From contig PGYV01000015.1 of NCBI GenBank assembly GCA_002839855.1, positions 1-64,000 on the forward strand: 64,000 bases of DNA, read 5' to 3'. This DNA is from Candidatus Goldiibacteriota bacterium HGW-Goldbacteria-1. Lineage in GTDB: Bacteria; Oederibacteriota; PGYV01. Below, one piece after another: positions 1 to 64,000 of this stretch (its first letter is position 1; each line of letters begins with the position of its first letter). A program made the position numbers and the translations under genes. A model generated the notes under the pieces. The model did not search any database and was not told the origin of the DNA. It saw nothing but the letters and a program-made list of their open reading frames with translations.

Positions 1-1
1 G

Positions 2-1936
2 GAAGACGCTGAAGACGGGGACAACACCAACCTGTTCGGCGGATACTGGTACACATATCAGGACGGCACAGGCGCGGCAGTTGTTCCGGTACCGGAAACA
101 GCAGGCGGCGGAACATTTGCAATGACAGCTGGCGGATATAATGGCTCGGCTATGGCTGCTAACTTTACAGGAACAGTAGGCCCGATAACAGCGGCAAACA
201 ATGACTATCCTTCAATAGGAATGGGTTCGCAGTTAAATTCAATGGCAGGCGCGCCTCCTGAAGGCACTGGTCAGGTAACTGATATTTCGGGATGCACCGG
301 CGTAAGGTTTTATGCAAAAGGCGATAATAAAGCGTATCATATTAAGATACCTTATACGACATCCGCGGACGCTTCTTTAACCGGATACAACGACTATCGT
401 TATGATTTTACGGCCCCTTTAGCATGGACCTTAATTGATATTCCGTTTACACTTTTTGCTCAGGCAACGGGATGGGGTACTGCGTATCCTTTACTTGAAG
501 TACTTGCAAATGCAAAAGCATTACAGTTCCAGACAAGCTTTAACGCAACCACAGGAACAACAACAGCAGATCTTTGGATAGATGATTTAATCATCTATGG
601 TTGCGCTGTATGCCCGACACCGCCTCCTACAGGAAATACTGCAACACCGACCAATACAGTACCTGCGGGCGCGACATCAACAAATACACACACGGCAACA
701 AACACACACACGGCAACAAATACAAACACAATACCCGGCCCGACAGCAACATTTACAAATACCGTAGCGGTTCTTGGCGTTGATACTGTTACGCTGGTTC
801 CGGGTACAGGTACGATAACAATACCTTCGGTTTCCACTGTAACTGTAAACTTTAACATCACCGGACAGAACGCGACAAGCACGTTAATAGAACTTGTTGA
901 CGGTAGCGGAACAGCAGTGGCAACACTTTATAACAGCGGTACAACGATTGCTCCGGGAGCTCAGTCTATAAATGTTTCCACGGCAGGGATTACCGGAATA
1001 CCTGACGGCATCTATATTGTAAGGGTAACGGTTATGAATTCAGGGCTTGGGCAGATGGCAATGGCTTCCAGTGCAAGCAGAGCATGGTCTTTGGCACCGA
1101 CGGGTCCGACCGCCACAAATACAAATACACACACAGCTACACACACACATACAAATACAAACACATATACAGCCACAGTAACAAACACTCCTACAGGGCC
1201 TACGGCAACACCTACGGCAACGGATGTTCCGGGAAATATAACGGTAAGTAATGTGACGGTTCTTTCGTTAATTGATATACCGTCGCTTACAACAGTTCCC
1301 GTACAGTTCCAGATTGGTGTTGAATCTGCGCAGCAGGTTCAGATTATACTGGCTTCTGCCGGTTCATCAGACCCGATAGGTATTTACACATTAACGGATG
1401 AACTTGGTATCGGCGTACACACAGTATTAATACCTGCGTCATGGTTTGCCACGATACCTTCGGGTAATTACGTATTTAACGTAAAGGTGACAAATACAGA
1501 CAGCGGTAATACGGATATGTCCGGAAGCAATATCGCGGTATTAACAAACGCCGGAGTACCGACATTAACACCGACACCTGTTGTAACGCCGGATTCAGAC
1601 CTTGAAATACCTGATGATAAGCCGTTCTTCAGCTATCCAAACCCGGCAGATGCAACCAGGGATGTTAATATTAAGTTCTTTATCACAAAGAACGCCAAGA
1701 CAGTAACGTTTAAGATGTACACGTCATCGTCAAGGCTTGTAAAACAGCTTGAAGTACCTGCCTCAGAAATTAACAGGGGCTTCAGAAGCCTTACGGCAGG
1801 CGACAATATTATTACTGTCCCGGCCGAATACTTCAAGAGCCTGTCAAACGGTACCTATTACTATGTAATAATGGTAAAAGATGACGCAGGCAAAGAAGCA
1901 AGATCTTCAGTAGATAAGATAATAATAGTAAAATAA
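2..1936 (+). CDS. Multidomain secreted protein with Thr-rich linkers and C-terminal sorting-like domain (5' partial)
   Basis: The reading frame is open to the left edge, so the gene begins outside the window. Visible residues start with an acidic stretch and GGYWYTYQD, matching the region after the linker in the lipoprotein at 12637. This supports a CIA30/CBM11-like galactose-binding fold ending in LWIDDLIIYG near 600. Two Ig-like beta domains follow (roughly 780-1080 and 1240-1540), separated by Thr/Asn linkers rich in TNTHTATNT. The last ~110 residues begin with FSYPNPA and end with DKIIIVK. They resemble the ends of the proteins at 2438 and, more distantly, 17265, and fit a FlgD-Ig or secretion-CTD type domain. 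Likely extracellular and carbohydrate-associated; no catalytic domain is visible in the part present. Confidence 0.8.
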   Translation, partial: EDAEDGDNTNLFGGYWYTYQDGTGAAVVPVPETAGGGTFAMTAGGYNGSAMAANFTGTVGPITAANNDYPSIGMGSQLNSMAGAPPEGTGQVTDISGCTGVRFYAKGDNKAYHIKIPYTTSADASLTGYNDYRYDFTAPLAWTLIDIPFTLFAQATGWGTAYPLLEVLANAKALQFQTSFNATTGTTTADLWIDDLIIYGCAVCPTPPPTGNTATPTNTVPAGATSTNTHTATNTHTATNTNTIPGPTATFTNTVAVLGVDTVTLVPGTGTITIPSVSTVTVNFNITGQNATSTLIELVDGSGTAVATLYNSGTTIAPGAQSINVSTAGITGIPDGIYIVRVTVMNSGLGQMAMASSASRAWSLAPTGPTATNTNTHTATHTHTNTNTYTATVTNTPTGPTATPTATDVPGNITVSNVTVLSLIDIPSLTTVPVQFQIGVESAQQVQIILASAGSSDPIGIYTLTDELGIGVHTVLIPASWFATIPSGNYVFNVKVTNTDSGNTDMSGSNIAVLTNAGVPTLTPTPVVTPDSDLEIPDDKPFFSYPNPADATRDVNIKFFITKNAKTVTFKMYTSSSRLVKQLEVPASEINRGFRSLTAGDNIITVPAEYFKSLSNGTYYYVIMVKDDAGKEARSSVDKIIIVK

Positions 1937-1955
1937 TAAGCAATAACTGACATAC

Positions 1956-1987
1956 AAAAAGGCGGGATGATATTCATCCCGCCTTTT
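1956..1987 (+). terminator. Rho-independent terminator after the partial secreted protein
   Basis: A near-perfect stem (AAAAAGGCGGGATGA paired with TCATCCCGCCTTTTT) with a 3-nt loop runs into a T tract 20 nt after the stop codon. Confidence 0.9.
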
Positions 1988-2437
1988 TTGTTTGTATTTA
2001 TGTTTTTGTTTTTGTAGGGACAGCGCTCCCGCGCTGTCCGGCTTTTTGTTTTGTTATTTGTTTATGGTTTGGGTTTGGTAGACGCGGGTCTTTAATATCG
2101 CATCTATATCAAACTTCATGCGATATTATCCGCGGCAGTTGGTTTGTATCTGTAGGGCGTCTCTTGACTGCAGGTGTTGTAATAGCATAAAAGTTGAGTG
2201 ACTTTTTGTTAATAAATATTGCGGTTTTAGGTGCGGTTAGATATTTGTTTTTCACCTGCTTTTTCGCAAAAATAGATGCTGAAAATCGTGAAATATGCCA
2301 TGATTAACGATACATTTCAATCGTTTTACAATACAAAACCTTGTTCAAAATACGAAACTTTTTATACGTTTAATTGTCTAAATATATGGTAAATTATATA
2401 CATTAGGCTGCTAATCTAAACAGGCAGGTTCACAGCA
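1988..2437. other. Gene-free spacer with two hairpin repeat elements and an AT-rich promoter region
   Basis: No coding potential is seen. 2018-2039 is a class A hairpin (GGACAGCGC / GCGCTGTCC). 2075-2142 is a class B element whose normal short loop is replaced by a longer insert that itself contains an inverted repeat (AATATCGCAT / ATGCGATATT). The rest is AT-rich, with a dyad AACGAT-N8-ATCGTT at 2306-2325 that could be a regulator site for the downstream cellulase gene. Confidence 0.6.
2374..2402 (+). promoter_or_regulatory. Candidate sigma-70-type promoter for the GH9 gene
   Basis: TTGTCT (2374-2379) and TATACA (2397-2402) are separated by 17 nt, 35 nt before the start codon, in an AT-rich region. 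Confidence 0.45.
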
Positions 2438-5400
2438 ATGAAAAAAGCCTTAATTACAGTAGCGGCAATTATTGCCGTATTATCTTCTGTTAACCTTTTT
2501 GCGGCGCATGATTACAGGCAGGCGTTGTATTTATCCACATATTATTACGGCGCGCAGCGATGCGGCAATACCGGTTCGTGGATACACGGCGCATGCCATG
2601 TAAAAGACGGGCAGACAGTAAGCAGAGACCTGACAGGCGGCTGGCACGACTGCGGTGACCATGTATTATTCGGGCAGACAGCGCCTTATGCCGCGTCGGT
2701 TCTTCTTCACTCTTATGTTGAATTTAAACCGTCACATGAAGACAGATATACTCAGGCAAATTCCGCGCCTCCCGCAAACGGAATTCCGGATATCCTTGAT
2801 GAAGCTAAAATTATGACGGACTGGCTTATAAAAGCGCACACAGGCGCCGGTTTTTATTACCAGAAAGGCAACGGCGATTATGATCACAAACATATGTCTG
2901 AACCTGTTTATTATGGCAATACTTACAATGTTACAGAAGGCGGGGAAAAAGACGGCGGAAGGCCTGTAAGTTTTGCAGGTTCCGGCGCCAGCAATATTGC
3001 CGGAAACTCTGCTGCCGCATTGGCGCTTATGGCAATAGCTTATGCGCCGTATGATTCAGCTTATGCCGATACCTGTTATACAAAAGCCAAAGCGTATCTT
3101 GCCACGGGAGAAACAAGCCCTAACGCCGTTGGCGGCGGAGGTTATTATCCGGCAGGCAACTGGGGCGATGATATGGCATGGGGCGCCATTGCAATAAGAA
3201 AAGCTGCTGTGGCAAGGGGAAATTCCGCTGACGCTTCAACGTATCTTACAAAGGCGCAGGGTTTTACAGGCAACAGCTACACAATGCCCACCAACTGGAT
3301 ATTCTGCTATGACCACACGGAACCTATTGCCGCTTATGAATTATATAAAGCCGGCGACACAAGTCAGCTTGCAAAGTTAAAAACAGAAGTGGACAGCTAC
3401 AGGGCGTCAATGGTGACCTGCGGTACAGGTTCGTATGCTTTTAAGACGGAATGGGGCTCATTAAGATACGCCGCCAATATGGCTTATATAGCGGCGCTTT
3501 ACAGCAATATAGCCACAGGTACGGAAAAAACAAACGCGGTTACATTTTTAAAAAATAATATTGATTTTGTTTTGGGAACTCATGGCGATATAGCCGGCTC
3601 TCCGGGTGCGCCCGCGGGCAGGTCTTTTTTAATAGGGTACACCAATCCGGATAATGCTGCAGCCGGTTCGGTCGCGCACCCGCATCACCGCGCCGCGTTT
3701 GGAAGGACAACTGACGCCGATACCAAATGGCCGCAGGAAAATGCAAGCCCCGGAAGCGTTCCATATTTATATCAGCTTAAAGGCGCGCTTGTCGGCGGGC
3801 CGCGTTCATCGTGCGGTAATTATAATGACAAGATAGATGATTATGTGGCAAATGAAGTGGGTGTTGATTATAACGCAGGTTTTGTGGGTTCTGTCGCGGC
3901 GTATATTGCGATAAGCAATCCGGCAACACCAACTTACACACACACTCCGTCAAAGACAAACACGCCTGACCCGGCGTGGACAAAGACTTTCACGTACACC
4001 GCTACAGCAACAGCGACGATAACTCCAATACCGCCCTTGACAAGCAGGCTTAACCTTGAAGTAAAAACTAATGGAAGCGTGGCTTCGTGTACGGATAATT
4101 CTTTTGGTTTTGATTATAGGATTACAAACTGGGAAACTACGGCGGTTAGTGCTTCAAATATTACGGTTGTTATCTGGCTTGGGACAACAGGAACGATAGC
4201 AGGCGCAATAGATTCTGCGGCAAAATATAATGCGGACGGTTCGGGGTATTCGTCAATAAGCCCCACGCTTGCATCCTCTGCGGGTGAAACCTGCACGGGC
4301 GGCACAAAAAAAGTTGTTATTTCTTTTCCTGCAACGGATATTCCTGCCAACGGCGGATATATTATTGTGCAGGGCAGGCTTAACAGGGACGGTTATCAGA
4401 CGCCTTTTGATGCTGAATGCGATGATTATGCGAAGATAGAAAAAACATGGACCACTTATCAGAATAACAGCGGGCACGTGCTTTATCAGGGAACAAACCT
4501 GGTATGTGAATACGTAAGCAATACAACGCGGGATACGGCGACAGGCAGGCATGTCTGTACGGGAGCAACGGGCTGCCCGGACGCCACCACATCAACACCC
4601 ACAAATACAAGAACTTATACATCCACGCATACGGCAACAAACACCCACACATACACTTACACATCCACCAATACAAGAACCAATACGCCCACCGCTTCCA
4701 ACACAAACACACATACCGCGACAAATACGCCAATACCGCCTACGGCCACATATACTTATACGGCTTCAAATACACGCACAAATACCTTCACGGCAACCAA
4801 CACACCAATTCCGCCGACAGCCACATATACAAATACGGCTTCAAATACCAACACAAACACCTCTACTGCAACCAACACGGCGATACCGCCTACGGCCACA
4901 TATACTTATACGGCTTCAAATACGCGGACAAACACTTACACCGCGACAAATACGCCTATACCGAATACAGCCACCTTTACAAATACAGCAACCAGCACGT
5001 TTACAAATACAAGCACTTTAACAAACACGCCTACTGATACGTTTACAAACACCCACACTTCAACAAATACGCCGACTGATACTTCCACTTATACGCATAC
5101 AATAACAAACACTTATACCAATACGCACACAAATACATTTACAGCAACTGATACTTTTACGTCCACCTTTACCCGTACTTTTACCGTGACGAATACTTTT
5201 ACCAATACGCCTACAGACACACACACGCATACGGCAACCGCCACGCCGATACCCGGCGGGCCGGATCTTGTAATCCTGTCAGCTTCAATTACCGTGCAGA
5301 ATCCTGTGCCGTGCATTATCGGCGCGGGAATGCAGGCGCAGGGAATACTTGTAACATACAGAAATCAGGGCAGCGACCCGTCAGCGGCTTTTGTAATTGA

Positions 5401-6520
5401 TGTTGACGGCAATACTGTTACGGTATCAGACCTTCCGCCGGGTGGAAGCGGTTCGTTCTGGATGCAGTATGTGCCTTCGGGCGCTGTAAATATAACAGCG
5501 GATATATTTGATAATGTTATAGAACTTGATGAAACAAATAATGTATTTACCGGAGTTTTAATAACACCGACAACAATTCCACAGTGTACAAACACATTTA
5601 CCAATACCGCAACTGACACAAATACACCCACTGCGACAGATACCGCTACAAACACACAGACTTACACAAACACGCCGACTGAAACATATACAAATACGCC
5701 GACTTACACGGCTACGGATACGGCAACGCTGACATACACTGCCACTTATTCATATACGGCAACTAATACCGCTGAAAACACGGCAACGGAAACAAACACT
5801 CCTGTTGATACTCCGACTGAAACATACACGGCGGTTAACACAGCCACACACACAAATACTGAAGTTAATACTCCTACTTACACTTATACCGCGGTTAATA
5901 CCGCCACAAACACAAATACAGCTGTATTCACTGCAACGCATACCAATACTTCAACTGTGCCTGCGCTTACCAATACAAACACAGCCACATTCACGCATAC
6001 GCACACAAATACATTCACAAATACTCATACGCCAACAGTTCCAACTTCAACTTTCACAAACACACATACGGCCACAAATACGCACACTGCAACTGTTCCG
6101 ACATCAACAAATACATATACATCCACGCAGACGTTTACCAATACACCTACGGTCACGCATACTCACACCCCGGTATGGACGCCGTCGCCTACGCCTGACG
6201 GCAAAATTTCAATACCTGAAAAACCGCTTATATATCCCAATCCTGTAAGCGGGGATGGTACGGTAAAAATAAGGTTCTTAATTACAAAACAGGCAAAGGT
6301 AATAAAAATTAAAATATACACTGTTTCCGCAAGGCTTGTAAAATACGCGGAAATAAACACATCAGACAGGAATTTAATGCAGGGCTATAATGTTATAGAG
6401 CTGCCGGAATATATGTTAAGGCAGCTGGCAAGGGGAACGTACTATTACTCCATAACCGCGGAAGACGCGGAAGGCAATAAAGCAAGGGCAAAGACGGATA
6501 AGATTATTATTATGAAATAA
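2438..6520 (+). CDS. Secreted glycoside hydrolase family 9 (endoglucanase-like), multidomain
   Basis: 1360 residues. A signal peptide (about 1-22) precedes a GH9 catalytic domain (about 23-495). GGWHDCGDHV carries the paired aspartates D71 and D74 (the usual DAGD motif reads DCGD), HPHHR lies at 414-418, and NEVGVDYNAGF contains the expected acid E473. GH9 enzymes hydrolyse beta-1,4-glucans such as cellulose. A beta domain at about 534-707 resembles CBM3 (ITNWET motif). Then come a Thr/Asn/Pro linker (708-935), a CARDB-like domain (940-1043, ending ELDETNNVF), a second linker (1045-1250) and a C-terminal domain (1254-1360, YPNPV to DKIIIMK) shared with the neighbour upstream. The enzyme is most likely extracellular or cell-surface anchored. 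The GH9 call is firm; the accessory domains are by resemblance. Confidence 0.93.
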   Translation: MKKALITVAAIIAVLSSVNLFAAHDYRQALYLSTYYYGAQRCGNTGSWIHGACHVKDGQTVSRDLTGGWHDCGDHVLFGQTAPYAASVLLHSYVEFKPSHEDRYTQANSAPPANGIPDILDEAKIMTDWLIKAHTGAGFYYQKGNGDYDHKHMSEPVYYGNTYNVTEGGEKDGGRPVSFAGSGASNIAGNSAAALALMAIAYAPYDSAYADTCYTKAKAYLATGETSPNAVGGGGYYPAGNWGDDMAWGAIAIRKAAVARGNSADASTYLTKAQGFTGNSYTMPTNWIFCYDHTEPIAAYELYKAGDTSQLAKLKTEVDSYRASMVTCGTGSYAFKTEWGSLRYAANMAYIAALYSNIATGTEKTNAVTFLKNNIDFVLGTHGDIAGSPGAPAGRSFLIGYTNPDNAAAGSVAHPHHRAAFGRTTDADTKWPQENASPGSVPYLYQLKGALVGGPRSSCGNYNDKIDDYVANEVGVDYNAGFVGSVAAYIAISNPATPTYTHTPSKTNTPDPAWTKTFTYTATATATITPIPPLTSRLNLEVKTNGSVASCTDNSFGFDYRITNWETTAVSASNITVVIWLGTTGTIAGAIDSAAKYNADGSGYSSISPTLASSAGETCTGGTKKVVISFPATDIPANGGYIIVQGRLNRDGYQTPFDAECDDYAKIEKTWTTYQNNSGHVLYQGTNLVCEYVSNTTRDTATGRHVCTGATGCPDATTSTPTNTRTYTSTHTATNTHTYTYTSTNTRTNTPTASNTNTHTATNTPIPPTATYTYTASNTRTNTFTATNTPIPPTATYTNTASNTNTNTSTATNTAIPPTATYTYTASNTRTNTYTATNTPIPNTATFTNTATSTFTNTSTLTNTPTDTFTNTHTSTNTPTDTSTYTHTITNTYTNTHTNTFTATDTFTSTFTRTFTVTNTFTNTPTDTHTHTATATPIPGGPDLVILSASITVQNPVPCIIGAGMQAQGILVTYRNQGSDPSAAFVIDVDGNTVTVSDLPPGGSGSFWMQYVPSGAVNITADIFDNVIELDETNNVFTGVLITPTTIPQCTNTFTNTATDTNTPTATDTATNTQTYTNTPTETYTNTPTYTATDTATLTYTATYSYTATNTAENTATETNTPVDTPTETYTAVNTATHTNTEVNTPTYTYTAVNTATNTNTAVFTATHTNTSTVPALTNTNTATFTHTHTNTFTNTHTPTVPTSTFTNTHTATNTHTATVPTSTNTYTSTQTFTNTPTVTHTHTPVWTPSPTPDGKISIPEKPLIYPNPVSGDGTVKIRFLITKQAKVIKIKIYTVSARLVKYAEINTSDRNLMQGYNVIELPEYMLRQLARGTYYYSITAEDAEGNKARAKTDKIIIMK
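4730..4980 (+). repeat. 75-bp coding tandem repeat in the GH9 linker
   Basis: The motif CAATACCGCC/CAATTCCGCC/CGATACCGCC/CTATACCGAA recurs at 4731, 4806, 4881 and 4956, exactly 75 bp apart. It encodes about 25 residues per unit of the TNTPIPPTATYTYTASNT type. Flanking linker DNA (4585-5250 and 5585-6180) is lower-order ACA/AAY repetition. Confidence 0.85.
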
Positions 6521-6528
6521 TATAGAGG

Positions 6529-6790
6529 CTTGGATGCTTAGAAGGCTTGGAGGTTTGGTATTGGTAGGCGCATCCCTTTAGGGTGCGGCAGTTGAATAGA
6601 AAGATATTTAAGCTGTTTGAAGTTTAGGTTTGGTTCTGGTAGACGCGGGTCTTTAGCCCGCGGAATTTGATTTAAATGGATGTGAATTAAGCTATAAGCA
6701 ATTAAGCAGAAGCGAAAACGGAAGAAATTTGTTTCGCTATAGCTTAATTGCTTAATTCGTTAATAAGCTATAGCGAATTTTAACGTTAAA
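6529..6790. repeat. Composite intergenic repeat (D-B-B-C order)
   Basis: The 373-bp gap before the next gene holds a 'cttggatgcttagaaggcttgg' tract (class D, about 6529-6558). Two class B hairpins follow at 6563-6594 (stem around CATCCCTTTAGGGTG) and 6638-6663 (GCGGGTCTTTAGCCCGC). A class C stretch at about 6688-6780 has AAGCTATAAGCAATTAAGC facing GCTATAGCTTAATTGCTTAA, a long imperfect inverted repeat. No gene is seen. Confidence 0.75.
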
Positions 6791-6818
6791 ATTTAATGAT
6801 TAATACGTTAAAAATTAA

Positions 6819-6846
6819 TTGACCGAACTGAAATTTCTGCTATAAT
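6819..6846 (+). promoter_or_regulatory. Promoter of the first SLH-like barrel gene
   Basis: TTGACC (6819-6824), a 16-nt spacer and a consensus TATAAT (6841-6846), 48 nt upstream of the ATG, which has a strong AAGGAGA ribosome site. Confidence 0.75.
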
Positions 6847-6893
6847 AAGCGGACATTATTACAAAACAGGGAAATTTTGTTAAGGAGATAAGC

Positions 6894-9332
6894 ATGAAAA
6901 AAATTGCAATTCCACTTATCCTAATATTTGTTTTTTCCGCGTCTGTATTTGCTTTAACAGACACAGAGAATTTAATCATTCCTCAGACAGACCCCATCTA
7001 TCATGATTTTTACCTGCTTGCGCAGTCGGGTGTAATTACATCCGTAATGCCGGATACTTTTAAAACAATACCAATGAGCTCGTATGACGCAGCAAGGTAT
7101 ATTGTGGAAGGCGCAAATAATATTATAGCCGCCACAAGCGTTGCCCCCGGCACCAATACGCAGGGCAAGACAGCCATGTTAAGAAAATATTTTGATATTT
7201 ACAGGGCAAAAGCATTTGAAATTTATAACAAAACAATAGAGATGAGAAAAAGGGTTCAGGCCGCGGAAAAACTTCTTTCCAACCCGGAAATAGCTGGCTT
7301 TAAAGCATACATAGAAGAGATATATCCGGAAACAATAGAAGCGGGAATGGAACACGAAAAGACCACATACCGCGGTATTCCTCCGTTTAAAGTGCAGGGT
7401 ATGTTAACCGCGCGCTGGCAGGACGTTGAAGCTTTTGGCGTCTCTCCCGTGCACCATACATCACTTGGCGGAACGTTCATGCAGCTGTGGACAGAAGGCG
7501 TAATAACGCAGGACATTAACTTTAAATTAAACCTTACCTTTGAAAAACCCTGGAACGAAGCAGAAAAGAAACTTATTCTTTCTGACGGCACGCCGGTAAT
7601 GAATTATCCCGAATACTGGGGGACGGGACAGAGATTCCTTGACAAATACACAATCAATATAGGCGCTTTTGGATGGGCTATTTCCACAGGGTTCTTCTGG
7701 GAAGATATTACTCCGTTTGTCGCAAAATCCGTGCTTTCAAACAGGCCGGCTTTATTTGACCGCGACCATTACGCGCTTGAAGAGACCACAAAAGGCCATT
7801 ATGAAAACGCGTTTTTGCACTCCTTTGTCGCGCGCGGCGATATCTGGTCAAAACACGGCTTTATGGGTATAGCGCTTTACAACAACGATTTCTTCGGCAC
7901 TAAAGGCAGGCTTAAGCTTATGGCAGGCAAAGCCGAAAAATTTGAAGAATTCTATGATGTGCTTTACCTTTATGAATTCGCGGGAAGGTATTTGCAGCCG
8001 CTGGAATTTGGTCCTTTAAAAGCTTCGCATATTGCGGTTAACTTTTTTAACACTTCAAATGATAAAAGTGAAATCATATCAAGCGACCCGCAGACACCCG
8101 CTGATTATAACTATCCTCTTGCGCCTGACGGTTATTTGAAGGCGAACACAATAGTAGGCGGCGACGCCAAGTTAAACTTTATGGATATTTTTGAATTAAC
8201 CGGGGAATACGAATTTTCAGATTACCACGGCTGGATGAAGCCTTTTGACCCTATTGACTTATATTCGCCCAGGGTAAACGCGGCGGGCAGCGCGGCTTAT
8301 GTGCAGGGTAAACTTAAAACCCACGCGACAATTACAGGCAAGTATTCTAAAATTGACCCTACATATATAGCAGATGCTTCTGCTATCATTGACACTACAT
8401 ATTACCAGCTTAACACCCCGCCGGATGATTCAAGGCATGCAAAACTGGATTGGCACTCTTATTCCGGCGACCCTACGCTTCTTTATAATAATGCCCAGAG
8501 AATTGACCTGCTTGCAAGCGTGCCTATACCGGGAGGTTTTTTAAACTTCACTTACGGCACAGCATCGCAGATAAACCCGACCACAAACAGGCTTTATGTT
8601 GACCACTTTGTTTCGGGAAACAGGCTTACAGGCCCTATGTGGTGGCATCTATTTTATAGCAGTTATGGATATCCGGATAATAGTGGAGATTTTTCAGGGT
8701 TCTGGAAGTATAATGATCCGGATGGTTTAACAGGCGGACTGCATAGAATTGGAACTTACAGCGGAAAACGTTATCTTATAACAGACAAGTGGCTTACCAA
8801 CAAAGAAGTAATAGTTCTTGATGTTGACCCGCTTGACCGTTCAAAGAAATACACCAATAATGCCTCTGTTGAATTAAAACTTCAGCTCAATAAGATTTTA
8901 GGTATGAAAGATAATTTATTTGTTCAGGCATACGGTGAACTTGTGACTGTATGGCCGGGCGCTGACCTTATGGTAACATTTGGCGACAGAAAAGCATTTT
9001 TCACGCAGAATCTTTTAAGCGGGTTCATATACTTTAACCCGACAAGAAAGATAGGATTAATGGCAGAAGCTTCGATAGAACGCTGGTCCTCTTCGCAGTC
9101 TGTAGCGCTTACAAACAGGGATATTAAAAAGCCTGTTGAATATCTTGATAACAGCTACGGCCTTGGCCTTGATTATGACTTTGCGCCAAGGACGTCGTTA
9201 TATATAAGGGCCAAAAGGTTCTTCCACCAGGATTTATATTACAAGGATTACAGGGACACACCTACAAGCGCCTGGAAAACCCAGGACTTTGACGGCTGGT
9301 TCCTGTTTATGGAAGTTAAAAACTTCTTTTAA
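6894..9332 (+). CDS. Large outer-membrane beta-barrel with N-terminal SLH-like segment
   Basis: 812 residues with a signal peptide (MKKIAIPLILIFVFSASVFA). The mature N-terminus (DPIYHDFYLLAQSGVI, then a Ser-Tyr-Asp-Ala-Ala-Arg segment) resembles either an S-layer-homology segment or the start of Wzi-like capsule-assembly barrels. A helical stretch at about 85-150 may form a coiled coil. The rest is rich in aromatic, alternating beta strands and ends in WFLFMEVKNFF, a barrel-like terminus with a final Phe. Its organisation parallels the next gene. Likely a porin or surface-polysaccharide-associated barrel, perhaps anchored to the cell wall by the N-terminus. No transport substrate can be read from the sequence. 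Confidence 0.65.
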   Translation: MKKIAIPLILIFVFSASVFALTDTENLIIPQTDPIYHDFYLLAQSGVITSVMPDTFKTIPMSSYDAARYIVEGANNIIAATSVAPGTNTQGKTAMLRKYFDIYRAKAFEIYNKTIEMRKRVQAAEKLLSNPEIAGFKAYIEEIYPETIEAGMEHEKTTYRGIPPFKVQGMLTARWQDVEAFGVSPVHHTSLGGTFMQLWTEGVITQDINFKLNLTFEKPWNEAEKKLILSDGTPVMNYPEYWGTGQRFLDKYTINIGAFGWAISTGFFWEDITPFVAKSVLSNRPALFDRDHYALEETTKGHYENAFLHSFVARGDIWSKHGFMGIALYNNDFFGTKGRLKLMAGKAEKFEEFYDVLYLYEFAGRYLQPLEFGPLKASHIAVNFFNTSNDKSEIISSDPQTPADYNYPLAPDGYLKANTIVGGDAKLNFMDIFELTGEYEFSDYHGWMKPFDPIDLYSPRVNAAGSAAYVQGKLKTHATITGKYSKIDPTYIADASAIIDTTYYQLNTPPDDSRHAKLDWHSYSGDPTLLYNNAQRIDLLASVPIPGGFLNFTYGTASQINPTTNRLYVDHFVSGNRLTGPMWWHLFYSSYGYPDNSGDFSGFWKYNDPDGLTGGLHRIGTYSGKRYLITDKWLTNKEVIVLDVDPLDRSKKYTNNASVELKLQLNKILGMKDNLFVQAYGELVTVWPGADLMVTFGDRKAFFTQNLLSGFIYFNPTRKIGLMAEASIERWSSSQSVALTNRDIKKPVEYLDNSYGLGLDYDFAPRTSLYIRAKRFFHQDLYYKDYRDTPTSAWKTQDFDGWFLFMEVKNFF

Positions 9333-9352
9333 GCATTTTTTTGTACTTGTAG

Positions 9353-9374
9353 GGACAGCGCTCCTGCGCTGTCC
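9353..9374. repeat. Class A hairpin repeat
   Basis: GGACAGCGC-TCCT-GCGCTGTCC, preceded by TTGTAG, lies in the 99-bp gap between the two barrel genes. The same hairpin occurs at 2018-2039 and, with a one-base change, at 45920-45940. Confidence 0.8.
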
Positions 9375-9446
9375 GCGTAAGGCTTGTAATGAAGGTCTTG
9401 TATTTAAAGATAAAAAATATTTACTAAATATATGGAGGTACACTTA

Positions 9447-11759
9447 ATGTTAAAGAAAATTGCGGTTGTATTAATGCTTTTTATTGTCCCGGCTTTTGTT
9501 TTTGCCGCGGATGACCTTATTGGAAAGGATCACTGGTCTTATAAGAATATAAAAGAGCTCTCTGAAAGCGGGATAATAACAATGCCGCTTGAAAAAGACT
9601 CGCTTACACGCGCGGAAGTTGTTGACTATATCAACAACGGCGTTAATAACGTCCTTTACGCGGCAGCAGGCGATTCGTCATCGGGCGGCAGCGATCTGAT
9701 GGGCAAGATTAATAAGTTATACGACCTTGTCAAGGCGTACATGACTGATATGATGCGCACCGAGAAAAAACTTGATGATATTTTAAATACAATTGGCGAT
9801 TTAAGCGCCAAGAAAAAAGAGATAGAAATGAAGCAGGATAAGCTTTTGAATTCAATAGGTATGAGGATAAACGGCGAATCTAATGCTTACATGACAGACC
9901 TTCTGTTATTCGGGAATCAGTTTCAGTCAGCCGGACTTCCCGTTGAACGCGTAAGGCCTATAACACAGTATGTTGATTTAAAGTTCTCCCTTCGCGCAAG
10001 AAAAGACCTTTACGCGGAAGCCACATTCAGGCTGGAAAATATGTTTGGCGGATTCTGGGGCAGCAAGGACGTTTATGGTTTAAGAAGGTTTTTTATTCAG
10101 GGAGATATGCCGGTATCGTTTGTATTCGGAGATTTTCAGGGGAAACAGACCCCGTTCACTTTATGGGCGGTTGATGACGAAAGGCCTTTTGAAGCCAAGG
10201 TTTTTGCTGATAAAAGGGATATGAATAAAAATGAACTTTACCTTTTGGATAATTCCTGGCCGTTAAACGGCGGTAAGCTTCAGACAATAGTTGAACTGTT
10301 TGACTCGGTTGATGTTAATATGATGGTGCTTGGTGCAAGGCTGGGTGAATCAAATAAACCCGGGTACGGCGGGGTAACGTATGTTCATGATCGGTATATG
10401 ATAGGCGGCAGAATCGCAACAGATTTTTCGCTTAAGGATATGCTTGAAGTCGGCGTAAACTATAATGAAATTACTGATGCCAAGGATACAGGAACCCAGT
10501 TAACCCCGGCACAGAATTTAGATCCTTTTAGAAAGGATGTATTCAATAATTATGTAATATCAGGCGACGGCCTGTTTAAATATCAATTTGGAGAAGGGGA
10601 TGAAGACGGCTATGTAAAGGTTTTGGGTGAATTTGCGAAATCAATGTATACGCCTAAAAAAGGCAAGCAGTGGGCGCAATGGTATTATGACAACGCAACG
10701 TATCAGTATGTTACAAAATCAAGCCATCATTATGCCGAAGGCACTGCTATAAAAGCCGGCATAGAAGCTAATTATTTTAACACTACAGTTGAAATAAGCT
10801 ACAAAAATGTGGGCAATTCATTTACCGCGTATGCCTCGCAGACAAGAATATATAATGAAGGCGATAATTTTGGATATCTTACCCAGAATAATACGTGGAA
10901 TATTAATCCCGGTGTCGGGCTTCCGCCTGCTTATACAATTGGCGGCGAAATATATCCTTTTACCATGTATAACCCTGTTATTGTACTGCATAAAGCGGGA
11001 ATGGGTATTGCATCAATTCCCAATTATATTAACGGTACCGGAGTTATGAGAAGCGGCAATTTACTTTATTATCCGCTGAATGAAAATGCAACAAATCCTT
11101 ATGGTGATTCAACGCCAAACAGGTCGGGTATTAGAATTGGACTTAAAGGTGATTATTTTGACGGTATGATTTCTCCGAAGTTTAATTTTGAAATGGCATC
11201 GGAGCCGGAGCCGTTTATCAAGAATAAACCTAAAAACTTTTCTGTTATAGAATTTGGGGCAAAGGCCGAATATTGGCAGTTAGCTGTGATGGGTGGAATA
11301 AAAATGGAAAGTGTGAAAAATGATGCTGTTGGCAATTCCAAGATTGCCTATGATTCCATGGGAATTGATCTTGGCTTAGAATATCAGATTATTAAAAAGA
11401 AATTACTTGCATATTTTGGTTTTAAAAGTAATGTGATAAAAGGAACTGACAGTATTCTATTTGCTACGGCGGAAACTCCATCAACTCTGTCAAGGGTGCC
11501 TATGCCAAGAGGCGTTGCATCATTTATATCTGAAAGATATGACCATACAATCACAAGCCTTGGCGGCGGAGTGGAATTTAAAGTGGCAAAACCTGTAACA
11601 ATGGGTATATATTTTACAAATACCCTTATAGAAGACAACAGGACGGTAAAAACAGCGGAAGATGCTATTTATTACGGGGAACCGATAGGCACAAAATTCT
11701 CTGATTATAACAGTTATAACGCGCAGGAACTTGGCGCAAAGATAAGCATTCTGTTCTAA
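9447..11759 (+). CDS. SLH-domain porin-like outer-membrane protein
   Basis: An upstream in-frame ATG at 9432 overlaps the ribosome site GGAGGT (9434-9439), so the ATG at 9447 is preferred (770 residues). It has a signal peptide ending VFA, then a clear SLH-like segment (DHWSYKNIKELSESGII, then LTRAEVVDYI). A predicted coiled coil at about 85-135 has many Lys/Glu/Met (EKKLDDILNTIGDL). A long beta-rich region ends in ELGAKISILF with a terminal Phe. SLH plus coiled coil plus barrel is the known layout of SLH porins (OmpM, SlpA types), which tie the outer membrane to peptidoglycan. It probably forms an operon or functional pair with the preceding gene. Confidence 0.75.
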   Translation: MLKKIAVVLMLFIVPAFVFAADDLIGKDHWSYKNIKELSESGIITMPLEKDSLTRAEVVDYINNGVNNVLYAAAGDSSSGGSDLMGKINKLYDLVKAYMTDMMRTEKKLDDILNTIGDLSAKKKEIEMKQDKLLNSIGMRINGESNAYMTDLLLFGNQFQSAGLPVERVRPITQYVDLKFSLRARKDLYAEATFRLENMFGGFWGSKDVYGLRRFFIQGDMPVSFVFGDFQGKQTPFTLWAVDDERPFEAKVFADKRDMNKNELYLLDNSWPLNGGKLQTIVELFDSVDVNMMVLGARLGESNKPGYGGVTYVHDRYMIGGRIATDFSLKDMLEVGVNYNEITDAKDTGTQLTPAQNLDPFRKDVFNNYVISGDGLFKYQFGEGDEDGYVKVLGEFAKSMYTPKKGKQWAQWYYDNATYQYVTKSSHHYAEGTAIKAGIEANYFNTTVEISYKNVGNSFTAYASQTRIYNEGDNFGYLTQNNTWNINPGVGLPPAYTIGGEIYPFTMYNPVIVLHKAGMGIASIPNYINGTGVMRSGNLLYYPLNENATNPYGDSTPNRSGIRIGLKGDYFDGMISPKFNFEMASEPEPFIKNKPKNFSVIEFGAKAEYWQLAVMGGIKMESVKNDAVGNSKIAYDSMGIDLGLEYQIIKKKLLAYFGFKSNVIKGTDSILFATAETPSTLSRVPMPRGVASFISERYDHTITSLGGGVEFKVAKPVTMGIYFTNTLIEDNRTVKTAEDAIYYGEPIGTKFSDYNSYNAQELGAKISILF

Positions 11760-11761
11760 AA

Positions 11762-11773
11762 ATAGGGTATAAT
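11762..11773 (+). promoter_or_regulatory. Shared ATAGGGTATAAT element (candidate -10 region)
   Basis: The 12-mer ATAGGGTATAAT occurs here and again at 15776-15787, each time upstream of a gene for a secreted protein. It contains TATAAT, but no convincing -35 box sits 16-18 nt upstream at either place. Confidence 0.4.
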
Positions 11774-11875
11774 TGAATAGTTATATGCTTGTTTTTAATG
11801 TAAACTTTTTGTCAGGTAATACCGTCAAACTGACAGAAAGAAACAATAAAAAATATCTTTAAAGGAGGCAATAAA

Positions 11876-12595
11876 ATGAAGAAAATTGCGGTAATGGCAG
11901 TATTGGTACTGGCTTTCTCGGCGGCTTTTGTTTACGCGGAAAAGCCAAACACAACAATTAGTATTGTATCAGAAGGTTTTACAATTGACGGCTCGCTTGC
12001 TGATTGGGCGGCAGTTAAACCCGTTGTTCTTGACAGCGCAAAGATGTTAACGCACGGCAAAGCGGAATGGGCAGGAAAAGAAGTTCAGTCAGGAAAAGTA
12101 TATGTTGCTTTTACTGAAGACGCGCTTTATGTGGCGGCAGAAATCAAAAGCCCTAAAGGTATTGCTAATAATAACGTAGGTAAAGATATGTGGAACGGCA
12201 ATGCGGTTGAAGTATTTATTGGATTTGACAATTCAGACCCGGAAAGGGAAATGTACACGGAATCAGATTATCAGATTGGTTTTAACCCGGGGAAAGTAAA
12301 CAAAGAAGGAAAAGTAATAAACAAACCGGAAGTATTCTGCTTTAATATGGAGCAGAGTGTTGAGGGTTCAAAAATAAAAGCGAAAAAGATAAAAGGCGGA
12401 TACATTCTTGAAGCAATGGTACCTGCTTCTTTCTTCCCTGCATGGAACGTGGCAAGCGGAAATGAAATTTCTTTTGACATAAGCATAGATGATCAGGGAA
12501 CAAAAGGCGCTGCAAGAAAGCTTCAGTTCACATGGTCGGGATACGCTGAAAGTTACAAGAATCCTGCCGGTTGGGGAACCGCGGTATTAAAATAA
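11876..12595 (+). CDS. Secreted CBM9-like (DOMON-type) carbohydrate-binding protein
   Basis: 239 residues with a signal peptide (about 1-21, ending VYA) and a single domain of the CBM9/DOMON type. Landmarks are IDGSLADWAAVKPV, VYVAFTEDALYVAAEI, MWNGNAVEVFIGFDN, then PASFFPAWNV and GWGTAVLK at the end. The family binds sugars or haem without catalysis. Beside a GH9 enzyme and several galactose-binding-like lipoproteins, carbohydrate binding is the better guess. A strong AAAGGAGG site precedes the ATG. Confidence 0.8.
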   Translation: MKKIAVMAVLVLAFSAAFVYAEKPNTTISIVSEGFTIDGSLADWAAVKPVVLDSAKMLTHGKAEWAGKEVQSGKVYVAFTEDALYVAAEIKSPKGIANNNVGKDMWNGNAVEVFIGFDNSDPEREMYTESDYQIGFNPGKVNKEGKVINKPEVFCFNMEQSVEGSKIKAKKIKGGYILEAMVPASFFPAWNVASGNEISFDISIDDQGTKGAARKLQFTWSGYAESYKNPAGWGTAVLK

Positions 12596-12636
12596 TAATT
12601 TAAAGAAAGATAAAATTGAGGGAGGTAAGGCCGAAT

Positions 12637-13800
12637 ATGAAAAAAGCTCTGGTAACGGTAATAGTGGTACTTGCCGCGGTCGGGATAATATTTTCCGCCT
12701 GCAGCAAGAAAAGGACAGTTCCGGTCGCTCCGGAAGATTTAGGAACGGCTACACATACAGCAACATTTACCAATACACCTACAGCAACAGATACATGGGA
12801 CACATCTATTCCCACGAATACATTTACACGTACTTTTACCAGCACTCCGACAAACACGCCTATTCCAAAACCCGCAGGCTGGATAGATGACTGTGAAGAC
12901 ATTTACGGGCCAAACCAGAATGATTTCCAGGTAACAGGCGGACCGGTTTTAAATTCCGGCGGTTATTGGATAACTTATGACGATAACTCAAAGCAGAATA
13001 ATGGAACATCCTACGTTTGGCCTATGTCTGATACATGGGCTGAAAGAAAAGCTGTTTCTCCTGAACCTTTTGTAATGTCAGCTCCCGGTTATTCCGGTTC
13101 TCCTTACGGACAGGGTTATGCTGCACGTGTTACCGGTTATGTAACAGGCTGTGAAGGCGGTTCGGGCAGCTGGTGGTTAGATACCACATGTACCGGAGCA
13201 GGAACGATTACTATATATAATCCTGCTGAAGAAACAACCGTATTCAGGTTTGGTTTTATCGGAATGGGCTGCCAGTTAACGCCTACAGCGGGTGAAGGCG
13301 CCACAGGTTATGCTACAGGAATGACCGGTGTTGCCGGGCTTATTGACGATCCGATAGATTGTCAGGAAGTGGACTTATCGGGCTTTACCGGAATAAGGTT
13401 CTGGTATAAAGGCGACGGAATGAACTGGAGGGTTAAGATACCATTTACCAACCAGCTTAACTGTGACGGAAAGTATCATCCGGAAATGCCGGTCGGCGAA
13501 GAAGCTGCGATTATGTCTTCGGCAAGTTATACAAAGGCCAATGACGCAGGCTTTAATATTGTGGCCAGCGCCACGGATTGGACGTTAATTGAAATACCTT
13601 TTACGTCGCTTGCTTATGAAACATGGAGTAACCCGCTGGTTAATGCGGCAGACTGTTCTGCGCCGGGCGGCGATTGTGCTATCGCTACTGTGCTTCAGCA
13701 TGTAAAACAGATACAGTTCCAGACATTCGGAGATCCCGCGGCAGATAACCGTTATCCTAACTCCCGCGAATTATGGATTGACGATATAGAACTTTATTAA
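12637..13800 (+). CDS. Lipoprotein with Thr-rich linker and CIA30/CBM11-like domain
   Basis: The start is taken at ATG 12637 because GGAGGT (12621-12626) sits 10 nt upstream; a TTG at 12616 would be too early. 387 residues. The signal ends in IIFSACSKK, a lipobox with Cys. A Thr/Asn linker (TATFTNTPTATDTW) follows, then a beta domain running from WIDDCEDIYGPNQNDFQ to a terminal WIDDIELY. This matches the N-terminal part of the protein at 2-1936 and fits CIA30 or CBM11-type galactose-binding folds. It is probably a surface-exposed lipoprotein that binds glycans. No catalytic motif was recognised. Confidence 0.75.
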   Translation: MKKALVTVIVVLAAVGIIFSACSKKRTVPVAPEDLGTATHTATFTNTPTATDTWDTSIPTNTFTRTFTSTPTNTPIPKPAGWIDDCEDIYGPNQNDFQVTGGPVLNSGGYWITYDDNSKQNNGTSYVWPMSDTWAERKAVSPEPFVMSAPGYSGSPYGQGYAARVTGYVTGCEGGSGSWWLDTTCTGAGTITIYNPAEETTVFRFGFIGMGCQLTPTAGEGATGYATGMTGVAGLIDDPIDCQEVDLSGFTGIRFWYKGDGMNWRVKIPFTNQLNCDGKYHPEMPVGEEAAIMSSASYTKANDAGFNIVASATDWTLIEIPFTSLAYETWSNPLVNAADCSAPGGDCAIATVLQHVKQIQFQTFGDPAADNRYPNSRELWIDDIELY

Positions 13801-13828
13801 TAAATAATTAAGGTAACATTAGTATATT

Positions 13829-13858
13829 TCCGGCCGCGGGGTAATAGTCGCGGCCGGA
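13829..13858 (+). other. Intergenic hairpin without T tract
   Basis: TCCGGCCGCG and CGCGGCCGGA form a perfect 10-bp stem with a 10-nt loop between two co-oriented lipoprotein genes. No T run follows, so an RNA-stability or processing hairpin fits better than a terminator. Confidence 0.6.
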
Positions 13859-13889
13859 TAGAACTCATATAAACAATCAGGAGTTAAAA

Positions 13890-14549
13890 GTGAAAAAAAC
13901 AATTATAATATCAAGTATAACCGCCGTGTTATTTGTTTTAACTTCCTGTGCCGGTGTTATAGAAGTCAAGACACCCGGAATTTCAGGCGGAAAGATAGCG
14001 GCCAAATCCGAAAAGAAGAAATTTAAACCTGTATTATTTGAAGACTTTGAAGCCGGCACTGCTGTCGGTTCTTATTCATATGCCAATACCGGCGGAAACG
14101 CGTCGGCTGAAAAATTTATTGCCACGCTGGATGAAAAGCACGGCGGAAATTATTCCGCGTATTCAAGCTTTGATACCGGCGCGGACGGTGCATGGGGAGT
14201 TGGAATTGGAACCCAAAGCGCGTATGGCGGCGGATATATAGATGCAAAAGACAGGGACACTTTTTCTATCTGGGTAAAAGCACCGGCTGGTATGCCCTTT
14301 TACTTTTTCTGCAACGAAGCGCAGGACAATGGCGGGGACGGGGAATTCTGGAATTCACCTAACCAGACAGGCACCGGAAAGTGGGACCTTTACGAAGTAA
14401 GCATGGATGAATTTTACAAGAATATTTATTCAGGAAATCAGGAAGGCAATAACGCGGTTGATATGACGGCAATGGGTACTGTGGGGCTGCAGTTTTCGGG
14501 CTCTGTGGGCAAAGGCACCGTATATATAGATGATATTTACTTTAAATAA
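13890..14549 (+). CDS. Lipoprotein with CBM11/CIA30-like domain (copy 1)
   Basis: GTG start with CAGGAG upstream; 219 residues. The signal ends LTSCAGV (lipobox Cys). The mature domain reads KPVLFEDFEAGTAVGSYSYA, then FWNSPNQTGTGKWDLYEVS, and closes with GTVYIDDIYFK, the typical final strand of CIA30/CBM11-like folds. It is a close paralogue of the next gene, 31 bp away. No enzyme motif is visible; a non-catalytic glycan-binding surface lipoprotein is inferred. Confidence 0.7.
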   Translation: MKKTIIISSITAVLFVLTSCAGVIEVKTPGISGGKIAAKSEKKKFKPVLFEDFEAGTAVGSYSYANTGGNASAEKFIATLDEKHGGNYSAYSSFDTGADGAWGVGIGTQSAYGGGYIDAKDRDTFSIWVKAPAGMPFYFFCNEAQDNGGDGEFWNSPNQTGTGKWDLYEVSMDEFYKNIYSGNQEGNNAVDMTAMGTVGLQFSGSVGKGTVYIDDIYFK

Positions 14550-14580
14550 CAGCAGAAACTAATTTATTTCGGAGGCTGAA

Positions 14581-15237
14581 TTGAAAAAAACAATTGTAAT
14601 TTCTTCATTCATAGCGATATTGTTTTTAATTACTTCCTGCGCGGGCGTGATTTCATTTAGAAAGCCCGGTACCGCAAGGGTTTCAAAGGCTGCTGCAGGG
14701 GCGGAAGTAAAACCGGTGCTTTTTGATGATTTTGAAAGAGGAAACATCCCAATGACTTATTCTTACGCCAACACACAGGCGGCTGCAAATATGTCAAAGT
14801 TTGCGGTTACAGGCGATGAAAAATATAACGGAAGCAGTTCTGCAGCTTCCGCTTATGACACAGGTACAAGTTCTGAATGGGGCTGCGGCGCCGCGCTTGC
14901 AAGCGCGTATGCCACAGAAGGTTATATTGATGCCGCAGGAAGAAAGTTTATTACGGCATGGGTGCTTGCTCCGGAAAATACCACTTTTTATTTCTTTGTA
15001 AATGAAGCCGCGGCAAACGGCGGCGATGGTGAATACTGGAATTCGCCAAGCCAGACAGGCGCGGGAAAGTGGGCTTATTATGAAATTCCTTTTGATGAAT
15101 TCTTTAAGAACATATACTCCGGCTCTCAGGCCGGGAATAATGACTTAGACCCTTCTGCAATAGGAGTTATAGGCGTTCAGCTTGGCGGAATGCAGGGTAA
15201 GGGTACAATATATCTGGATGATATCTGGCTTAAGTAG
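14581..15237 (+). CDS. Lipoprotein with CBM11/CIA30-like domain (copy 2)
   Basis: TTG start with CGGAGG upstream; 218 residues. The layout is the same as in the preceding gene: lipobox ITSCAGV, KPVLFDDFERGNIPMTYSYA, YWNSPSQTGAGKWAYYEI and a closing GTIYLDDIWLK. The two genes arose by tandem duplication and have since diverged. The function is inferred only from fold resemblance and the cellulase neighbourhood. It is followed at once by a strong terminator, which marks the end of this transcription unit. Confidence 0.7.
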   Translation: MKKTIVISSFIAILFLITSCAGVISFRKPGTARVSKAAAGAEVKPVLFDDFERGNIPMTYSYANTQAAANMSKFAVTGDEKYNGSSSAASAYDTGTSSEWGCGAALASAYATEGYIDAAGRKFITAWVLAPENTTFYFFVNEAAANGGDGEYWNSPSQTGAGKWAYYEIPFDEFFKNIYSGSQAGNNDLDPSAIGVIGVQLGGMQGKGTIYLDDIWLK

Positions 15238-15257
15238 ATTATATCAATTTAATTATC

Positions 15258-15287
15258 AAAAGGCGGCCTTCACGGCCGCCTTTTTTA
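15258..15287 (+). terminator. Rho-independent terminator
   Basis: AAAAGGCGGCC-TTCA-CGGCCGCCTTTT followed by a T run, 20 nt after the stop codon. Confidence 0.93.
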
Positions 15288-15814
15288 TTTTAAAGTTTAT
15301 AGTTTATAGTTTATAGTTTTGTTTTCTACTGTAGAGACACAATGCATTGTGTCTCGTTTTTTTGATTTTTGTGTTTTTTAATGTTGTGGTAGGCACGGGC
15401 TTTAGCCCGGGGCAGTTGTAGTTAATTTGGGTTTTGTTGTGTTCCGGTAGGCGCGGGTCTTTTCCGGCACTATAGCGGAGACGACAATCCGCGGCAGTTG
15501 GTTTGGATTCGATCTTGTTCTGGTTCTGGTAGGCGCACCCTTCAGGGTGAGGTTGTGGAAGTGAAAAAATCTAAACAACGCACCCTAAAGGGTGCGGCTA
15601 CCAAACCTGATGTTTAATACTATTTTGGCAGATGTGGGTCTTTAGCCCGCGGCAGTTGAACTGTATTTGATATTACATGGTTGGAAGCTAAGATTTTAAT
15701 AAATGCTTAAGCGTATAAAAAACAGAGATGTATTTTAAATACCAATTTAAAAATGCGGTTTAAAATCATCTGTTTATAGGGTATAATATAAAAAATCAAT
15801 AACCTGGAGGGTAT
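15288..15814. repeat. Cluster of five class B hairpin elements in a gene-free region
   Basis: A short GTTTATA triplicate is at about 15294-15317. Class B copies lie at 15387-15418 (GCACGGGCTTTAGCCCGG), 15446-15500 (stem interrupted by a 25-nt insert), 15527-15556 (GCACCCTTCAGGGTG), 15577-15606 (opposite orientation, CACCCTAAAGGGTG) and 15626-15658. The flanks GGTAGRCG and GGCAGTTG are conserved while the stem sequences differ. A short palindrome (GAGACACAATGCATTGTGTCTC) is at 15334-15355. The candidate -10 element ATAGGGTATAAT is at 15776-15787. Confidence 0.75.
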
Positions 15815-17239
15815 ATGAAAAAGAAAATATTCATCTTTTTCTTCTTGTTTTTATTATCTTTCTGTTCCGTTTTCGCGGAAACAGTGATGACAATCAGGGA
15901 ATTTTACGGCGGCTCTGTTGATTTTCGCGCTGCAATTCAGACAGACGCTTTTTACGGCTCGCGCGGCGACGGTTTAAGGGCGGGCGGTACGGTTTCCACC
16001 CTTGATTTTCATCAAAGTTTTACCTCTTACAATCCTGCCTGCCTTGCATTTATGAAAACAGCAACTGCTTCTCTTGGGCTTATACCTGTTTCGCTGGGAA
16101 TGGATACGGGAATGATAGCTTCTTTTGCGGGGCAGAGCGTTGAAAGCATAATAAATGAAAATCTTGAAGAATCGTTTCAGGACATGACAAAAACCGCGGG
16201 TGTTACAACCACAATAGATACTATAAAAGGGCACATAGGCCAGCCGCCCGGAATAACTTCCCTTGAAATAATGGTGCCTTTTGCGGATAACGGCGCGGGT
16301 TTTGGCCTTGCCAGGGAAGAGAAATTTACGATGGAATTTGACATGCTGTTAAACGGTACGGAAGTTTTAATTAATATGACGGATGATGAAAATTCCATGA
16401 TAGACGTGGACGCGCGCGCCAAAGTAAACGCGCTTGTAAATATGGATATAAGAAATGTGGTGACGTCATTCGGGCTGGCAAGAAAAATAACGCCTATCTG
16501 GGCCGTGGGCGCTGTTTTGGAACGCATTGAATCGCGCTTTTTCGCGGATGCCGGCGCGCAGGTGGATGCAATTGCGCGGTATTCCGGCAATGATTATGAA
16601 TTTAACACACGGCCTGATAACAGTTTAAACGCAACCGCAGCAGGGGATTTAAGGGCTGAAAGCTGGGGGTTAAGGTTTGGGACATCGCTTCATTCGCCGG
16701 ACGATTCGGTGGAAACCGCAATTGATTTTTCAATTCAGCCGGAGCTTAAATACAAAGGCAGGCTGGATATAAAATATCACACCATTCCGGATTCAATAGA
16801 TATTTCTGATGTAACGCTGACACAGGAAGAAGCAATGGACGGGTCAGATAAAGAACTGAAAGTTAAACTGCCTTCTTTTGCAAGGGTAACGCTTGCATGG
16901 AAGCCGGGAGTAATTATAGCGTTCAATTACACACATTACTTTGACCCTTTTTATATTTCGTATGGCGCTGATAAAGTGCATTTGACAATGATGGACGCTT
17001 TCCGCCTTGGTTTTAATTTTGGCGGCTTCCAGCTTGGCGGCGGAATAATACTTTCAAATGAAGGTACAGAAATAAAAAATGAAGATACCGGAGAGATAAC
17101 CAAACAGACTTCGTGGTTCCCGATACCGGTATTATCAATGGGTATGGTAATACCAATAGGGAAATACATAGACGCGGAAATGGAATTTATGGCAGTGCCT
17201 TTTCCGGTTTTAAAATCAGCTGTAACATATAATTTTTAG
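15815..17239 (+). CDS. Outer-membrane beta-barrel protein of unknown function
   Basis: 474 residues, GGAGG 5 nt before the ATG, and a signal peptide ending VFA. YNPACLAFMKTATASLGLIPVSLG resembles the N-terminal 'NPA' region of FadL/PorV-like barrels. The remainder alternates beta strands and ends in FPVLKSAVTYNF with a terminal Phe, as expected for a barrel. It lies 25 bp upstream of the large repeat protein, so the two are probably co-transcribed. The ligand is unknown. Confidence 0.65.
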   Translation: MKKKIFIFFFLFLLSFCSVFAETVMTIREFYGGSVDFRAAIQTDAFYGSRGDGLRAGGTVSTLDFHQSFTSYNPACLAFMKTATASLGLIPVSLGMDTGMIASFAGQSVESIINENLEESFQDMTKTAGVTTTIDTIKGHIGQPPGITSLEIMVPFADNGAGFGLAREEKFTMEFDMLLNGTEVLINMTDDENSMIDVDARAKVNALVNMDIRNVVTSFGLARKITPIWAVGAVLERIESRFFADAGAQVDAIARYSGNDYEFNTRPDNSLNATAAGDLRAESWGLRFGTSLHSPDDSVETAIDFSIQPELKYKGRLDIKYHTIPDSIDISDVTLTQEEAMDGSDKELKVKLPSFARVTLAWKPGVIIAFNYTHYFDPFYISYGADKVHLTMMDAFRLGFNFGGFQLGGGIILSNEGTEIKNEDTGEITKQTSWFPIPVLSMGMVIPIGKYIDAEMEFMAVPFPVLKSAVTYNF

Positions 17240-17264
17240 CGTAAAAATATAAAAGAGGTGCCTG

Positions 17265-20200
17265 ATGAAAAAAATTATTATTTCATTTTTGTTAATATCC
17301 GTGTTTGCCGCGTCGGCGTTTTCGCTGCCGCGTGTGACCGAAAACCCGAAGGTATTAATACCAAATGATGAATCTGTCACTGTGCGGTGGGATGACGGTT
17401 TTACGGCAAGCCCTATAACACGCACCTGTAAGATTGTTTTTGGAACTTCTCCGTCATCATATTTTGGGCAGATAAACCAGGCCGCCCTTGGAGAAGCGTC
17501 ATTTGTGCCGCAGGATTATGGCATGACAGGCGGTGTCTACTATTGCCGCGTATCAGATACGGTTATAAATGAAACTTCGCGCGAATTTAAACTTTATGTT
17601 GAATCTTCCAATGCCCCGCAGTATATTGCGCCCGCGAATAATGCGGTATTAACAACCCTTAACCCGGTATTAAGCTGGCAGCCGGTTGCAGGTGTCCCTT
17701 ATTATACGGTGTTTATGTTTGACAATAAGGCGGAAATAGATTTTGGTTCCGGTTCTGTTTCAATCACCGCAAACGTAATCTGGGCGGCCACCACTGATCA
17801 GACAAGCATAGAATACCCGCAGCCTGACCCTTCGGGGTACTTTGATAAACTTGCTCCGCCGCCTTTGGCGCAGGGGCTTACTTATTCCTGGGCTGTGGTT
17901 AATAATTACAGCGGCTCTCCTTCTTTAATATCAGAAGTGTTCTCCGGTGTCAGGGTTTTTACCGTTAATGTGCCTGCGGGGGTTTCAGCCCCGGTATTAA
18001 ATCTTCCCGCGGACGGCGTTACATTTACCGCGGCGCCTATAAACCTTTCCTGGAACAGCGTGTCGGGCGCATCCGGATATAAAGTTTTTCTGTCAAGAAA
18101 AGAAGAAGGCAGCGGTGAAATTATAGGTTCTGCAAGCGTACCGGTTTGGAGCGGAGAAACACTTGATACGCAGATAAATATTCCCGGAAACATCGGGCTT
18201 TATAATTCGTTATATGAATGGTATGTGGTGGCTTTTGATTCCACGGGCAAAGGCGTAAAAAGCGATGTAAGGGGTTTTTATTATCAGACAACTGCATTTA
18301 CGGTGGATATAACAGTAAATGAAATTACTTCTCTTGGAACAGAGGCGGTACCCAGGGCAATTCTTTTTATTGAAACGACGGCCGGTGGTTCGGTAAATCT
18401 TTATCCCTATATGTGTATGGATGACGGAACTTTTTACGTTGATCTGCCTGCCGGAACGTATAAGTTTACAGTGAAAAAAGAAGGGTATAATACGCAGGAT
18501 TTCAGTGTGACAGTTGCAGGCGCTGTAAGCGAAACATTTACCATCACAAGAAGCGCGTATTCTCTTACCGGAAGTATTAACGATGATTCGGCGAACGCGC
18601 TGCAGGCAGTGCAGTTAACAGCAAAGCTTGACGGCGTGACAGCCGCCGCTTCCACGCTGGCAAACGGCGCTTTTGTCCTTTATCTTGATAATTACGGCCC
18701 GTGGCAGATTACCGCTGTTAAAGCAGGTTATGCAGAAACTGTAATAACAGAACTTGTTCCTGATGGAACGATGACAGGTAATTATGATGTGATTAAATCA
18801 TCTCCTATTATAATGGTTAAAAATCTGAATTCTGTTTCAGGGCAGGTTACAAATGATACGGCGCAGGGAATAGCGGGTGCAGTGGTGACGGTATCAGATG
18901 TTTCCAACACTTATACTGACACAACAGATTCATCGGGTAATTATTTTATTTCGCTGCCGGACGGCAGCTACGAAATTGCCGTAAGTAAGACAGGTTTTGT
19001 GCCGCCGCCTGTTTCGGCGCTGTCAGTTGCGCTTGGAGAGTCAAAGATAAGGAATTTTACAATGTCTCCTGAGGCAAATATGATAACCGGTATTGTGTCA
19101 AGAAACGGCGCGCCTTTTGCGGGTGTGTTGGTGCGGGCTGTGCCTTCTGCGGGCAGTCCTGTAGAAACTTATACCGATATTTTTGGAGCGTATTCCATAA
19201 GCACCGGCATTGGTGATTTTACGGTTGACGCATATTACAGCGGTTATACGTCAGACGGGACAAGAAATGTTTCTTTTGTATCAGGCGGAAACACATCATC
19301 GGGTAATGATTTTGCAATGTCAGAAAACGGCTCTTTTGTAAACGGTACGGTGACAACAGACGGCATAACGCCGCTTGAAGGCGCCTTTGTTTCAAACGGA
19401 GTTACAACTGTATATACTGACGCGGCGGGCAATTATTCGCTTTCCATGATATCAGGCAGTTATACAATCACAACATCAAAAACCGGATATTCGTCAGACG
19501 GTGATGAACCTATAATAATCGGTGCGGGGCAGACTTTAAATGATATAGATTTTGTGCTGTCTCCAAACGCCTGCGTAATCAATGGTGTTGTACGTGATAA
19601 TTTGGGAACGCCTGTAAGCGGGGCGGCGGTTTTTGCCGTGGGTCCGGGGGTTACTCAGACGGCATTAACGAATAGCTTGGGAAATTATTCTATTTCCATT
19701 ATGGCTAATCCGCAGGTTTTCAGTGTCTATGCTTCAAAAAACGGATTTAATGATTCTTCTGATGTTGTGCTTACACTTTCTCCGGGGCAGGTATCAAACG
19801 GGAATAACCTGACTCTGATTCCTGATACAGGTTACCTGACAGGCGTTGTAACAGACGGGGTTAACCCCGTGAATTCAGCGGCTGTTTATATCTTAAACGC
19901 GTCAGGAGTAACAAAGACTGTTTTAACGGATACAAACGGGGTTTATTTCTCAGGTGTTAAGACAGGAGGGATATCGGTTTACGCATCAAAGGCGGGTTAT
20001 GTGAATTCGGATTCGGTTACGGATTCTGTGGACGCTTTAAATACAACATATAACGCAAAAACGGTGAATTTACAGATTATTCCTGATGCTAAAATAATAT
20101 CAGGCATAATAACAGACGGTGTTAATCCGCTTAACGGAGTTGCAATAACCGTAACCGCGCCGGGAGCCACAATTAACGCGGTAACTGACGGTTCCGGTAA

Positions 20201-22343
20201 TTATTCTGTGGGCATACCGGGATTAAGTGATTCTGTCAGAATACAGTGCGTAAAAGCGGGATACACTTCCACATCTGACGATGTTGCAACCGTGGGAGCG
20301 CCGGGAACTGTTTACAATTTTGACAGGGCAATGACCGTTGCTTACGGCACGCTTCAGATGAATATAGCCACGACTGATGTAAGCCCTGTTGTGGCTGTTG
20401 TTTCAGCTAACGGCAATACAAAGGCGGTATCAGGGCCGTCGCCTGTAAACGGATTTACCATGGCCCTTATTCCGGGTACTTATAATATCACCGTATCGCA
20501 GGCGGGCTATTCTGATGCTGTGGCTTCAGGTGTTGTAATTGGAAGCGGAATAACAGATATAGGGACATTAATATTAAGCCAAATTTACGCGACAAGGACG
20601 ATTTCCGGAAATGTAAATGACGGCACTGTAAATATAGCCGGGGCAACGGTTCAGGTATACAGGTTGTTTGATAATATTTTAGTCACATCCGCGGTAAGCG
20701 ATGCTTCGGGTAATTTTTCAATACCGGGGCTTTTAGCACTGACGTACAACATTATTGTATATAAGGATGGCTATGATGTCCTTGAACAGGCCGTGGATGT
20801 ATCATTGGCGGATGCAACAGGGCTTGATTTAACGCTAACGAAAAAAACCGCGGCTCTTTATGCGTACGTCACAGGCACAGGTTCGGCGCTTCAGGGGGCG
20901 TTTATTAATCTTGAAGGTACGGGCGCCAACCTTGGCTATACAGGTTCAGGCACAACCGGCGCTGACGGCGGTGTTACAATAACCGCGCTTAACGCCGGGG
21001 ATTACAATGTGACAGTTTCAAAAGGCGGGTATACAACTCTTAATTCTACGGTTAATCTTACAGCCGGTGTTACCGCGCAGCAGGCATATACGATGATACT
21101 TGACCCTGTATCTTTGGGCGGTGTTGCGGGAACAGTAAAGGACAAGGATTCAAATGCAATGCCGGCAGTTACGGTTAATATTTATGACCAGTCTTTCCCG
21201 GACACCGTATATGGCACTGCTTCAACCGATTTAACGGGAACTTTCTGGTATGTACTGCCTGCGGGAAATTACACACTTGTTCCGGTAAAAGGCGGGTATT
21301 CATCTTCGCCTGTGCAGGAATATATTTCAATAGCCGCGGGAACCACTGTTACCGCTTCGTTTACAATGGCTCCTATAACAGGCGGCGGTATTACAATTAC
21401 GGGGCCGCTTAATCCCGTCTTTAACACAAACATCGGCGGGCCGTATAATTTCACGGCAGCCTTAAAAGATGGCGACGGCAAGTCGGTTTCTGCCGTATTT
21501 ACGTGGAGGGTGTCGCCGCAGGAAGCGGGTACAATAACTTCAGCAGGGGTATTCACGCCTGATACAAATTATATCGGACAGATAACAATAATTGCCACGG
21601 CGCAGGGATACGAAGGCGCTTACGAATGCCCGGTATTCCAGAAACTTTACGCGGGAATGGGGGCGGTGGATGTCACCGATTATAAAGGTTTTGGCCTTCA
21701 GATACCGGCGGGAGCGTATTCTCCGCTGAACACGCTTGACAGGATAACCATGTATAAGATACCCGCATCAGGTATTTATGGAACTTCGCGTGATGTGAAG
21801 GCAATAGGTAATATCTATAAAATTACAGAAGGCGTAATTTTTGATATGAATTGTACAATAACGCTTCCTATACCGGCTGAATATAACGGCGGTGCCTACA
21901 GCACGGGAATATGGAGTGCGGACAGCCTGTCATGGATATCAATCGGCGGAACAGTATCAGGGTCTTCAATAAGTACAGGGTCTTCAACGTTGTCGCAGTT
22001 TGCAGTGCTGTCAGAAATGGGGCAGCTGACGATGGACTTTTCAGAATTAACGCCTAATCCGTTCTCACCTAAAAGAGGGGAATTAAAGATAAGGTACGCA
22101 ATAAGCACAAAAGAAGGGTCGTCTGTTGAAACCACAATAAAAGTATTTAATGTCGCCGGAAAACTTGTCAGGTCAATTGTGGACAGGCAGTTTAGGGCGG
22201 CGGGCGCTGTAAATAATGATTACTGGGACGGCAGGGACAGCGCGGGCAACTGGTGCGCCAACGGCAGATATATTATCCAGGTGGAAATAAAAGACGCCAA
22301 AGAGAAGAAGCAGTATCTGTACTCTGTGGCGGTTGTTAAATAA
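17265..22343 (+). CDS. Giant secreted protein of carboxypeptidase-regulatory-like repeats with C-terminal FlgD-Ig-like domain
   Basis: 1692 residues with a signal peptide (about 1-20). Two fibronectin-III-like domains are near 20-115 and 225-340. About twelve beta-sandwich modules (345-1370) follow, each opening like SGQVTNDTAQGIAGAVVTV and closing like YEIAVSKTGF, typical of CarboxypepD_reg/CNA-B-type repeats. A further Ig-like domain and a ZU5-like segment (FGLQIPAGAYSPLNTLDRIT) come next. The C-terminal ~100 residues read LTPNPFSPKRGELKIRYAIS to QYLYSVAVVK with a WDGRDSAGN motif, a FlgD-Ig-like or secretion-CTD domain. Probably a surface adhesin or stalk. No enzyme motif was found. Confidence 0.75.
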   Translation: MKKIIISFLLISVFAASAFSLPRVTENPKVLIPNDESVTVRWDDGFTASPITRTCKIVFGTSPSSYFGQINQAALGEASFVPQDYGMTGGVYYCRVSDTVINETSREFKLYVESSNAPQYIAPANNAVLTTLNPVLSWQPVAGVPYYTVFMFDNKAEIDFGSGSVSITANVIWAATTDQTSIEYPQPDPSGYFDKLAPPPLAQGLTYSWAVVNNYSGSPSLISEVFSGVRVFTVNVPAGVSAPVLNLPADGVTFTAAPINLSWNSVSGASGYKVFLSRKEEGSGEIIGSASVPVWSGETLDTQINIPGNIGLYNSLYEWYVVAFDSTGKGVKSDVRGFYYQTTAFTVDITVNEITSLGTEAVPRAILFIETTAGGSVNLYPYMCMDDGTFYVDLPAGTYKFTVKKEGYNTQDFSVTVAGAVSETFTITRSAYSLTGSINDDSANALQAVQLTAKLDGVTAAASTLANGAFVLYLDNYGPWQITAVKAGYAETVITELVPDGTMTGNYDVIKSSPIIMVKNLNSVSGQVTNDTAQGIAGAVVTVSDVSNTYTDTTDSSGNYFISLPDGSYEIAVSKTGFVPPPVSALSVALGESKIRNFTMSPEANMITGIVSRNGAPFAGVLVRAVPSAGSPVETYTDIFGAYSISTGIGDFTVDAYYSGYTSDGTRNVSFVSGGNTSSGNDFAMSENGSFVNGTVTTDGITPLEGAFVSNGVTTVYTDAAGNYSLSMISGSYTITTSKTGYSSDGDEPIIIGAGQTLNDIDFVLSPNACVINGVVRDNLGTPVSGAAVFAVGPGVTQTALTNSLGNYSISIMANPQVFSVYASKNGFNDSSDVVLTLSPGQVSNGNNLTLIPDTGYLTGVVTDGVNPVNSAAVYILNASGVTKTVLTDTNGVYFSGVKTGGISVYASKAGYVNSDSVTDSVDALNTTYNAKTVNLQIIPDAKIISGIITDGVNPLNGVAITVTAPGATINAVTDGSGNYSVGIPGLSDSVRIQCVKAGYTSTSDDVATVGAPGTVYNFDRAMTVAYGTLQMNIATTDVSPVVAVVSANGNTKAVSGPSPVNGFTMALIPGTYNITVSQAGYSDAVASGVVIGSGITDIGTLILSQIYATRTISGNVNDGTVNIAGATVQVYRLFDNILVTSAVSDASGNFSIPGLLALTYNIIVYKDGYDVLEQAVDVSLADATGLDLTLTKKTAALYAYVTGTGSALQGAFINLEGTGANLGYTGSGTTGADGGVTITALNAGDYNVTVSKGGYTTLNSTVNLTAGVTAQQAYTMILDPVSLGGVAGTVKDKDSNAMPAVTVNIYDQSFPDTVYGTASTDLTGTFWYVLPAGNYTLVPVKGGYSSSPVQEYISIAAGTTVTASFTMAPITGGGITITGPLNPVFNTNIGGPYNFTAALKDGDGKSVSAVFTWRVSPQEAGTITSAGVFTPDTNYIGQITIIATAQGYEGAYECPVFQKLYAGMGAVDVTDYKGFGLQIPAGAYSPLNTLDRITMYKIPASGIYGTSRDVKAIGNIYKITEGVIFDMNCTITLPIPAEYNGGAYSTGIWSADSLSWISIGGTVSGSSISTGSSTLSQFAVLSEMGQLTMDFSELTPNPFSPKRGELKIRYAISTKEGSSVETTIKVFNVAGKLVRSIVDRQFRAAGAVNNDYWDGRDSAGNWCANGRYIIQVEIKDAKEKKQYLYSVAVVK

Positions 22344-22344
22344 A

Positions 22345-22741
22345 GCGAATTAAGCTATAAGCAATTAAGCATAAGCAATTAAGCTATAAGCAATTAAGCT
22401 ATAAGCAATTAAGCATAAGCAATTAAGCATAAGCAATTAAGCTATAAGCAATTAAGCTATAAGCAATTAAGCATAAGCAATTAAGCTATAAGCAATTAAG
22501 CTATAAGCAATTAAGCATAAGCGAAAGATTAAGAAATTTGTTCCGCTATAGCTTAAATGCTTAATTCGCTAATGTGCTATGTTTAAAGGTTCCGCTATAG
22601 CTTAAATGTTTAATTCGCTAATGTGCTATGTTTAAAGGTTCCGCTATAGCTTAAATGCTTAATTCGCTGATGTGCTATGTTTAAAGGTTAAAGGTTCCGC
22701 TATAGCTTAAATGCTTAATTCGCTAATATGCTATGTTTAAT
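22345..22741. repeat. Two tandem arrays (14/15-bp and 49-bp units) directly upstream of a PorV-like gene
   Basis: From about 22350, twelve units alternate AAGCTATAAGCAATT (A, 15 bp) and AAGCATAAGCAATT (B, 14 bp) in the order ABAABBAABAAB. Then a 49-bp unit starting TTCCGCTATAGCTTAAATGC repeats at 22541, 22590, 22639 and 22695; the last is preceded by a 7-bp duplication. The two arrays are partly complementary (AAGCTATAAGC / GCTATAGCTT). No gene lies in the gap. Confidence 0.9.
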
Positions 22742-22754
22742 AATGGAGGTTATG

Positions 22755-23660
22755 ATGAAAAAATTGATGTGTTTACTTTTTATTCTTACGGCGGGCGCGG
22801 TTTATGCCAATCCCGGTGTTTCGGGCGCTTTTACGGACGTGGGTACGGCAAGGCCGTCTGCTTTGGGCGGCGCGTTTACAGCTGTCGCGGATGACAGCAA
22901 TGCGGTCTTTTACAATCCTGCCGGCATAGTGCTGTCGGATTATAAGGATTTCTCGTTTCTGCATTTTCGGCAGAAAGGGATAATACCGTATAATTACGCT
23001 TCTTTTATTTTTCCCATCAGCAGAATGCGCGGGTTAGGCGCGGGCATGATAATTTCCGGTGATGAGATATTTGATGAAAAGACATTCTTTTTATCTTACG
23101 CGGAGAATTTCGGGTGGGTTAACAGGATGCTGTCAGGGTTTTCGCTTGGCGCCAATGTGAAATTTATGTTTGCGGGTTACGGCGATCAGAATATATCCGG
23201 AGGCGAAGAGCGTATTAAAGGCAGCGCGTGGGGTATAGGGCTGGATTTGTCTTCCATGTGGCAGGTAAATGAAAATATCCGTGCCGGGGTAATGATAAGG
23301 GATTCATTTTCCTGGATATCATGGAAAAACCAGTATGAAACATACACGGAAGGCGTACCGCTTACTTCTTCTTTTGGCGTAAGCTACAGAATGCCGGAAT
23401 TTATGATTTCCGGAGAAATAGCGGATCTGGGCATTGTTAAAATAGGGATTGAAAAAACGTTTTTTAAACACTTTGACCTTCGCGGCGGTTATACGCAGGT
23501 GCTTGACCCGGAATCATATAAGGAGTATTTTGTGGGTTTTGGGCTTTCCAGATTTGTATTCGGGCCGGAAAGGTCAATGTCCGCGTCGCTTGATTTTTCA
23601 TACGGTTTTGAAAGGCTGGATAATACTTTTAAAATACAGGCGGGCTTCAGGTTTAAATAA
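22755..23660 (+). CDS. PorV/UPF0164-like outer-membrane barrel protein
   Basis: ATG codons lie at 22728, 22743, 22752 and 22755. GGAGG at 22745-22749 favours 22755 (301 residues). The signal peptide ends VYA. The mature N-terminus TARPSALGGAFTAVADDSN, then AVFYNPAG, is the hallmark of the PorV/PorQ/UPF0164 group of FadL-like barrels. The C-terminus ends KIQAGFRFK. In Bacteroidota, PorV shuttles type IX substrates at the outer membrane; whether this protein does so is unknown, but the neighbour at 17265 carries a CTD-like end. The tandem repeat array abuts the ribosome site. Confidence 0.75.
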   Translation: MKKLMCLLFILTAGAVYANPGVSGAFTDVGTARPSALGGAFTAVADDSNAVFYNPAGIVLSDYKDFSFLHFRQKGIIPYNYASFIFPISRMRGLGAGMIISGDEIFDEKTFFLSYAENFGWVNRMLSGFSLGANVKFMFAGYGDQNISGGEERIKGSAWGIGLDLSSMWQVNENIRAGVMIRDSFSWISWKNQYETYTEGVPLTSSFGVSYRMPEFMISGEIADLGIVKIGIEKTFFKHFDLRGGYTQVLDPESYKEYFVGFGLSRFVFGPERSMSASLDFSYGFERLDNTFKIQAGFRFK

Positions 23661-23678
23661 CAACAGGGGAATCAAACT

Positions 23679-24692
23679 ATGAAAAAAATTATCTTTTGTT
23701 TTATCATATGTCTCTTTTCTTTTGCGGTTTACGCGGATGTTTTTACCGATCTTGAACAGCTTACGTCAGAAACCGGGTATCTTAAAAATGACCTGACAAA
23801 GATTTCGGGGTTTATAAATTCAGAGCTTACAAAACAGATATTATTAAACGGCACGGCAGGCACTGTTTTTCCGGGAAATACCTGCACGTTACCGGGCGTG
23901 GAATTTGGAGCACAGCTTGGGATATCGGCGGGAAGTTTTAATGTGGAGGGGCTTAAATCTCTTAAATATGATTACCTTCCGCAGATAGATACGGACAACG
24001 CGGATATTCCAAAATATATTCCCCTTCCTGCAGGAGCTTTTCATGTTAAATCGGGTTTCTTCCCGCTGTTTGGCAAAGAGACTGACCTTGGAATAAGGTT
24101 CCTTGCGCTGGATTTTGGGATAAATCAGGAAAAGGTAAAAATGCGGGCTCAGCATTATATTTTCGGGCTGGAACAAAGGTACATGCTGGTTAAACAGACA
24201 GAAACATCCCCGTTTGGCGTTACCGGCGCTTTAAGCCTTGATTACTTATCGGGAAGGGTAAAGATTGCGCTTGCTCAGGATACTTCGGACACGGCGGAAA
24301 TTAACGGTACGCCTTATGACATTGTAACTGACGGGCAGGTGGTGGTTGCTTCTGAATGGAATGTGCAGACAGTGGGAATGAAACTTGTCCTTAATAAAGA
24401 ATTATTCTTCTTTAACCCATTTGCCGGCCTTGGTCTTAATTTTAATTTTGGAAATTATGGGACAACAGCGGGGATAGAGAGTTATATAACAATAACAAAA
24501 TCAGGAGACCCGGGAAATACCGCGACAGAATTTGCGGAAGTAAAAGCGCCATATTCAAGCACGCCTTCAATGCTTGATGCAAGGCTGATAATGGGTTTTG
24601 AAATTGGCATTGCTGCTTTTAAATGGAATGTCACGTATGAATGGGCAGGGGAAGTATTCAGCTTGATGACAGGGATAAGGTTTCAGATATAA
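23679..24692 (+). CDS. Predicted secreted/outer-membrane beta-barrel protein
   Basis: 337 residues, starting 18 bp after the PorV-like gene. Signal peptide MKKIIFCFIICLFSFAVYA. The sequence alternates beta strands with amphipathic, aromatic residues (FFNPFAGLGLNFNFGNYG, WNVTYEWAGEVFSLMTGIRFQI), consistent with a small barrel. No family was recognised. Co-transcription with the upstream gene is likely. Confidence 0.6.
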   Translation: MKKIIFCFIICLFSFAVYADVFTDLEQLTSETGYLKNDLTKISGFINSELTKQILLNGTAGTVFPGNTCTLPGVEFGAQLGISAGSFNVEGLKSLKYDYLPQIDTDNADIPKYIPLPAGAFHVKSGFFPLFGKETDLGIRFLALDFGINQEKVKMRAQHYIFGLEQRYMLVKQTETSPFGVTGALSLDYLSGRVKIALAQDTSDTAEINGTPYDIVTDGQVVVASEWNVQTVGMKLVLNKELFFFNPFAGLGLNFNFGNYGTTAGIESYITITKSGDPGNTATEFAEVKAPYSSTPSMLDARLIMGFEIGIAAFKWNVTYEWAGEVFSLMTGIRFQI

Positions 24693-25043
24693 AGGGCAGA
24701 AGGTTGGAGGCTTGGAGGCTTGGAGGCTTGGTTTAGATCCGGGGAACCTTGTTCGGGCGGTTATTTCTAAATTTAAAAAATTTTTATCAAACATATCTGC
24801 GTTAAACCTTAATATTGACTAAAACGCTTTCGTGATGTATATTTCATTCAAATCAGGTATTTTAAAAAAATAATGTTATAGAAGGAATTGTTGATATATC
24901 AGTTTTTACTGTGTCCGGGCGCTGAAAATTCATGGAATAGGCGGCAGGTATATTAATGGCATCGGCATTGTGACATGAAGCTGTTTTAGTGTTTCCATTA
25001 ATAATGCGATAAAAAAAGTAAATATTCATATAAACAGGAGAGT
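24693..25043. other. Intergenic region with class D repeat and long leader
   Basis: 24702-24733 is 'aggttggaggcttggaggct' and more (class D). The rest is AT-rich and holds the candidate promoter/operator listed next, then about 190 nt of leader before the oxidoreductase gene. No protein or recognisable RNA was found in the leader. Confidence 0.5.
24815..24843 (+). promoter_or_regulatory. Candidate promoter with LacI-type core operator in the spacer
   Basis: TTGACT (24815-24820) and TATATT (24838-24843) are 17 nt apart. The spacer holds AAAACGCTTT, the central pattern of LacI/GalR-family operators (AAANCGNTTT). It lies upstream of the sugar oxidoreductase/isomerase pair. A regulator gene is not in the window. 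Confidence 0.4.
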
Positions 25044-26078
25044 ATGATGAAAATGATAAAAGCGGCTGTAATTGGGGCGGGCAAGATTGCGGAAAGGACG
25101 CATCTTCCGCAGTATAAAGAATTAAAGAACGTGGAAGTGGCGGCAATATGCGATATAAACAGGAAAAAAGCTGAACGCCTTGCGAAAATGTTTTCAATAC
25201 CGGCTGTATATACAGATTACAAAAAGATGATAAAAGAGTGCGGATGCGAAGCTGTATCTGTATGTACGCCTAACTATTTACACGCGCCTATGTCAATATT
25301 CGCGGCAAAAAATAATATGCATGTACTTGTGGAAAAACCAATGGCTATGTCCGTAAAAGAGATGAAAGCAATGATAGCGGCTTCAAAGGCGGCCAAAAAA
25401 GTTTTAATGGTGGAACAGTCACACCGTTTTGACCCCGGCCATGAAGTTTTAAAAGATATAGTGGACAGCGGCATCATAGGAAAAGTGGTATCAGTGCGCG
25501 GCAAGCTTGGCCATTCCGGGCCGGAATTCTGGTCGGATGATTCGCCATGGTTTTTTGATGAGAAAAAATCAGGCGGAGGAGTTACTGTTGATGTGGGAAT
25601 ACATATCCTTGACCTTATCCGTTTTGTCACCGGCAAGAATGTGGCGTCGGTCTCCGGTTATATGGCAAACCTTGTAAAGAAGAAAGCAAAACTTGAAGAT
25701 AACGTGGAAGCCGCGATTAAATTTACGGACGGTACAATTGGCGTATATGAAGCGTCCTGGACAAACAGCCCGTATGAAGTTGTGGTGCAGGTTTACGGAA
25801 CAAAAGGAAAAGCGATGGTAAACCAGTCCAACTATGACCCGCAGAGGGTGCGCGTGTGGACGGTGAATCCGGCAAATCCATACAATACGGTAAAAGAAAT
25901 CAGGTATAAGATTCCCGCGAAAAGCAGAAACACAAGCCCTATAGCGCATTTTATTGACTGTGTTTTTAATAAAAAGAAGTGCATTATAGACGGAACAGAA
26001 GGAATGAAATCCGCCGCGGCAGTCATTGCCACAAGGCAGTCCGCCAAAACCGGCAAGCCGGTTAAACTTACGGTATAG
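25044..26078 (+). CDS. Gfo/Idh/MocA family oxidoreductase
   Basis: 344 residues. The N-terminal Rossmann motif is VIGAGKIAERTHLPQYKEL, followed by the family's EKPMAMS (Lys-Pro) motif and a GGGVTVDVGIHILDLIRF region typical of the catalytic His. These NAD(P)-dependent enzymes oxidise sugars or inositols, or reduce keto-sugars. The downstream sugar isomerase/epimerase is only 11 bp away, so the two probably form a short catabolic or interconversion pathway. The substrate is unknown. Confidence 0.85.
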   Translation: MMKMIKAAVIGAGKIAERTHLPQYKELKNVEVAAICDINRKKAERLAKMFSIPAVYTDYKKMIKECGCEAVSVCTPNYLHAPMSIFAAKNNMHVLVEKPMAMSVKEMKAMIAASKAAKKVLMVEQSHRFDPGHEVLKDIVDSGIIGKVVSVRGKLGHSGPEFWSDDSPWFFDEKKSGGGVTVDVGIHILDLIRFVTGKNVASVSGYMANLVKKKAKLEDNVEAAIKFTDGTIGVYEASWTNSPYEVVVQVYGTKGKAMVNQSNYDPQRVRVWTVNPANPYNTVKEIRYKIPAKSRNTSPIAHFIDCVFNKKKCIIDGTEGMKSAAAVIATRQSAKTGKPVKLTV

Positions 26079-26089
26079 GGAGAACGCAA

Positions 26090-26923
26090 ATGTCATATAA
26101 GCTAAGCGCTGTTACATGGTCACATCATTATTCTTTTGAAACCGGAAAAATTGATGATATGGGTTTGATTAACCTTTATGCGAAAGAAGGCCTTGGCGGG
26201 ATTGAATTTATTATGGAACATTTGAAATCGCATGATGAGAAACACCTGTTAAAATTAAAAAAATATGCTGCGGATAAAAATATAAATTTTTCCGCAATAT
26301 CGCCGGGCAATAACTTTGGCAATGTGAATGATAAGGATAATAAATCAAATCTGGCATACGTTCAGAAAAGCATTGATACCGCGTATATACTTGGCGCGCC
26401 GAATGTAAGGGTGTTTGCTGGCTGGCCGCCCGCGGGTATGCGTGAAAAGATGTGGGGCACAGCTGTAAGGTATATGAAGCTTGCGGCAAAATACGCCGAA
26501 AAAAAGGGAATAACGCTTGCGGTAGAGCCGCATAACAATGGCGGTTTTCTGCCGGATTCAAAGTCCGCAGTCAGGTTCATAAAAGATGTTAACTCCCCGT
26601 TTGTTAAAATGAATGTAGATACCGGGAATTACCTTGGGCACGATAAGGATATTTATAAAGCAATAGCCGCTTCAATGAAATATACGGTAAATTGCCACTT
26701 AAAAGTCCACGCTATATCCAAAGACGGCAAAAAGACCTCCGATTTTAACCTTGATAAGGTGTTTAAAGTGTTAAGCGGCGCGCAATATACCGGGTGGATA
26801 GCAATTGAATATGAAGGGCAGGAATTTGTAAGCGGTGAAAAACCGGACAGGGCAAAGAATGAAATGGAGTATTTTGGGGCGGCTGTCAAAAGGGCGAAGG
26901 AAATGATAAGGAAATACTATTAA
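26090..26923 (+). CDS. Sugar phosphate isomerase/epimerase (xylose isomerase-like TIM barrel)
   Basis: 277 residues. Metal-ligand motifs are visible: LAVEPHNNGGFL (Glu), VKMNVDTGNYL (Asp), CHLKVHA (His) and WIAIEYEGQE (Glu), the AP endonuclease-2/xylose isomerase-like layout. Such enzymes interconvert ketoses and aldoses or epimerise keto-sugars. Paired with the Gfo/Idh/MocA oxidoreductase, it most likely acts on the same sugar. No substrate is readable from the sequence. Confidence 0.83.
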   Translation: MSYKLSAVTWSHHYSFETGKIDDMGLINLYAKEGLGGIEFIMEHLKSHDEKHLLKLKKYAADKNINFSAISPGNNFGNVNDKDNKSNLAYVQKSIDTAYILGAPNVRVFAGWPPAGMREKMWGTAVRYMKLAAKYAEKKGITLAVEPHNNGGFLPDSKSAVRFIKDVNSPFVKMNVDTGNYLGHDKDIYKAIAASMKYTVNCHLKVHAISKDGKKTSDFNLDKVFKVLSGAQYTGWIAIEYEGQEFVSGEKPDRAKNEMEYFGAAVKRAKEMIRKYY

Positions 26924-27178
26924 GGTCGGATGGTTGGAAGGTTGGATGGTTAGATGCTTTGTTTAAAAATGGTTGAAACGGGCGTACGGAAGGAAATGTC
27001 AGAAACATGCCGGAAATGATATCGCAGGGCCGCAATATATTGCGGCCGGATTTAAGAACACATTTTGTACCTGCGGCTGCAGGCACGGGCTTTTCAAAAT
27101 TCGGGTAAAATTTTTGCCTTTAAACTTCCTATCTATTAATATATAATAACATTCATAAAATTTGAAAGGGGCAATAAC
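26924..27178. other. Intergenic region with class D repeat and a palindrome
   Basis: 26925-26958 is 'ggttggaaggttggatggtt' (class D). 27028-27047 is the palindrome GGCCGCAATATATTGCGGCC without a T tract. TATAAT at 27142-27147, 32 nt before metF, is a plausible -10 box. Confidence 0.5.
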
Positions 27179-28054
27179 TTGAAAATAAGCGAAATATTAA
27201 AGAATAAAGAGTTTGTTTTTTCCATGGAGATTTTTCCGCCAAAGCCGGATTCGGATATATCGGTAATTTATAATACACTGGACGGGCTTAAGGATTTAAA
27301 GCCTGATTTTATAAGCATTACCTTTGGCGCCGGCGGCGGCACCCGTTCAAGGACTGTGGAAATAGCGGAGCGTATTGAAAACCATTATAAAATACCCTGC
27401 ATGGCACACCTTACCTGCATTGGCGCCACAAAAGATTCCATTACAGGTATATTAAATGAACTGCAATCAAAGAATATTCAGAATATAATGGCGCTAAGGG
27501 GCGACCTGCCTGAAGGTGTTAAAGACCCGCTGAAAGATTTCAAGTACGCATCTGACCTTGTTAAATTTATAAAGAATAAATGGGATTTCTGTGTGGGTGT
27601 AGCCGGATACCCTGAAAAACACCCTGAAGCAAAAGATATAAAAGTGGATATAGAAAATCTTAAGAATAAAGTTGAAGCAGGGGCTTCTTTTATCACCACT
27701 CAGTTGTTTTTAAATGATGACCATTACTTCAATTTTGTTAAATTGGCCAGGGAAGCGGGAATCAAAGTGCCTGTTCTGCCGGGAATAATGACAGCAACAA
27801 AGATTTCAAGCCTTGAACGCATGACAAAGATGTGCGGAGTGGAGATACCGGAGCGCTTTAAAATCGCCACTTCCACCTGCGCTATTGACAACCCTGTATG
27901 TGATGAAACCGTAAAATATACAGTAGGGCAGATAAACCACCTTATAAAAAACGGGGTGCCCGGTATTCATCTGTACACCATGAACAGGGTGGAACAGAAC
28001 AGGCACATATATAATGAATCCGATATTTCCAAATTAAGGAACGGCAATGTTTAA
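27179..28054 (+). CDS. metF: 5,10-methylenetetrahydrofolate reductase
   Basis: TTG start with GAAAGGGGC upstream; 291 residues, the usual bacterial length. FSMEIFPPKPD, SITFGAGGGTRSRT, HLTCIGAT, IMALRGDLPEG and a middle GASFITTQLFLNDDHYF are MetF signatures. The enzyme uses FAD and makes 5-methyl-THF for methionine synthesis; in acetogens it also serves the Wood-Ljungdahl pathway. No other folate gene is adjacent. It overlaps fluC by 8 bp. Confidence 0.94.
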   Translation: MKISEILKNKEFVFSMEIFPPKPDSDISVIYNTLDGLKDLKPDFISITFGAGGGTRSRTVEIAERIENHYKIPCMAHLTCIGATKDSITGILNELQSKNIQNIMALRGDLPEGVKDPLKDFKYASDLVKFIKNKWDFCVGVAGYPEKHPEAKDIKVDIENLKNKVEAGASFITTQLFLNDDHYFNFVKLAREAGIKVPVLPGIMTATKISSLERMTKMCGVEIPERFKIATSTCAIDNPVCDETVKYTVGQINHLIKNGVPGIHLYTMNRVEQNRHIYNESDISKLRNGNV

Positions 28055-28436
28055 TAAAATACTTATGGTGGCGGCGGGCGGCGGCCTTGGCGCGGTTGCC
28101 AGATTTGCTGTAACACACCTTGTAAATCAGGCGTTTCCGGGAACTCTTATCTCTCATTGGGGCACTCTTGCGGTTAATCTTGCGGGTTCTTTTCTGATAG
28201 GTGTCCTGTTTTCCACTGTGCAGGGAGTGCCGCATTTTAACCACCTGTGGCTTTTTTTCGCGGTGGGATTTATGGGCGCGTTTACCACTTTTTCATCATA
28301 CGCGCTGGAAATGCATAACCAGCTTGGCGCGGGTATGTATAAAGACGCGGCGCTTAATTTTTTGCTGAACAATATTGGCGCTGTGCTTATGGTGTTTGCG
28401 GGTATAATGCTTGTTAAGATGATAAAAGGACAATAA
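28047..28436 (+). CDS. fluC: Fluoride ion channel FluC (CrcB)
   Basis: 129 residues with four predicted membrane helices. GGGLGAVARF, GTLAVNLAGSFLIGV and GFMGAFTTFSSYALE are the conserved CrcB/FluC motifs (fluoride-permeation Phe/Thr/Ser residues). It exports fluoride and works as a dual-topology dimer. It overlaps metF by 8 bp, so translation is coupled; no fluoride riboswitch was noticed upstream of the operon. Confidence 0.93.
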   Translation: MFNKILMVAAGGGLGAVARFAVTHLVNQAFPGTLISHWGTLAVNLAGSFLIGVLFSTVQGVPHFNHLWLFFAVGFMGAFTTFSSYALEMHNQLGAGMYKDAALNFLLNNIGAVLMVFAGIMLVKMIKGQ

Positions 28437-28454
28437 TAAAATAAGAGGTTTTCT

Positions 28455-29267
28455 ATGAAAATAGATTTTCACACCCATTTTTTTCCTGATGAAATCGCGG
28501 AAAAAACAATTAGGCATCTTGAAAACCTTGGCAATATAAAAGGGTATGGAAACGGTGATTTATTGTCTCTGCGGCAGTATATGAAAGAAGACGGAATAAC
28601 TTTGTCGGTTAATGTGCCTGCCGCCACAAAGCCGCAGCAGGTGGTTGGAATAAACAGGCGCATGGTTGAATTCAACAAAGCCGGGAATAAAGATATAATT
28701 TGTTTTGGCGCAATGCACCCTTATTTTAATACAATAGGCAGTTTTGAAGATGAAATTCAGTTTTTATCCGATAACGGCATTAAGGGGATTAAGATGCACC
28801 CGGAGTATCAGCAGTTTTACCCTGATGACGGAAGGGTAAAAAAAGTTTATAAGACCTGCGCCAAATTAGGCATGATAATTTTATTTCACGCGGGCGCGGA
28901 CTGTGCTTTTGACGAGAACGATGTAAAAGGCACGCCTCAGCGTTTTGCCGGGGTGGCTGATACCTATCCGCAGCTAAAAATGGTGCTTGCGCATATGGGC
29001 GGCTATCACCTGTGGGATGACGTTTACAGGTATTTAGTCGGAAAAAATGTTTATTTTGACACGGCATTCTGTGATGAAATGGAAGACACTGCTTTTACCA
29101 ACATAATAAAAGACCACGGAGAGGATAGAATAGTTCTTGGTTCTGATTTTCCGTGGGAACGCCCCGCGAAAATGATAACGAAAATTGAAAGGTGTTTTTC
29201 TGAAAGTGAAATTAAAGAAAAAATATACCATCTAAACGCCGAAAAACTTCTGGGTATTAATATTTAA
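28455..29267 (+). CDS. Amidohydrolase family 2 metal-dependent hydrolase/decarboxylase (copy 1)
   Basis: 270 residues, PF04909-type TIM barrel. Metal and catalytic motifs: DFHTHFF (HxH), GIKMHPEYQQFYPDD, LFHAGAD (His), LAHMGGY (His) and LGSDFPW (Asp). Relatives include lactonases and non-oxidative decarboxylases. It begins the run of genes leading to a split transketolase and a RuBisCO-like protein. The next gene is a paralogue whose start codon overlaps this stop codon (TAATG). The substrate is unknown. Confidence 0.85.
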   Translation: MKIDFHTHFFPDEIAEKTIRHLENLGNIKGYGNGDLLSLRQYMKEDGITLSVNVPAATKPQQVVGINRRMVEFNKAGNKDIICFGAMHPYFNTIGSFEDEIQFLSDNGIKGIKMHPEYQQFYPDDGRVKKVYKTCAKLGMIILFHAGADCAFDENDVKGTPQRFAGVADTYPQLKMVLAHMGGYHLWDDVYRYLVGKNVYFDTAFCDEMEDTAFTNIIKDHGEDRIVLGSDFPWERPAKMITKIERCFSESEIKEKIYHLNAEKLLGINI

Positions 29268-30076
29268 TGAGAATAATTGACACGCACACACATTTTTTTA
29301 CTGATGACAGAAGTCCGTCGGATAAAGAATATCTTAAATCGGAAGGTTTGATACTGGAAGGTAATGACGGGGAGTTGGAAGGGCTGAAAAAGTTTATGAA
29401 AGCAGACGGTATATCTGTTTCGGTAAATGCCCCTATTGCTTTGTCGCATCAGGCGTGTTTAAAAGTCAACAGAATGATGATTGAATTTAATAAGAAACAG
29501 AAAAATGTAATATGTCTTGGTACAATGCATCCTTCCATGGGCAAGTTGGTGTTTGAAGAAGCGCAGTTTCTGGCAGAAAGCGGGATAAAAGGTGTTAAGA
29601 TGCATCCGCAGATACAGGGTTTCTACCCGGATGATAATAATATGAAAGATATATATGAAGCGTGCGAAAAAAACGGCCTCTATATGCTGCAGCACGCCGG
29701 CGCGGGAGCAGAGGCGGATTTTGACCGTGAAAAAATAAAAGGCATACCTGAAAGATTTAAAAATGTCATCGATACTTATCCGGGGTTAAAACTTGTAATA
29801 GCTCACATGGGCGGGCTTAATATGTGGGGTGATGCCATGAAATATCTGTGCGGAAAAAACGTCCTGTTTGACACCGCTTATTGCACGGTTATGGAAGAGG
29901 AATTATTGACGGAAGTTGTTAAAGCCCATGGCGCGGATAAAATATTATTTGGGTCAGATTTCCCGTGGGTGAGGGCGTCTGAGATAACGGAAAAGTTGAC
30001 ACTGTGTATTAATAACGAAGAAGACAGAAAGAAGATATTTCACATGAATGCATGTGCGTTATTGGGGATAGAATGA
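29267..30076 (+). CDS. Amidohydrolase family 2 metal-dependent hydrolase/decarboxylase (copy 2)
   Basis: 269 residues and all the motifs of the preceding paralogue: DTHTHFF, GVKMHPQIQGFYPDDN, LQHAGAG, IAHMGGL, FGSDFPW. The stop/start overlap shows translational coupling. Two paralogous amidohydrolases side by side suggest either sequential steps on related lactones or amides, or a heteromeric enzyme. This is inference; the sequence shows only intact metal-binding residues in both. Confidence 0.85.
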   Translation: MRIIDTHTHFFTDDRSPSDKEYLKSEGLILEGNDGELEGLKKFMKADGISVSVNAPIALSHQACLKVNRMMIEFNKKQKNVICLGTMHPSMGKLVFEEAQFLAESGIKGVKMHPQIQGFYPDDNNMKDIYEACEKNGLYMLQHAGAGAEADFDREKIKGIPERFKNVIDTYPGLKLVIAHMGGLNMWGDAMKYLCGKNVLFDTAYCTVMEEELLTEVVKAHGADKILFGSDFPWVRASEITEKLTLCINNEEDRKKIFHMNACALLGIE

Positions 30077-30183
30077 GTTTGTAAGTCTTGTGTTTTTTTG
30101 CAGTGTTTAAATTTCATCACGTATTTTTAACTTTATCCTTTGTCTGTTATCTGTTAATATTACTTAATAACACGGAGGATATA

Positions 30184-31101
30184 ATGTCAAAACCTGAATT
30201 AAGCTGGCAGGAAAAAGCTAAAAATATGGCATCCGGGATAAGAAGGCGGGTGCTTGAACATACAATAAAAAATAACGGCGGATATATGAGCCAGGCGTGC
30301 TCTTCCGCGGAAATCTTTGCGGCTTTATACAGCAAAATATTAAAACTTGAACCTTCCAAAGGCCCCCTTGAACCAAAACCCTATGCGGGAGTGCCCGGTT
30401 CTGTAAATTCCAAATATTCCACCGGTGCTTATATGCACGGCGCAAAAAACCCTGAATATGACAGGTTTATATTATCTCCCACGCATTACTCGCTTGTGCT
30501 TTATGCCGCGCTTATAGAGGCGGGCAGAATGTCGGAAAATTCCCTTGACCAGTTTAACCGCGACGGGTCATCTGTTGAAATGATAGGCGCGGAGCATTCC
30601 CCCGGAATGGAAGTAATGACAGGGTCTTTAGGGCAGGGTCTTGGCCAGGCAGCCGGTATTGCGCTTGCCAGAAAAATGAAAAAAGAAGAGGGCAGAGTAA
30701 TTGTCATGATGTCAGACGGCGAATTTCAGATAGGAATGACATGGGAATCGCTGCAGTTCATGTCACATCATAAACTTGATAATATGGTGATAATTGTGGA
30801 TGTAAATAAACAGCAGTGTGACGGCGCGGTAAATTTAGTTATGAAAATTGACCCGCTGGACAAAAGGCTGGAAGCTTTTGGGGCAAGGGTTTTTAAATTG
30901 TACGGGCATAATATTAATGAACTTGCGTCCCGGGCGGAATTAAGGCCGGACGGCAGGGTGCTGGTAATACTTGCGGAAACTGACCCGTGCCAGGGGCTTT
31001 CTTTATTAAGCGCGAATGCGCCCAAACTTCATTACTTAAGGTTTAAAAGCGCTGAAGAAAAAGCTAAATACGAAGAAGTGTTAAAGGGTATGGTGGAATA
31101 A
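30184..31101 (+). CDS. Transketolase-like protein, N-terminal (ThDP-binding) subunit
   Basis: An upstream in-frame ATG at 30088 would add a hydrophobic tail; CGGAGGAT at 30174-30181 supports ATG 30184 (305 residues). MMSDGEFQIGMTWESLQFMS starts the thiamine diphosphate GDG/SDG motif, followed by IIVDVNKQQCDG (the Asn). GSLGQGLGQAAGIALARKM is the conserved transketolase N-domain motif. It forms the enzyme together with the next gene, whose start overlaps its stop. Split transketolases transfer two-carbon ketol units; some act on unusual sugars such as apulose phosphate. Confidence 0.9.
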   Translation: MSKPELSWQEKAKNMASGIRRRVLEHTIKNNGGYMSQACSSAEIFAALYSKILKLEPSKGPLEPKPYAGVPGSVNSKYSTGAYMHGAKNPEYDRFILSPTHYSLVLYAALIEAGRMSENSLDQFNRDGSSVEMIGAEHSPGMEVMTGSLGQGLGQAAGIALARKMKKEEGRVIVMMSDGEFQIGMTWESLQFMSHHKLDNMVIIVDVNKQQCDGAVNLVMKIDPLDKRLEAFGARVFKLYGHNINELASRAELRPDGRVLVILAETDPCQGLSLLSANAPKLHYLRFKSAEEKAKYEEVLKGMVE

Positions 31102-32108
31102 TGGAAATTCTATCACGCGTACATCAGAAAAATCTTGTGTCCTGGGCAAGGGACAGGGAAAATGTCCTTGTATTGTCCGCGGACCTTACAGGTTCGTGCG
31201 AAGCTGACCTTTTCAGGGACACGTATCCGTCGCGTTTTATTTCCTGCGGAATTGCGGAGCAGAATATGATGTCGGTTGCCGGAGGCCTTGCAAGGGAAGG
31301 GTTTATACCTTTAGTTCATACATTCGCGGTTTTTATTTACAGAAGGGCTTATGACCAGATTGCGATGTCTGTGGCATATCCCAACCTTCCCGTTAAAATG
31401 TTTGGTTTTCTTCCCGGAATTGTAACGCCGGGCGGCGCCACGCATCAGGCAATTGAAGACGTATCTGTAATGAGGGCGCTGCCAAATATGACAATACTTG
31501 AAACAGGGGACGCCACAGATGTGGAAAGCGTGCTTGATGTAATGAGAAATGTTAACGGCCCGGTTTATATCAGAATGTTAAGAGGCGAACTGCCGCGCCT
31601 TTTTTCCGCGGATGAGCCCATGAAGTTTGACACGCCCAGAATAGTAAGCAAAGGTACGGATGTGACAATAATATCATCGGGTATTTGCACGGAAGAAACC
31701 CTGCGCGCATGTGCGGCTATGAAGAAAAAAGGGGTGTCTGTAAATCACGTGCATGTTTCCACGTTGAAACCATTTAATAATAAAATGTACGCGGACATAA
31801 TTAATACCGGTAAATACGGAGTTATAACGGTTGAAAATCATACTACTACCGGCGGTCTGGGTACAATAGTTGCGGAAAAAGCCGTAGCCTGCGGTATTAA
31901 TAAAAGAATGGCAAGGCTGGGTTTAAGGGATACCTTTACACACGGCGCAAGCAGGCCATATCTTATGAAAGAGCACGGCTTTGATGCCGCTGCGATAATA
32001 CATGCTGTGGAGAAACTGACAGGAAATAAGCTGAATATTTCCGATGATGAACTTGCTAAAGTCAGGATAGAAGCTGTTCATTCCGAAGCAAAAGCCGAAG
32101 GCCTTTAA
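31101..32108 (+). CDS. Transketolase-like protein, C-terminal subunit
   Basis: 335 residues. FISCGIAEQNMMSVAGGLAR holds the catalytic Glu of the pyrimidine-binding domain, and a transketolase C-terminal domain follows (GVITVENHTTTGGLGTIVAE). The start codon overlaps the stop of the N-subunit (TAATG), so the two are made in equal amounts. Closely similar layouts are called TktB, AptB or DXS-like; the residues alone do not say which. It lies 31 bp upstream of the SMR gene. Confidence 0.9.
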   Translation: MEILSRVHQKNLVSWARDRENVLVLSADLTGSCEADLFRDTYPSRFISCGIAEQNMMSVAGGLAREGFIPLVHTFAVFIYRRAYDQIAMSVAYPNLPVKMFGFLPGIVTPGGATHQAIEDVSVMRALPNMTILETGDATDVESVLDVMRNVNGPVYIRMLRGELPRLFSADEPMKFDTPRIVSKGTDVTIISSGICTEETLRACAAMKKKGVSVNHVHVSTLKPFNNKMYADIINTGKYGVITVENHTTTGGLGTIVAEKAVACGINKRMARLGLRDTFTHGASRPYLMKEHGFDAAAIIHAVEKLTGNKLNISDDELAKVRIEAVHSEAKAEGL

Positions 32109-32138
32109 CAAATACCGTTAAAAAATCAGGAGAACACT

Positions 32139-32456
32139 ATGGACTGGATAATTCTGTTTATTGCAGGCATATTTGAAACGGCGTGGGCGCTGACACTTAA
32201 ATACACGCAGGGATTTACAAAACCCATGTTCAGCGTGATTACCGTTATTTTTATGGTAATAAGTTTCTTTCTGCTTTCATACGCGTTAAAGACAATTCCG
32301 GTGGGCACGGCATACGCGGTGTGGACGGGAATCGGAGCGCTTGGCGTGGCAATTATCGGTATAGTGTTTTTGGCAGAGCCTGTTAACGCCATGCGTATTA
32401 TCAGCCTGCTATTGGTGGTGGCCGGTGTTGCCGGATTAAGGCTGGCGGGAAAATAG
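32139..32456 (+). CDS. sugE: SMR family exporter of the SugE/Gdx (guanidinium) type
   Basis: 105 residues with four membrane helices. MDWIILFIAGIFETAWALTL carries the essential Glu13; KYTQGF and PVGTAYAVWTGIGALGVAI match the Gdx/SugE subclass more than EmrE. Gdx proteins export guanidinium in exchange for protons as antiparallel dimers. No guanidine riboswitch was noticed. It lies between the transketolase and the RuBisCO-like gene, whose GTG start overlaps its stop by 1 bp. Confidence 0.9.
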   Translation: MDWIILFIAGIFETAWALTLKYTQGFTKPMFSVITVIFMVISFFLLSYALKTIPVGTAYAVWTGIGALGVAIIGIVFLAEPVNAMRIISLLLVVAGVAGLRLAGK

Positions 32457-33574
32457 TGGATAAGACAAAATGGTTTACCGCGCAGTACGCCATTACCGCG
32501 GGGAATATGGCGGAGGCTAAAGAGCGCGCTTTTGATATCTGCGTGGAGCAGACTGTTGAATTTCCTTATGACCTGATAAAGAAAAAAAGTATCAAAGAAA
32601 ATATTGTCGGAAAAATAAGTTCTTTAAGTGAGATTAAAAAAGGTTTTTATAAAGCGGAAATATTATTTCCGTCTGCCGCGGCGGGTAATGAATTAACCCA
32701 GCTTTTAAATGTCCTGTTCGGCAATATCAGCATAAAACCCGGAATCAGACTTGAAAGATTTAATCTTACAGGCGCCATGTCAAAAACTTTTAGCGGCCCG
32801 CGTTTCGGGGTTAAAGGGATAAAAAAAATAACCGGCAATAAAAAACGCCCGCTTGTATGTTCCGCTTTAAAGCCAATGGGAACAAGTGTTAAAGAACTGG
32901 CGGAACTTGCATATAAATTTGCGCTTGGCGGAATAGACATCATTAAAGACGACCATGGCCTTGCTGATCAGAAATTTTCACCTTTTAATGAAAGGGTAAA
33001 AAGGTGCACGGAAGCGGTCAGGAAAGCAAATAAGCAGACCGGATACAATACGGTATATATGCCAAATGTTACAGGGGACGGGGCAGAGACTTTAAAGAGG
33101 GCAAAGTTTGCGTCAAAGTGCGGAGCAGGCGCGGTAATAATTTCAGGGGCGCTTTCAGGTTTTGCTTCCATTTTTGAAGTATCGAAGGATACTAAAGTAA
33201 ACGTGCCTGTCTTTTTTCACCCGGCTTTTGCCGGCAGTTTTACATCATGCCAAAATTCTGGTATAAGCCATTATGCCCTGTACGGGCAGCTTACAAGGCT
33301 GTCAGGCGCGGACGCGGCTATCTTTCCAAGCTACGGCGGACGGTTTTCTTTTTCAAAAGAGGAATGCAGAAGCATTGTTAATGGCTGTACTGATAAATTT
33401 GGGAAAGCAAAGTCCATCATGCCGGCGCCGGGCGGCGGTATGACGGTTGAACGCGCGGCAGAACTTAAGCAATTCTACGGTAATGATGCTGTATTTCTTA
33501 TCGGCGGGGGATTATTCAGGCACAGTGATGATATAACCAAAAGCGTAAGGGATTTCATTTCCTGTTTAATATAA
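32456..33574 (+). CDS. RuBisCO-like protein (form IV, KDDH clade)
   Basis: GTG start; 372 residues. RuBisCO large-subunit fold: ALKPMG contains K139 (equivalent to the first active-site Lys), and GGIDIIKDDHGL carries K164-D165-D166-H167. The metal-site Glu of true RuBisCO (KDDE) is His here, and the second Lys of KPK is absent, so carboxylation of RuBP is not expected. HPAFAGSFTS and PSYGGRFSFS mark the His and phosphate-binding loops. Known KDDH-type relatives decarboxylate or isomerise sugar-acid phosphates; a related role is inferred. It is the last gene of the 28.4-33.6 kb run, followed by a TetR gene. Confidence 0.88.
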   Translation: MDKTKWFTAQYAITAGNMAEAKERAFDICVEQTVEFPYDLIKKKSIKENIVGKISSLSEIKKGFYKAEILFPSAAAGNELTQLLNVLFGNISIKPGIRLERFNLTGAMSKTFSGPRFGVKGIKKITGNKKRPLVCSALKPMGTSVKELAELAYKFALGGIDIIKDDHGLADQKFSPFNERVKRCTEAVRKANKQTGYNTVYMPNVTGDGAETLKRAKFASKCGAGAVIISGALSGFASIFEVSKDTKVNVPVFFHPAFAGSFTSCQNSGISHYALYGQLTRLSGADAAIFPSYGGRFSFSKEECRSIVNGCTDKFGKAKSIMPAPGGGMTVERAAELKQFYGNDAVFLIGGGLFRHSDDITKSVRDFISCLI

Positions 33575-33596
33575 TCCGTGTCTTGGGGGCAGATAT

Positions 33597-33671
33597 ATGA
33601 CCGGGTGGTCATTTAATTGTTGACTTTTTAATTGAAATCTTGTATAAATCATTTAATGACCACGTGGTCAT
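33597..33671 (+). promoter_or_regulatory. TetR-controlled promoter flanked by two operators
   Basis: Operator 1 ATGACCGGGTGGTCAT (33597-33612) and operator 2 ATGACCACGTGGTCAT (33656-33671) share ATGACC-N4-GGTCAT; operator 2 is a perfect palindrome. Between them are TTGACT (33620-33625) and TATAAA (33643-33648), 17 nt apart. Operator 2 covers the expected transcription start. The GGAGG ribosome site of the TetR gene follows at 33673. Confidence 0.88.
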
Positions 33672-33682
33672 TGGAGGATTGA

Positions 33683-34330
33683 TTGCCAAAGATACAGGAA
33701 AAGCACTTATTTAAAAGGTTAAGCCCGGACAAACAGGAGCGCATAATGCATGCCTGTATAGACGAGTTCGCCAAAGCCGGATATACCAATGCTTCCACCA
33801 ATAAAATGGCAAAGGCGGCGGGAATTTCAAAAGGCAGCCTTTTTAAGTACTTTTCCAGCAAGAAAGAGTTATATGTTGAAGTTATAGACCACATTCTGGA
33901 GGATTTTTTTGGTTATGTACAGTCCAAGGATTACTATCTGGAAGAGAAAGACATTCTTGAAAGGCTGAAACTGGTAACCAAAGAGACATATTCTTTTTTC
34001 AGGAAGAAGACAAGCCTGTTTAAGGTGCTTATGCGGGTTAAGACCGAGGGCGGAATGAATGTTATGGAACATTTGAAAGAGCGCTGGGAGCCGAAGGTCG
34101 CGTTTTTTTACGGCAGGTTTTTTTCAGGCGTTGATTTTTCAAAGCTGGCTTTGTCACAGGAAGAATTTATCAGGCTCTGGAACTGGATAGATTACGCGAT
34201 AGATTCGGAAGTGCTTTCGGATTTAGGCGGCGAGTTTACAATGGATGACATAGAAGCTGCCTACGAAAACAGGCTTGGGCTTATTTACAGGGTTTTTAAA
34301 GACGGAATATATAAAAAGGAGAAAAAATAA
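33683..34330 (+). CDS. TetR/AcrR family transcriptional regulator
   Basis: TTG start, 215 residues. The N-terminal helix-turn-helix reads RIMHACIDEFAKAGYTNAST followed by NKMAKAAGISKGSLFKYF, the standard TetR DNA-binding core; the C-terminal half is a divergent ligand domain. Two palindromes flank its own promoter, so it is very likely autoregulated and controls the transporter genes that follow with overlapping start codons. The inducer is unknown, probably a lipophilic compound. Confidence 0.92.
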   Translation: MPKIQEKHLFKRLSPDKQERIMHACIDEFAKAGYTNASTNKMAKAAGISKGSLFKYFSSKKELYVEVIDHILEDFFGYVQSKDYYLEEKDILERLKLVTKETYSFFRKKTSLFKVLMRVKTEGGMNVMEHLKERWEPKVAFFYGRFFSGVDFSKLALSQEEFIRLWNWIDYAIDSEVLSDLGGEFTMDDIEAAYENRLGLIYRVFKDGIYKKEKK

Positions 34331-35562
34331 TGTTTTTCTTTCTTAAACTTGCTTATGGGAATATCACCAAGAATCTAAGGAATTCGCTTACGATTATTAT
34401 TGCGGTTTTTATCAGCGTGTTTTTCATGGAGTTTACAGTCGGGTATATGGACGGTTTTAAAATGAAGCTTTTAAAAGAAGGCCTTGATCTGGTGGGACAC
34501 GTAAAAATATATAACAAAATGTATAAAGAGAACCTTGATTTTTCGCCCGTGGAATACAATATCCCCATTAACGACGGGTTAATGAAAAAAATTAAAGATA
34601 TCCCGGGTTTTAAGGATGTAAGGGCGGAAATAAATTTTGGAGTGCTTGCAAGCACCGGAGATTTAAGCCAGGAAACACTGGTTAAGGCAATAGACCTTTC
34701 CCGAAAGGATGAAGTTTACGCTCCGCGCGTGAAGAATATCAGGCAGGGCAGGTATCCTTCGGCTGAAAATGAAATAGCCATCGGTTATAAAATGGCTCAG
34801 ATACTGAAAGTTAAAGAAGGGGATTCTTTAGTGCTTTTTGGGCTGGACAGTTACGGCGGTATGAACGCCGTGGAAGGCGTGATTACCGGAATATTTAATA
34901 ACTTTAATCCGCCGGAAGATGAAAAACTTATATTGTGTTCGCTTGAACTGGCGCAGAGATTTCTTGGAATAGAAGGCACGGCAACAGAACTGTTTGTTAA
35001 TCTAAATGACTCGCTTGCCGCCAAAGACGCGGCAAAGGCGTTAAGGGAAAAACTTCCGCCTGAATATACCGTGAATTCATGGGAAGACGAACAGCCTATG
35101 CTTGTATACGCTTTTCAGTCTATGGATGTCGCGACATTTATGATATGCGCTATTATTCTTGTGGCCGCGGCTTTCGGCATAGTAAATTCTTTCCTTATGA
35201 ACATTATGGGAAGGATGCCGGAATTCGGAGTGCTGCGCGCAATGGGCGTGTCCAGGATGCAGCTTGTGCTTATGATTTTGTCGGAATCTTTCGCGCTTGG
35301 ACTTATCGGGACGGCGGCAGGCATGCTGCCCGCTGTGGCGATTGTGGCTTATTTTCAGAAGCACCCCATTAATTATGAAAAAATGGGAGATATGATGGAA
35401 AGCATGGGCGGTATAGACGCGATGATAGGGACAGCGCTTACATTTGAATCCGCAGCGGCTGTTTTTGTGACCGGTGTGCTTATATCTGTGGCGGCTTCGC
35501 TGTATCCGGCTTTATCGGCAGCGCGCAGAAAACCTGTAGAGATACTGAGGGTGCTTGAATGA
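34330..35562 (+). CDS. FtsX/LolE-type ABC transporter permease (1)
   Basis: 410 residues. One N-terminal membrane helix (ITKNLRNSLTIIIAVFISVF), a large periplasmic domain, then three C-terminal helices around ICAIILVAAAFGIVNSFLM and the permease motif PEFGVLRAMGVSR. This is the MacB/LolC-LolE/FtsX topology. Its ATG overlaps the TetR stop by 1 bp and the next permease by 4 bp. Together with the LolA-like, barrel and ATPase genes downstream it probably moves a lipid or lipoprotein to the outer membrane. Confidence 0.88.
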   Translation: MFFFLKLAYGNITKNLRNSLTIIIAVFISVFFMEFTVGYMDGFKMKLLKEGLDLVGHVKIYNKMYKENLDFSPVEYNIPINDGLMKKIKDIPGFKDVRAEINFGVLASTGDLSQETLVKAIDLSRKDEVYAPRVKNIRQGRYPSAENEIAIGYKMAQILKVKEGDSLVLFGLDSYGGMNAVEGVITGIFNNFNPPEDEKLILCSLELAQRFLGIEGTATELFVNLNDSLAAKDAAKALREKLPPEYTVNSWEDEQPMLVYAFQSMDVATFMICAIILVAAAFGIVNSFLMNIMGRMPEFGVLRAMGVSRMQLVLMILSESFALGLIGTAAGMLPAVAIVAYFQKHPINYEKMGDMMESMGGIDAMIGTALTFESAAAVFVTGVLISVAASLYPALSAARRKPVEILRVLE

Positions 35563-36800
35563 ACAAAAAAACTTTAAAGATGGCATTTTTTAACGTAATA
35601 AAACACAAAAGGCGCACATTCTTTAATGCGATGACTTTTTCCATAAATATGATCGCGCTAATATTTGTGCTGGGGCTGGTCCGCGGGCAGTACAACATGA
35701 TGATAGACAAGACAATAGATTTGCAGGTGGGCCATTTAAAAATATATAAGGAAGGTTACGTTGAAGATAAAAAACGTATTCCCCTTGATATCGCCATAAG
35801 CAATCCGGATGACGTCGTGGAAGATATTCTTAAGGTGGGCAGGGTTAAAGGGGCTGCCAAGCATATAGTAAGCACAGGGACACTAAGCAGCGGCAGCAAG
35901 AAAACCGGAATGATGTTTATAGGGATAGATTATGAGAATGAAAAGAAAGTAACAAGCGCTTACGATAAAGTGTCGGGTACGGCGCTGGGTACTGATGCCG
36001 GAATATATATAGGAAAGAAAATGTCGCAGTTGATGCAGATTGAACTCGGCGGCACTATGATGATTTACGCCAGGACAAAGGATAATTCCAATAATCTTGT
36101 GGATGCCGAAGTTAAAGGCATTTATTCCGCCGGTTTTGAATATATGGAAAAAAATATTGCGGTTGTGCCTTTTGATTTTGCGTCTGATTATTTAAACATG
36201 AACGGCGCGGCAACGGAAATTAAAATCGCGCTTGAGAATAAAAAGTACACGGCGCAGGTTAAAAAAGAGATACAGGAAATACTCCTGAATAAGTATCCTT
36301 CGCTTATTGTGCGTGACTGGGCGGAAGAAGCGCCGGAAATAATTTTTGCCATTCAGCAGGACTTGGTTGTTTATTCAATCATTTTTGCTATCCTGATATT
36401 TTTATCTTTTTTTATAATAGTAAACACGCTTACTATAAGCGTGTTTGAACGCACCGCGGAAATAGGGACGTTAAGGGCTATTGGGATGCAGAAAAAAGAG
36501 ATAAAAAATATGTTTCTGGTGGAAGGGCTGATATTGGGTGTTATAGGCGTAATAGTGGGCGGACTTCTTGTGCTTCCTTTGGTCTATCAGATGAATGTGA
36601 CAGGTATAGATATGAGCGGAAAAGGGATGGAAGAGCTGTCCATGCCTTTTGATCCTGTTATGAAGGCGATAAGCGAGCCGTTTGACTGGCTTATATCGGG
36701 GCTGATATGCATTATCTCCGCGGCTTTCGGAGCATGGTTTCCCGCTTCGCGCGCCGCAAAGACGGATATAATACACGCGTTAAAAAGAGGCGTTAAATAA
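35559..36800 (+). CDS. FtsX/LolC-type ABC transporter permease (2)
   Basis: 413 residues, same topology as its neighbour: one N-terminal helix, a periplasmic domain, then helices around IIFAILIFLSFFIIVNTLTI and the motif RTAEIGTLRAIGMQKKEIKN. It starts within the stop of permease 1 (ATGA), so the two likely form a heterodimer. The ATPase partner is expected to be the gene at 38782. Confidence 0.88.
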   Translation: MNKKTLKMAFFNVIKHKRRTFFNAMTFSINMIALIFVLGLVRGQYNMMIDKTIDLQVGHLKIYKEGYVEDKKRIPLDIAISNPDDVVEDILKVGRVKGAAKHIVSTGTLSSGSKKTGMMFIGIDYENEKKVTSAYDKVSGTALGTDAGIYIGKKMSQLMQIELGGTMMIYARTKDNSNNLVDAEVKGIYSAGFEYMEKNIAVVPFDFASDYLNMNGAATEIKIALENKKYTAQVKKEIQEILLNKYPSLIVRDWAEEAPEIIFAIQQDLVVYSIIFAILIFLSFFIIVNTLTISVFERTAEIGTLRAIGMQKKEIKNMFLVEGLILGVIGVIVGGLLVLPLVYQMNVTGIDMSGKGMEELSMPFDPVMKAISEPFDWLISGLICIISAAFGAWFPASRAAKTDIIHALKRGVK

Positions 36801-36835
36801 GCGCGGTTTAATGAAAAAATATAACGGAGGACTTT

Positions 36836-37570
36836 ATGAAAAAATTACTGTTTGTCATGGCAGTGCTGCTTGCGGCATCCGGGCTTTTTGCCGCTGAAGC
36901 AAAATATTCAAAAGAACTTGCAAATGAACTTTTAAAATCCACAGATGACTCTTTATATCCGAAGATTTTTAAATCGGTAATGAGTATGAAGACAATAAGG
37001 CCGGGCAGGAAAGCTTTGTCTTATACGTATCTTATCCACTCTAAGGGCACTGATAAAGCGCTTATGGAAATTACAGCGCCTGCAAGGGATAAAGGCAAAA
37101 AAATACTTATGACAGGCGATAATTTATGGATGTATGTGCCCGCGGTATCCAGGCCTGTGCGTTTAAGTAAAAAGGATTCTTTTATGGGCAGTTCTTTCAG
37201 TAATGAAGACCTTATGAATTCCACGATGGCGGATGATTATGAACCGGTAATAAAAGACAATAAAGGCGACCTGTATCTGCTTGAACTTACGGCAAAAAGG
37301 GCTGATGTAGCTTACGCAAAAATTGAAATATGGGTAAACAGGGCGCTTATGGTGCCGACAGAGGCTTCTTATTACGGCATGTCCGGCAAACTTATGAAGA
37401 GGATGATTTTTGATAAAGTAGGGGAAATGGCCGGCTTGAAAAGGCCGCTTCACATGAAGATGGAAGACGTCCTTGAAAAAGGCGCGTATACGGAAGTGGA
37501 TTTTATATCCATGGAAGAATTAAAGTCGCTGCCTGATTACAAGTTTGACCAGACACAGATGGCAAAATAA
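36836..37570 (+). CDS. LolA-like outer-membrane lipoprotein-sorting carrier
   Basis: 244 residues with a signal peptide ending FAAEA. The mature sequence resembles 'outer membrane lipoprotein-sorting protein' LolA-like domains: TGDNLWMYVPAVSRPVRLSK, then FSNEDLMNST, FYDEP-like linker segments and DVLEKGAYTEVDF near the end. It would act as a periplasmic carrier between the FtsX-type permeases and the barrel encoded downstream. The cargo is unknown. Confidence 0.82.
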   Translation: MKKLLFVMAVLLAASGLFAAEAKYSKELANELLKSTDDSLYPKIFKSVMSMKTIRPGRKALSYTYLIHSKGTDKALMEITAPARDKGKKILMTGDNLWMYVPAVSRPVRLSKKDSFMGSSFSNEDLMNSTMADDYEPVIKDNKGDLYLLELTAKRADVAYAKIEIWVNRALMVPTEASYYGMSGKLMKRMIFDKVGEMAGLKRPLHMKMEDVLEKGAYTEVDFISMEELKSLPDYKFDQTQMAK

Positions 37571-37615
37571 AAACGTTTTTTTTAATAACAAAAGAATAAT
37601 ATTTTGGAGGAAGTA

Positions 37616-38770
37616 ATGAAAAGGTTATTGTTTTTGTTAATGGTTTTTATTTTTGCGGCTGGGTTAAGCGCGGATGATTTTGATATGTCTTTGGAATTTG
37701 AAAGTTCATACTCCAGGGCGTATTACAGGCAGGCTTTAATAAGCGGGTCTTATCTTATTCCGCAAATGCCTGTGTCTGCCGTGGCGCAGAAAGCAGAACT
37801 GACTCTTACAAAAGAACTTGATGATTTAAAACTGAACTTAAACGGAGAACTGACGCTTAACGAAAGTATTATTAACACTACAGTGAACTATGCTTATGCG
37901 GTTATGTCAAATGGGCCGTTTACCGCTTCGTTCGGGAAACAGCGGGTAAGATGGGGCACCGGATATATGTGGAATCCGTCTGATGTACTGCAGCTTCCTA
38001 AAAATTCGCTTGACCCTGAAAGTACGGTAGAAGGCACATACAGCGCAAGGCTTGAATATTCAGGGGAGTTTTTTACGCCGTCAGTAATTGTATCAGCAGT
38101 GTCTGCTAATGATGAAGGCGGGCTGCCAAATTCCGTATCGTATGCTTTTCAGCTTTATAAACTTGTTGGCACTGCGGATATCTTTATTAACGGCGCGTAT
38201 CTGAAAGATTACGTGGAAAGCATAGGCGCGGCTGTTTCCTGGGACGCTGATATTTTTGTGGTTAATCTGGAAGGCGCGGCAATCAGATACCGGTCAAATG
38301 CGCCCAATATCATGCACGTTTTAAAGCCGTCTGATTCGGGAAAAATACTTCCCGGGATAACCGCCGGGCTTTCAAAAAGGCTGTCGGATTCATTTTTCAT
38401 TTCCGCTGAATATTATTATAACGGCTGGGGGTTGAACAACGCGGATTATGCCGCGGCCGCGGCAGGGGTAATAGATAATGATACTTACATGTCAATTTCC
38501 CGCGGGCTTATGGCGTGGCCAAAACGCCATTATGCCGGTGCAAGTTTAAGTTATACGTGGCTTGATACAATTACTTTAACAGCCACCGGTATTTACGGCG
38601 CGGATGACGGGGCGTTTTATGCTTTTCCCGCGCTTGTATGGAACCCTTCCGAGAATTACGGCTTTACCGCGGAATTTTTGTATAATTTCTGCGATTCAAG
38701 AAGCGCGCAGGGAGTGCTGTTAAACCCGGTGCGTTCGGTTTTAAATCTGAAGTTTAATGCATACTTCTAA
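37616..38770 (+). CDS. Outer-membrane beta-barrel protein of the TetR/ABC module
   Basis: The start is set at ATG 37616, with GGAGG 5 nt upstream; an in-frame TTG at 37604 overlaps that site. 384 residues with a signal peptide ending LSA. The rest is beta-barrel-like: ASFGKQRVRWGTGYMWNPSD and a terminal RSVLNLKFNAYF ending in Phe. It lies between the LolA-like gene and the ATPase gene, so it is most likely the outer-membrane acceptor of this export route (inference). Confidence 0.75.
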   Translation: MKRLLFLLMVFIFAAGLSADDFDMSLEFESSYSRAYYRQALISGSYLIPQMPVSAVAQKAELTLTKELDDLKLNLNGELTLNESIINTTVNYAYAVMSNGPFTASFGKQRVRWGTGYMWNPSDVLQLPKNSLDPESTVEGTYSARLEYSGEFFTPSVIVSAVSANDEGGLPNSVSYAFQLYKLVGTADIFINGAYLKDYVESIGAAVSWDADIFVVNLEGAAIRYRSNAPNIMHVLKPSDSGKILPGITAGLSKRLSDSFFISAEYYYNGWGLNNADYAAAAAGVIDNDTYMSISRGLMAWPKRHYAGASLSYTWLDTITLTATGIYGADDGAFYAFPALVWNPSENYGFTAEFLYNFCDSRSAQGVLLNPVRSVLNLKFNAYF

Positions 38771-38781
38771 GAGGTGAAAAA

Positions 38782-39465
38782 ATGGGAAATATAATTGAAA
38801 TTAAAGATGCAAAAAAGGATTACCAGCTGGGCAAAACTACAGTATCCGCGTTAAAAGGCGTTAATCTGGAGGTTAAAGAAGGCGAATTTATGTCAATTGT
38901 GGGGCCTTCCGGTTCCGGCAAGACCACGCTTTTGAATCTTATAGGGTGCCTTGATTCGCCAACAAGCGGGTTTGTAAAACTTTTTGGAAACCATGATGTT
39001 TCCAAACTTACAGACAAACAGGCAACAGAGCTAAGGCGCGACAAGATAGGTTTTATCTTTCAGACGTTTAACTTAATACCGGTTTTAAACGTATCTGAGA
39101 ATATAGAATTCCCGTTAATAATACAGGGCGTAAAAACCGAAGAAAGAAAAAAGAGAGTGGCGCAAATAATAGAAGACGTGGGCTTACAGGAATTTGTGGG
39201 GCATAAGCCCGATGAACTTTCCGGCGGGCAGCGTCAGCGCATAGCAGTTGCGCGCGCCCTTATAACAAATCCGAAATTGGTACTTGCGGATGAACCCACG
39301 GCAAACCTTGACAAAGAAAACGGCCTTAACATTCTTGCTATCATGAAGCACATGAACGAAGAACACGGCGTGACGTTTGTATTTTCCACCCACGACCAGC
39401 GCGTAATGGAACACGCCAAAAGGGTGGTTGTCCTGGAAGACGGGGTAGTGACAGGGGACAAGTAA
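38782..39465 (+). CDS. LolD/MacB-type ABC transporter ATPase
   Basis: 227 residues. Walker A GPSGSGKTT, Q-loop FIFQTFNLIPVL, signature LSGGQRQRIAVARAL and Walker B LVLADEPTANLD are all intact, with FSTHDQRVMEHAKR (switch His). It is of the LolD/MacB/FtsE branch that energises FtsX-type permeases, so it matches the two permeases at 34330 and 35559. It is the last gene of the module. Confidence 0.93.
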   Translation: MGNIIEIKDAKKDYQLGKTTVSALKGVNLEVKEGEFMSIVGPSGSGKTTLLNLIGCLDSPTSGFVKLFGNHDVSKLTDKQATELRRDKIGFIFQTFNLIPVLNVSENIEFPLIIQGVKTEERKKRVAQIIEDVGLQEFVGHKPDELSGGQRQRIAVARALITNPKLVLADEPTANLDKENGLNILAIMKHMNEEHGVTFVFSTHDQRVMEHAKRVVVLEDGVVTGDK

Positions 39466-39590
39466 TAAGTAACAAGTGACAGGTGACAGGTGACAGGTGA
39501 CAGCTGGCAGGTAACAACTGACAGCTAACAACTTGCAGTTTTTATTTTTAAACCTGTAATTTGTAACTTGTAACCTGTCAGCTGTCTTAA
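39466..39590. repeat. Short 'gtgacagg' repeat with inverted partner
   Basis: GTGACAG(G) recurs several times between about 39474 and 39503, followed by CAGCTGGCAGGTAACAACTG. At 39553-39586, TGTAACTTGTAACCTGTCAGCTGTC reads as its reverse complement. The stretch can fold into a long imperfect hairpin; no gene is present. Confidence 0.6.
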
Positions 39591-39595
39591 ATTCC

Positions 39596-39622
39596 TTGAT
39601 TACAGCCTTAAAATCGTATAAT
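39596..39622 (+). promoter_or_regulatory. Candidate promoter for the msbA-like gene
   Basis: TTGATT (39596-39601) and a perfect TATAAT (39617-39622) are 15 nt apart, slightly short; the -10 box is 38 nt before the ATG. Confidence 0.5.
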
Positions 39623-39659
39623 ATAAGGTATTATTTTAATTTCATTTTATTGGAGACTC

Positions 39660-41399
39660 ATGAAAACATACCTTAGAATGCTGCAATATGTAAAACCTTA
39701 CCTTGCCCGTATCATTATCGCGTTATGCGTTATGGTCATTACCGCGGGGCTTACAGCGGCTTCTTTTTACGTGATAAAGCCCGTAATTGATAAGATTCTT
39801 GCCAATCCCGACAAGGCAGAGGCGTTAAGATACATACGGCTGCTTCCAATTGCGGTTATATTAATATACGCGCTTAAAGGCGTGTTTCTGTACATTCAGG
39901 GATACCTTATTAACTGGATAGGCAATAAAATAATCTGGGACATGCGCAATTCGCTTTACAGGCACATCACCAACCTTTCAATGCGGTTTTTTAATAATCA
40001 GAAAATGGGGGTTCTTATCTCCCGTATCACTAATGACGTCACTCTTATGCAGGGCGCGGTGGCCAATGTGCTTGGCAATCTTATAGGCAGCGTCCTTAAC
40101 ATTATCGGCCTTGTAAGCCTTCTTTTTTATTTGAATTGGTTTCTTGCGTTAATGGCTATTATTGTTTTCCCTATAGCTGTGCTTCCTATTATTCAGTTTG
40201 GCAAAAAAATGAAAGCTGCGGCGCGCGGCACCCAGGAAAAAATGGGCGATATCACCGCGGTTTTAAATGAAAGTTTTAACGGCATCAGGATAGTAAAGGC
40301 GTTTGGCATGGAAGAGTACGAACGCAGGCGTTTTAATTCAGACCTGCAGAGGTTTTTTGACTATACCATGAGGGGGGTGCGCGCATCTTCGCTGTCATCA
40401 CCCACAATGGAAACAATTGGCGCTATTGGAATCGCGGCCATTATTTTTGTGGCAGGCTCGGCGGTAATTAACGGCACGCTTACCACAGGGACGTTTTTTG
40501 CCTTTATAGCGGCAATTACCGGTTTATATCCGCAGGTAAAAAAATTAAATGATATGAATAATGTCATTCAGCAGGCGCTGTCGGCAGGGGAGCGTGTATT
40601 TGAAATACTGGATACAAAGCCGGAAATAAATGACCTGCCGGGTGCAAAGGAATACCCTGAATTTAAAAACAGCATAACATTTACAGATGTGAAATTCGCT
40701 TATAATCCCGGTGAAAATGTATTAAAAGGAATTAACCTGGAAATAAAAAAGGGGCAGGTCTTTGCGGTAGTCGGGCCGTCGGGTTCCGGTAAAAGCACAA
40801 CTGCCGACCTTCTTGCGCGTTTTTATGACCCGCACGAGGGTGAAATAAAAATAGACGGTATTGATATCAGGCACATAAAACAGGAAGCGCTGCGCAAACT
40901 GATAGGAATAGTAACGCAGGAAACTATACTCTTTAATGACACTATAAAGGCAAACATTGCTTACGGGGACGGGGAAATAAATGAAACAAAGGTATTGGAC
41001 GCGGCAAAAGCGGCCAACGCGCATGATTTTATAGTCAAGCAGCCTGAAGCGTACGAAACAATGATAGGTGACAGGGGCGTCCGCCTCTCCGGCGGGCAGA
41101 GGCAAAGGCTTGCTATTGCAAGGGCAATCCTTAAAAATCCGCCTATTCTTATTTTAGATGAAGCGACATCATCCCTTGACAGCGAATCAGAAATACTTGT
41201 GCAGGAAGCCATAAATAACCTTATGAAAAACAGGACCACATTTGTCATTGCACACAGGTTATCAACGGTAAGAAACGCGGATAAAATTGTGGTAATTGAC
41301 GGCGGTGTAATAAAAGAAGAAGGCAAACACGAAGAACTGCTTGCCAAAAACGGGATTTATACAAAACTTTATAATATGCAGTTTAAACTGCACGAATAA
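39660..41399 (+). CDS. msbA: MsbA-type ABC exporter (lipid A/LPS core flippase)
   Basis: 579 residues, a half-transporter. Six membrane helices are followed by an ATPase domain with Walker A GPSGSGKST, signature LSGGQRQRLAIARAI and Walker B ILILDEATSSLDSES. Helix 1 region AASFYVIKPVIDKIL and the SRITNDV coupling segment are typical of MsbA-like proteins. It sits next to heptose and Kdo genes, which supports flipping of lipid A-core rather than drug export. It is preceded by a promoter-like TATAAT and followed by a repeat-filled gap. Confidence 0.85.
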   Translation: MKTYLRMLQYVKPYLARIIIALCVMVITAGLTAASFYVIKPVIDKILANPDKAEALRYIRLLPIAVILIYALKGVFLYIQGYLINWIGNKIIWDMRNSLYRHITNLSMRFFNNQKMGVLISRITNDVTLMQGAVANVLGNLIGSVLNIIGLVSLLFYLNWFLALMAIIVFPIAVLPIIQFGKKMKAAARGTQEKMGDITAVLNESFNGIRIVKAFGMEEYERRRFNSDLQRFFDYTMRGVRASSLSSPTMETIGAIGIAAIIFVAGSAVINGTLTTGTFFAFIAAITGLYPQVKKLNDMNNVIQQALSAGERVFEILDTKPEINDLPGAKEYPEFKNSITFTDVKFAYNPGENVLKGINLEIKKGQVFAVVGPSGSGKSTTADLLARFYDPHEGEIKIDGIDIRHIKQEALRKLIGIVTQETILFNDTIKANIAYGDGEINETKVLDAAKAANAHDFIVKQPEAYETMIGDRGVRLSGGQRQRLAIARAILKNPPILILDEATSSLDSESEILVQEAINNLMKNRTTFVIAHRLSTVRNADKIVVIDGGVIKEEGKHEELLAKNGIYTKLYNMQFKLHE

Positions 41400-41400
41400 T

Positions 41401-41690
41401 TTGGATGCTTGGAAGGTTAGATGCTTGGATGCTTGGAATGCAGGTTTAGATTTGGTAGACGCGGGTCTTTAGCCCGCGGCAGTTGATTGAAATGAAAGCG
41501 AATTAAGCTATAAGCAATTAAGCAGAAGCGAAAGCAAAGAAATTTGTTCCGCTATAGCTTAAATGCTTAATCCGGTAATATGCTATGTTTAAAGTTTCCG
41601 CTATAGCTTAAATGCTTAATCCGTTAATGTGCTATGTTTAAAGGTTCCGCTATAGCTTAACTGCTTAGTGTTTATAGCTTATGCTTAGCG
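41401..41690. repeat. Composite intergenic repeat (D-B-C order)
   Basis: In order: class D 'ttggatgcttggaaggtta' (41401-41440), a class B hairpin (41454-41485, GCGGGTCTTTAGCCCGC), and a class C stretch (41500-41690) with AAGCTATAAGCAATTAAGC plus two and a half copies of the 49-bp TTCCGCTATAGCTTAAATGC unit. This is the same order as at 6529 and 57172. No gene is present. Confidence 0.85.
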
Positions 41691-41709
41691 GCTAAAATCA
41701 GGAGTACTT

Positions 41710-42288
41710 ATGAACAAAGCGGTCTTTCTTGACAGGGATGGAAACATAATTCATGACCCGGGTTATTTAAGCGACCTTAAAAAATTCCGTTTTTATAAAA
41801 ACACCGTGAAAGGTTTAAAACTGCTGCAGGACAGCGGGTTTAAACTTATTGTCCTTACAAATCAGTCCGGCGTGGCGCGCGGGTTTTATGGCGAAGACTT
41901 TGTAAAAGCCACGCACAAATATATGGATAAGCTTCTGGCCTCGCATAACGTAAAAATAGACGCTTATTATTACTGCCCGCACCACGTTGACGCTGAAGTG
42001 AAAAAATATAAAATGGACTGCAGCTGCCGCAAACCCAAAACAGGAATGATAGATATGGCGGTTAAGAAGTTCAAAATTGACCTGAAACAAAGCTGGTCAA
42101 TAGGCGATAAACTGACCGATGTTAAACTTGGAAAAAATGCCGGGACAAAAACTGTCCTTGTACTTACCGGCAAAGGGAAAAAACAGGTATTAAAGATTGA
42201 AACAAAGACAAAGCCGGATATCATCTCGGCAAACCTTTATTCAGCGGCTAAAAAAATAAAAGCCGGATTAAAGACGGAGGACAAATGA
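41710..42288 (+). CDS. gmhB: D,D-heptose 1,7-bisphosphate 7-phosphatase
   Basis: 192 residues, HAD fold. FLDRDGNIIHDPGYL carries the Asp nucleophile pair, VLTNQSGVARG is motif 2, and CSCRKPKTGM with the nearby CPHHV forms the zinc-binding loop characteristic of GmhB. It removes the 7-phosphate from heptose bisphosphate in ADP-heptose synthesis. The stop overlaps the start of the kinase gene by 4 bp. Confidence 0.92.
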   Translation: MNKAVFLDRDGNIIHDPGYLSDLKKFRFYKNTVKGLKLLQDSGFKLIVLTNQSGVARGFYGEDFVKATHKYMDKLLASHNVKIDAYYYCPHHVDAEVKKYKMDCSCRKPKTGMIDMAVKKFKIDLKQSWSIGDKLTDVKLGKNAGTKTVLVLTGKGKKQVLKIETKTKPDIISANLYSAAKKIKAGLKTEDK

Positions 42289-43271
42289 AAAAATATACAG
42301 CCCTTGTGGATAAATTCCGCGGCAAGCGCGTGCTTGTGCTGGGGGATTTTATCCTTGATGAATACATTTACGGCGAGACAGAGCGTATCTCGCGAGAGGC
42401 GCCCGTTCTTATATTAAGGCACACAAAAAGCACCTATGTGGCAGGCGGCGGTGCAAACCCTGTTATGAACATATCCGACCTTGGCGCAGTGCCTGTGCCG
42501 GTGTCAGTGGCCGGTACCGACAGGTATTCCGACATACTGCTTGGGCTGATGAAGGAAAAAGGCATAGATATTTCCGGTATTGTAAGGACCGGCGAGTATA
42601 CCGTGCCGGTAAAGGCGCGCGTTATGGCGGGAAGCGTTCACACCGTTAAACAGCAGATTGTAAGGATTGACAGGTATAGTGATAACGGGATTTCAAAAGA
42701 GATGGAAAAGAAGGTAATTGAAAACATTAAAAGGTTATTACCTTCTGTCTGCGCTGTGATAGTTTCGGATTACGGCGGCGGCATGATAACCGACGGGATA
42801 ATAAAATACATTAATTCCGCGGCAAAGGCCGGGGCAAAAGTGGTGGTGGATTCCAGGTACGCTTTAAGAAAATACAAATATATTTCGGCAGCCACGCCAA
42901 ATGAAACAGAGGCGGGGCCCGCGGTGGAAATAGAAAAATACGACGACAAAAGCGTGACAAAAATAATCAGAAAACTTTCAGATGCCATGAAGGCAAAAGG
43001 CATGATAGTGACCAGAGGCAGTAAAGGTATGATGATTTTTGAAAAAGGCAAAATAACATCTATCGCGGCGCACGGCACAGATGAAATAGTGGATGTATCC
43101 GGCGCGGGTGACACGGTATCTTCTGTTGTGGCACTTTCGCTTGGGTGCAGCGCATCGCTTGTAGATGCGGCAAAAACAGCAAACGTGGCGGGCGGCGTGG
43201 TGGTAATGAAGCGCGGAACAGCCACAATCACGGCGGAAGAATTAAAAAGGGAGCTTAAAAATGCTAAATAA
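42285..43271 (+). CDS. Divergent HldA/RfaE1-like heptose 7-phosphate kinase
   Basis: 328 residues, PfkB-type kinase. VLGDFILDEYIYGETERISR matches HldA, and DVSGAGDT is the anion hole with catalytic Asp. It differs from the canonical copy at 50285: AGGGANPVMN replaces GGAANVIIN, and VVVDSRYAL replaces the usual DPKP. It may be a second heptose kinase with other specificity. It lies between gmhB and a nucleotidyltransferase and overlaps both, so a sugar-phosphate role is likely. Confidence 0.82.
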   Translation: MKKYTALVDKFRGKRVLVLGDFILDEYIYGETERISREAPVLILRHTKSTYVAGGGANPVMNISDLGAVPVPVSVAGTDRYSDILLGLMKEKGIDISGIVRTGEYTVPVKARVMAGSVHTVKQQIVRIDRYSDNGISKEMEKKVIENIKRLLPSVCAVIVSDYGGGMITDGIIKYINSAAKAGAKVVVDSRYALRKYKYISAATPNETEAGPAVEIEKYDDKSVTKIIRKLSDAMKAKGMIVTRGSKGMMIFEKGKITSIAAHGTDEIVDVSGAGDTVSSVVALSLGCSASLVDAAKTANVAGGVVVMKRGTATITAEELKRELKNAK

Positions 43272-43749
43272 GATAATGACAAGGGAAAAGATAGCGGTTA
43301 TTGCCGCGAAATATAAGAAGAAAGGAAAGAAAATTGTTTTTGCTAACGGCTGTTTTGATATTCTTCATGTGGGGCATGTGCGTTTTCTGCGCGGCGCCAG
43401 AGCAAAAGGCGATATTCTTGTACTTGGCTTAAATTCAGACGCGTCAGTAAGAAAGTTAAAGGGCAAAGGCAGGCCCCTTGTAAATCAGCGCGACAGGGCG
43501 GAACTTATGGCTGCGTTTGAATTTGTGGATTTTGTCACGGTTTTTGGCGAACAGACAGTGGAAAAAACTTTAAGGATAATAAAGCCTGATTACCACGCAA
43601 AAGGCACCGACTATACAAAAGATACCGTTCCGGAAAAAGGCATAGCAAAAGAACTTGGAATAAAGATAGTAATTGTGGGTGATAAGAAAAATCATTCCAC
43701 AAAGGATGTCATTAAGACAATAGTTGAAAGATACGGTAATAATAAGTAA
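43261..43749 (+). CDS. HldC/RfaE2-like heptose 1-phosphate adenylyltransferase (1)
   Basis: 162 residues. FANGCFDILHVGHVRFL holds the HxGH nucleotidyltransferase motif; GRPLVNQRDRAELMAA and YHAKGTDYTKDTVPE follow. It would attach AMP to heptose 1-phosphate. The start overlaps the kinase by 11 bp. The C-terminal region (KKNHSTKDVI) differs from the copy at 51339, which has KGGDW and STTNLV instead. Confidence 0.88.
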   Translation: MLNKIMTREKIAVIAAKYKKKGKKIVFANGCFDILHVGHVRFLRGARAKGDILVLGLNSDASVRKLKGKGRPLVNQRDRAELMAAFEFVDFVTVFGEQTVEKTLRIIKPDYHAKGTDYTKDTVPEKGIAKELGIKIVIVGDKKNHSTKDVIKTIVERYGNNK

Positions 43750-43787
43750 AAGCCGGTATCGGGTATTGACATAAAAACGGGGGATTA

Positions 43788-44747
43788 ATGAAAAAAGTAC
43801 TGGTATGCCGCACGGACGGAATAGGTGATTTATTACTGACTACTCCGCTTATTCATGAACTGGCCGCGGCAGGATATGAAACATACGTGCTTGCGGGGCT
43901 GTACGCGGGAACGCTTCTGGAAAACAATCCCGACGTAAAAGGGATAATCTATTATAATAAAGAAAATATTAAGTTTGTCCAGATGTCGGTAAAAGACCGC
44001 GGCTTTGACCTTGCAATATGCGCTTATCCCCGTTTTGAAATCGCGAGGATGTTAAAAAAAAGCTGCATAAAAGAAATATACGGAACTTCAAGGCGGTGGT
44101 ATTCGCCTCTTTTTTTTAATAGAAGAATAAATTTAAGCAGAAAAAAATCGGATAAACATGAAGCCGATTACAACCTTATGCTTGCGCCGTTTCTTGGCGG
44201 AAAGCAGGCTGCAGGTTATTACTATTTTCCCGCAAAAGAAGAAAAAGACAGGGCTGCGCAGGTATCAGCAAAACTTGGATTAAAAGAAAGGTTTGTAATA
44301 GTTCATCCCGGAAGTAAAGGTTCAGCATGGAACTTAAGCCCGGAAAAATACGCGGAGATTGCCTCGCTGATTTCTGTTGAAACGGGAGCGGATGTCCTTA
44401 TAACAGGCGCTGCATCAGAAAAAGAAATTATGGTTAAAGCGGGCGCGGGTTCTGTCAATGATAAAAGGATAAAGATTCTTGATGAAAAAATGGATGTAAG
44501 GGATTTTGCGGCTTTAATCGGGATGTCATCGCTGGTGGTAAGCTGCAGCACGGGCCCAATGCATATTGCAGCCGCGCTTAAAGTTAAGACGTTAAGTTTT
44601 TTTCCGCCCAAAGAAATACCCCATATAAGCAGTGCAAGGTGGGGCGCACTGGGCAATAAAAGTGCTATAATAGAGTTAAATCCGGATGGGGAAGCGCCGG
44701 ATATGGAAAAAATAAAGGCTGAAATAAAAGGGCTGATTAATGGATAA
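43788..44747 (+). CDS. Glycosyltransferase family 9 (heptosyltransferase-like)
   Basis: 319 residues. N-terminal VCRTDGIGDLLLTTPLIHEL and C-terminal FVIVHPGSKGSAWNLSPEKY, with VVSCSTGPMHIAAALKVKTL, are GT9 signatures. GT9 enzymes add heptose from ADP-heptose to LPS core, which fits the heptose genes just upstream. Soluble and membrane-associated on the cytoplasmic side. Confidence 0.9.
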   Translation: MKKVLVCRTDGIGDLLLTTPLIHELAAAGYETYVLAGLYAGTLLENNPDVKGIIYYNKENIKFVQMSVKDRGFDLAICAYPRFEIARMLKKSCIKEIYGTSRRWYSPLFFNRRINLSRKKSDKHEADYNLMLAPFLGGKQAAGYYYFPAKEEKDRAAQVSAKLGLKERFVIVHPGSKGSAWNLSPEKYAEIASLISVETGADVLITGAASEKEIMVKAGAGSVNDKRIKILDEKMDVRDFAALIGMSSLVVSCSTGPMHIAAALKVKTLSFFPPKEIPHISSARWGALGNKSAIIELNPDGEAPDMEKIKAEIKGLING

Positions 44748-44757
44748 GAAGGGTGGA

Positions 44758-45870
44758 ATGAAAAAAACAGGTGTGCTTATATTGGCTGCGGTTTTGTGCG
44801 TTTTTTTTATTTCATGCGCGTCTGCCGCAAAAAAAATATCGGTTGTAAAAGCAACTGATGAAGAGCAGATAATAAGGGACCAGGTGGAAGAAACACCCGT
44901 ACCCACGCCTTCTGCCGCAACGGCCGCTGCTGCTGAAAAGGTTGAATTAAGTGAATATATTGTACAAAAGGGCGACTCTTTGTGGAAAATATCCAGAAGT
45001 TATTATGGTAAAGGGGCGCTGTATCCTTCCATTGCTGATACCAATTCGGTTAATAATCCGGATTTGATTTTTGAAGGAAAAAAACTATTAATCCCCGCGC
45101 CTAAATACGCTGTTATGCCGGCCCCTACAAGAGCGGTACCGGCAAATGTTAAGTCCAAAAGCGGTTTTGAATACAGGGTCTCTTCCAATACAAGGGCTTT
45201 TGGCGTGGGGGAAAAACTTGTGTATGCCGTAAAATATTTTAATGTCACAGCCGGTATTGGGGTTCTGGAAATTGAAAATATGGTGGAAATAAACGGCAGA
45301 AAAGTATATAAGCTTGGCGCGCTTGCCCAGACAGCGCCGTTCTTTGAAAGCTTTTTCCGCGTTCGCGACCGCATTGAATCATATATAGATATAGTGGGAT
45401 TGTTTTCGTGGAAGTACAGCAAGAAACTTGAAGAGGGCGCCTACAGGGCGAACACCGCGATAGAATTCAACCACGAAAAGGCAATTGCCACCAAGCATAC
45501 AGGCGAGACCTATAAAATTGTCCCATTCACGCAGGATGTCCTGTCAGAACTTTATTACTACCGCACCTTTGACCTTTCGCCGGGCAAAAATGACGAGGTT
45601 TATATTGACGTATGCGCGGACGACGGTAAGTCTTATCAGATTGTCGTGAAAAAATTAAGGTATGAAACAGTGACGGTTGACGCGGGCACGTTTGACTGCG
45701 TTGTGGTTCAGCCCTTTTTAAAATTTGAAGGTATTTTTAAACAGGCAGGTGATGTGGTAATCTGGATGACAAATGACGGTAATAAAGTGCCGGTAAAAGT
45801 GGAAAGCAAAATCCCCATCGGCGCCATATACGCGGAACTTCAGAATGCAACGGTAGTTCAGGCAAGGTAG
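44758..45870 (+). CDS. Lipoprotein with LysM and DUF3108 domains
   Basis: In-frame ATGs are at 44740 and 44758; the second gives a clean lipoprotein signal (FFISCASA) and an AGAAGGG site upstream, so it is chosen (370 residues). The LysM domain YIVQKGDSLWKISRSYYG ends NNPDLIFEGKKLLIP. A DUF3108-like beta domain follows (FGVGEKLVYAVKYFNVTAG to VKVESKIPIGAIYAEL). LysM binds peptidoglycan; DUF3108 proteins are periplasmic and often lie beside LPS genes. Probably an envelope-assembly protein. Confidence 0.85.
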   Translation: MKKTGVLILAAVLCVFFISCASAAKKISVVKATDEEQIIRDQVEETPVPTPSAATAAAAEKVELSEYIVQKGDSLWKISRSYYGKGALYPSIADTNSVNNPDLIFEGKKLLIPAPKYAVMPAPTRAVPANVKSKSGFEYRVSSNTRAFGVGEKLVYAVKYFNVTAGIGVLEIENMVEINGRKVYKLGALAQTAPFFESFFRVRDRIESYIDIVGLFSWKYSKKLEEGAYRANTAIEFNHEKAIATKHTGETYKIVPFTQDVLSELYYYRTFDLSPGKNDEVYIDVCADDGKSYQIVVKKLRYETVTVDAGTFDCVVVQPFLKFEGIFKQAGDVVIWMTNDGNKVPVKVESKIPIGAIYAELQNATVVQAR

Positions 45871-45917
45871 TTATTGGTTTATATTTTTGTTGTTATGATG
45901 TGGTATTTGTTTTCGTA

Positions 45918-45942
45918 GGGGCAGCGCTCCCGCGCTGTCCGG
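45918..45942. repeat. Class A hairpin repeat (third copy)
   Basis: GGGGCAGCGCTCCCGCGCTGTCC lies in the 45871-46099 spacer. It has one change from the 2018 copy (GGGACAGCGC becomes GGGGCAGCGC), which leaves a G-T pair in the stem. The adjacent 45966-46035 stretch contains 'agcctgcgaagcggaa' and 'agcttgcgagcggaag', a second imperfect direct repeat. Confidence 0.75.
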
Positions 45943-46099
45943 CAGTTTTGTTTTTGTCCTGGTTGGAGTGAGCCTGCGAAGCGGAAATCCCGGCAATAAA
46001 GCGAGCTTGCGAGCGGAAGCAGGCGGGATAGTCGCTTCCTTTTAGGGCGCGTGTTCTTTTAATTTAAATATAACATATAAAATCAATTTCCGCACGGAT

Positions 46100-47026
46100 G
46101 TGGCGGCGGCGCAGCAGGGGTATCAGGACAGCGTGCAGACATTTGCCGCGTCTGTGTCTTCTGAAACTGAATTTGACGGGATGAAGAAGACCCTTACTTA
46201 TGATTACGTCATGCAAACCAATGAAAACGGCGACAGTGAAGTTATGATAACCGGTACAGGCGCTTTGCAGATGCAGTTTTTGGTGGATACTGCGGCGGGT
46301 TCGGTTACTTATTTAATGGCTAACGGCACAACAAAAACATTCACGCTAACCCCGGAAGAAAAAGACGCTATTATGTCGCAGTACGCGGGGTTGGGAAGTT
46401 TTGGCGGATCTTCAATTAACACAATGTTTGCCGATAAAGACGGGAATAAATCATCTGACGTAAAACATCCAAGGGATTTAAGGGTAAAGGAAGCAGAAAC
46501 CGCGGATTATAAGGTAAGGGTGAAAAAAGAGTTTTTTGGGAATAAAGCGGTTGTGGAATATGAAAATAAGAAAATGGCGCTGATGAAAGAGGGTTTTGAC
46601 AGGAATATTATGATAGCAGAAGAAATCCCGGCAAAGAACGGTAAGGATAAAAAGATAAAGAAAAAGTATCTGCAAAAGTTAAGGGATGAAAAAGAGAACG
46701 TAAAAAGGCATATGATAGCGAAAAGGGTGGAAAAAATTAACCTTGATTCGGGAATAACGGAAGAGCAGGAATTTTATAATGAAGCAGGGGAAAAACTTGG
46801 ACATGTAACGGTAAAACGCAGGCATAAAATAAGAGCCGTACCGCGGCACAGGGGTGCGGGTGTGGCAGGGGTAAAAGAAAGGGAAATAGAAATGCCGGCA
46901 GAATCAGAAGTGGAAATGTCCTCCCCACAGGGAAAGGCTAAGACCAATATTGTGATGAGTAATATTAAGGTAAATGAGGATGTAAAGTTTGAATGGGTAA
47001 AGACAAAAAAGGAGGGGAAGAAATGA
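46100..47026 (+). pseudogene. LolA-like protein with missing N-terminus (possible decayed or misassembled start)
   Basis: From GTG 46100 there are 308 residues. FAASVSSETEFDGMKKTLTY and a C-terminal SPQGKAKTNIVMSNIKVNED resemble LolA-like sorting proteins, separated by a Lys/Glu-rich middle. Such proteins normally have signal peptides, but none is seen: the frame stays open upstream only to a TAG at 46043, reading KINFRTD with no ATG and no ribosome site. The spacer before it holds repeats. Either the 5' end was lost to a repeat-related rearrangement, or the true start is non-canonical. It is co-directional with the next gene, overlapping by 4 bp. Confidence 0.6.
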
Positions 47027-48243
47027 GAAAAATAATTTTAACGGTTTGTATTATAGGGGTAATATCAGCGGGTCTGCTGTACGCACAGGGAAAAAACGGT
47101 GTAACGGAGACGGCACAGCCATCTGCTGATACCACTACTGTACCCGTGGTAACCACGGCGGCAACTGTTTCTGTTGACACTAAAGAATCCAAAACCATAA
47201 AAACCGAAATTCAGTCTCCCGGTGTTGTGACAGAGTATAAAGAAGACGGGATAAAAGTCGTGACAATTAACCTGTCGGAAGTGGATGAAAACAAACTCCC
47301 GGAAAAGTATGAAGCAAAAGTAATCCTCGAAGCCCCGATATATGTTATGCCGGAAACTATAGAAGAACAAAAGAAATTCAAATCGGAAGAAGTCTATTTT
47401 CTTCAGTTAAATGAATATCCGCAAGCTTTCGATGTAAAAATTGATGCAAAAGGAAACATATACGTTCTTGATACGTATGCTGAAAAAATACATAAATTTA
47501 ATGATAAAGGTGTTCGTGTAAAACAGATACCCATTAAAGACACGATTAAAACCCACTTTGTAAAAGAAGGTGACGGGATAGGTTTTGATAAATTTAAAAA
47601 TGAAATAGCGATAAATAGTGGTCTTTATATTCGTGATACAGCATCTAGTATAATAGAGTCTATAGACGAAAACGGTAAGGTTCTTGAAACAATAGATGTT
47701 CCCAAAGAAATAAATGGAAAAAGTACAAGAAAGATGAAGATGTGGGCAGATGAGGAAGGGGTTAGAATTGGGGAAAGCAAGAGTATAAGGGGAGAGTGGA
47801 AGAGTGATAAGAAGATAAAAAGCAATAAAACGGAAGAAGTTGTAATAAAACAGATAGACGTTAAAGGTTTTAAAATAGAAAAAGGCGTTATAAAAATGAT
47901 AATAGTGCAAAACTCACCAAGCGCAATATCAAGTAAATTTATTGGGACTGACGCAAATAATAATATATTTATTTGGTTTTATGCTGGATTAGGGAAGGAA
48001 ACGGCAATAGTAAAAATTGACGCAGAAGGAAAGTTATTGTTTGCTAATCCGTATTGGAAATATATGTTTGGAAAAGAATGGTTTGATGAATGTGGGAATG
48101 CGCCGCAACCGTTATTGCTGAATTGGGAACAAAGCTTGCTGCTTGACGAGAATGGTAATTTATATATTTTTCAATTGATATGTTGTACAAAAAAGCAAGA
48201 TTGTGATCAGAAGATAAGAGTTATCCGGTTAAACGGAGTATAA
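47023..48243 (+). CDS. Secreted beta-propeller (6-bladed/NHL-like) protein
   Basis: The start is ATG 47023, with AAGGAGGGG just upstream; an ATG at 46993 is earlier but lacks a site. 406 residues with a signal peptide ending LYA. A Thr/Val-rich stretch is followed by a repeated FDVKIDAKGNIYVLDTYAEK blade and later similar blades (GNLYIFQLICCTKK). NHL-type propellers bind proteins or sugars. Codons and composition become AT-richer toward the end. The function is unknown. Confidence 0.65.
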   Translation: MRKIILTVCIIGVISAGLLYAQGKNGVTETAQPSADTTTVPVVTTAATVSVDTKESKTIKTEIQSPGVVTEYKEDGIKVVTINLSEVDENKLPEKYEAKVILEAPIYVMPETIEEQKKFKSEEVYFLQLNEYPQAFDVKIDAKGNIYVLDTYAEKIHKFNDKGVRVKQIPIKDTIKTHFVKEGDGIGFDKFKNEIAINSGLYIRDTASSIIESIDENGKVLETIDVPKEINGKSTRKMKMWADEEGVRIGESKSIRGEWKSDKKIKSNKTEEVVIKQIDVKGFKIEKGVIKMIIVQNSPSAISSKFIGTDANNNIFIWFYAGLGKETAIVKIDAEGKLLFANPYWKYMFGKEWFDECGNAPQPLLLNWEQSLLLDENGNLYIFQLICCTKKQDCDQKIRVIRLNGV

Positions 48244-48247
48244 TGAA

Positions 48248-48490
48248 ATGGATAAAAATTGTAAAAAAAATTTATTCTTCTTCCTGCTGTTATTATTTCC
48301 ATGGGTGATATTTTCTTTGGATGGAAATGCGATAATATCTAACGCCGATTTTTATAAAGATCTTAAATGGACATGTAATGATTGGAACGCAAGGGCTTCA
48401 AATACAGATGAACTTCCTGAAAATAATGATTTGGATTATCCGTTTTATCCTTCTGGCGCAGCTGTAAGTAGAGACTCGCAAAAAAAGTAA
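48248..48490 (+). pseudogene. Truncated secreted protein interrupted by the Y1-transposase element
   Basis: 80 residues: signal-like NLFFFLLLLFPWVIFSLDG, then WTCNDWNARASNTDELPENN, ending 5 bp before the left inverted repeat of the mobile element. The frame stops just at the junction (...SRDSQKK). After the right repeat, the A-rich DNA at 49635 could encode a Lys/Glu-rich remnant. No family was recognised. Truncation by insertion is inferred from position. Confidence 0.55.
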
Positions 48491-48494
48491 ACTG

Positions 48495-49634
48495 ACACCG
48501 TGCCTTGACTCATGACATTGTAAGAATAAATGCCAATAAAATATAGGGTTTCTCGTATTTGTGAGTGGTTTTGCATATTTTGTTTCAAAACATAGAGGGG
48601 AAAACAAATTATGAGCAGACAGTTACGTATTATATTTCCTGGAGCTGTATACCATATAGGTGCCAGGGGATATGAAAGAAGTTTTATTTTTAAGGACGAC
48701 AAAGAAAAGCAGCACTTTCTGGATATCTTGACCCGCGCATCAAAAAAATATGATTTTACAATTCACGCATACGCAATTATGGGCAACCATTATCACATCC
48801 TTGCGGAAACAAGCAGCCCTAATTTGTCGCAGGTAATGCACTATATTAACATGAGGTATGGCAAATATTATAATATCAGGCATAAGAGAAAAGGATATGT
48901 ATTTGAAAGAAGGTATAGTGCGTTTGTAATTCAAAAGGGAGAGGCTGTAAAAAGGCAGGTTCAATATATACATATGAACCCGATTCGCGCGAAAATAGAA
49001 AGCATTCTTGGCACGTATAAATGGACAAGCCACAACAGGTACGTTGGGATGGACAAGGAAAGCCCGGCAAAGTGTGATTATGTTCTTTCTCTTTTTGGCG
49101 AAGATACAAAAACCGCCACAGCGGCTTATGAAGAATATATGTGTAAATCTAAGGTTCTAAATAAGGTGCGGGTTGAAACGGGTATGTATGGGGTAGGTAT
49201 AATAGGCGATAAAAGTTTTGTGAAGAATGTAAAACTTTTGTTTGTCAATAAGAAGCTGTCTGAAGAAATAAACACAAGAAGCGAAATAAAAAAGATATTC
49301 GATTACAAAGAAATAATAAGGGCAGTTTGTGAATTCTATCAAATAACAGAGGTCTTATTGACGGCTAAAAAAGGGGCTTGGAACGTGTATAAAAAAGTCC
49401 TTATATATTTGCTGTCAGCAGATGGAGGATTAAGCGGAGCGGAAATAGGCCGGATGCTTGAAATACATCAAAGTTCAGTATCGAAAGCAATATCAAGAAT
49501 GGAGAAACAAATAAAGGCAATAAAGTGGAAAGCCGAGGAAATAGATAAAATACGTATTAAATACACGGTTTTAAAAGAAATGCTAATAAAATAAGGTGAA
49601 ATTTGTCATAATGTCATGAGTCAAGGCACGGTGT
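48495..49634 (+). mobile_element. REP-type/Y1 transposase element with 25-bp terminal inverted repeats
   Basis: The left end 48495-48519 (ACACCGTGCCTTGACTCATG...) is the exact reverse complement of 49610-49634. The single gene inside is a Y1 transposase. Total length is 1140 bp. IS200/IS605 elements usually have subterminal hairpins rather than perfect terminal repeats, so the boundary is unusual. No target duplication was noticed. Confidence 0.85.
48611..49594 (+). CDS. Y1 (REP-associated) tyrosine transposase with C-terminal DnaA-like HTH
   Basis: 327 residues, GAGGGG upstream of ATG. VYHIGARGYERSFIF, YAIMGNHYHILAE (the HUH motif) and YINMRYGKYYNIRHKRKGYV (catalytic Tyr) define the Y1/TnpA_REP family, followed by VQYIHMNPIRAKI. 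The C-terminal third has an HTH reading LSGAEIGRMLEIHQSSVSKA, as in TnpA variants with a DnaA-C-like domain. It cuts single-stranded DNA at hairpins. It lies in the mobile element that splits the preceding gene. Confidence 0.9.
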   Translation: MSRQLRIIFPGAVYHIGARGYERSFIFKDDKEKQHFLDILTRASKKYDFTIHAYAIMGNHYHILAETSSPNLSQVMHYINMRYGKYYNIRHKRKGYVFERRYSAFVIQKGEAVKRQVQYIHMNPIRAKIESILGTYKWTSHNRYVGMDKESPAKCDYVLSLFGEDTKTATAAYEEYMCKSKVLNKVRVETGMYGVGIIGDKSFVKNVKLLFVNKKLSEEINTRSEIKKIFDYKEIIRAVCEFYQITEVLLTAKKGAWNVYKKVLIYLLSADGGLSGAEIGRMLEIHQSSVSKAISRMEKQIKAIKWKAEEIDKIRIKYTVLKEMLIK

Positions 49635-49706
49635 TAAAAAAGAAAAAGAAGAAGAACCGCTAATTATAATTAATTCCAGCATATATATCACCCACAGGGA
49701 GAAATT

Positions 49707-50288
49707 ATGAAAGAATATTTCAGGCAAAATGTTGATGAAATTCGCGATGTTCAGGAAAAAAGTTTTGAAGCCCACAAGGATACCACCCTCCCAAAAATAG
49801 CTGACGCGATGCACAGCTGCCTGGCTGCAGGGAACAAGATAATGATATGCGGCAATGGGGGGTCGGCTTCTGATGCAATGCACATAGCGGCGGAATTTGT
49901 TGTGCGTTTAAAGGAAAACAGGCGTGCTTATCCCGCCATGGCATTATCAAATGACCCTGTGATTATAACCGCCTGCGGCAATGATTTGGGATATGAAATG
50001 ATATTCGCGCGCCAGGTAGAGGCTTTTGGAAAAAAAGGCGACGTGCTTATAGCGCTTTCCACATCGGGCAATTCCCCCAACGTTATAAAAGCGATAGAAG
50101 AATCCAAAAAACAGGGTGTTATAGTAATTGGTGTTACAGGCGAAGGCGGCGGGAAAATGGTATCTATGTGCGACGTACTGCTGGATATAAAATCAAAAAG
50201 CAGCGCCCGCATTCAGGAAACATACATGACCTTTCTTCATACCTTATGTTTCATCACCGAAAAAAGGCTGGCCGGCGAAAAAATATGA
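49707..50288 (+). CDS. gmhA: Sedoheptulose 7-phosphate isomerase
   Basis: 193 residues, SIS fold. CGNGGSASDAMHIAAEFVVR and LSTSGNSPNVIKAIE hold the sugar-phosphate binding residues, and SARIQETYMTFLHTLC contains the family's Glu/His region. First committed step of ADP-heptose synthesis. The stop overlaps the kinase start (ATGA at 50285). Confidence 0.94.
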   Translation: MKEYFRQNVDEIRDVQEKSFEAHKDTTLPKIADAMHSCLAAGNKIMICGNGGSASDAMHIAAEFVVRLKENRRAYPAMALSNDPVIITACGNDLGYEMIFARQVEAFGKKGDVLIALSTSGNSPNVIKAIEESKKQGVIVIGVTGEGGGKMVSMCDVLLDIKSKSSARIQETYMTFLHTLCFITEKRLAGEKI

Positions 50289-51268
50289 AAAACATAAAAA
50301 TATCATCACTTAAAAAGATAGTAGGCAGGTTTAAGGGGAAAAAGATACTTGTAGTGGGCGATCTTATGATAGATGAATATATCTGGGGGAATGTCTCCAG
50401 AATATCTCCGGAAGCGCCTATCCCGGTGGTGGAAGTATCGCGCGAAGAATCAAAACCCGGCGGCGCGGCCAACGTAATAATTAACCTTATCGCTATGGGC
50501 GCCAAAGTATATTGCGCCGGCGTGGTGGGCGCGGATGCCAATGCCCACAAACTTGAAAAATATTTCAGGGACCATAAAGTAAATTATACCGCACTTATTG
50601 AAGACACAAAAAGGCCTACCACAATAAAGACCAGAGTTATCGCGCATAACCAGCAGGTGGTAAGGATTGATAAAGAAAAAAAACTTGCCATCAGTTCCGC
50701 TATAAGGGAAAAGATGCTTACAAAACTTAAGCCTGTCATAAAAGAAATGGACGGCATAATACTTTCTGATTACAACAAGGGAATGATGACAAAAGAAATA
50801 GTGGACGGCGTAATGAAGGCAGCTGCGGGTAAAATAGTGGCGGTTGACCCCAAACCCCAGAATATGGCCCTTTTTAAAAATACCACGCTTATCACGCCTA
50901 ATAAAAAAGAAGCAGCCGGCGCGACAGGTATTGATATTGAAACAGAAAAAGATATTCTTACCGCGGGCAGTAAATTAAAAAAAGAGCTTGCTATAAAAGC
51001 GGTGCTTATTACACGCGGCGAAGACGGCATGTCCCTTTTTGAAGACAGCGGTATTTCGCACGTACCCACTGTTGCCCGTGAAGTGTTTGATGTGACAGGC
51101 GCCGGGGATACGGTTATATCGGTTGCCACGCTTGCGCTGTGCGCGGGCGCGGATTTTAAAGAAGCGGCGGTTTTGTCAAACGTAGCGGCAGGAATATCGG
51201 TTGCCGAAGTGGGCGTTTACGCGGTTACGGCAAAAGAATTAATTAATGAACTTAAGGACAAATGTTAA
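50285..51268 (+). CDS. hldA: D-glycero-beta-D-manno-heptose-7-phosphate kinase (canonical)
   Basis: The start at 50285 overlaps the gmhA stop; earlier in-frame starts lie inside gmhA. 327 residues, PfkB kinase. DLMIDEYIWGNVSRISPEAP, PGGAANVIINL, KTRVIAHNQQVVRID, VAVDPKPQN and EVFDVTGAGDT are standard HldA motifs. The kinase and adenylyltransferase halves, fused in E. coli HldE, are separate genes here. Confidence 0.93.
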   Translation: MKNIKISSLKKIVGRFKGKKILVVGDLMIDEYIWGNVSRISPEAPIPVVEVSREESKPGGAANVIINLIAMGAKVYCAGVVGADANAHKLEKYFRDHKVNYTALIEDTKRPTTIKTRVIAHNQQVVRIDKEKKLAISSAIREKMLTKLKPVIKEMDGIILSDYNKGMMTKEIVDGVMKAAAGKIVAVDPKPQNMALFKNTTLITPNKKEAAGATGIDIETEKDILTAGSKLKKELAIKAVLITRGEDGMSLFEDSGISHVPTVAREVFDVTGAGDTVISVATLALCAGADFKEAAVLSNVAAGISVAEVGVYAVTAKELINELKDKC

Positions 51269-51338
51269 TATAAATATAAGGCGAAGCGGAAAAGTTATAT
51301 AAAGTTCTGCCGTTATTGTCTGTTACTTTAGGAGCCCC

Positions 51339-51830
51339 ATGAACAAGGTGATTTTCAGCAGAAAAAAACTTATAGAAGAAGTTAAAAAAATAAAAAAATC
51401 CGGTAAAAAAGTGGTCTTTACAAACGGATGTTATGACCTGCTTCATGTGGGGCATATAAGGCTTCTTCAGAGCGCAGGAAAAAAAGGCGATGTATTAATT
51501 GTCGCCATTAACAGCGATGCTTCTGTCAGGCGTATAAAGGGTGAAAAAAGGCCACTGATAAATCAGAAAGAACGCGCCGAAACCCTGTCCGGCCTTGAAT
51601 GTATTGATATCGTAACTGTGTTTAATGAAGACGACCCTTTTAATATAATAAAAGACATATTGCCGGACATACTTGTAAAAGGCGGCGACTGGCCGCTGAA
51701 TAAAATAATAGGCAGTGATATAGTGATAAAAAACGGCGGCAAAGTGATGAACATAAAATATCAGGCGGGCAAATCCACCACTAACCTTGTAGGCAAAGTA
51801 GTAAGCGCGTATGGGACAAAACCGCTGTAA
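51339..51830 (+). CDS. hldC: HldC/RfaE2-like heptose 1-phosphate adenylyltransferase (2)
   Basis: 163 residues. VFTNGCYDLLHVGHIRLL (HxGH), then RPLINQKERAETLSG, VKGGDWPLNKIIGSD and a C-terminal KSTTNLVGKVVSAYG. This is the canonical partner of the kinase upstream. It lies 70 bp after hldA with an AGGAG-like ribosome site. Confidence 0.92.
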   Translation: MNKVIFSRKKLIEEVKKIKKSGKKVVFTNGCYDLLHVGHIRLLQSAGKKGDVLIVAINSDASVRRIKGEKRPLINQKERAETLSGLECIDIVTVFNEDDPFNIIKDILPDILVKGGDWPLNKIIGSDIVIKNGGKVMNIKYQAGKSTTNLVGKVVSAYGTKPL

Positions 51831-51845
51831 AATTTAAGGAGTCAT

Positions 51846-52574
51846 ATGAATATTATAGGAATAATTCCGGCAAGGTTAAAGTCGTCCCGCCTTCCCGAAA
51901 AAATGTTAAAAAAGATAAAAGGCAAAACTCTTATAGAATATGTTTATGAAAACGCGAAAAAAGCAAAATCGCTTAAAAAGCTGTACGTGGCTACGGACAG
52001 CGTAAAGATAAAAGAGGCAGTGGAGAGGTCAGGAGGGCTGGTTATTATGACTTCTTCCAAATGCAAGTCAGGTACGGAACGCATACAGGAAGCGTTAAAA
52101 ACGGTTAAAGCGAACATAAATGACATTGTTGTCAATATACAGGGGGATGAACCCCTGCTGGAGCCGAAACTTATAGATGCCGCTGTACAAGTGCTTGTCA
52201 ATGACGACAGGTATGACTGTGCCACTATTGCATCGCAGATAACGGATTCTTCGCATATAAAGGACCCGTCGTGCGTGAAGGTGGTAACGGACATGGACGG
52301 CGGCGCGTTATATTTTTCGCGCGCGGTTATCCCGTTTTCCAGGGACGGCAAAAAGGTTCCTGTGTTTAAACACATAGGCCTTTATGCCTACAGGAAAATG
52401 GTGCTTGACCGGTGGAACAGCATGAAGAGCTGCTACGAATCAGTGGAGAAGCTGGAGCAGTTAAGAATGCTGGAAAACGGAATGAAGATAAAAGTCATAA
52501 AGGCAAAAAGCAGGAGCGTAGGAATAGATACACCCAAAGATTTCGCGAACTTTAAAAAAATAATAACAGGATAA
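51846..52574 (+). CDS. kdsB: CMP-Kdo synthetase (3-deoxy-manno-octulosonate cytidylyltransferase)
   Basis: 242 residues. [34 protein letters not shown] and [12 protein letters not shown] (metal-binding) are KdsB motifs, plus [15 protein letters not shown] and [15 protein letters not shown]. It activates Kdo with CTP, which pyrG just downstream supplies. Cytoplasmic. Confidence 0.94.
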
Positions 52575-52578
52575 AAAA

Positions 52579-54210
52579 ATGTCAAAATATATATTTGTAA
52601 CGGGAGGCGTTGTATCGTCTCTGGGCAAGGGAATAGCGGCATCTTCCATAGGCGCCCTGCTTGAAAGCAGGGGCTTAAGGATTGCAATGCAGAAATTTGA
52701 CCCATATATAAATGTGGACCCGGGCACAATGAGCCCTTTTCAGCACGGCGAAGTATATGTCCTTGATGATGGGGCGGAAACCGACCTTGACCTTGGCCAT
52801 TATGAAAGGTTTACATCGGCCTCTTTTTCGGCGCTTAATAATGTAACCACAGGCAAAATTTATCAGTCAATAATTGAAAAAGAAAGAAAAGGCGATTACC
52901 TGGGCAAGACAGTACAGGTGGTGCCGCACGTTACCAATGAAATAAAGAACAGGATAAAAATGGCCGCGCGTAAGGATATAGATGTGGTGATAGTTGAAAT
53001 TGGCGGCACAGTGGGCGACATTGAAAGCCTGCCGTTTCTGGAAGCTATAAGGCAGATGCAGATTGACGAAGGCCGCGACAACGTGCTTTTTGCGCACCTG
53101 ACGCTTGTTCCTTATATAAGGGCTGCCGGTGAAATTAAGACAAAACCCACGCAACACAGCGTAAGCGCCATGAGGTCAATTGGAATACAGCCGGGAATCC
53201 TGCTGTGCAGAAGCGAAAAGAAAATATCAAAAGGCGAAAGGGATAAAATAGCCCTGTTCTGCAACGTGGAAGAAAATGCCGTGATTCAGGCGCTGGATGT
53301 AAGCACCATATATGAAGTGCCAAGGATGTATCTTAATCAGAAGCTTGATGATATAATTTTAGAGAAACTTAAGATAAAAAAAGCGCGTAAAGCCGACCTG
53401 AAAAAATGGGACGCGATAGTCCGCAGGATAAAAAAACCGGCGCTGGAAACTGAAATTGCGGTTGTGGGAAAATACCTGGAAGTTCAGGACGCCTACAAAT
53501 CAATTAAGGAAGCCATTCTGCACGGCGGTATTGCCAATAACTGCAGGGTAAATATTAAATGGGTGGATTCTGAAACAATAGAAAAAGCGCCCGCGGCAGC
53601 AAAAGCGTTAAAAGGCGTATCCGGCATACTTGTACCGGGCGGTTTTGGCAACAGGGGAATTGAAGGCAAGATTAACGCGATTAAGTACGCAAGGGAAAAT
53701 AAAGTGCCGTTTTTTGGAATATGCCTTGGAATGCAGATGGCAGTCACGGAATTCGCGCGCAATGTATTAAAGTTAAAAGGCGCCAATTCCACTGAATTTG
53801 ACAGGGAAACTCCGTATCCTATAATCTCGCTTTTAGAAGAACAGAAGTGCGTAAAGGATATGGGCGGCACGATGAGATTAGGTTCATACCCGTGCAGGTT
53901 AAAGCCGGGTTCCAGAATTTATTCGGCGTATAAAGAAAAAGTGATATTTGAAAGACACAGGCACAGGTATGAATTTAACAGCATATTCAAAGAACGTATG
54001 GAAGAAAAGGGAATGACGGTTTCGGGATTATCTCCTGACGGGCTTTTAGCGGAAGCGGTTGAAATAAAAAACCATCCGTGGTTTGTGGCTGTACAGTATC
54101 ATCCGGAATTTAAGTCCAAACCTGTATCGCCGCACCCTCTTTTTAACGGGTTCGTAAAAGCGTCCGTGGCAAAAAATAAATTTAAAAAGGCAAAAGAAAT
54201 AAAGGGGTGA
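52579..54210 (+). CDS. pyrG: CTP synthase
   Basis: 543 residues with both domains: synthetase ([20 protein letters not shown]) and glutamine amidotransferase (catalytic C382 in [10 protein letters not shown]508 and E510 in VQYHPEF). It aminates UTP to CTP with glutamine. It lies between kdsB and kdsA, which use CTP and supply Kdo, a common bacterial arrangement. Confidence 0.97.
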
Positions 54211-54213
54211 AGA

Positions 54214-54447
54214 ATGGAAGAAAAGAAACCGGAACCGGTTAACAAGCAGGCGTTAGAGGCGGATATGCTGAAAATAATGCAGATGCACGACAAGTCCGCC
54301 CAGGAAAAGTATAACGCGATACAGGACCTTGCAAGAAAATACAATATGCCGCTTGAAAAGCTTTTAAAAAACATAATAACGGACTGGTGCAATGAAGACA
54401 AAGAAAAAAAGTTCAGCCAAAAAGGTAAGTTTAAAAAAATTCTTTGA
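54214..54447 (+). CDS. Small hypothetical acidic/basic protein between pyrG and kdsA
   Basis: 77 residues: highly charged, helical (NKQALEADMLKIMQMHDKSA), starting 4 bp after pyrG and overlapping kdsA by 56 bp in another frame. It lacks a signal or membrane segment. No family was recognised. The long overlap suggests either translational coupling or that kdsA really begins later. Confidence 0.55.
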   Translation: MEEKKPEPVNKQALEADMLKIMQMHDKSAQEKYNAIQDLARKYNMPLEKLLKNIITDWCNEDKEKKFSQKGKFKKIL

Positions 54448-55234
54448 ACTGTCGCAGGAAGACTTTTTCTTTATAGGCGGGCCGTGCGTAATTGAAAATG
54501 AAGACATGGCTTTTAAAACCGCGTCCGCGCTTAAAGAAATCTGTTACAGTTTAAACATCCCTTTTATTTTTAAAGCGTCATATGACAAAGCCAACAGGAC
54601 TTCGGCTTCGGCATTCAGGGGCGTGGGCATGGCAAAAGGGTTAAGGATACTTGGAAACATAAAAAAGAAGCTGTCAATTCCCGTCTTAACAGACGTGCAT
54701 TCCCCGGAAGAAGCAATAGAGGCGGCAAAAGTGGTTGATGTGCTTCAGATACCCGCTTTTCTTTGCAGGCAGACAGACCTTTTAAATGCCGCGGCGGAAA
54801 CGGGCATTCCGGTTAATATAAAGAAAGGGCAGTTTTTATCGCCTTATGAAGCGGAAAATATGGTCAACAAAGTCCTCGCTAAGGGCAATAAGAACATAAT
54901 GCTTACTGAAAGAGGGTTTTCTTTCGGGTACAATAACCTTGTGGTGGATATGAAATCCATTGCCATAATGAAAAAACTTGGGTATCCTGTTATAATTGAT
55001 GCAACGCATTCGGTTCAGCGGCCGGGCGGGGCGGGCACAAGCAGCGGCGGCGACGGCGAGTTTGTGGAAACAATAGCCAGGGCATCTGTGGCGGCGGGGG
55101 CAAACGGGCTTTTTATGGAAGTGCACCCAAGCCCGGAAAAAGCTTTAAGCGACAAAGCCACGCAGTATCCGCTTAAATCTGTTAAAAAGTTTCTTGAGGA
55201 ATTAAAAAATATATTTGAGACGGTGAAAAGATGA
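54392..55234 (+). CDS. kdsA: Kdo-8-phosphate synthase (metal-dependent type)
   Basis: 280 residues. FFIGGPCVIENEDM has a Cys (C32) where the non-metal E. coli enzyme has Asn, which marks the metal-dependent Aquifex-like class. FKASYDKANRTS, QIPAFLCRQTDLL, VNIKKGQFLSPY and DATHSVQRPGG are conserved, as is EVHPSPEKALSDKATQYPL. It makes Kdo-8-P from PEP and arabinose-5-P. The next gene overlaps its stop (ATGA). Confidence 0.94.
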   Translation: MKTKKKSSAKKVSLKKFFELSQEDFFFIGGPCVIENEDMAFKTASALKEICYSLNIPFIFKASYDKANRTSASAFRGVGMAKGLRILGNIKKKLSIPVLTDVHSPEEAIEAAKVVDVLQIPAFLCRQTDLLNAAAETGIPVNIKKGQFLSPYEAENMVNKVLAKGNKNIMLTERGFSFGYNNLVVDMKSIAIMKKLGYPVIIDATHSVQRPGGAGTSSGGDGEFVETIARASVAAGANGLFMEVHPSPEKALSDKATQYPLKSVKKFLEELKNIFETVKR

Positions 55235-55644
55235 GTAAATATGTGGGATTTGCGGATGGCGCCAGCAGCGGCAATCCGGGCGACGCGGGAATAGGCATAG
55301 TTATAAAGGAAGACGGAAAGGAAGTATTAAGGGTCTCAAAATCCATAGGGGTGGCCACCAATAACGTGGCTGAATACATGGCAATAATAAAACTTCTTGA
55401 AATGACGGATGACCTGGAAATTGACGAGATAGAAATATTTTCAGACAGCGAACTTGCGGTAAAACAGATTAACGGTGAGTATAAAATAAATGACGAAAAA
55501 CTGAAAGAACTTAACGCTAAAGTGCAGTCATTCAGGAGCATAACAAAATTTACCGTTACGCATGTAGGCCGTGAAAAGAACAGCGACGCGGATAAACTTG
55601 CCAAAGAGGGAAGTAAAAGAGGGAGCAAGCTGCACAATGTATGA
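55231..55644 (+). CDS. RNase HI-like protein
   Basis: 137 residues. The D-E-D-D active site is visible: FADGASSGNPGDAGIG (D), NVAEYMAIIKLLEM (E), IFSDSELAVKQINGEYKI (D) and REKNSDADKLAKEG (D). It lacks the basic handle of E. coli RnhA, as do many short archaeal-type RNase HI proteins. It removes RNA from RNA-DNA hybrids. It starts inside the kdsA stop and overlaps the small membrane protein gene by 8 bp. Confidence 0.87.
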   Translation: MSKYVGFADGASSGNPGDAGIGIVIKEDGKEVLRVSKSIGVATNNVAEYMAIIKLLEMTDDLEIDEIEIFSDSELAVKQINGEYKINDEKLKELNAKVQSFRSITKFTVTHVGREKNSDADKLAKEGSKRGSKLHNV

Positions 55645-55819
55645 ACTTTTAACCGGCATTTTTTTTACAATATTCGCGCTTGCGGTTTACGGCATGCTTA
55701 AATACGGTTTTAATATTGTATTTGTTTATATAGGGCTGTTTTCACTTCTTATTATCGTATGGGGTATGGCTGCCGTGCTGAAAGAAAGAAAAGGGAATCA
55801 AAAAGATGAGCAGGATTGA
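55637..55819 (+). CDS. Small two-helix membrane protein
   Basis: 60 residues from ATG 55637; an earlier in-frame start lies inside the RNase H gene. Two hydrophobic helices (LLTGIFFTIFALAVYGML and IGLFSLLIIVWGMAAVL), then a charged tail. It overlaps both neighbours (8 bp and 14 bp), so it is part of their operon. No family is known to me. Confidence 0.6.
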   Translation: MYELLTGIFFTIFALAVYGMLKYGFNIVFVYIGLFSLLIIVWGMAAVLKERKGNQKDEQD

Positions 55820-57167
55820 TAATGAAGCCGTCCGCAAAATGGCGGGGGCGGGTTTTGGTATCTGGGATATTTTCTATGAGAAGTCCGCTTCATTAAGCAT
55901 TACCTTTGAAGACAACCGTGTTGATAAAGTACAGTCGGGCCTGGATGAAGGCTTTGGGCTGCGCGGGACAAAAGGCAATAAAACATTCTATGGCTTTACC
56001 AATAATATATCTTCCGTTAAAAATGTCGCTGATACCATTGCCGGTGCGGGAAAAAATTCATGCGCTGATTTTATATTCTCCGAAATGAAACCTTCTGTTT
56101 TTAATCCTGTTAAAATCATGCCGGATACAATTTCCGTGGATGCAAAAACGCTGCTGTTAAAAGAAGTAAATGACATGATAAGGTCGGGATATAAAGGGAT
56201 AAGGCAGGTCAACGCCTCTTATCTGGAAAAGATACAGGATGTTGAAATAATAAATAATAACGGGGTCCTTGTAAAAGACAAACGTGTTTACACGTCTTTT
56301 ATAATCTTTGTTATTGCGGCAGGGGAAAACAGAATAGAGACCGCGCACGCTGTCATATCGGGCCATGCGGGGTTTGAAGTGCTTGATAAAAATACAGTTT
56401 TCAGCAGGGCTAAAGATGCCGCGGGGCTTGCGGTATCCATGCTTGATACTGACAGAAAGATAGCGGGACAGATGCCCGTGATACTGTCTTCAACAGCCGG
56501 CGGCACAATGATACACGAAGCGGTAGGGCATTCGCTGGAAGCCGACCTTGTACAGAAAGATATGTCAGAGTATAAGGGCAGAATGGGACAGAAGGTAAGT
56601 TCGCCCCTTATCACGGTTATTGATGACGCAACCCTTACAAACAAGCGCGGCTCTTTCTCTTTTGATGATGAAGGCACTCCCGCGCAGAAAACAGTCCTTA
56701 TAGAAAACGGAATACTAAAAAATTTCATGTATGACAGGGAAACTGCGGCCAAAGACAATACGCAGTCCACGGGCAACGGGCGCAGGGAATCTTACAGGTT
56801 CCGCCCCATTCCAAGGATGCGAAATACAATGATAGCGCCCGGCACCGGCAGCCCGCAAGATTTGATAAATGATACCAAAGAAGGCATCTTTGTGAAAAGA
56901 ATGGGCGGGGGGCAGGTAAATACTGTCACCGGCGAGTTTATTTTTGAAGTCAAAGAGGGTTATTTAATAGAAAACGGAAAGGTAACAGTGCCTGTCAGAA
57001 ATGCCACGTTAATGGGCAAAGGCGCGGATGTTATAAATTCAATTGATGCTGTCTGTAATGATATAGGGTTTGATGTGGGCACCTGCGGGAAAGACGGGCA
57101 GGGAGTTCCGGTTTCAGACGCCCAGCCAACACTGCGTATTCCACAGCTGCTGGTGGGGAGTAAGTAG
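55806..57167 (+). CDS. tldD: TldD-type zinc metalloprotease
   Basis: 453 residues. The metal motif HEAVGHSLEAD (H237-E238-x3-H242) and a distal Cys in GTCGKDGQGVPVSDAQPTLR are TldD signatures. TldD pairs with TldE/PmbA (which lacks the motif) to degrade unfolded peptides such as microcin precursors; a TldE gene is not in this window. Confidence 0.92.
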   Translation: MSRIDNEAVRKMAGAGFGIWDIFYEKSASLSITFEDNRVDKVQSGLDEGFGLRGTKGNKTFYGFTNNISSVKNVADTIAGAGKNSCADFIFSEMKPSVFNPVKIMPDTISVDAKTLLLKEVNDMIRSGYKGIRQVNASYLEKIQDVEIINNNGVLVKDKRVYTSFIIFVIAAGENRIETAHAVISGHAGFEVLDKNTVFSRAKDAAGLAVSMLDTDRKIAGQMPVILSSTAGGTMIHEAVGHSLEADLVQKDMSEYKGRMGQKVSSPLITVIDDATLTNKRGSFSFDDEGTPAQKTVLIENGILKNFMYDRETAAKDNTQSTGNGRRESYRFRPIPRMRNTMIAPGTGSPQDLINDTKEGIFVKRMGGGQVNTVTGEFIFEVKEGYLIENGKVTVPVRNATLMGKGADVINSIDAVCNDIGFDVGTCGKDGQGVPVSDAQPTLRIPQLLVGSK

Positions 57168-57171
57168 TACT

Positions 57172-57440
57172 GGTAGAGGCTTGGATGCTTGGAAGGTTGG
57201 ATGCTTGGAAGGTCGGTTTGGTAGTGGTAGACGCGGGTCTTTAGCCCGCGGTAGTTGATCAAAATGAAAGCAAGTTAAGCTATAAGCAGTTAAGCAATTA
57301 AGCATAAGCAATTAAGCATAAGCGATGCATAGACATTTCTCCGCTATAGCTTAATTGCTTAATGCGCTTATGCTTAGTGATCTTCTGCTTAGCGGTCTTC
57401 CGCTATAGCTTAATTGCTTAATATGCTTATGCTTAGTTTT
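57172..57440. repeat. Composite intergenic repeat (D-B-C order)
   Basis: Class D 'gaggcttggatgcttggaag' (57175-57213), a class B hairpin (57226-57258, GCGGGTCTTTAGCCCGC), and class C 57268-57440 (AAGCTATAAGCAGTTAAGC facing GCTATAGCTTAATTGCTTAA, twice). The order matches the loci at 6529 and 41401. The remaining 57441-57555 has no gene. Confidence 0.85.
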
Positions 57441-57555
57441 ACTGTAATCATTTCCCCCCTATTTTACGTCAAATAATACAGGCAAAGATTAAAAGTGGAC
57501 ATCATAATTTTGGTATGTTACATTATTAATGCTTTTAAAAACACGGAGGAAACTG

Positions 57556-58284
57556 ATGAAAAAGTTTGTGATAATGGCTGTGGCAGTTGTATTTTTAACT
57601 GTTTCCGCGGCATATTCAGCTGATTCAGCCGGCAATACCTGTAACGCGGTGCCGGAATTATCATCAAGTTTCTATCCGATAGGCCTTCATAATATCCTTT
57701 ATCTTAAAGGGTATAAAAAAGACAATCCTTCAAAAGAAATGTTTATTAAGGCAGAGGTCATAAAAATAGAAAAAAAAGACGGTAATGATTATTACTATTT
57801 TTTCGCGCCGCAGGTAGGGGTAAGGTATCTTGTAAGGGAAACAAAAGAAGGCATTGAAATGAGAGTGATAAAGTATCCATTTCCCTTTTTTGGATTTTCA
57901 ATAGAGGTGGATCTAAAACCTGCGATGACCTTTCTTAAGTATCCGCTTAAGGTGGGTGAAAAGTGGAATTATAAGGGAAAAGCGGAAGCTACGGTACTTT
58001 TTATAAAATTGGGAAGGGAAATAAGTACGGATTTTGAAATTGTTTCAAAAGAAACCGTAAAGCTTCCTGCCGGAGAATTTGAAGCATATCATATTACGGC
58101 AAAAGTTGACGAAGGCGACGGAAAAGGTATTCATACAGAAAAATACTGGTATTCTAAAGGTTTGGGTTATTCCAGGGCGGATACAAGCGGTCACTTTGCG
58201 GAGCTTGTGGGTTATAAGATTTTTGATGAAAAAACAGGCAAATTTGCCGAAAAGATACCTGACGGGGTGGAAAAATATGAATAA
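57556..58284 (+). CDS. Secreted TapB/DUF3108-like protein
   Basis: The start is chosen at ATG 57556, with GGAGG 6 nt upstream. 242 residues with a signal peptide ending YSA. A beta-rich mature part has KLPAGEFEAYHITAKVDEGD and YWYSKGLGYSRADTS, resembling TapB-like/DUF3108 domains. It overlaps the TatT gene by 8 bp, so it belongs to the TRAP operon; a ligand-handling role in the periplasm is a guess. Confidence 0.65.
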   Translation: MKKFVIMAVAVVFLTVSAAYSADSAGNTCNAVPELSSSFYPIGLHNILYLKGYKKDNPSKEMFIKAEVIKIEKKDGNDYYYFFAPQVGVRYLVRETKEGIEMRVIKYPFPFFGFSIEVDLKPAMTFLKYPLKVGEKWNYKGKAEATVLFIKLGREISTDFEIVSKETVKLPAGEFEAYHITAKVDEGDGKGIHTEKYWYSKGLGYSRADTSGHFAELVGYKIFDEKTGKFAEKIPDGVEKYE

Positions 58285-59173
58285 GTTTAAAGCGGCTGTT
58301 ATAACCGCATCATTATTTCTTTTTCTTTTATCCGGCTGTTCATTAAAGCGGACAATTGTTAATTCCACGGGCCTTATAATGGATGATGTAGAGGGCGCTT
58401 TTTATGAAGAAAACGATATTTTATTCGCCCAAGCCGCCATTCCCGGAAATTTAAAACTGTTGGACGGCCTTATAAGGGGTTCTAACCGTGAAAATGAAAG
58501 TTTATTAATCAAAGGAAGCAAACTTTACGGCATGTATGCCATGGCTTTTCTTGAAGATGCCACGGCAGATAAAAAAGATGACAGAGAAAATATGGCAAGG
58601 GCAAAAAACTTTTATAAACGCGCCAGGGATTACGGTATGGCGGCGCTGATGAAGAATAACGATTTTAAAAAGGCGCAGGAAGGCAGTTATGACGAATTTA
58701 AAAGTTCGCTTCAGGCGTTCGGAAAAAATGACGTAGAGCCGTTATTTTGGACGGCTTTTTCCTGGGGCAGTTTTGTTAATTTAAGCAAAAATTCACCCAT
58801 GGATATTGCGGACCTGCCCAAAGTAAAAGCAATGATAGAAAGGGTAATAGAAATAGACGACACTTATTTTTACGGACTGCCGCACCTTTTTATGATAGTT
58901 TATTACAGCATGCCAAAAATGTTCGGCGGCGATACGGACCTTGCAAAGAAAGAATATGACAGGGTAAAAGAGATATCCGGTGCAAAGCTTGCGCTGGTGG
59001 AAGTTTATATGGCAAAACATTACGCGGTGCAGTTACAAGACAGGGCGCTTTTTGACACCTTTATTGAAGCTGTAAATAATACCGATGACGATGTAATACC
59101 CGAGATAATGTTCACAAAAGTGGCAAAGAAAAAAGCGGCGGTTATGGCTGAAAAAGCGGACCAGCTGTTTTAA
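58277..59173 (+). CDS. TRAP transporter T-component lipoprotein (TatT)
   Basis: The start at 58277 overlaps the preceding stop; the longer frame begins inside that gene. 298 residues, lipobox LLSGCSLKR. KLLDGLIRGSNRENESLLIK, then MYAMAFLEDATA and a run of TPR-like helices match the TatT family described in Treponema. TatT trimers cap the DctP-type binding protein encoded next. It suggests a hydrophobic ligand, by analogy only. Confidence 0.85.
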   Translation: MNKFKAAVITASLFLFLLSGCSLKRTIVNSTGLIMDDVEGAFYEENDILFAQAAIPGNLKLLDGLIRGSNRENESLLIKGSKLYGMYAMAFLEDATADKKDDRENMARAKNFYKRARDYGMAALMKNNDFKKAQEGSYDEFKSSLQAFGKNDVEPLFWTAFSWGSFVNLSKNSPMDIADLPKVKAMIERVIEIDDTYFYGLPHLFMIVYYSMPKMFGGDTDLAKKEYDRVKEISGAKLALVEVYMAKHYAVQLQDRALFDTFIEAVNNTDDDVIPEIMFTKVAKKKAAVMAEKADQLF

Positions 59174-59187
59174 AAGGAGGAAATAAT

Positions 59188-60198
59188 ATGAAAAAGTTAA
59201 CTGTAATTCTTCTGGCAATGCTTTTAGCCGCGGGGGTTTTCGCGGCGGAAAAGAAAACTGTAATTAAGTTTGCGTCAGTTGCGCCGGATGGTTCAACGTG
59301 GATGAATATAATGGAAGAATTTGCCGAAGAAGTGACCGAAAAGACCGGCGGGGCAGTAGAGTTTAAATTCTATCCCGGCGGCGTAAGCGGCGATGAAAAA
59401 GACGTTCTGCGTAAAATGAAGATAAACCAGATAAACGCGGCCGGCTTTACTTCACAGGGGCTTGGCGAAGTGGTAAAGGAAGTAAGGCTTTTAAACCTGC
59501 CTTTCATGTTTAATTCATATAAGCAGATAGACTATGTAATGGAAAAAATGTCGCCATTCTTTGAAGCGCAGTATCAGAAAAAAGGGTACACAGTACTTGG
59601 CTGGCCGGAAGTGGGTTTTGCGTATGTGTTCAGCAAAGATAAAGTGGAATCGCTTGAAGATTTCAGGAAAGTTAAGATGTGGATATGGGGCGATGACCAG
59701 CTTGTAAATTCACTGTTTAAAAATATCGGGATTGTTCCCATACCGCTGGCGCTGTCAGACGTAAACCAGTCTTTGCAGACAGGGCTTATTGAAGGGGTTT
59801 ACGGTTCGCCGCTTTCAGCAATTGCCATGCAGTGGAATACCAGCGTTAAGAATATGCTTAACATAAAGGTGGCAAACGTACCGGGAGGGATCCTTATCAA
59901 TAATAAGACCTGGGCGTCTTTAACCGACGAACAGAAGAAGATAATAAAAGAAGCGGGAAAAAAACATTTTTCAAAACTGACGCAGGCAAGCCGCAAAGAG
60001 AACGAAGAAGCGATTGCGGCTCTTAAAAAAACAGGGACAAAAATATCTGATATCAAAGGGCAGGAAGATATAAAAGTGCTTGATGAAGTGGCAATAAAGA
60101 CTGCCAATGACCTTGTGGGAAAATTCTACACAAAGGCGCAGCTTGATGAAATGCTTGGCTATATAGCACAAGCAAAAAAAGAAGAAAAGGTAAAATAA
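59188..60198 (+). CDS. TRAP transporter substrate-binding protein (DctP-type)
   Basis: 336 residues with a signal peptide ending VFA. VIKFASVAPDGSTWMNIMEE, GGAVEFKFYPGGVSGDEKD and VKMWIWGDDQLVNSL are DctP landmarks, though the canonical Arg anchor reads 'KVKMWIWGD' instead of 'RxP'. This hints that the ligand is not a simple carboxylate, in line with TatT-associated binding proteins. The small and large membrane subunits follow. Confidence 0.92.
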   Translation: MKKLTVILLAMLLAAGVFAAEKKTVIKFASVAPDGSTWMNIMEEFAEEVTEKTGGAVEFKFYPGGVSGDEKDVLRKMKINQINAAGFTSQGLGEVVKEVRLLNLPFMFNSYKQIDYVMEKMSPFFEAQYQKKGYTVLGWPEVGFAYVFSKDKVESLEDFRKVKMWIWGDDQLVNSLFKNIGIVPIPLALSDVNQSLQTGLIEGVYGSPLSAIAMQWNTSVKNMLNIKVANVPGGILINNKTWASLTDEQKKIIKEAGKKHFSKLTQASRKENEEAIAALKKTGTKISDIKGQEDIKVLDEVAIKTANDLVGKFYTKAQLDEMLGYIAQAKKEEKVK

Positions 60199-60201
60199 TA
60201 A

Positions 60202-60693
60202 TTGAAATTTTTAAGAAGTTTAAATTATAACGTTTACAGGACGCTTAAAGTAGTGGTGGTAACCCTTTTTATACTGCTGCTTGCTTTTTCAGCGCTGCAG
60301 GTGATTTTACGCCTTCTCTTTAAGACAGGTATACCCAATGCGGAATCGCTTTCAAGGTATCTTGTCCTTTGGGTAAGCTTTCTGGGCGCTTCGCTTGCCG
60401 CGTTCAAACACCGCCACATTAATCTGGATATCATCAGTAAATATCTGAAGAAAATAAACCCCGGCCTTGTGGGTGTTATTATCAGCACGGCAGCCACGGT
60501 AATACTTGGTTTTCTTTCGTGGGCGGGAGTGGTTTTTATCTTTAACGAAATGCCGGATTCACATAAAGTTTTCTTTATCCCTGTATGGGTTATGGAATCC
60601 GTAATACCGTTAACGTTTATTACAATGATGTTTATATATTTTCAGGGTATCTTTGACAGTTTGAAAATTATGCGTAAGGCGATTAAGAAATGA
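60202..60693 (+). CDS. TRAP transporter small membrane subunit (DctQ-type)
   Basis: TTG start, 163 residues, four predicted helices. ESLSRYLVLWVSFLGASLAA followed by FKHRHINLDII is the family motif. It starts 4 bp after the binding protein and overlaps the large subunit by 4 bp. Confidence 0.92.
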   Translation: MKFLRSLNYNVYRTLKVVVVTLFILLLAFSALQVILRLLFKTGIPNAESLSRYLVLWVSFLGASLAAFKHRHINLDIISKYLKKINPGLVGVIISTAATVILGFLSWAGVVFIFNEMPDSHKVFFIPVWVMESVIPLTFITMMFIYFQGIFDSLKIMRKAIKK

Positions 60694-61967
60694 CCGCGGC
60701 GATAATAGGGATAACAGCGGTACTGCTTGCCATAGTGGGAATGCCTTTGTTTCTTGTTTTTGCGGGGCTGGCTGTGGCGCTTTTTATAATGGCGGGCATA
60801 GACACATCAGCCGTTATTATAGAAATAAGCAGAATGGCCGCTTCTCCCGTGCTTATTGCAATTCCGCTTTTCACTTTTGCGGGCTATCTGCTGGCTGAAA
60901 GCGGCACCCCCAAAAGGCTTATTAAATTAACCCGCGCGCTTGTGGGTTCCATAAAAGGCGGCACCGCTATTGTGGCGCTTTTTGTCTGCGCTTTTTTTAC
61001 GTCTTTTTCAGGCGCGTCAGGCGTAACTATTATCGCGCTGGGCGGCATTTTGTACCCTATGCTTATAAAGGATAAATATCCGCAGAACTTCTCGCTGGGG
61101 CTTTTAACCACGTCGGGCAGCCTGGGGCTTTTATTCCCGCCAAGCCTGCTGCTTATACTTTACGGCGTAATTGCAAACGTAAGTATTTCAAAACTTTTCA
61201 TAGCCGGAATAATTCCGGGAATCATATTAATACTTCTTATGACGTTATGGTCTTTAAAACAGGGCGCTGTGCTTGATAATACAGAGCCGTTTGAATGGGG
61301 AAAACTTGCAAGCGCCTTAAAAGAGACTGCGTGGGAAATACCTCTTCCGTTTGTGGTTATTGGCGGTATTTACAGCGGAACATTTACGGCGTCGGAAGCC
61401 GCCATCTTAACCGCCGCGTATGCATTCATTATAGAGGTTTTTATATATAAGGATTTATCTTTAACGCGTGATATTCCAAGGATAATACGGTCAAGCATGA
61501 TAGTGGTGGGCGGCATATTTGTAATACTTGGCGCGGCTATGGGCTTTACCAATTACCTGGTGGATGAACAGGTGCCCATGCAGATTCTTGACTGGTTAAG
61601 GACATATGTTCACGAAAAATGGCTGTTCCTTCTTCTGCTGAATATATTTCTTATACTTGTGGGCGCTGTGCTGGATGTTTTTTCGGCATTAATAGTGGTA
61701 TTGCCTTTAATGCTGCCTATCGCAAAGGAATTCGGCATTGATCCCGTGCATATGGCAATTATATTCCTGGCTAACCTTGAAATAGGGTATAACGCGCCGC
61801 CGGCGGGCTTAAACCTGTTTATAGCGTCATACAGGTTTAGAAAACCCGTTCTTACGCTTGCAAAGGCAGCGTTACCTTTTCTAGCCATGCTTATTATAGG
61901 GCTTATGCTTATTACCTATATTCCGGATTTAAGCCTTATCCTTATAAAGATTTTTAATGTACAGTAA
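60690..61967 (+). CDS. TRAP transporter large membrane subunit (DctM-type)
   Basis: 425 residues with about twelve helices. IPLFTFAGYLLAESGTPKRL, FSGASGVTIIALGGILYPML, SLGLLFPPSLLLILYG and GYNAPPAGLNLFIASYRF are DctM signatures. It drives sodium- or proton-coupled uptake with the preceding subunits. Cold-shock gene next, on its own promoter. Confidence 0.94.
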   Translation: MTAAIIGITAVLLAIVGMPLFLVFAGLAVALFIMAGIDTSAVIIEISRMAASPVLIAIPLFTFAGYLLAESGTPKRLIKLTRALVGSIKGGTAIVALFVCAFFTSFSGASGVTIIALGGILYPMLIKDKYPQNFSLGLLTTSGSLGLLFPPSLLLILYGVIANVSISKLFIAGIIPGIILILLMTLWSLKQGAVLDNTEPFEWGKLASALKETAWEIPLPFVVIGGIYSGTFTASEAAILTAAYAFIIEVFIYKDLSLTRDIPRIIRSSMIVVGGIFVILGAAMGFTNYLVDEQVPMQILDWLRTYVHEKWLFLLLLNIFLILVGAVLDVFSALIVVLPLMLPIAKEFGIDPVHMAIIFLANLEIGYNAPPAGLNLFIASYRFRKPVLTLAKAALPFLAMLIIGLMLITYIPDLSLILIKIFNVQ

Positions 61968-61976
61968 AAAAGGGTA

Positions 61977-62004
61977 TTGACATAAAAGTAAAAAAATGTA
62001 TAAT
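61977..62004 (+). promoter_or_regulatory. Consensus promoter of the cold-shock gene
   Basis: TTGACA (61977-61982) and TATAAT (61999-62004), both perfect consensus, 16 nt apart, 62 nt before the start codon, leaving a leader of about 55 nt. Confidence 0.9.
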
Positions 62005-62066
62005 TTTCCCATAAGTGTAGAAGAAGTGCTGCACGGATTTAAAAATTTTTTGGAGGTAGTAGAAGT

Positions 62067-62267
62067 ATGGCAAACGGAAAGGTGAAATGGTTTAATGAAA
62101 AGAAAGGTTACGGTTTCATTGAACAGGCAGGCGGAAAAGATGTATTTGTTCATTTTGACGCAATCAAGATGGACGGCTTCAAGACTCTTAGAGAAGGCGA
62201 AGAAGTGACGTTTGACATCGTAGAAGGCGCAAAAGGACCCCAGGCATCGAACGTACAGAGAGGCTAA
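62067..62267 (+). CDS. Cold-shock-domain protein
   Basis: 66 residues, the family's usual length. [15 protein letters not shown] (RNP1) and [10 protein letters not shown] (RNP2) are intact. It binds single-stranded RNA and melts structures. It has a strong promoter and terminator of its own; TTGGAGG precedes the ATG. Confidence 0.97.
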
Positions 62268-62283
62268 TTAGCTCTCTCCCAAT

Positions 62284-62315
62284 AAAAGCCCGGCGGATAT
62301 CCGCCGGGCTTTTTC
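62284..62315 (+). terminator. Rho-independent terminator of the cold-shock gene
   Basis: AAAAGCCCGGCGGATATCCGCCGGGCTTTTT, a perfect palindromic stem with T tract. Confidence 0.95.
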
Positions 62316-62320
62316 TTTTT

Positions 62321-62467
62321 CCCGAAGGGAAAAAATAAAGGCCCAAGAAGTTAATGGGGCCTTTTTCCCTATGGGAAAAAATAAAGGCCCAAGAAGTTGA
62401 TGAGGGCTTTTTCTTTTTCCTATGGGAAAAAATAAAGGCCCAAGAAGTTGATGGGGCCTTTTTCCCT
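62321..62467 (+). repeat. Three tandem terminator-like hairpin units
   Basis: GGGAAAAAATAAAGGCCCAAGAAG starts at 62328, 62374 and 62424; each unit can fold as AAAGGCCC...GGGCCTTT plus a TCCCTATGGGA stem. The spacings of the core are 46 and 51 bp. They may act as extra terminators or be a small repeat. The rest of the 422-bp gap up to 62689 has no gene apart from a promoter candidate. Confidence 0.7.
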
Positions 62468-62567
62468 AAAGACCCCGAAATGCCGGTGGTTTTTCTGCTA
62501 AAGCATCAAATTTATTCCGTTTAACCTTTAAAATAAAGCGAAATATTGAAAATCAACCAAAATAACC

Positions 62568-62595
62568 TTGACTTTTTTATCATTCGGTATAAAAT
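62568..62595 (+). promoter_or_regulatory. Candidate promoter for the polyprenyl synthase gene
   Basis: TTGACT (62568-62573) and TAAAAT (62590-62595), 16 nt apart, about 95 nt before the start codon. Confidence 0.5.
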
Positions 62596-62689
62596 ATAAA
62601 AATATTTTTAATTCTGCAGTTCATAAAACGGTAAAAACACGCAATAAACTGTGTTGGTTTTCAAAAAAAATGTCATTCAAAGGCGATTA

Positions 62690-63664
62690 ATGTTCAAAAA
62701 TAAGGATATAAAACATAAGCTTGACCTTATTAATAAAAAGCTTGAAGCGGCGGCCAACAGCGACAGTAAGGGCGTAAAGTACCTTATGGAAAATATAGAT
62801 TTATCCAAAGGTAAAAGGATAAGAGGCCTTCTGGTTCTTCTTACAGCGCAATTAAACGGTGAAAAAGAGAGTGATACAGCGGCGGATACGGCTGCGGCGA
62901 TGGAACTGTTACACCATGCAACGCTTATTCATGACGATATTCTGGATAATTCGGAAAAAAGAAGGGGAGAAAAATCCCTTTTTAAGATGGCCGGATATCA
63001 GATGTCAGTGCTTGGCGGGGATTACCTTTTTGCCAACGCGGCAAGCCTGCTTATAAAGCAGCAGAATCTGAAGCTTTATTCCGTTATGTTTGACGGTGTA
63101 AAACAGATATGCGAAGGGGAAATTGATGAAGTATATAATAAGAATAACCCTTTAATAACGCCAAAGCAGTATTTTGATATTATAAAAAGCAAGACAGCTT
63201 CACTTATAATGGTAAGCGTGCAGGCGGGCGCGGTTTTAGCCGGAATAAGCGGCAAAAATTTCACGCTGCTTTCGGATTTTGGCACAGAAGCCGGAATGGC
63301 TTTTCAGATAAAAGACGACATACTGGATATCACTTCTGATGAAACAAAACTTGGCAAACCGGCAGGAAGCGATATCAGGGAAGGCAAGGCGACGCTTCCT
63401 TTAATAATGGCAATGCAGAACGCGGGTAAGGGAATAGAGACTGCGGCAATATGCAGGGTTTTTGAAAACGGCAAAGCGGCAGAAAATACAAATAATATAA
63501 TTGAATTTATTCAGAAATATAAAGGCATTGAAGCCGCGGAAGAAGCGGCGGCAATTCACGTAAAAGCGGCAAAGAAAAACTTAAGGGCGGTCAGCGTGAA
63601 AAATGCCGATGCCTTAAAACGGCTTGAAGAAATGGCAGTCTATATGTTTGACAGGAAAAATTAA
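62690..63664 (+). CDS. Polyprenyl diphosphate synthase
   Basis: The start at ATG 62690, with AAAGG 6 nt upstream, is preferred over GTG 62651 (324 residues). LIHDDILDNSEKRRGEKS (first Asp-rich motif) and FQIKDDILDITSDET (second) are clear, with GKRIRGLLVLL near the start. It makes long isoprenoid chains, probably for a respiratory quinone given nuoA just 11 bp downstream. The chain length is not readable with certainty. Confidence 0.9.
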   Translation: MFKNKDIKHKLDLINKKLEAAANSDSKGVKYLMENIDLSKGKRIRGLLVLLTAQLNGEKESDTAADTAAAMELLHHATLIHDDILDNSEKRRGEKSLFKMAGYQMSVLGGDYLFANAASLLIKQQNLKLYSVMFDGVKQICEGEIDEVYNKNNPLITPKQYFDIIKSKTASLIMVSVQAGAVLAGISGKNFTLLSDFGTEAGMAFQIKDDILDITSDETKLGKPAGSDIREGKATLPLIMAMQNAGKGIETAAICRVFENGKAAENTNNIIEFIQKYKGIEAAEEAAAIHVKAAKKNLRAVSVKNADALKRLEEMAVYMFDRKN

Positions 63665-63675
63665 CGGAGGTAACC

Positions 63676-64000
63676 ATGGAATACGGGACGCTTTTGGTCT
63701 TTCTTTTATTTTCAATTGTGTTTGTAGGCGGAGGCATAGCTGTAAATTACCTTATAATGCCGCAGAAACCCAATGATGAAAAGAACGAAACGTATGAATG
63801 CGGCATAGACCCGAAAGGGGATGCCGAAATAAGGTTTAATATGAGGTTTTATGTCTTCGCGTTAATGTATGTAATTTTTGCCGTGGAAGCGGCTTTTTTA
63901 ATACCATGGGCTGTTGTGTATAAATCCGTTTCCGGATGGGCCCCTTTTATTGAAGCTTTAATTTTTATATTAATCCTTGTCCTGGGGCTGGCGTATGCCT
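63676..64000 (+). CDS. nuoA: NADH-quinone oxidoreductase subunit A (3' partial)
   Basis: Starts at ATG 63676 behind GGAGG (63666-63670) and runs off the window end (108 codons visible). Three helices; the conserved YECGIDP loop and RFNMRFYVFALMYVIFAVEA (membrane arm E) plus FLIPWA are NuoA landmarks. Likely the first gene of a nuo operon that continues beyond the window. Confidence 0.92.
   Translation, partial: MEYGTLLVFLLFSIVFVGGGIAVNYLIMPQKPNDEKNETYECGIDPKGDAEIRFNMRFYVFALMYVIFAVEAAFLIPWAVVYKSVSGWAPFIEALIFILILVLGLAYA

Follow-up and report, generated by a model that had tools for sequence, protein, structure and literature searches.

A split transketolase-like enzyme and a RuBisCO-like protein form a conserved unit proposed to act in oxygen-independent methylthioribose salvage

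The window analysed here (64,000 nucleotides of contig PGYV01000015.1, from Candidatus Goldiibacteriota bacterium HGW-Goldbacteria-1) carries a row of six genes on its forward strand, all of them present with the identities that an earlier note on this DNA had assigned. The row opens with AmhA (28455..29267) and AmhB (29267..30076), two PF04909 proteins of the metal-dependent hydrolase/decarboxylase fold which are 48% identical paralogues, as had been claimed. The reported 107-base gap before the transketolase genes is real (30077..30183) and is followed by TktN (30184..31101, with an ATG at 30184 and GGAGG upstream), the N-terminal, thiamine diphosphate (ThDP)-binding half of a split transketolase-like enzyme, and by TktC (31101..32108), its C-terminal half with the pyrimidine-binding and C domains. 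A small multidrug resistance (SMR) exporter of the Gdx/SugE type (32139..32456) is inserted between TktC and the last gene, which has a GTG start and encodes a RuBisCO-like protein (RLP; 32456..33574). The tight packing described earlier stands as far as one-base overlaps are concerned (AmhA/AmhB, TktN/TktC and SMR/RLP, the RLP start lying over the exporter stop), but a 30-base gap between TktC and the exporter had been left unmentioned. Further upstream, a Gfo/Idh/MocA gene (25044) is present as noted before, and the second gene of that interval (25044-26923) encodes a TIM-barrel protein (26090). A MetF-type methylenetetrahydrofolate reductase gene (27179..28054; TIGR00676, 307.5 bits, cut-off 293.7) is syntenic with AmhA in the order; it is related to methionine supply and separate from the core described below. 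No Rfam family, riboswitches and the guanidine riboswitch included, matched within the window, and scans for promoters and terminators gave results at chance level.

When the neighbourhood was compared among relatives, the six-gene run as such proved not to be conserved, an outcome that the earlier note had itself named as grounds against its proposal. The conserved core is limited to three of the six genes, TktN-TktC-RLP. Of 70 testable loci with this type of RLP, 56 have TktN and TktC immediately upstream in the same orientation, which excludes chance as the cause of the association and bears out the earlier view that the RLP and the split transketolase belong together. These loci are spread over the Bacillota, Chloroflexota, Spirochaetota, Nitrospirota, Acidobacteriota, a Lokiarchaeote (the one archaeal genome) and others; alphaproteobacterial plasmids carrying the unit come in addition. 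The divergence of the RLP correlates with that of TktC (r 0.76; 0/2000 permutations), and within the phylum of the window TktC of this type occurs in 12 of 45 genomes, the RLP adjoining it in all 12. One genome (G101) carries a second TktNC pair lacking the RLP. Marinovum likewise has TktNC without RLP; its neighbours there are a xylulokinase and an S/N-oxide reductase, which would be expected if the substrate of TktNC were a sulfur-carrying 1-substituted xylulose-5-phosphate.

The other three genes may be mere neighbours of this unit. The amidohydrolases were considered as pathway members and rejected: AmhA is found in genomes of the phylum that have no RLP, both genes lie on the strand opposite to the RLP in five other order-level relatives, and a chemotaxis-receptor-like gene (372 aa) occupies the spacer between AmhB and TktN in the sister species. 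AmhA and AmhB therefore constitute a lineage-specific neighbouring block outside the functional unit; their metal ligands are invariant, and the fold of AmhA is closest to the 3nur/ACMSD decarboxylase group. The exporter (SugE model, 128.2 bits against a cut-off of 126; closest solved structure 6wk5, 122 bits) is present only in the three genomes of the genus; it is a genus-specific insertion that probably has no part in the pathway.

The RLP matches PF00016 (115 bits) and is much closer to 3qfw (270 bits), which we take to be the DeepYkr protein of Rhodopseudomonas palustris, than to MtnW (152 bits). In a tree of the RuBisCO superfamily it groups with 3qfw (support 100/100, on a long 3qfw branch), and separates from the MtnW, Photo and form III types (2zvi/2oek/3fk4, 1tel/2qyg and 2cwx). 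The motif KDDH, found in 79 of 79 members, is the signature and normal state of this clade. Identity as an MtnW enolase, which the earlier note had left to be decided by such a tree, is rejected both by the separate clade and by scores far below the cut-offs (232 bits against 409 and 178 against 513.6). So is identity as OiaX of the apiose/apionate pathway (92 bits against a cut-off of 700), in agreement with the earlier suggestion that the locus differs from the known apiose route. Isomerization of 5-methylthioribulose-1-phosphate by a 1,3-shift is known only for the Rhodospirillum rubrum RLP and for RLP1 of R. palustris (PMC5893883), and by analogy we predict that the RLP of the window is a 5-methylthioribulose-1-phosphate 1,3-isomerase.

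TktN (PF00456, 79 bits) and TktC (PF02779, 105.6 bits; PF02780, 63 bits) find their closest solved relatives in the split transketolase of Carboxydothermus, TktN in its N half (6yak) and TktC, by both sequence and fold, in 6yaj. The ThDP motif DGE...N and the catalytic Glu53 are invariant in TktNC. Three transketolase residues which we take to contact the acceptor and its phosphate are replaced, however: His30, His469 and Asp477 (yeast numbering) become Tyr (58/58), Leu (60/61) and Gly (60/61). TktC carries FLPG and PGG in place of THAG/SHCG and EDG, RLP-linked copies of TktN share invariant GGYxSQ, SPx(H/Q)Y and HYxR motifs, and the alphaproteobacterial copies keep the rewired active site. 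Such replacements show that either the chemistry or the substrate is altered. TktC resembles Dxs (158.9 bits) as well as transketolase. The idea that TktNC makes up for an absent Dxs or housekeeping transketolase was rejected: the host genome encodes a Dxs of its own and, elsewhere, a split transketolase of the canonical type, and TktNC is therefore not the housekeeping copy.

The genes that recur around TktN-TktC-RLP (mtnK, mtnA, sugar or nucleoside importers, purine-nucleoside phosphorylase) and SAM riboswitches point to salvage of 5'-methylthioadenosine (MTA) and methylthioribose. In several phyla mtnK and mtnA stand in one operon with the three genes; the order mtnK-mtnA-TktN-TktC-RLP is found on plasmids of Pararhizobium, Ensifer, Mariluticola and Agrobacterium, as well as in Clostridium ljungdahlii, C. 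drakei and Anaerosolibacter. Ponticoccus has the order purine-nucleoside phosphorylase, deaminase-like amidohydrolase, mtnA, S/N-oxide reductase, TktN, TktC, RLP. Among the loci examined, MtnA is linked to the unit in 13 and MtnK in 9, and SAM riboswitches, limited to some Bacillota relatives, precede both loci of the acetogenic Clostridium species (88.8 and 90.2 bits). The window genome has mtnA and a phosphorylase on another contig, unlinked to the unit, the latter scoring as a purine-nucleoside phosphorylase and not as an MTA phosphorylase. mtnA exceeds its cut-off in 46 of 50 genomes, but it is nearly universal in the phylum of the window, also in genomes without RLP, so that co-occurrence of mtnA and RLP at the genome level is weak evidence.

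These neighbours leave little room for the branched-sugar or sugar-lactone pathway proposed earlier, in which the amidohydrolases would serve as lactonases together with the RLP and transketolase. RLPs and split transketolases do occur in apiose catabolism, and the six genes are adjacent in the window, but with AmhA and AmhB outside the unit, the OiaX score so low and mtn genes recurring beside the unit elsewhere, such a pathway is very improbable. A second alternative is that the module serves 5'-deoxyadenosine or 5-deoxyribose, the RLP converting 5-deoxyribulose-1-phosphate to 1-deoxyxylulose-5-phosphate for TktNC to cleave or channel, with methylthio-sugars as side substrates. In the Chloroflexota the module does occur together with genes of a kind typical for deoxyribose salvage, namely MtnA-like paralogues and class II aldolases, and the likeness of TktC to Dxs would suit this role. 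Known salvage enzymes accept both sugars (PMC6079011), and a transketolase step has been suggested for 5-deoxyribulose-1-phosphate in M. jannaschii (PMC8102628). We nevertheless regard it as rather improbable, as S/N-oxide reductases beside two TktNC copies, genuine MtnK near the unit (464-510 bits) and the SAM riboswitches favour a methylthio compound, and so does the interchange of TktNC with a methanethiol-releasing cupin.

This cupin, a 1-methylthioxylulose-5-phosphate methylsulfurylase, acts next after the RLP in the known MTA-isoprenoid shunt (PMC5893883). The cupin is absent from 31 of 32 TktNC genomes other than that of the window, including the sister species (G001) and two relatives (G002 and G003), and is present in 8 of 8 Bacillota lacking TktNC (Fisher 1.2e-7, uncorrected for kinship, the samples not being phylogenetically independent). 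Conversely, a search throughout the cupin-bearing genomes gave no such TktC at more than 40% identity. Cupin and TktNC thus mutually exclude each other, with one exception (L072), where TktNC and a 48% cupin occur together; in five genomes neither of the two is a clear neighbour.

Taken together, we propose with a probability of about 0.77 that TktN-TktC-RLP is a branch of oxygen-independent 5'-methylthioadenosine/5-methylthioribose salvage in which TktNC replaces the cupin, the amidohydrolases and exporter being bystanders. Methylthioribose-1-phosphate would come from MtnK or a nucleoside phosphorylase, and MtnA, a known enzyme which the operons place in the pathway, would convert it to methylthioribulose-1-phosphate. 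The RLP, judging from its clade, would then shift the carbonyl to give 1-methylthio-D-xylulose-5-phosphate. Because of the mutual exclusion and the operon position, we infer that TktN and TktC together form one ThDP enzyme acting on this compound in the cupin's place. Its likeliest reaction would be attack on C2 and cleavage between C2 and C3 with release of glyceraldehyde-3-phosphate, after which the bound C2 carbanion might expel methanethiol and the acetyl unit leave as acetate or acetyl-phosphate, in the style of phosphoketolase or sulfoacetaldehyde acetyltransferase. On chemical grounds we tentatively suggest, at somewhat less than even odds, that TktNC is an undescribed ThDP enzyme, both carbon-carbon lyase and carbon-sulfur eliminase, forming glyceraldehyde-3-phosphate, methanethiol and an acetyl unit without oxygen or reductant.

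The final products would be either these or methylthioacetaldehyde, and two other possibilities exist for the TktNC step. TktNC could transfer or release the C2 unit intact, as glyceraldehyde-3-phosphate plus 2-(methylthio)acetaldehyde or, via an aldose, as a methylthio-ketose, feeding the methylthioethanol/methanethiol route of DHAP shunts. This is the default chemistry of transketolases, 2-(methylthio)acetaldehyde is a known DHAP shunt intermediate (PMC5893883), and zinc alcohol dehydrogenases (4 loci) and aldolase/SDR genes (Rhizobial clusters) lie near some copies of the unit. It seems unlikely, as the three invariant changes at acceptor-contacting positions fit poorly with ordinary transfer to an aldose, and transsulfuration/sulfhydrylase genes able to use methanethiol lie near cupin and TktNC loci alike. 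Alternatively, TktNC could yield 1-deoxyxylulose-5-phosphate and methanethiol as the cupin does, an acetyl or hydroxyethyl unit being rejoined to glyceraldehyde-3-phosphate and feeding isoprenoid synthesis. Such a like-for-like replacement, with the Dxs-like TktC, is quite improbable given that two electrons are required and a conserved reductase is lacking, that 29 of 31 hosts have their own Dxs over the cut-off, and that the acceptor-binding residues are changed.

Methylthio-sugar waste remains when the active form of methionine is consumed, and the universal MTA recycling pathway needs oxygen, so that methylthio recycling in strict anaerobes is a largely open question. To this question the TktN-TktC gene pair, which stands next to an RLP in many phyla, offers a concrete and testable answer. 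It also offers a function for a large uncharacterised clade of the RuBisCO family and a relative of transketolase whose active site has been rebuilt. Industrial acetogens such as C. ljungdahlii carry the unit. If our proposal is true, this route of methionine salvage has a much wider distribution than the cupin version known so far. We found no description of an RLP and a transketolase in methylthio metabolism in the open-access literature (the subscription literature may differ), and the chemistry of TktNC is probably new, since a different protein takes that step in the one such pathway that is known.

The closest known system is the MTA-isoprenoid shunt of R. rubrum and R. palustris, which shares with the unit the RLP clade, MtnA upstream and the oxygen-independent logic, and whose Cupin_2-type partner recurs in eight Bacillota relatives; it has the cupin where the unit has a split ThDP enzyme. 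RLP-plus-cupin is known from about 25 species (PMC5893883), whereas the TktNC version is conserved far more widely. DHAP shunts and 5-deoxyribose salvage (MtnK/MtnP-MtnA-class II aldolase; DrdKIA) have the first two steps in common with the proposed route, and class II aldolases lie near some copies of the unit, but there the carbon-carbon bond is cleaved by an aldolase acting on the 1-phosphate, a task assigned here to the RLP and ThDP enzyme. The split transketolase of Carboxydothermus hydrogenoformans (6yaj/6yak) shares fold, split, ThDP motif and catalytic Glu with TktNC, at 35% identity in the fold search; TktNC differs by its Tyr, Leu and Gly and by new invariant residues His73 and Arg81. 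MtnW (YkrW) of Bacillus methionine salvage shares the RuBisCO fold and the substrate class of methylthio-sugar phosphates, but has KDDE rather than KDDH, and the RLP falls far under its equivalog cut-off and in a separate clade. Finally, apiose/apionate catabolism (OiaX/AptAB) also combines an RLP with a split transketolase, whereas the neighbours of the present unit are those of a methylthioribose pathway.

The open reading frames and family assignments proposed for the window in the earlier note were borne out by ORF and family checks. The window lies on contig C15 of a 2.86 Mb genome, the nearest named relatives of which, judged by the RuBisCO-like protein (RLP; 32456..33574, forward strand), are Goldbacteria/FCPU426-type assemblies. 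Among solved structures this RLP matches 3qfw best (270 bits; any other at most 161), which we take to be the R. palustris DeepYkr RLP. In a maximum-likelihood RuBisCO-family tree, the placement called for in that note, a branch with 100/100 support separates 79 sequences of its type (window RLP included) and 3qfw, itself on a long branch, from MtnW, Photo, NonPhoto and form III. The motif KDDH is present in all 79 and in 3qfw, and KDDE in the nine other references. 5-Methylthioribulose-1-P 1,3-isomerase activity is known from R. palustris RLP1 and from the R. rubrum RLP, the next step being methanethiol release by a cupin, 1-methylthioxylulose-5-P methylsulfurylase (PMC5893883; PMC4958253). 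The window genome carries a second RLP, with KDDE (G000:C5:234175-234972, locus L001), closest to the Photo-type RLPs 1tel/1ykw and 2qyg (254-268 bits).

RLP peptide patterns were scanned against one genome per species in 84,980 bacterial and archaeal species, and the 80 best loci were retained. Where at least 2 kb of upstream sequence was available, the two halves of a split transketolase-like enzyme, TktN and TktC (30184..31101 and 31101..32108 in the window; together TktNC), lie directly upstream of the RLP on the same strand in 56 of 70 loci. The taxa represented include Bacillota, Chloroflexota, Spirochaetota, Nitrospirota, Acidobacteriota, Elusimicrobiota, Calditrichota, Planctomycetota and one Lokiarchaeote. 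Within the window's phylum, TktC of this type (above 570 bits, every other match being below 280) occurs in 12 of 45 genomes and is adjoined by the RLP in all 12. Pairwise distances of RLP and TktC are correlated (r 0.76, 57 loci, 0/2000 permutations).

The other genes are less constant companions. The exporter gene SMR (32139..32456) separates TktC from RLP in only three genomes, those of the genus. MTHFR and usually CrcB are syntenic across the order with the amidohydrolase gene AmhA (28455..29267), with or without its paralogue AmhB (29267..30076). AmhA is on the strand opposite the RLP in five relatives and has relatives in phylum genomes devoid of this TktC (G063, G068, G070, G073, G076, G079, G097). 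In the two sister species AmhB and TktN are separated by a chemotaxis-receptor-like gene (372 aa, read in one) or a like-sized gap. The block at 25044-30076 (Gfo/Idh/MocA, TIM-barrel isomerase, MTHFR, CrcB, AmhA, AmhB), partly syntenic in the order, is independent of the RLP unit. A PF01547 solute-binding-protein homologue with no obvious N-terminal signal peptide (L021:11119-12255 and 11 other loci) turns up repeatedly in Chloroflexota/Spirochaetota, in many cases immediately after the RLP.

Recurrent neighbours of the unit are MtnA (TIGR00512), MtnK (TIGR01767), sugar/nucleoside-type ABC importers and transsulfuration enzymes. The order importer-mtnK-mtnA-TktN-TktC-RLP is found in C. ljungdahlii and C. 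drakei, downstream of a SAM riboswitch (88.8 and 90.2 bits), and mtnK-mtnA-TktN-TktC-RLP on Rhizobiaceae and Devosiaceae plasmids (gene names from RefSeq). The Ponticoccus locus comprises a phosphorylase, a deaminase-like amidohydrolase, mtnA, a BisC-family S/N-oxide reductase, TktN, TktC and RLP. In the window genome, mtnA and a purine-nucleoside phosphorylase lie together on contig C2. It is the operons of the other genomes that discriminate for the pathway, not the presence of mtnA in a genome. A deoxyribose role for the unit is one, less probable, rival reading.

The cupin is absent from 31 of 32 TktNC genomes, one genome (L072) having both. It is present in all eight Bacillota genomes with the RLP and without TktNC, six times no more than about 1.2 kb from the RLP and twice elsewhere (Fisher 1.2e-7 for the exclusion, a statistic that ignores kinship). 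No TktC above 40% identity was found in the cupin-bearing genomes. RLPs with a linked cupin fall within the TktNC-linked RLPs; the best tree requires four changes, only one of which is forced by well-supported branches. In a few Chloroflexota and others neither TktNC nor a cupin lies close, or the only cupins are distant. Same-clade RLPs at L015, L056, L057, L009 and L063 have no nearby TktNC or close cupin, and two of these adjoin an FGGY kinase, DhaK/DhaL-like genes and a sugar importer.

Linkage of the genes, the RLP's clade, the exclusion between cupin and TktNC and the replaced residues are observations; we infer that the RLP makes 1-methylthio-xylulose-5-P, which would then be the substrate of TktNC. 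On chemical grounds alone, TktNC could cleave C2-C3 and the enamine could expel methanethiol, giving acetyl-ThDP in a redox-neutral reaction. Alternatively, TktNC might transfer or release the C2 unit intact, or form 1-deoxyxylulose-5-P, which would need a reductant, unlike the acetyl-ThDP route. On Marinovum algicola pMaD5 (L133:5781-11611), a same-type TktN-TktC pair without RLP neighbours a xylulokinase, a dehydrogenase, an aldolase-family gene and a BisC-family S/N-oxide reductase. This locus fits a sulfur-carrying substrate of the 1-substituted xylulose-5-P type and suggests a second route to the same ketose-5-phosphate. In G101, a second pair without RLP (L120:7768-9686) adjoins a HAD-type hydrolase and a RidA-like gene.

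An AlphaFold model of TktC (pLDDT 84) is closest to the split transketolase 6yaj, followed by human transketolase and Dxs, and the loops modelled with low confidence (77-81, 105-116) are those that have been rebuilt. Compared with human and Carboxydothermus transketolase, TktC retains Glu53, His115, Arg158 and Arg161, and the thiamine-diphosphate motif is likewise kept, whereas in TktN SGHP is replaced by GGYxSQ and SKGHA by SPx(H/Q)Y, with an invariant His284-Tyr-x-Arg (TktN numbers start one codon ahead of the ATG at 30184; protein numbering is one less), and in TktC SHCG/THAG is replaced by FLPG and GEDG by TPGG, with Glu34, His73 and Arg81. These signature residues are common to the Alphaproteobacterial copies; the Vibrio copy differs at three. 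A divergent TktN-TktC pair at L073:6835-8633, closely following mtnA and RLP and 35-39% identical, retains most of them and may be a second subfamily. A 2018 survey counted RLP plus cupin in about 25 species (PMC5893883), and in the open-access literature we found no paper linking RuBisCO-like protein, transketolase and methylthio-sugars; we therefore regard the TktN-TktC-RLP unit as a new version of a known system, perhaps containing a new enzyme reaction.
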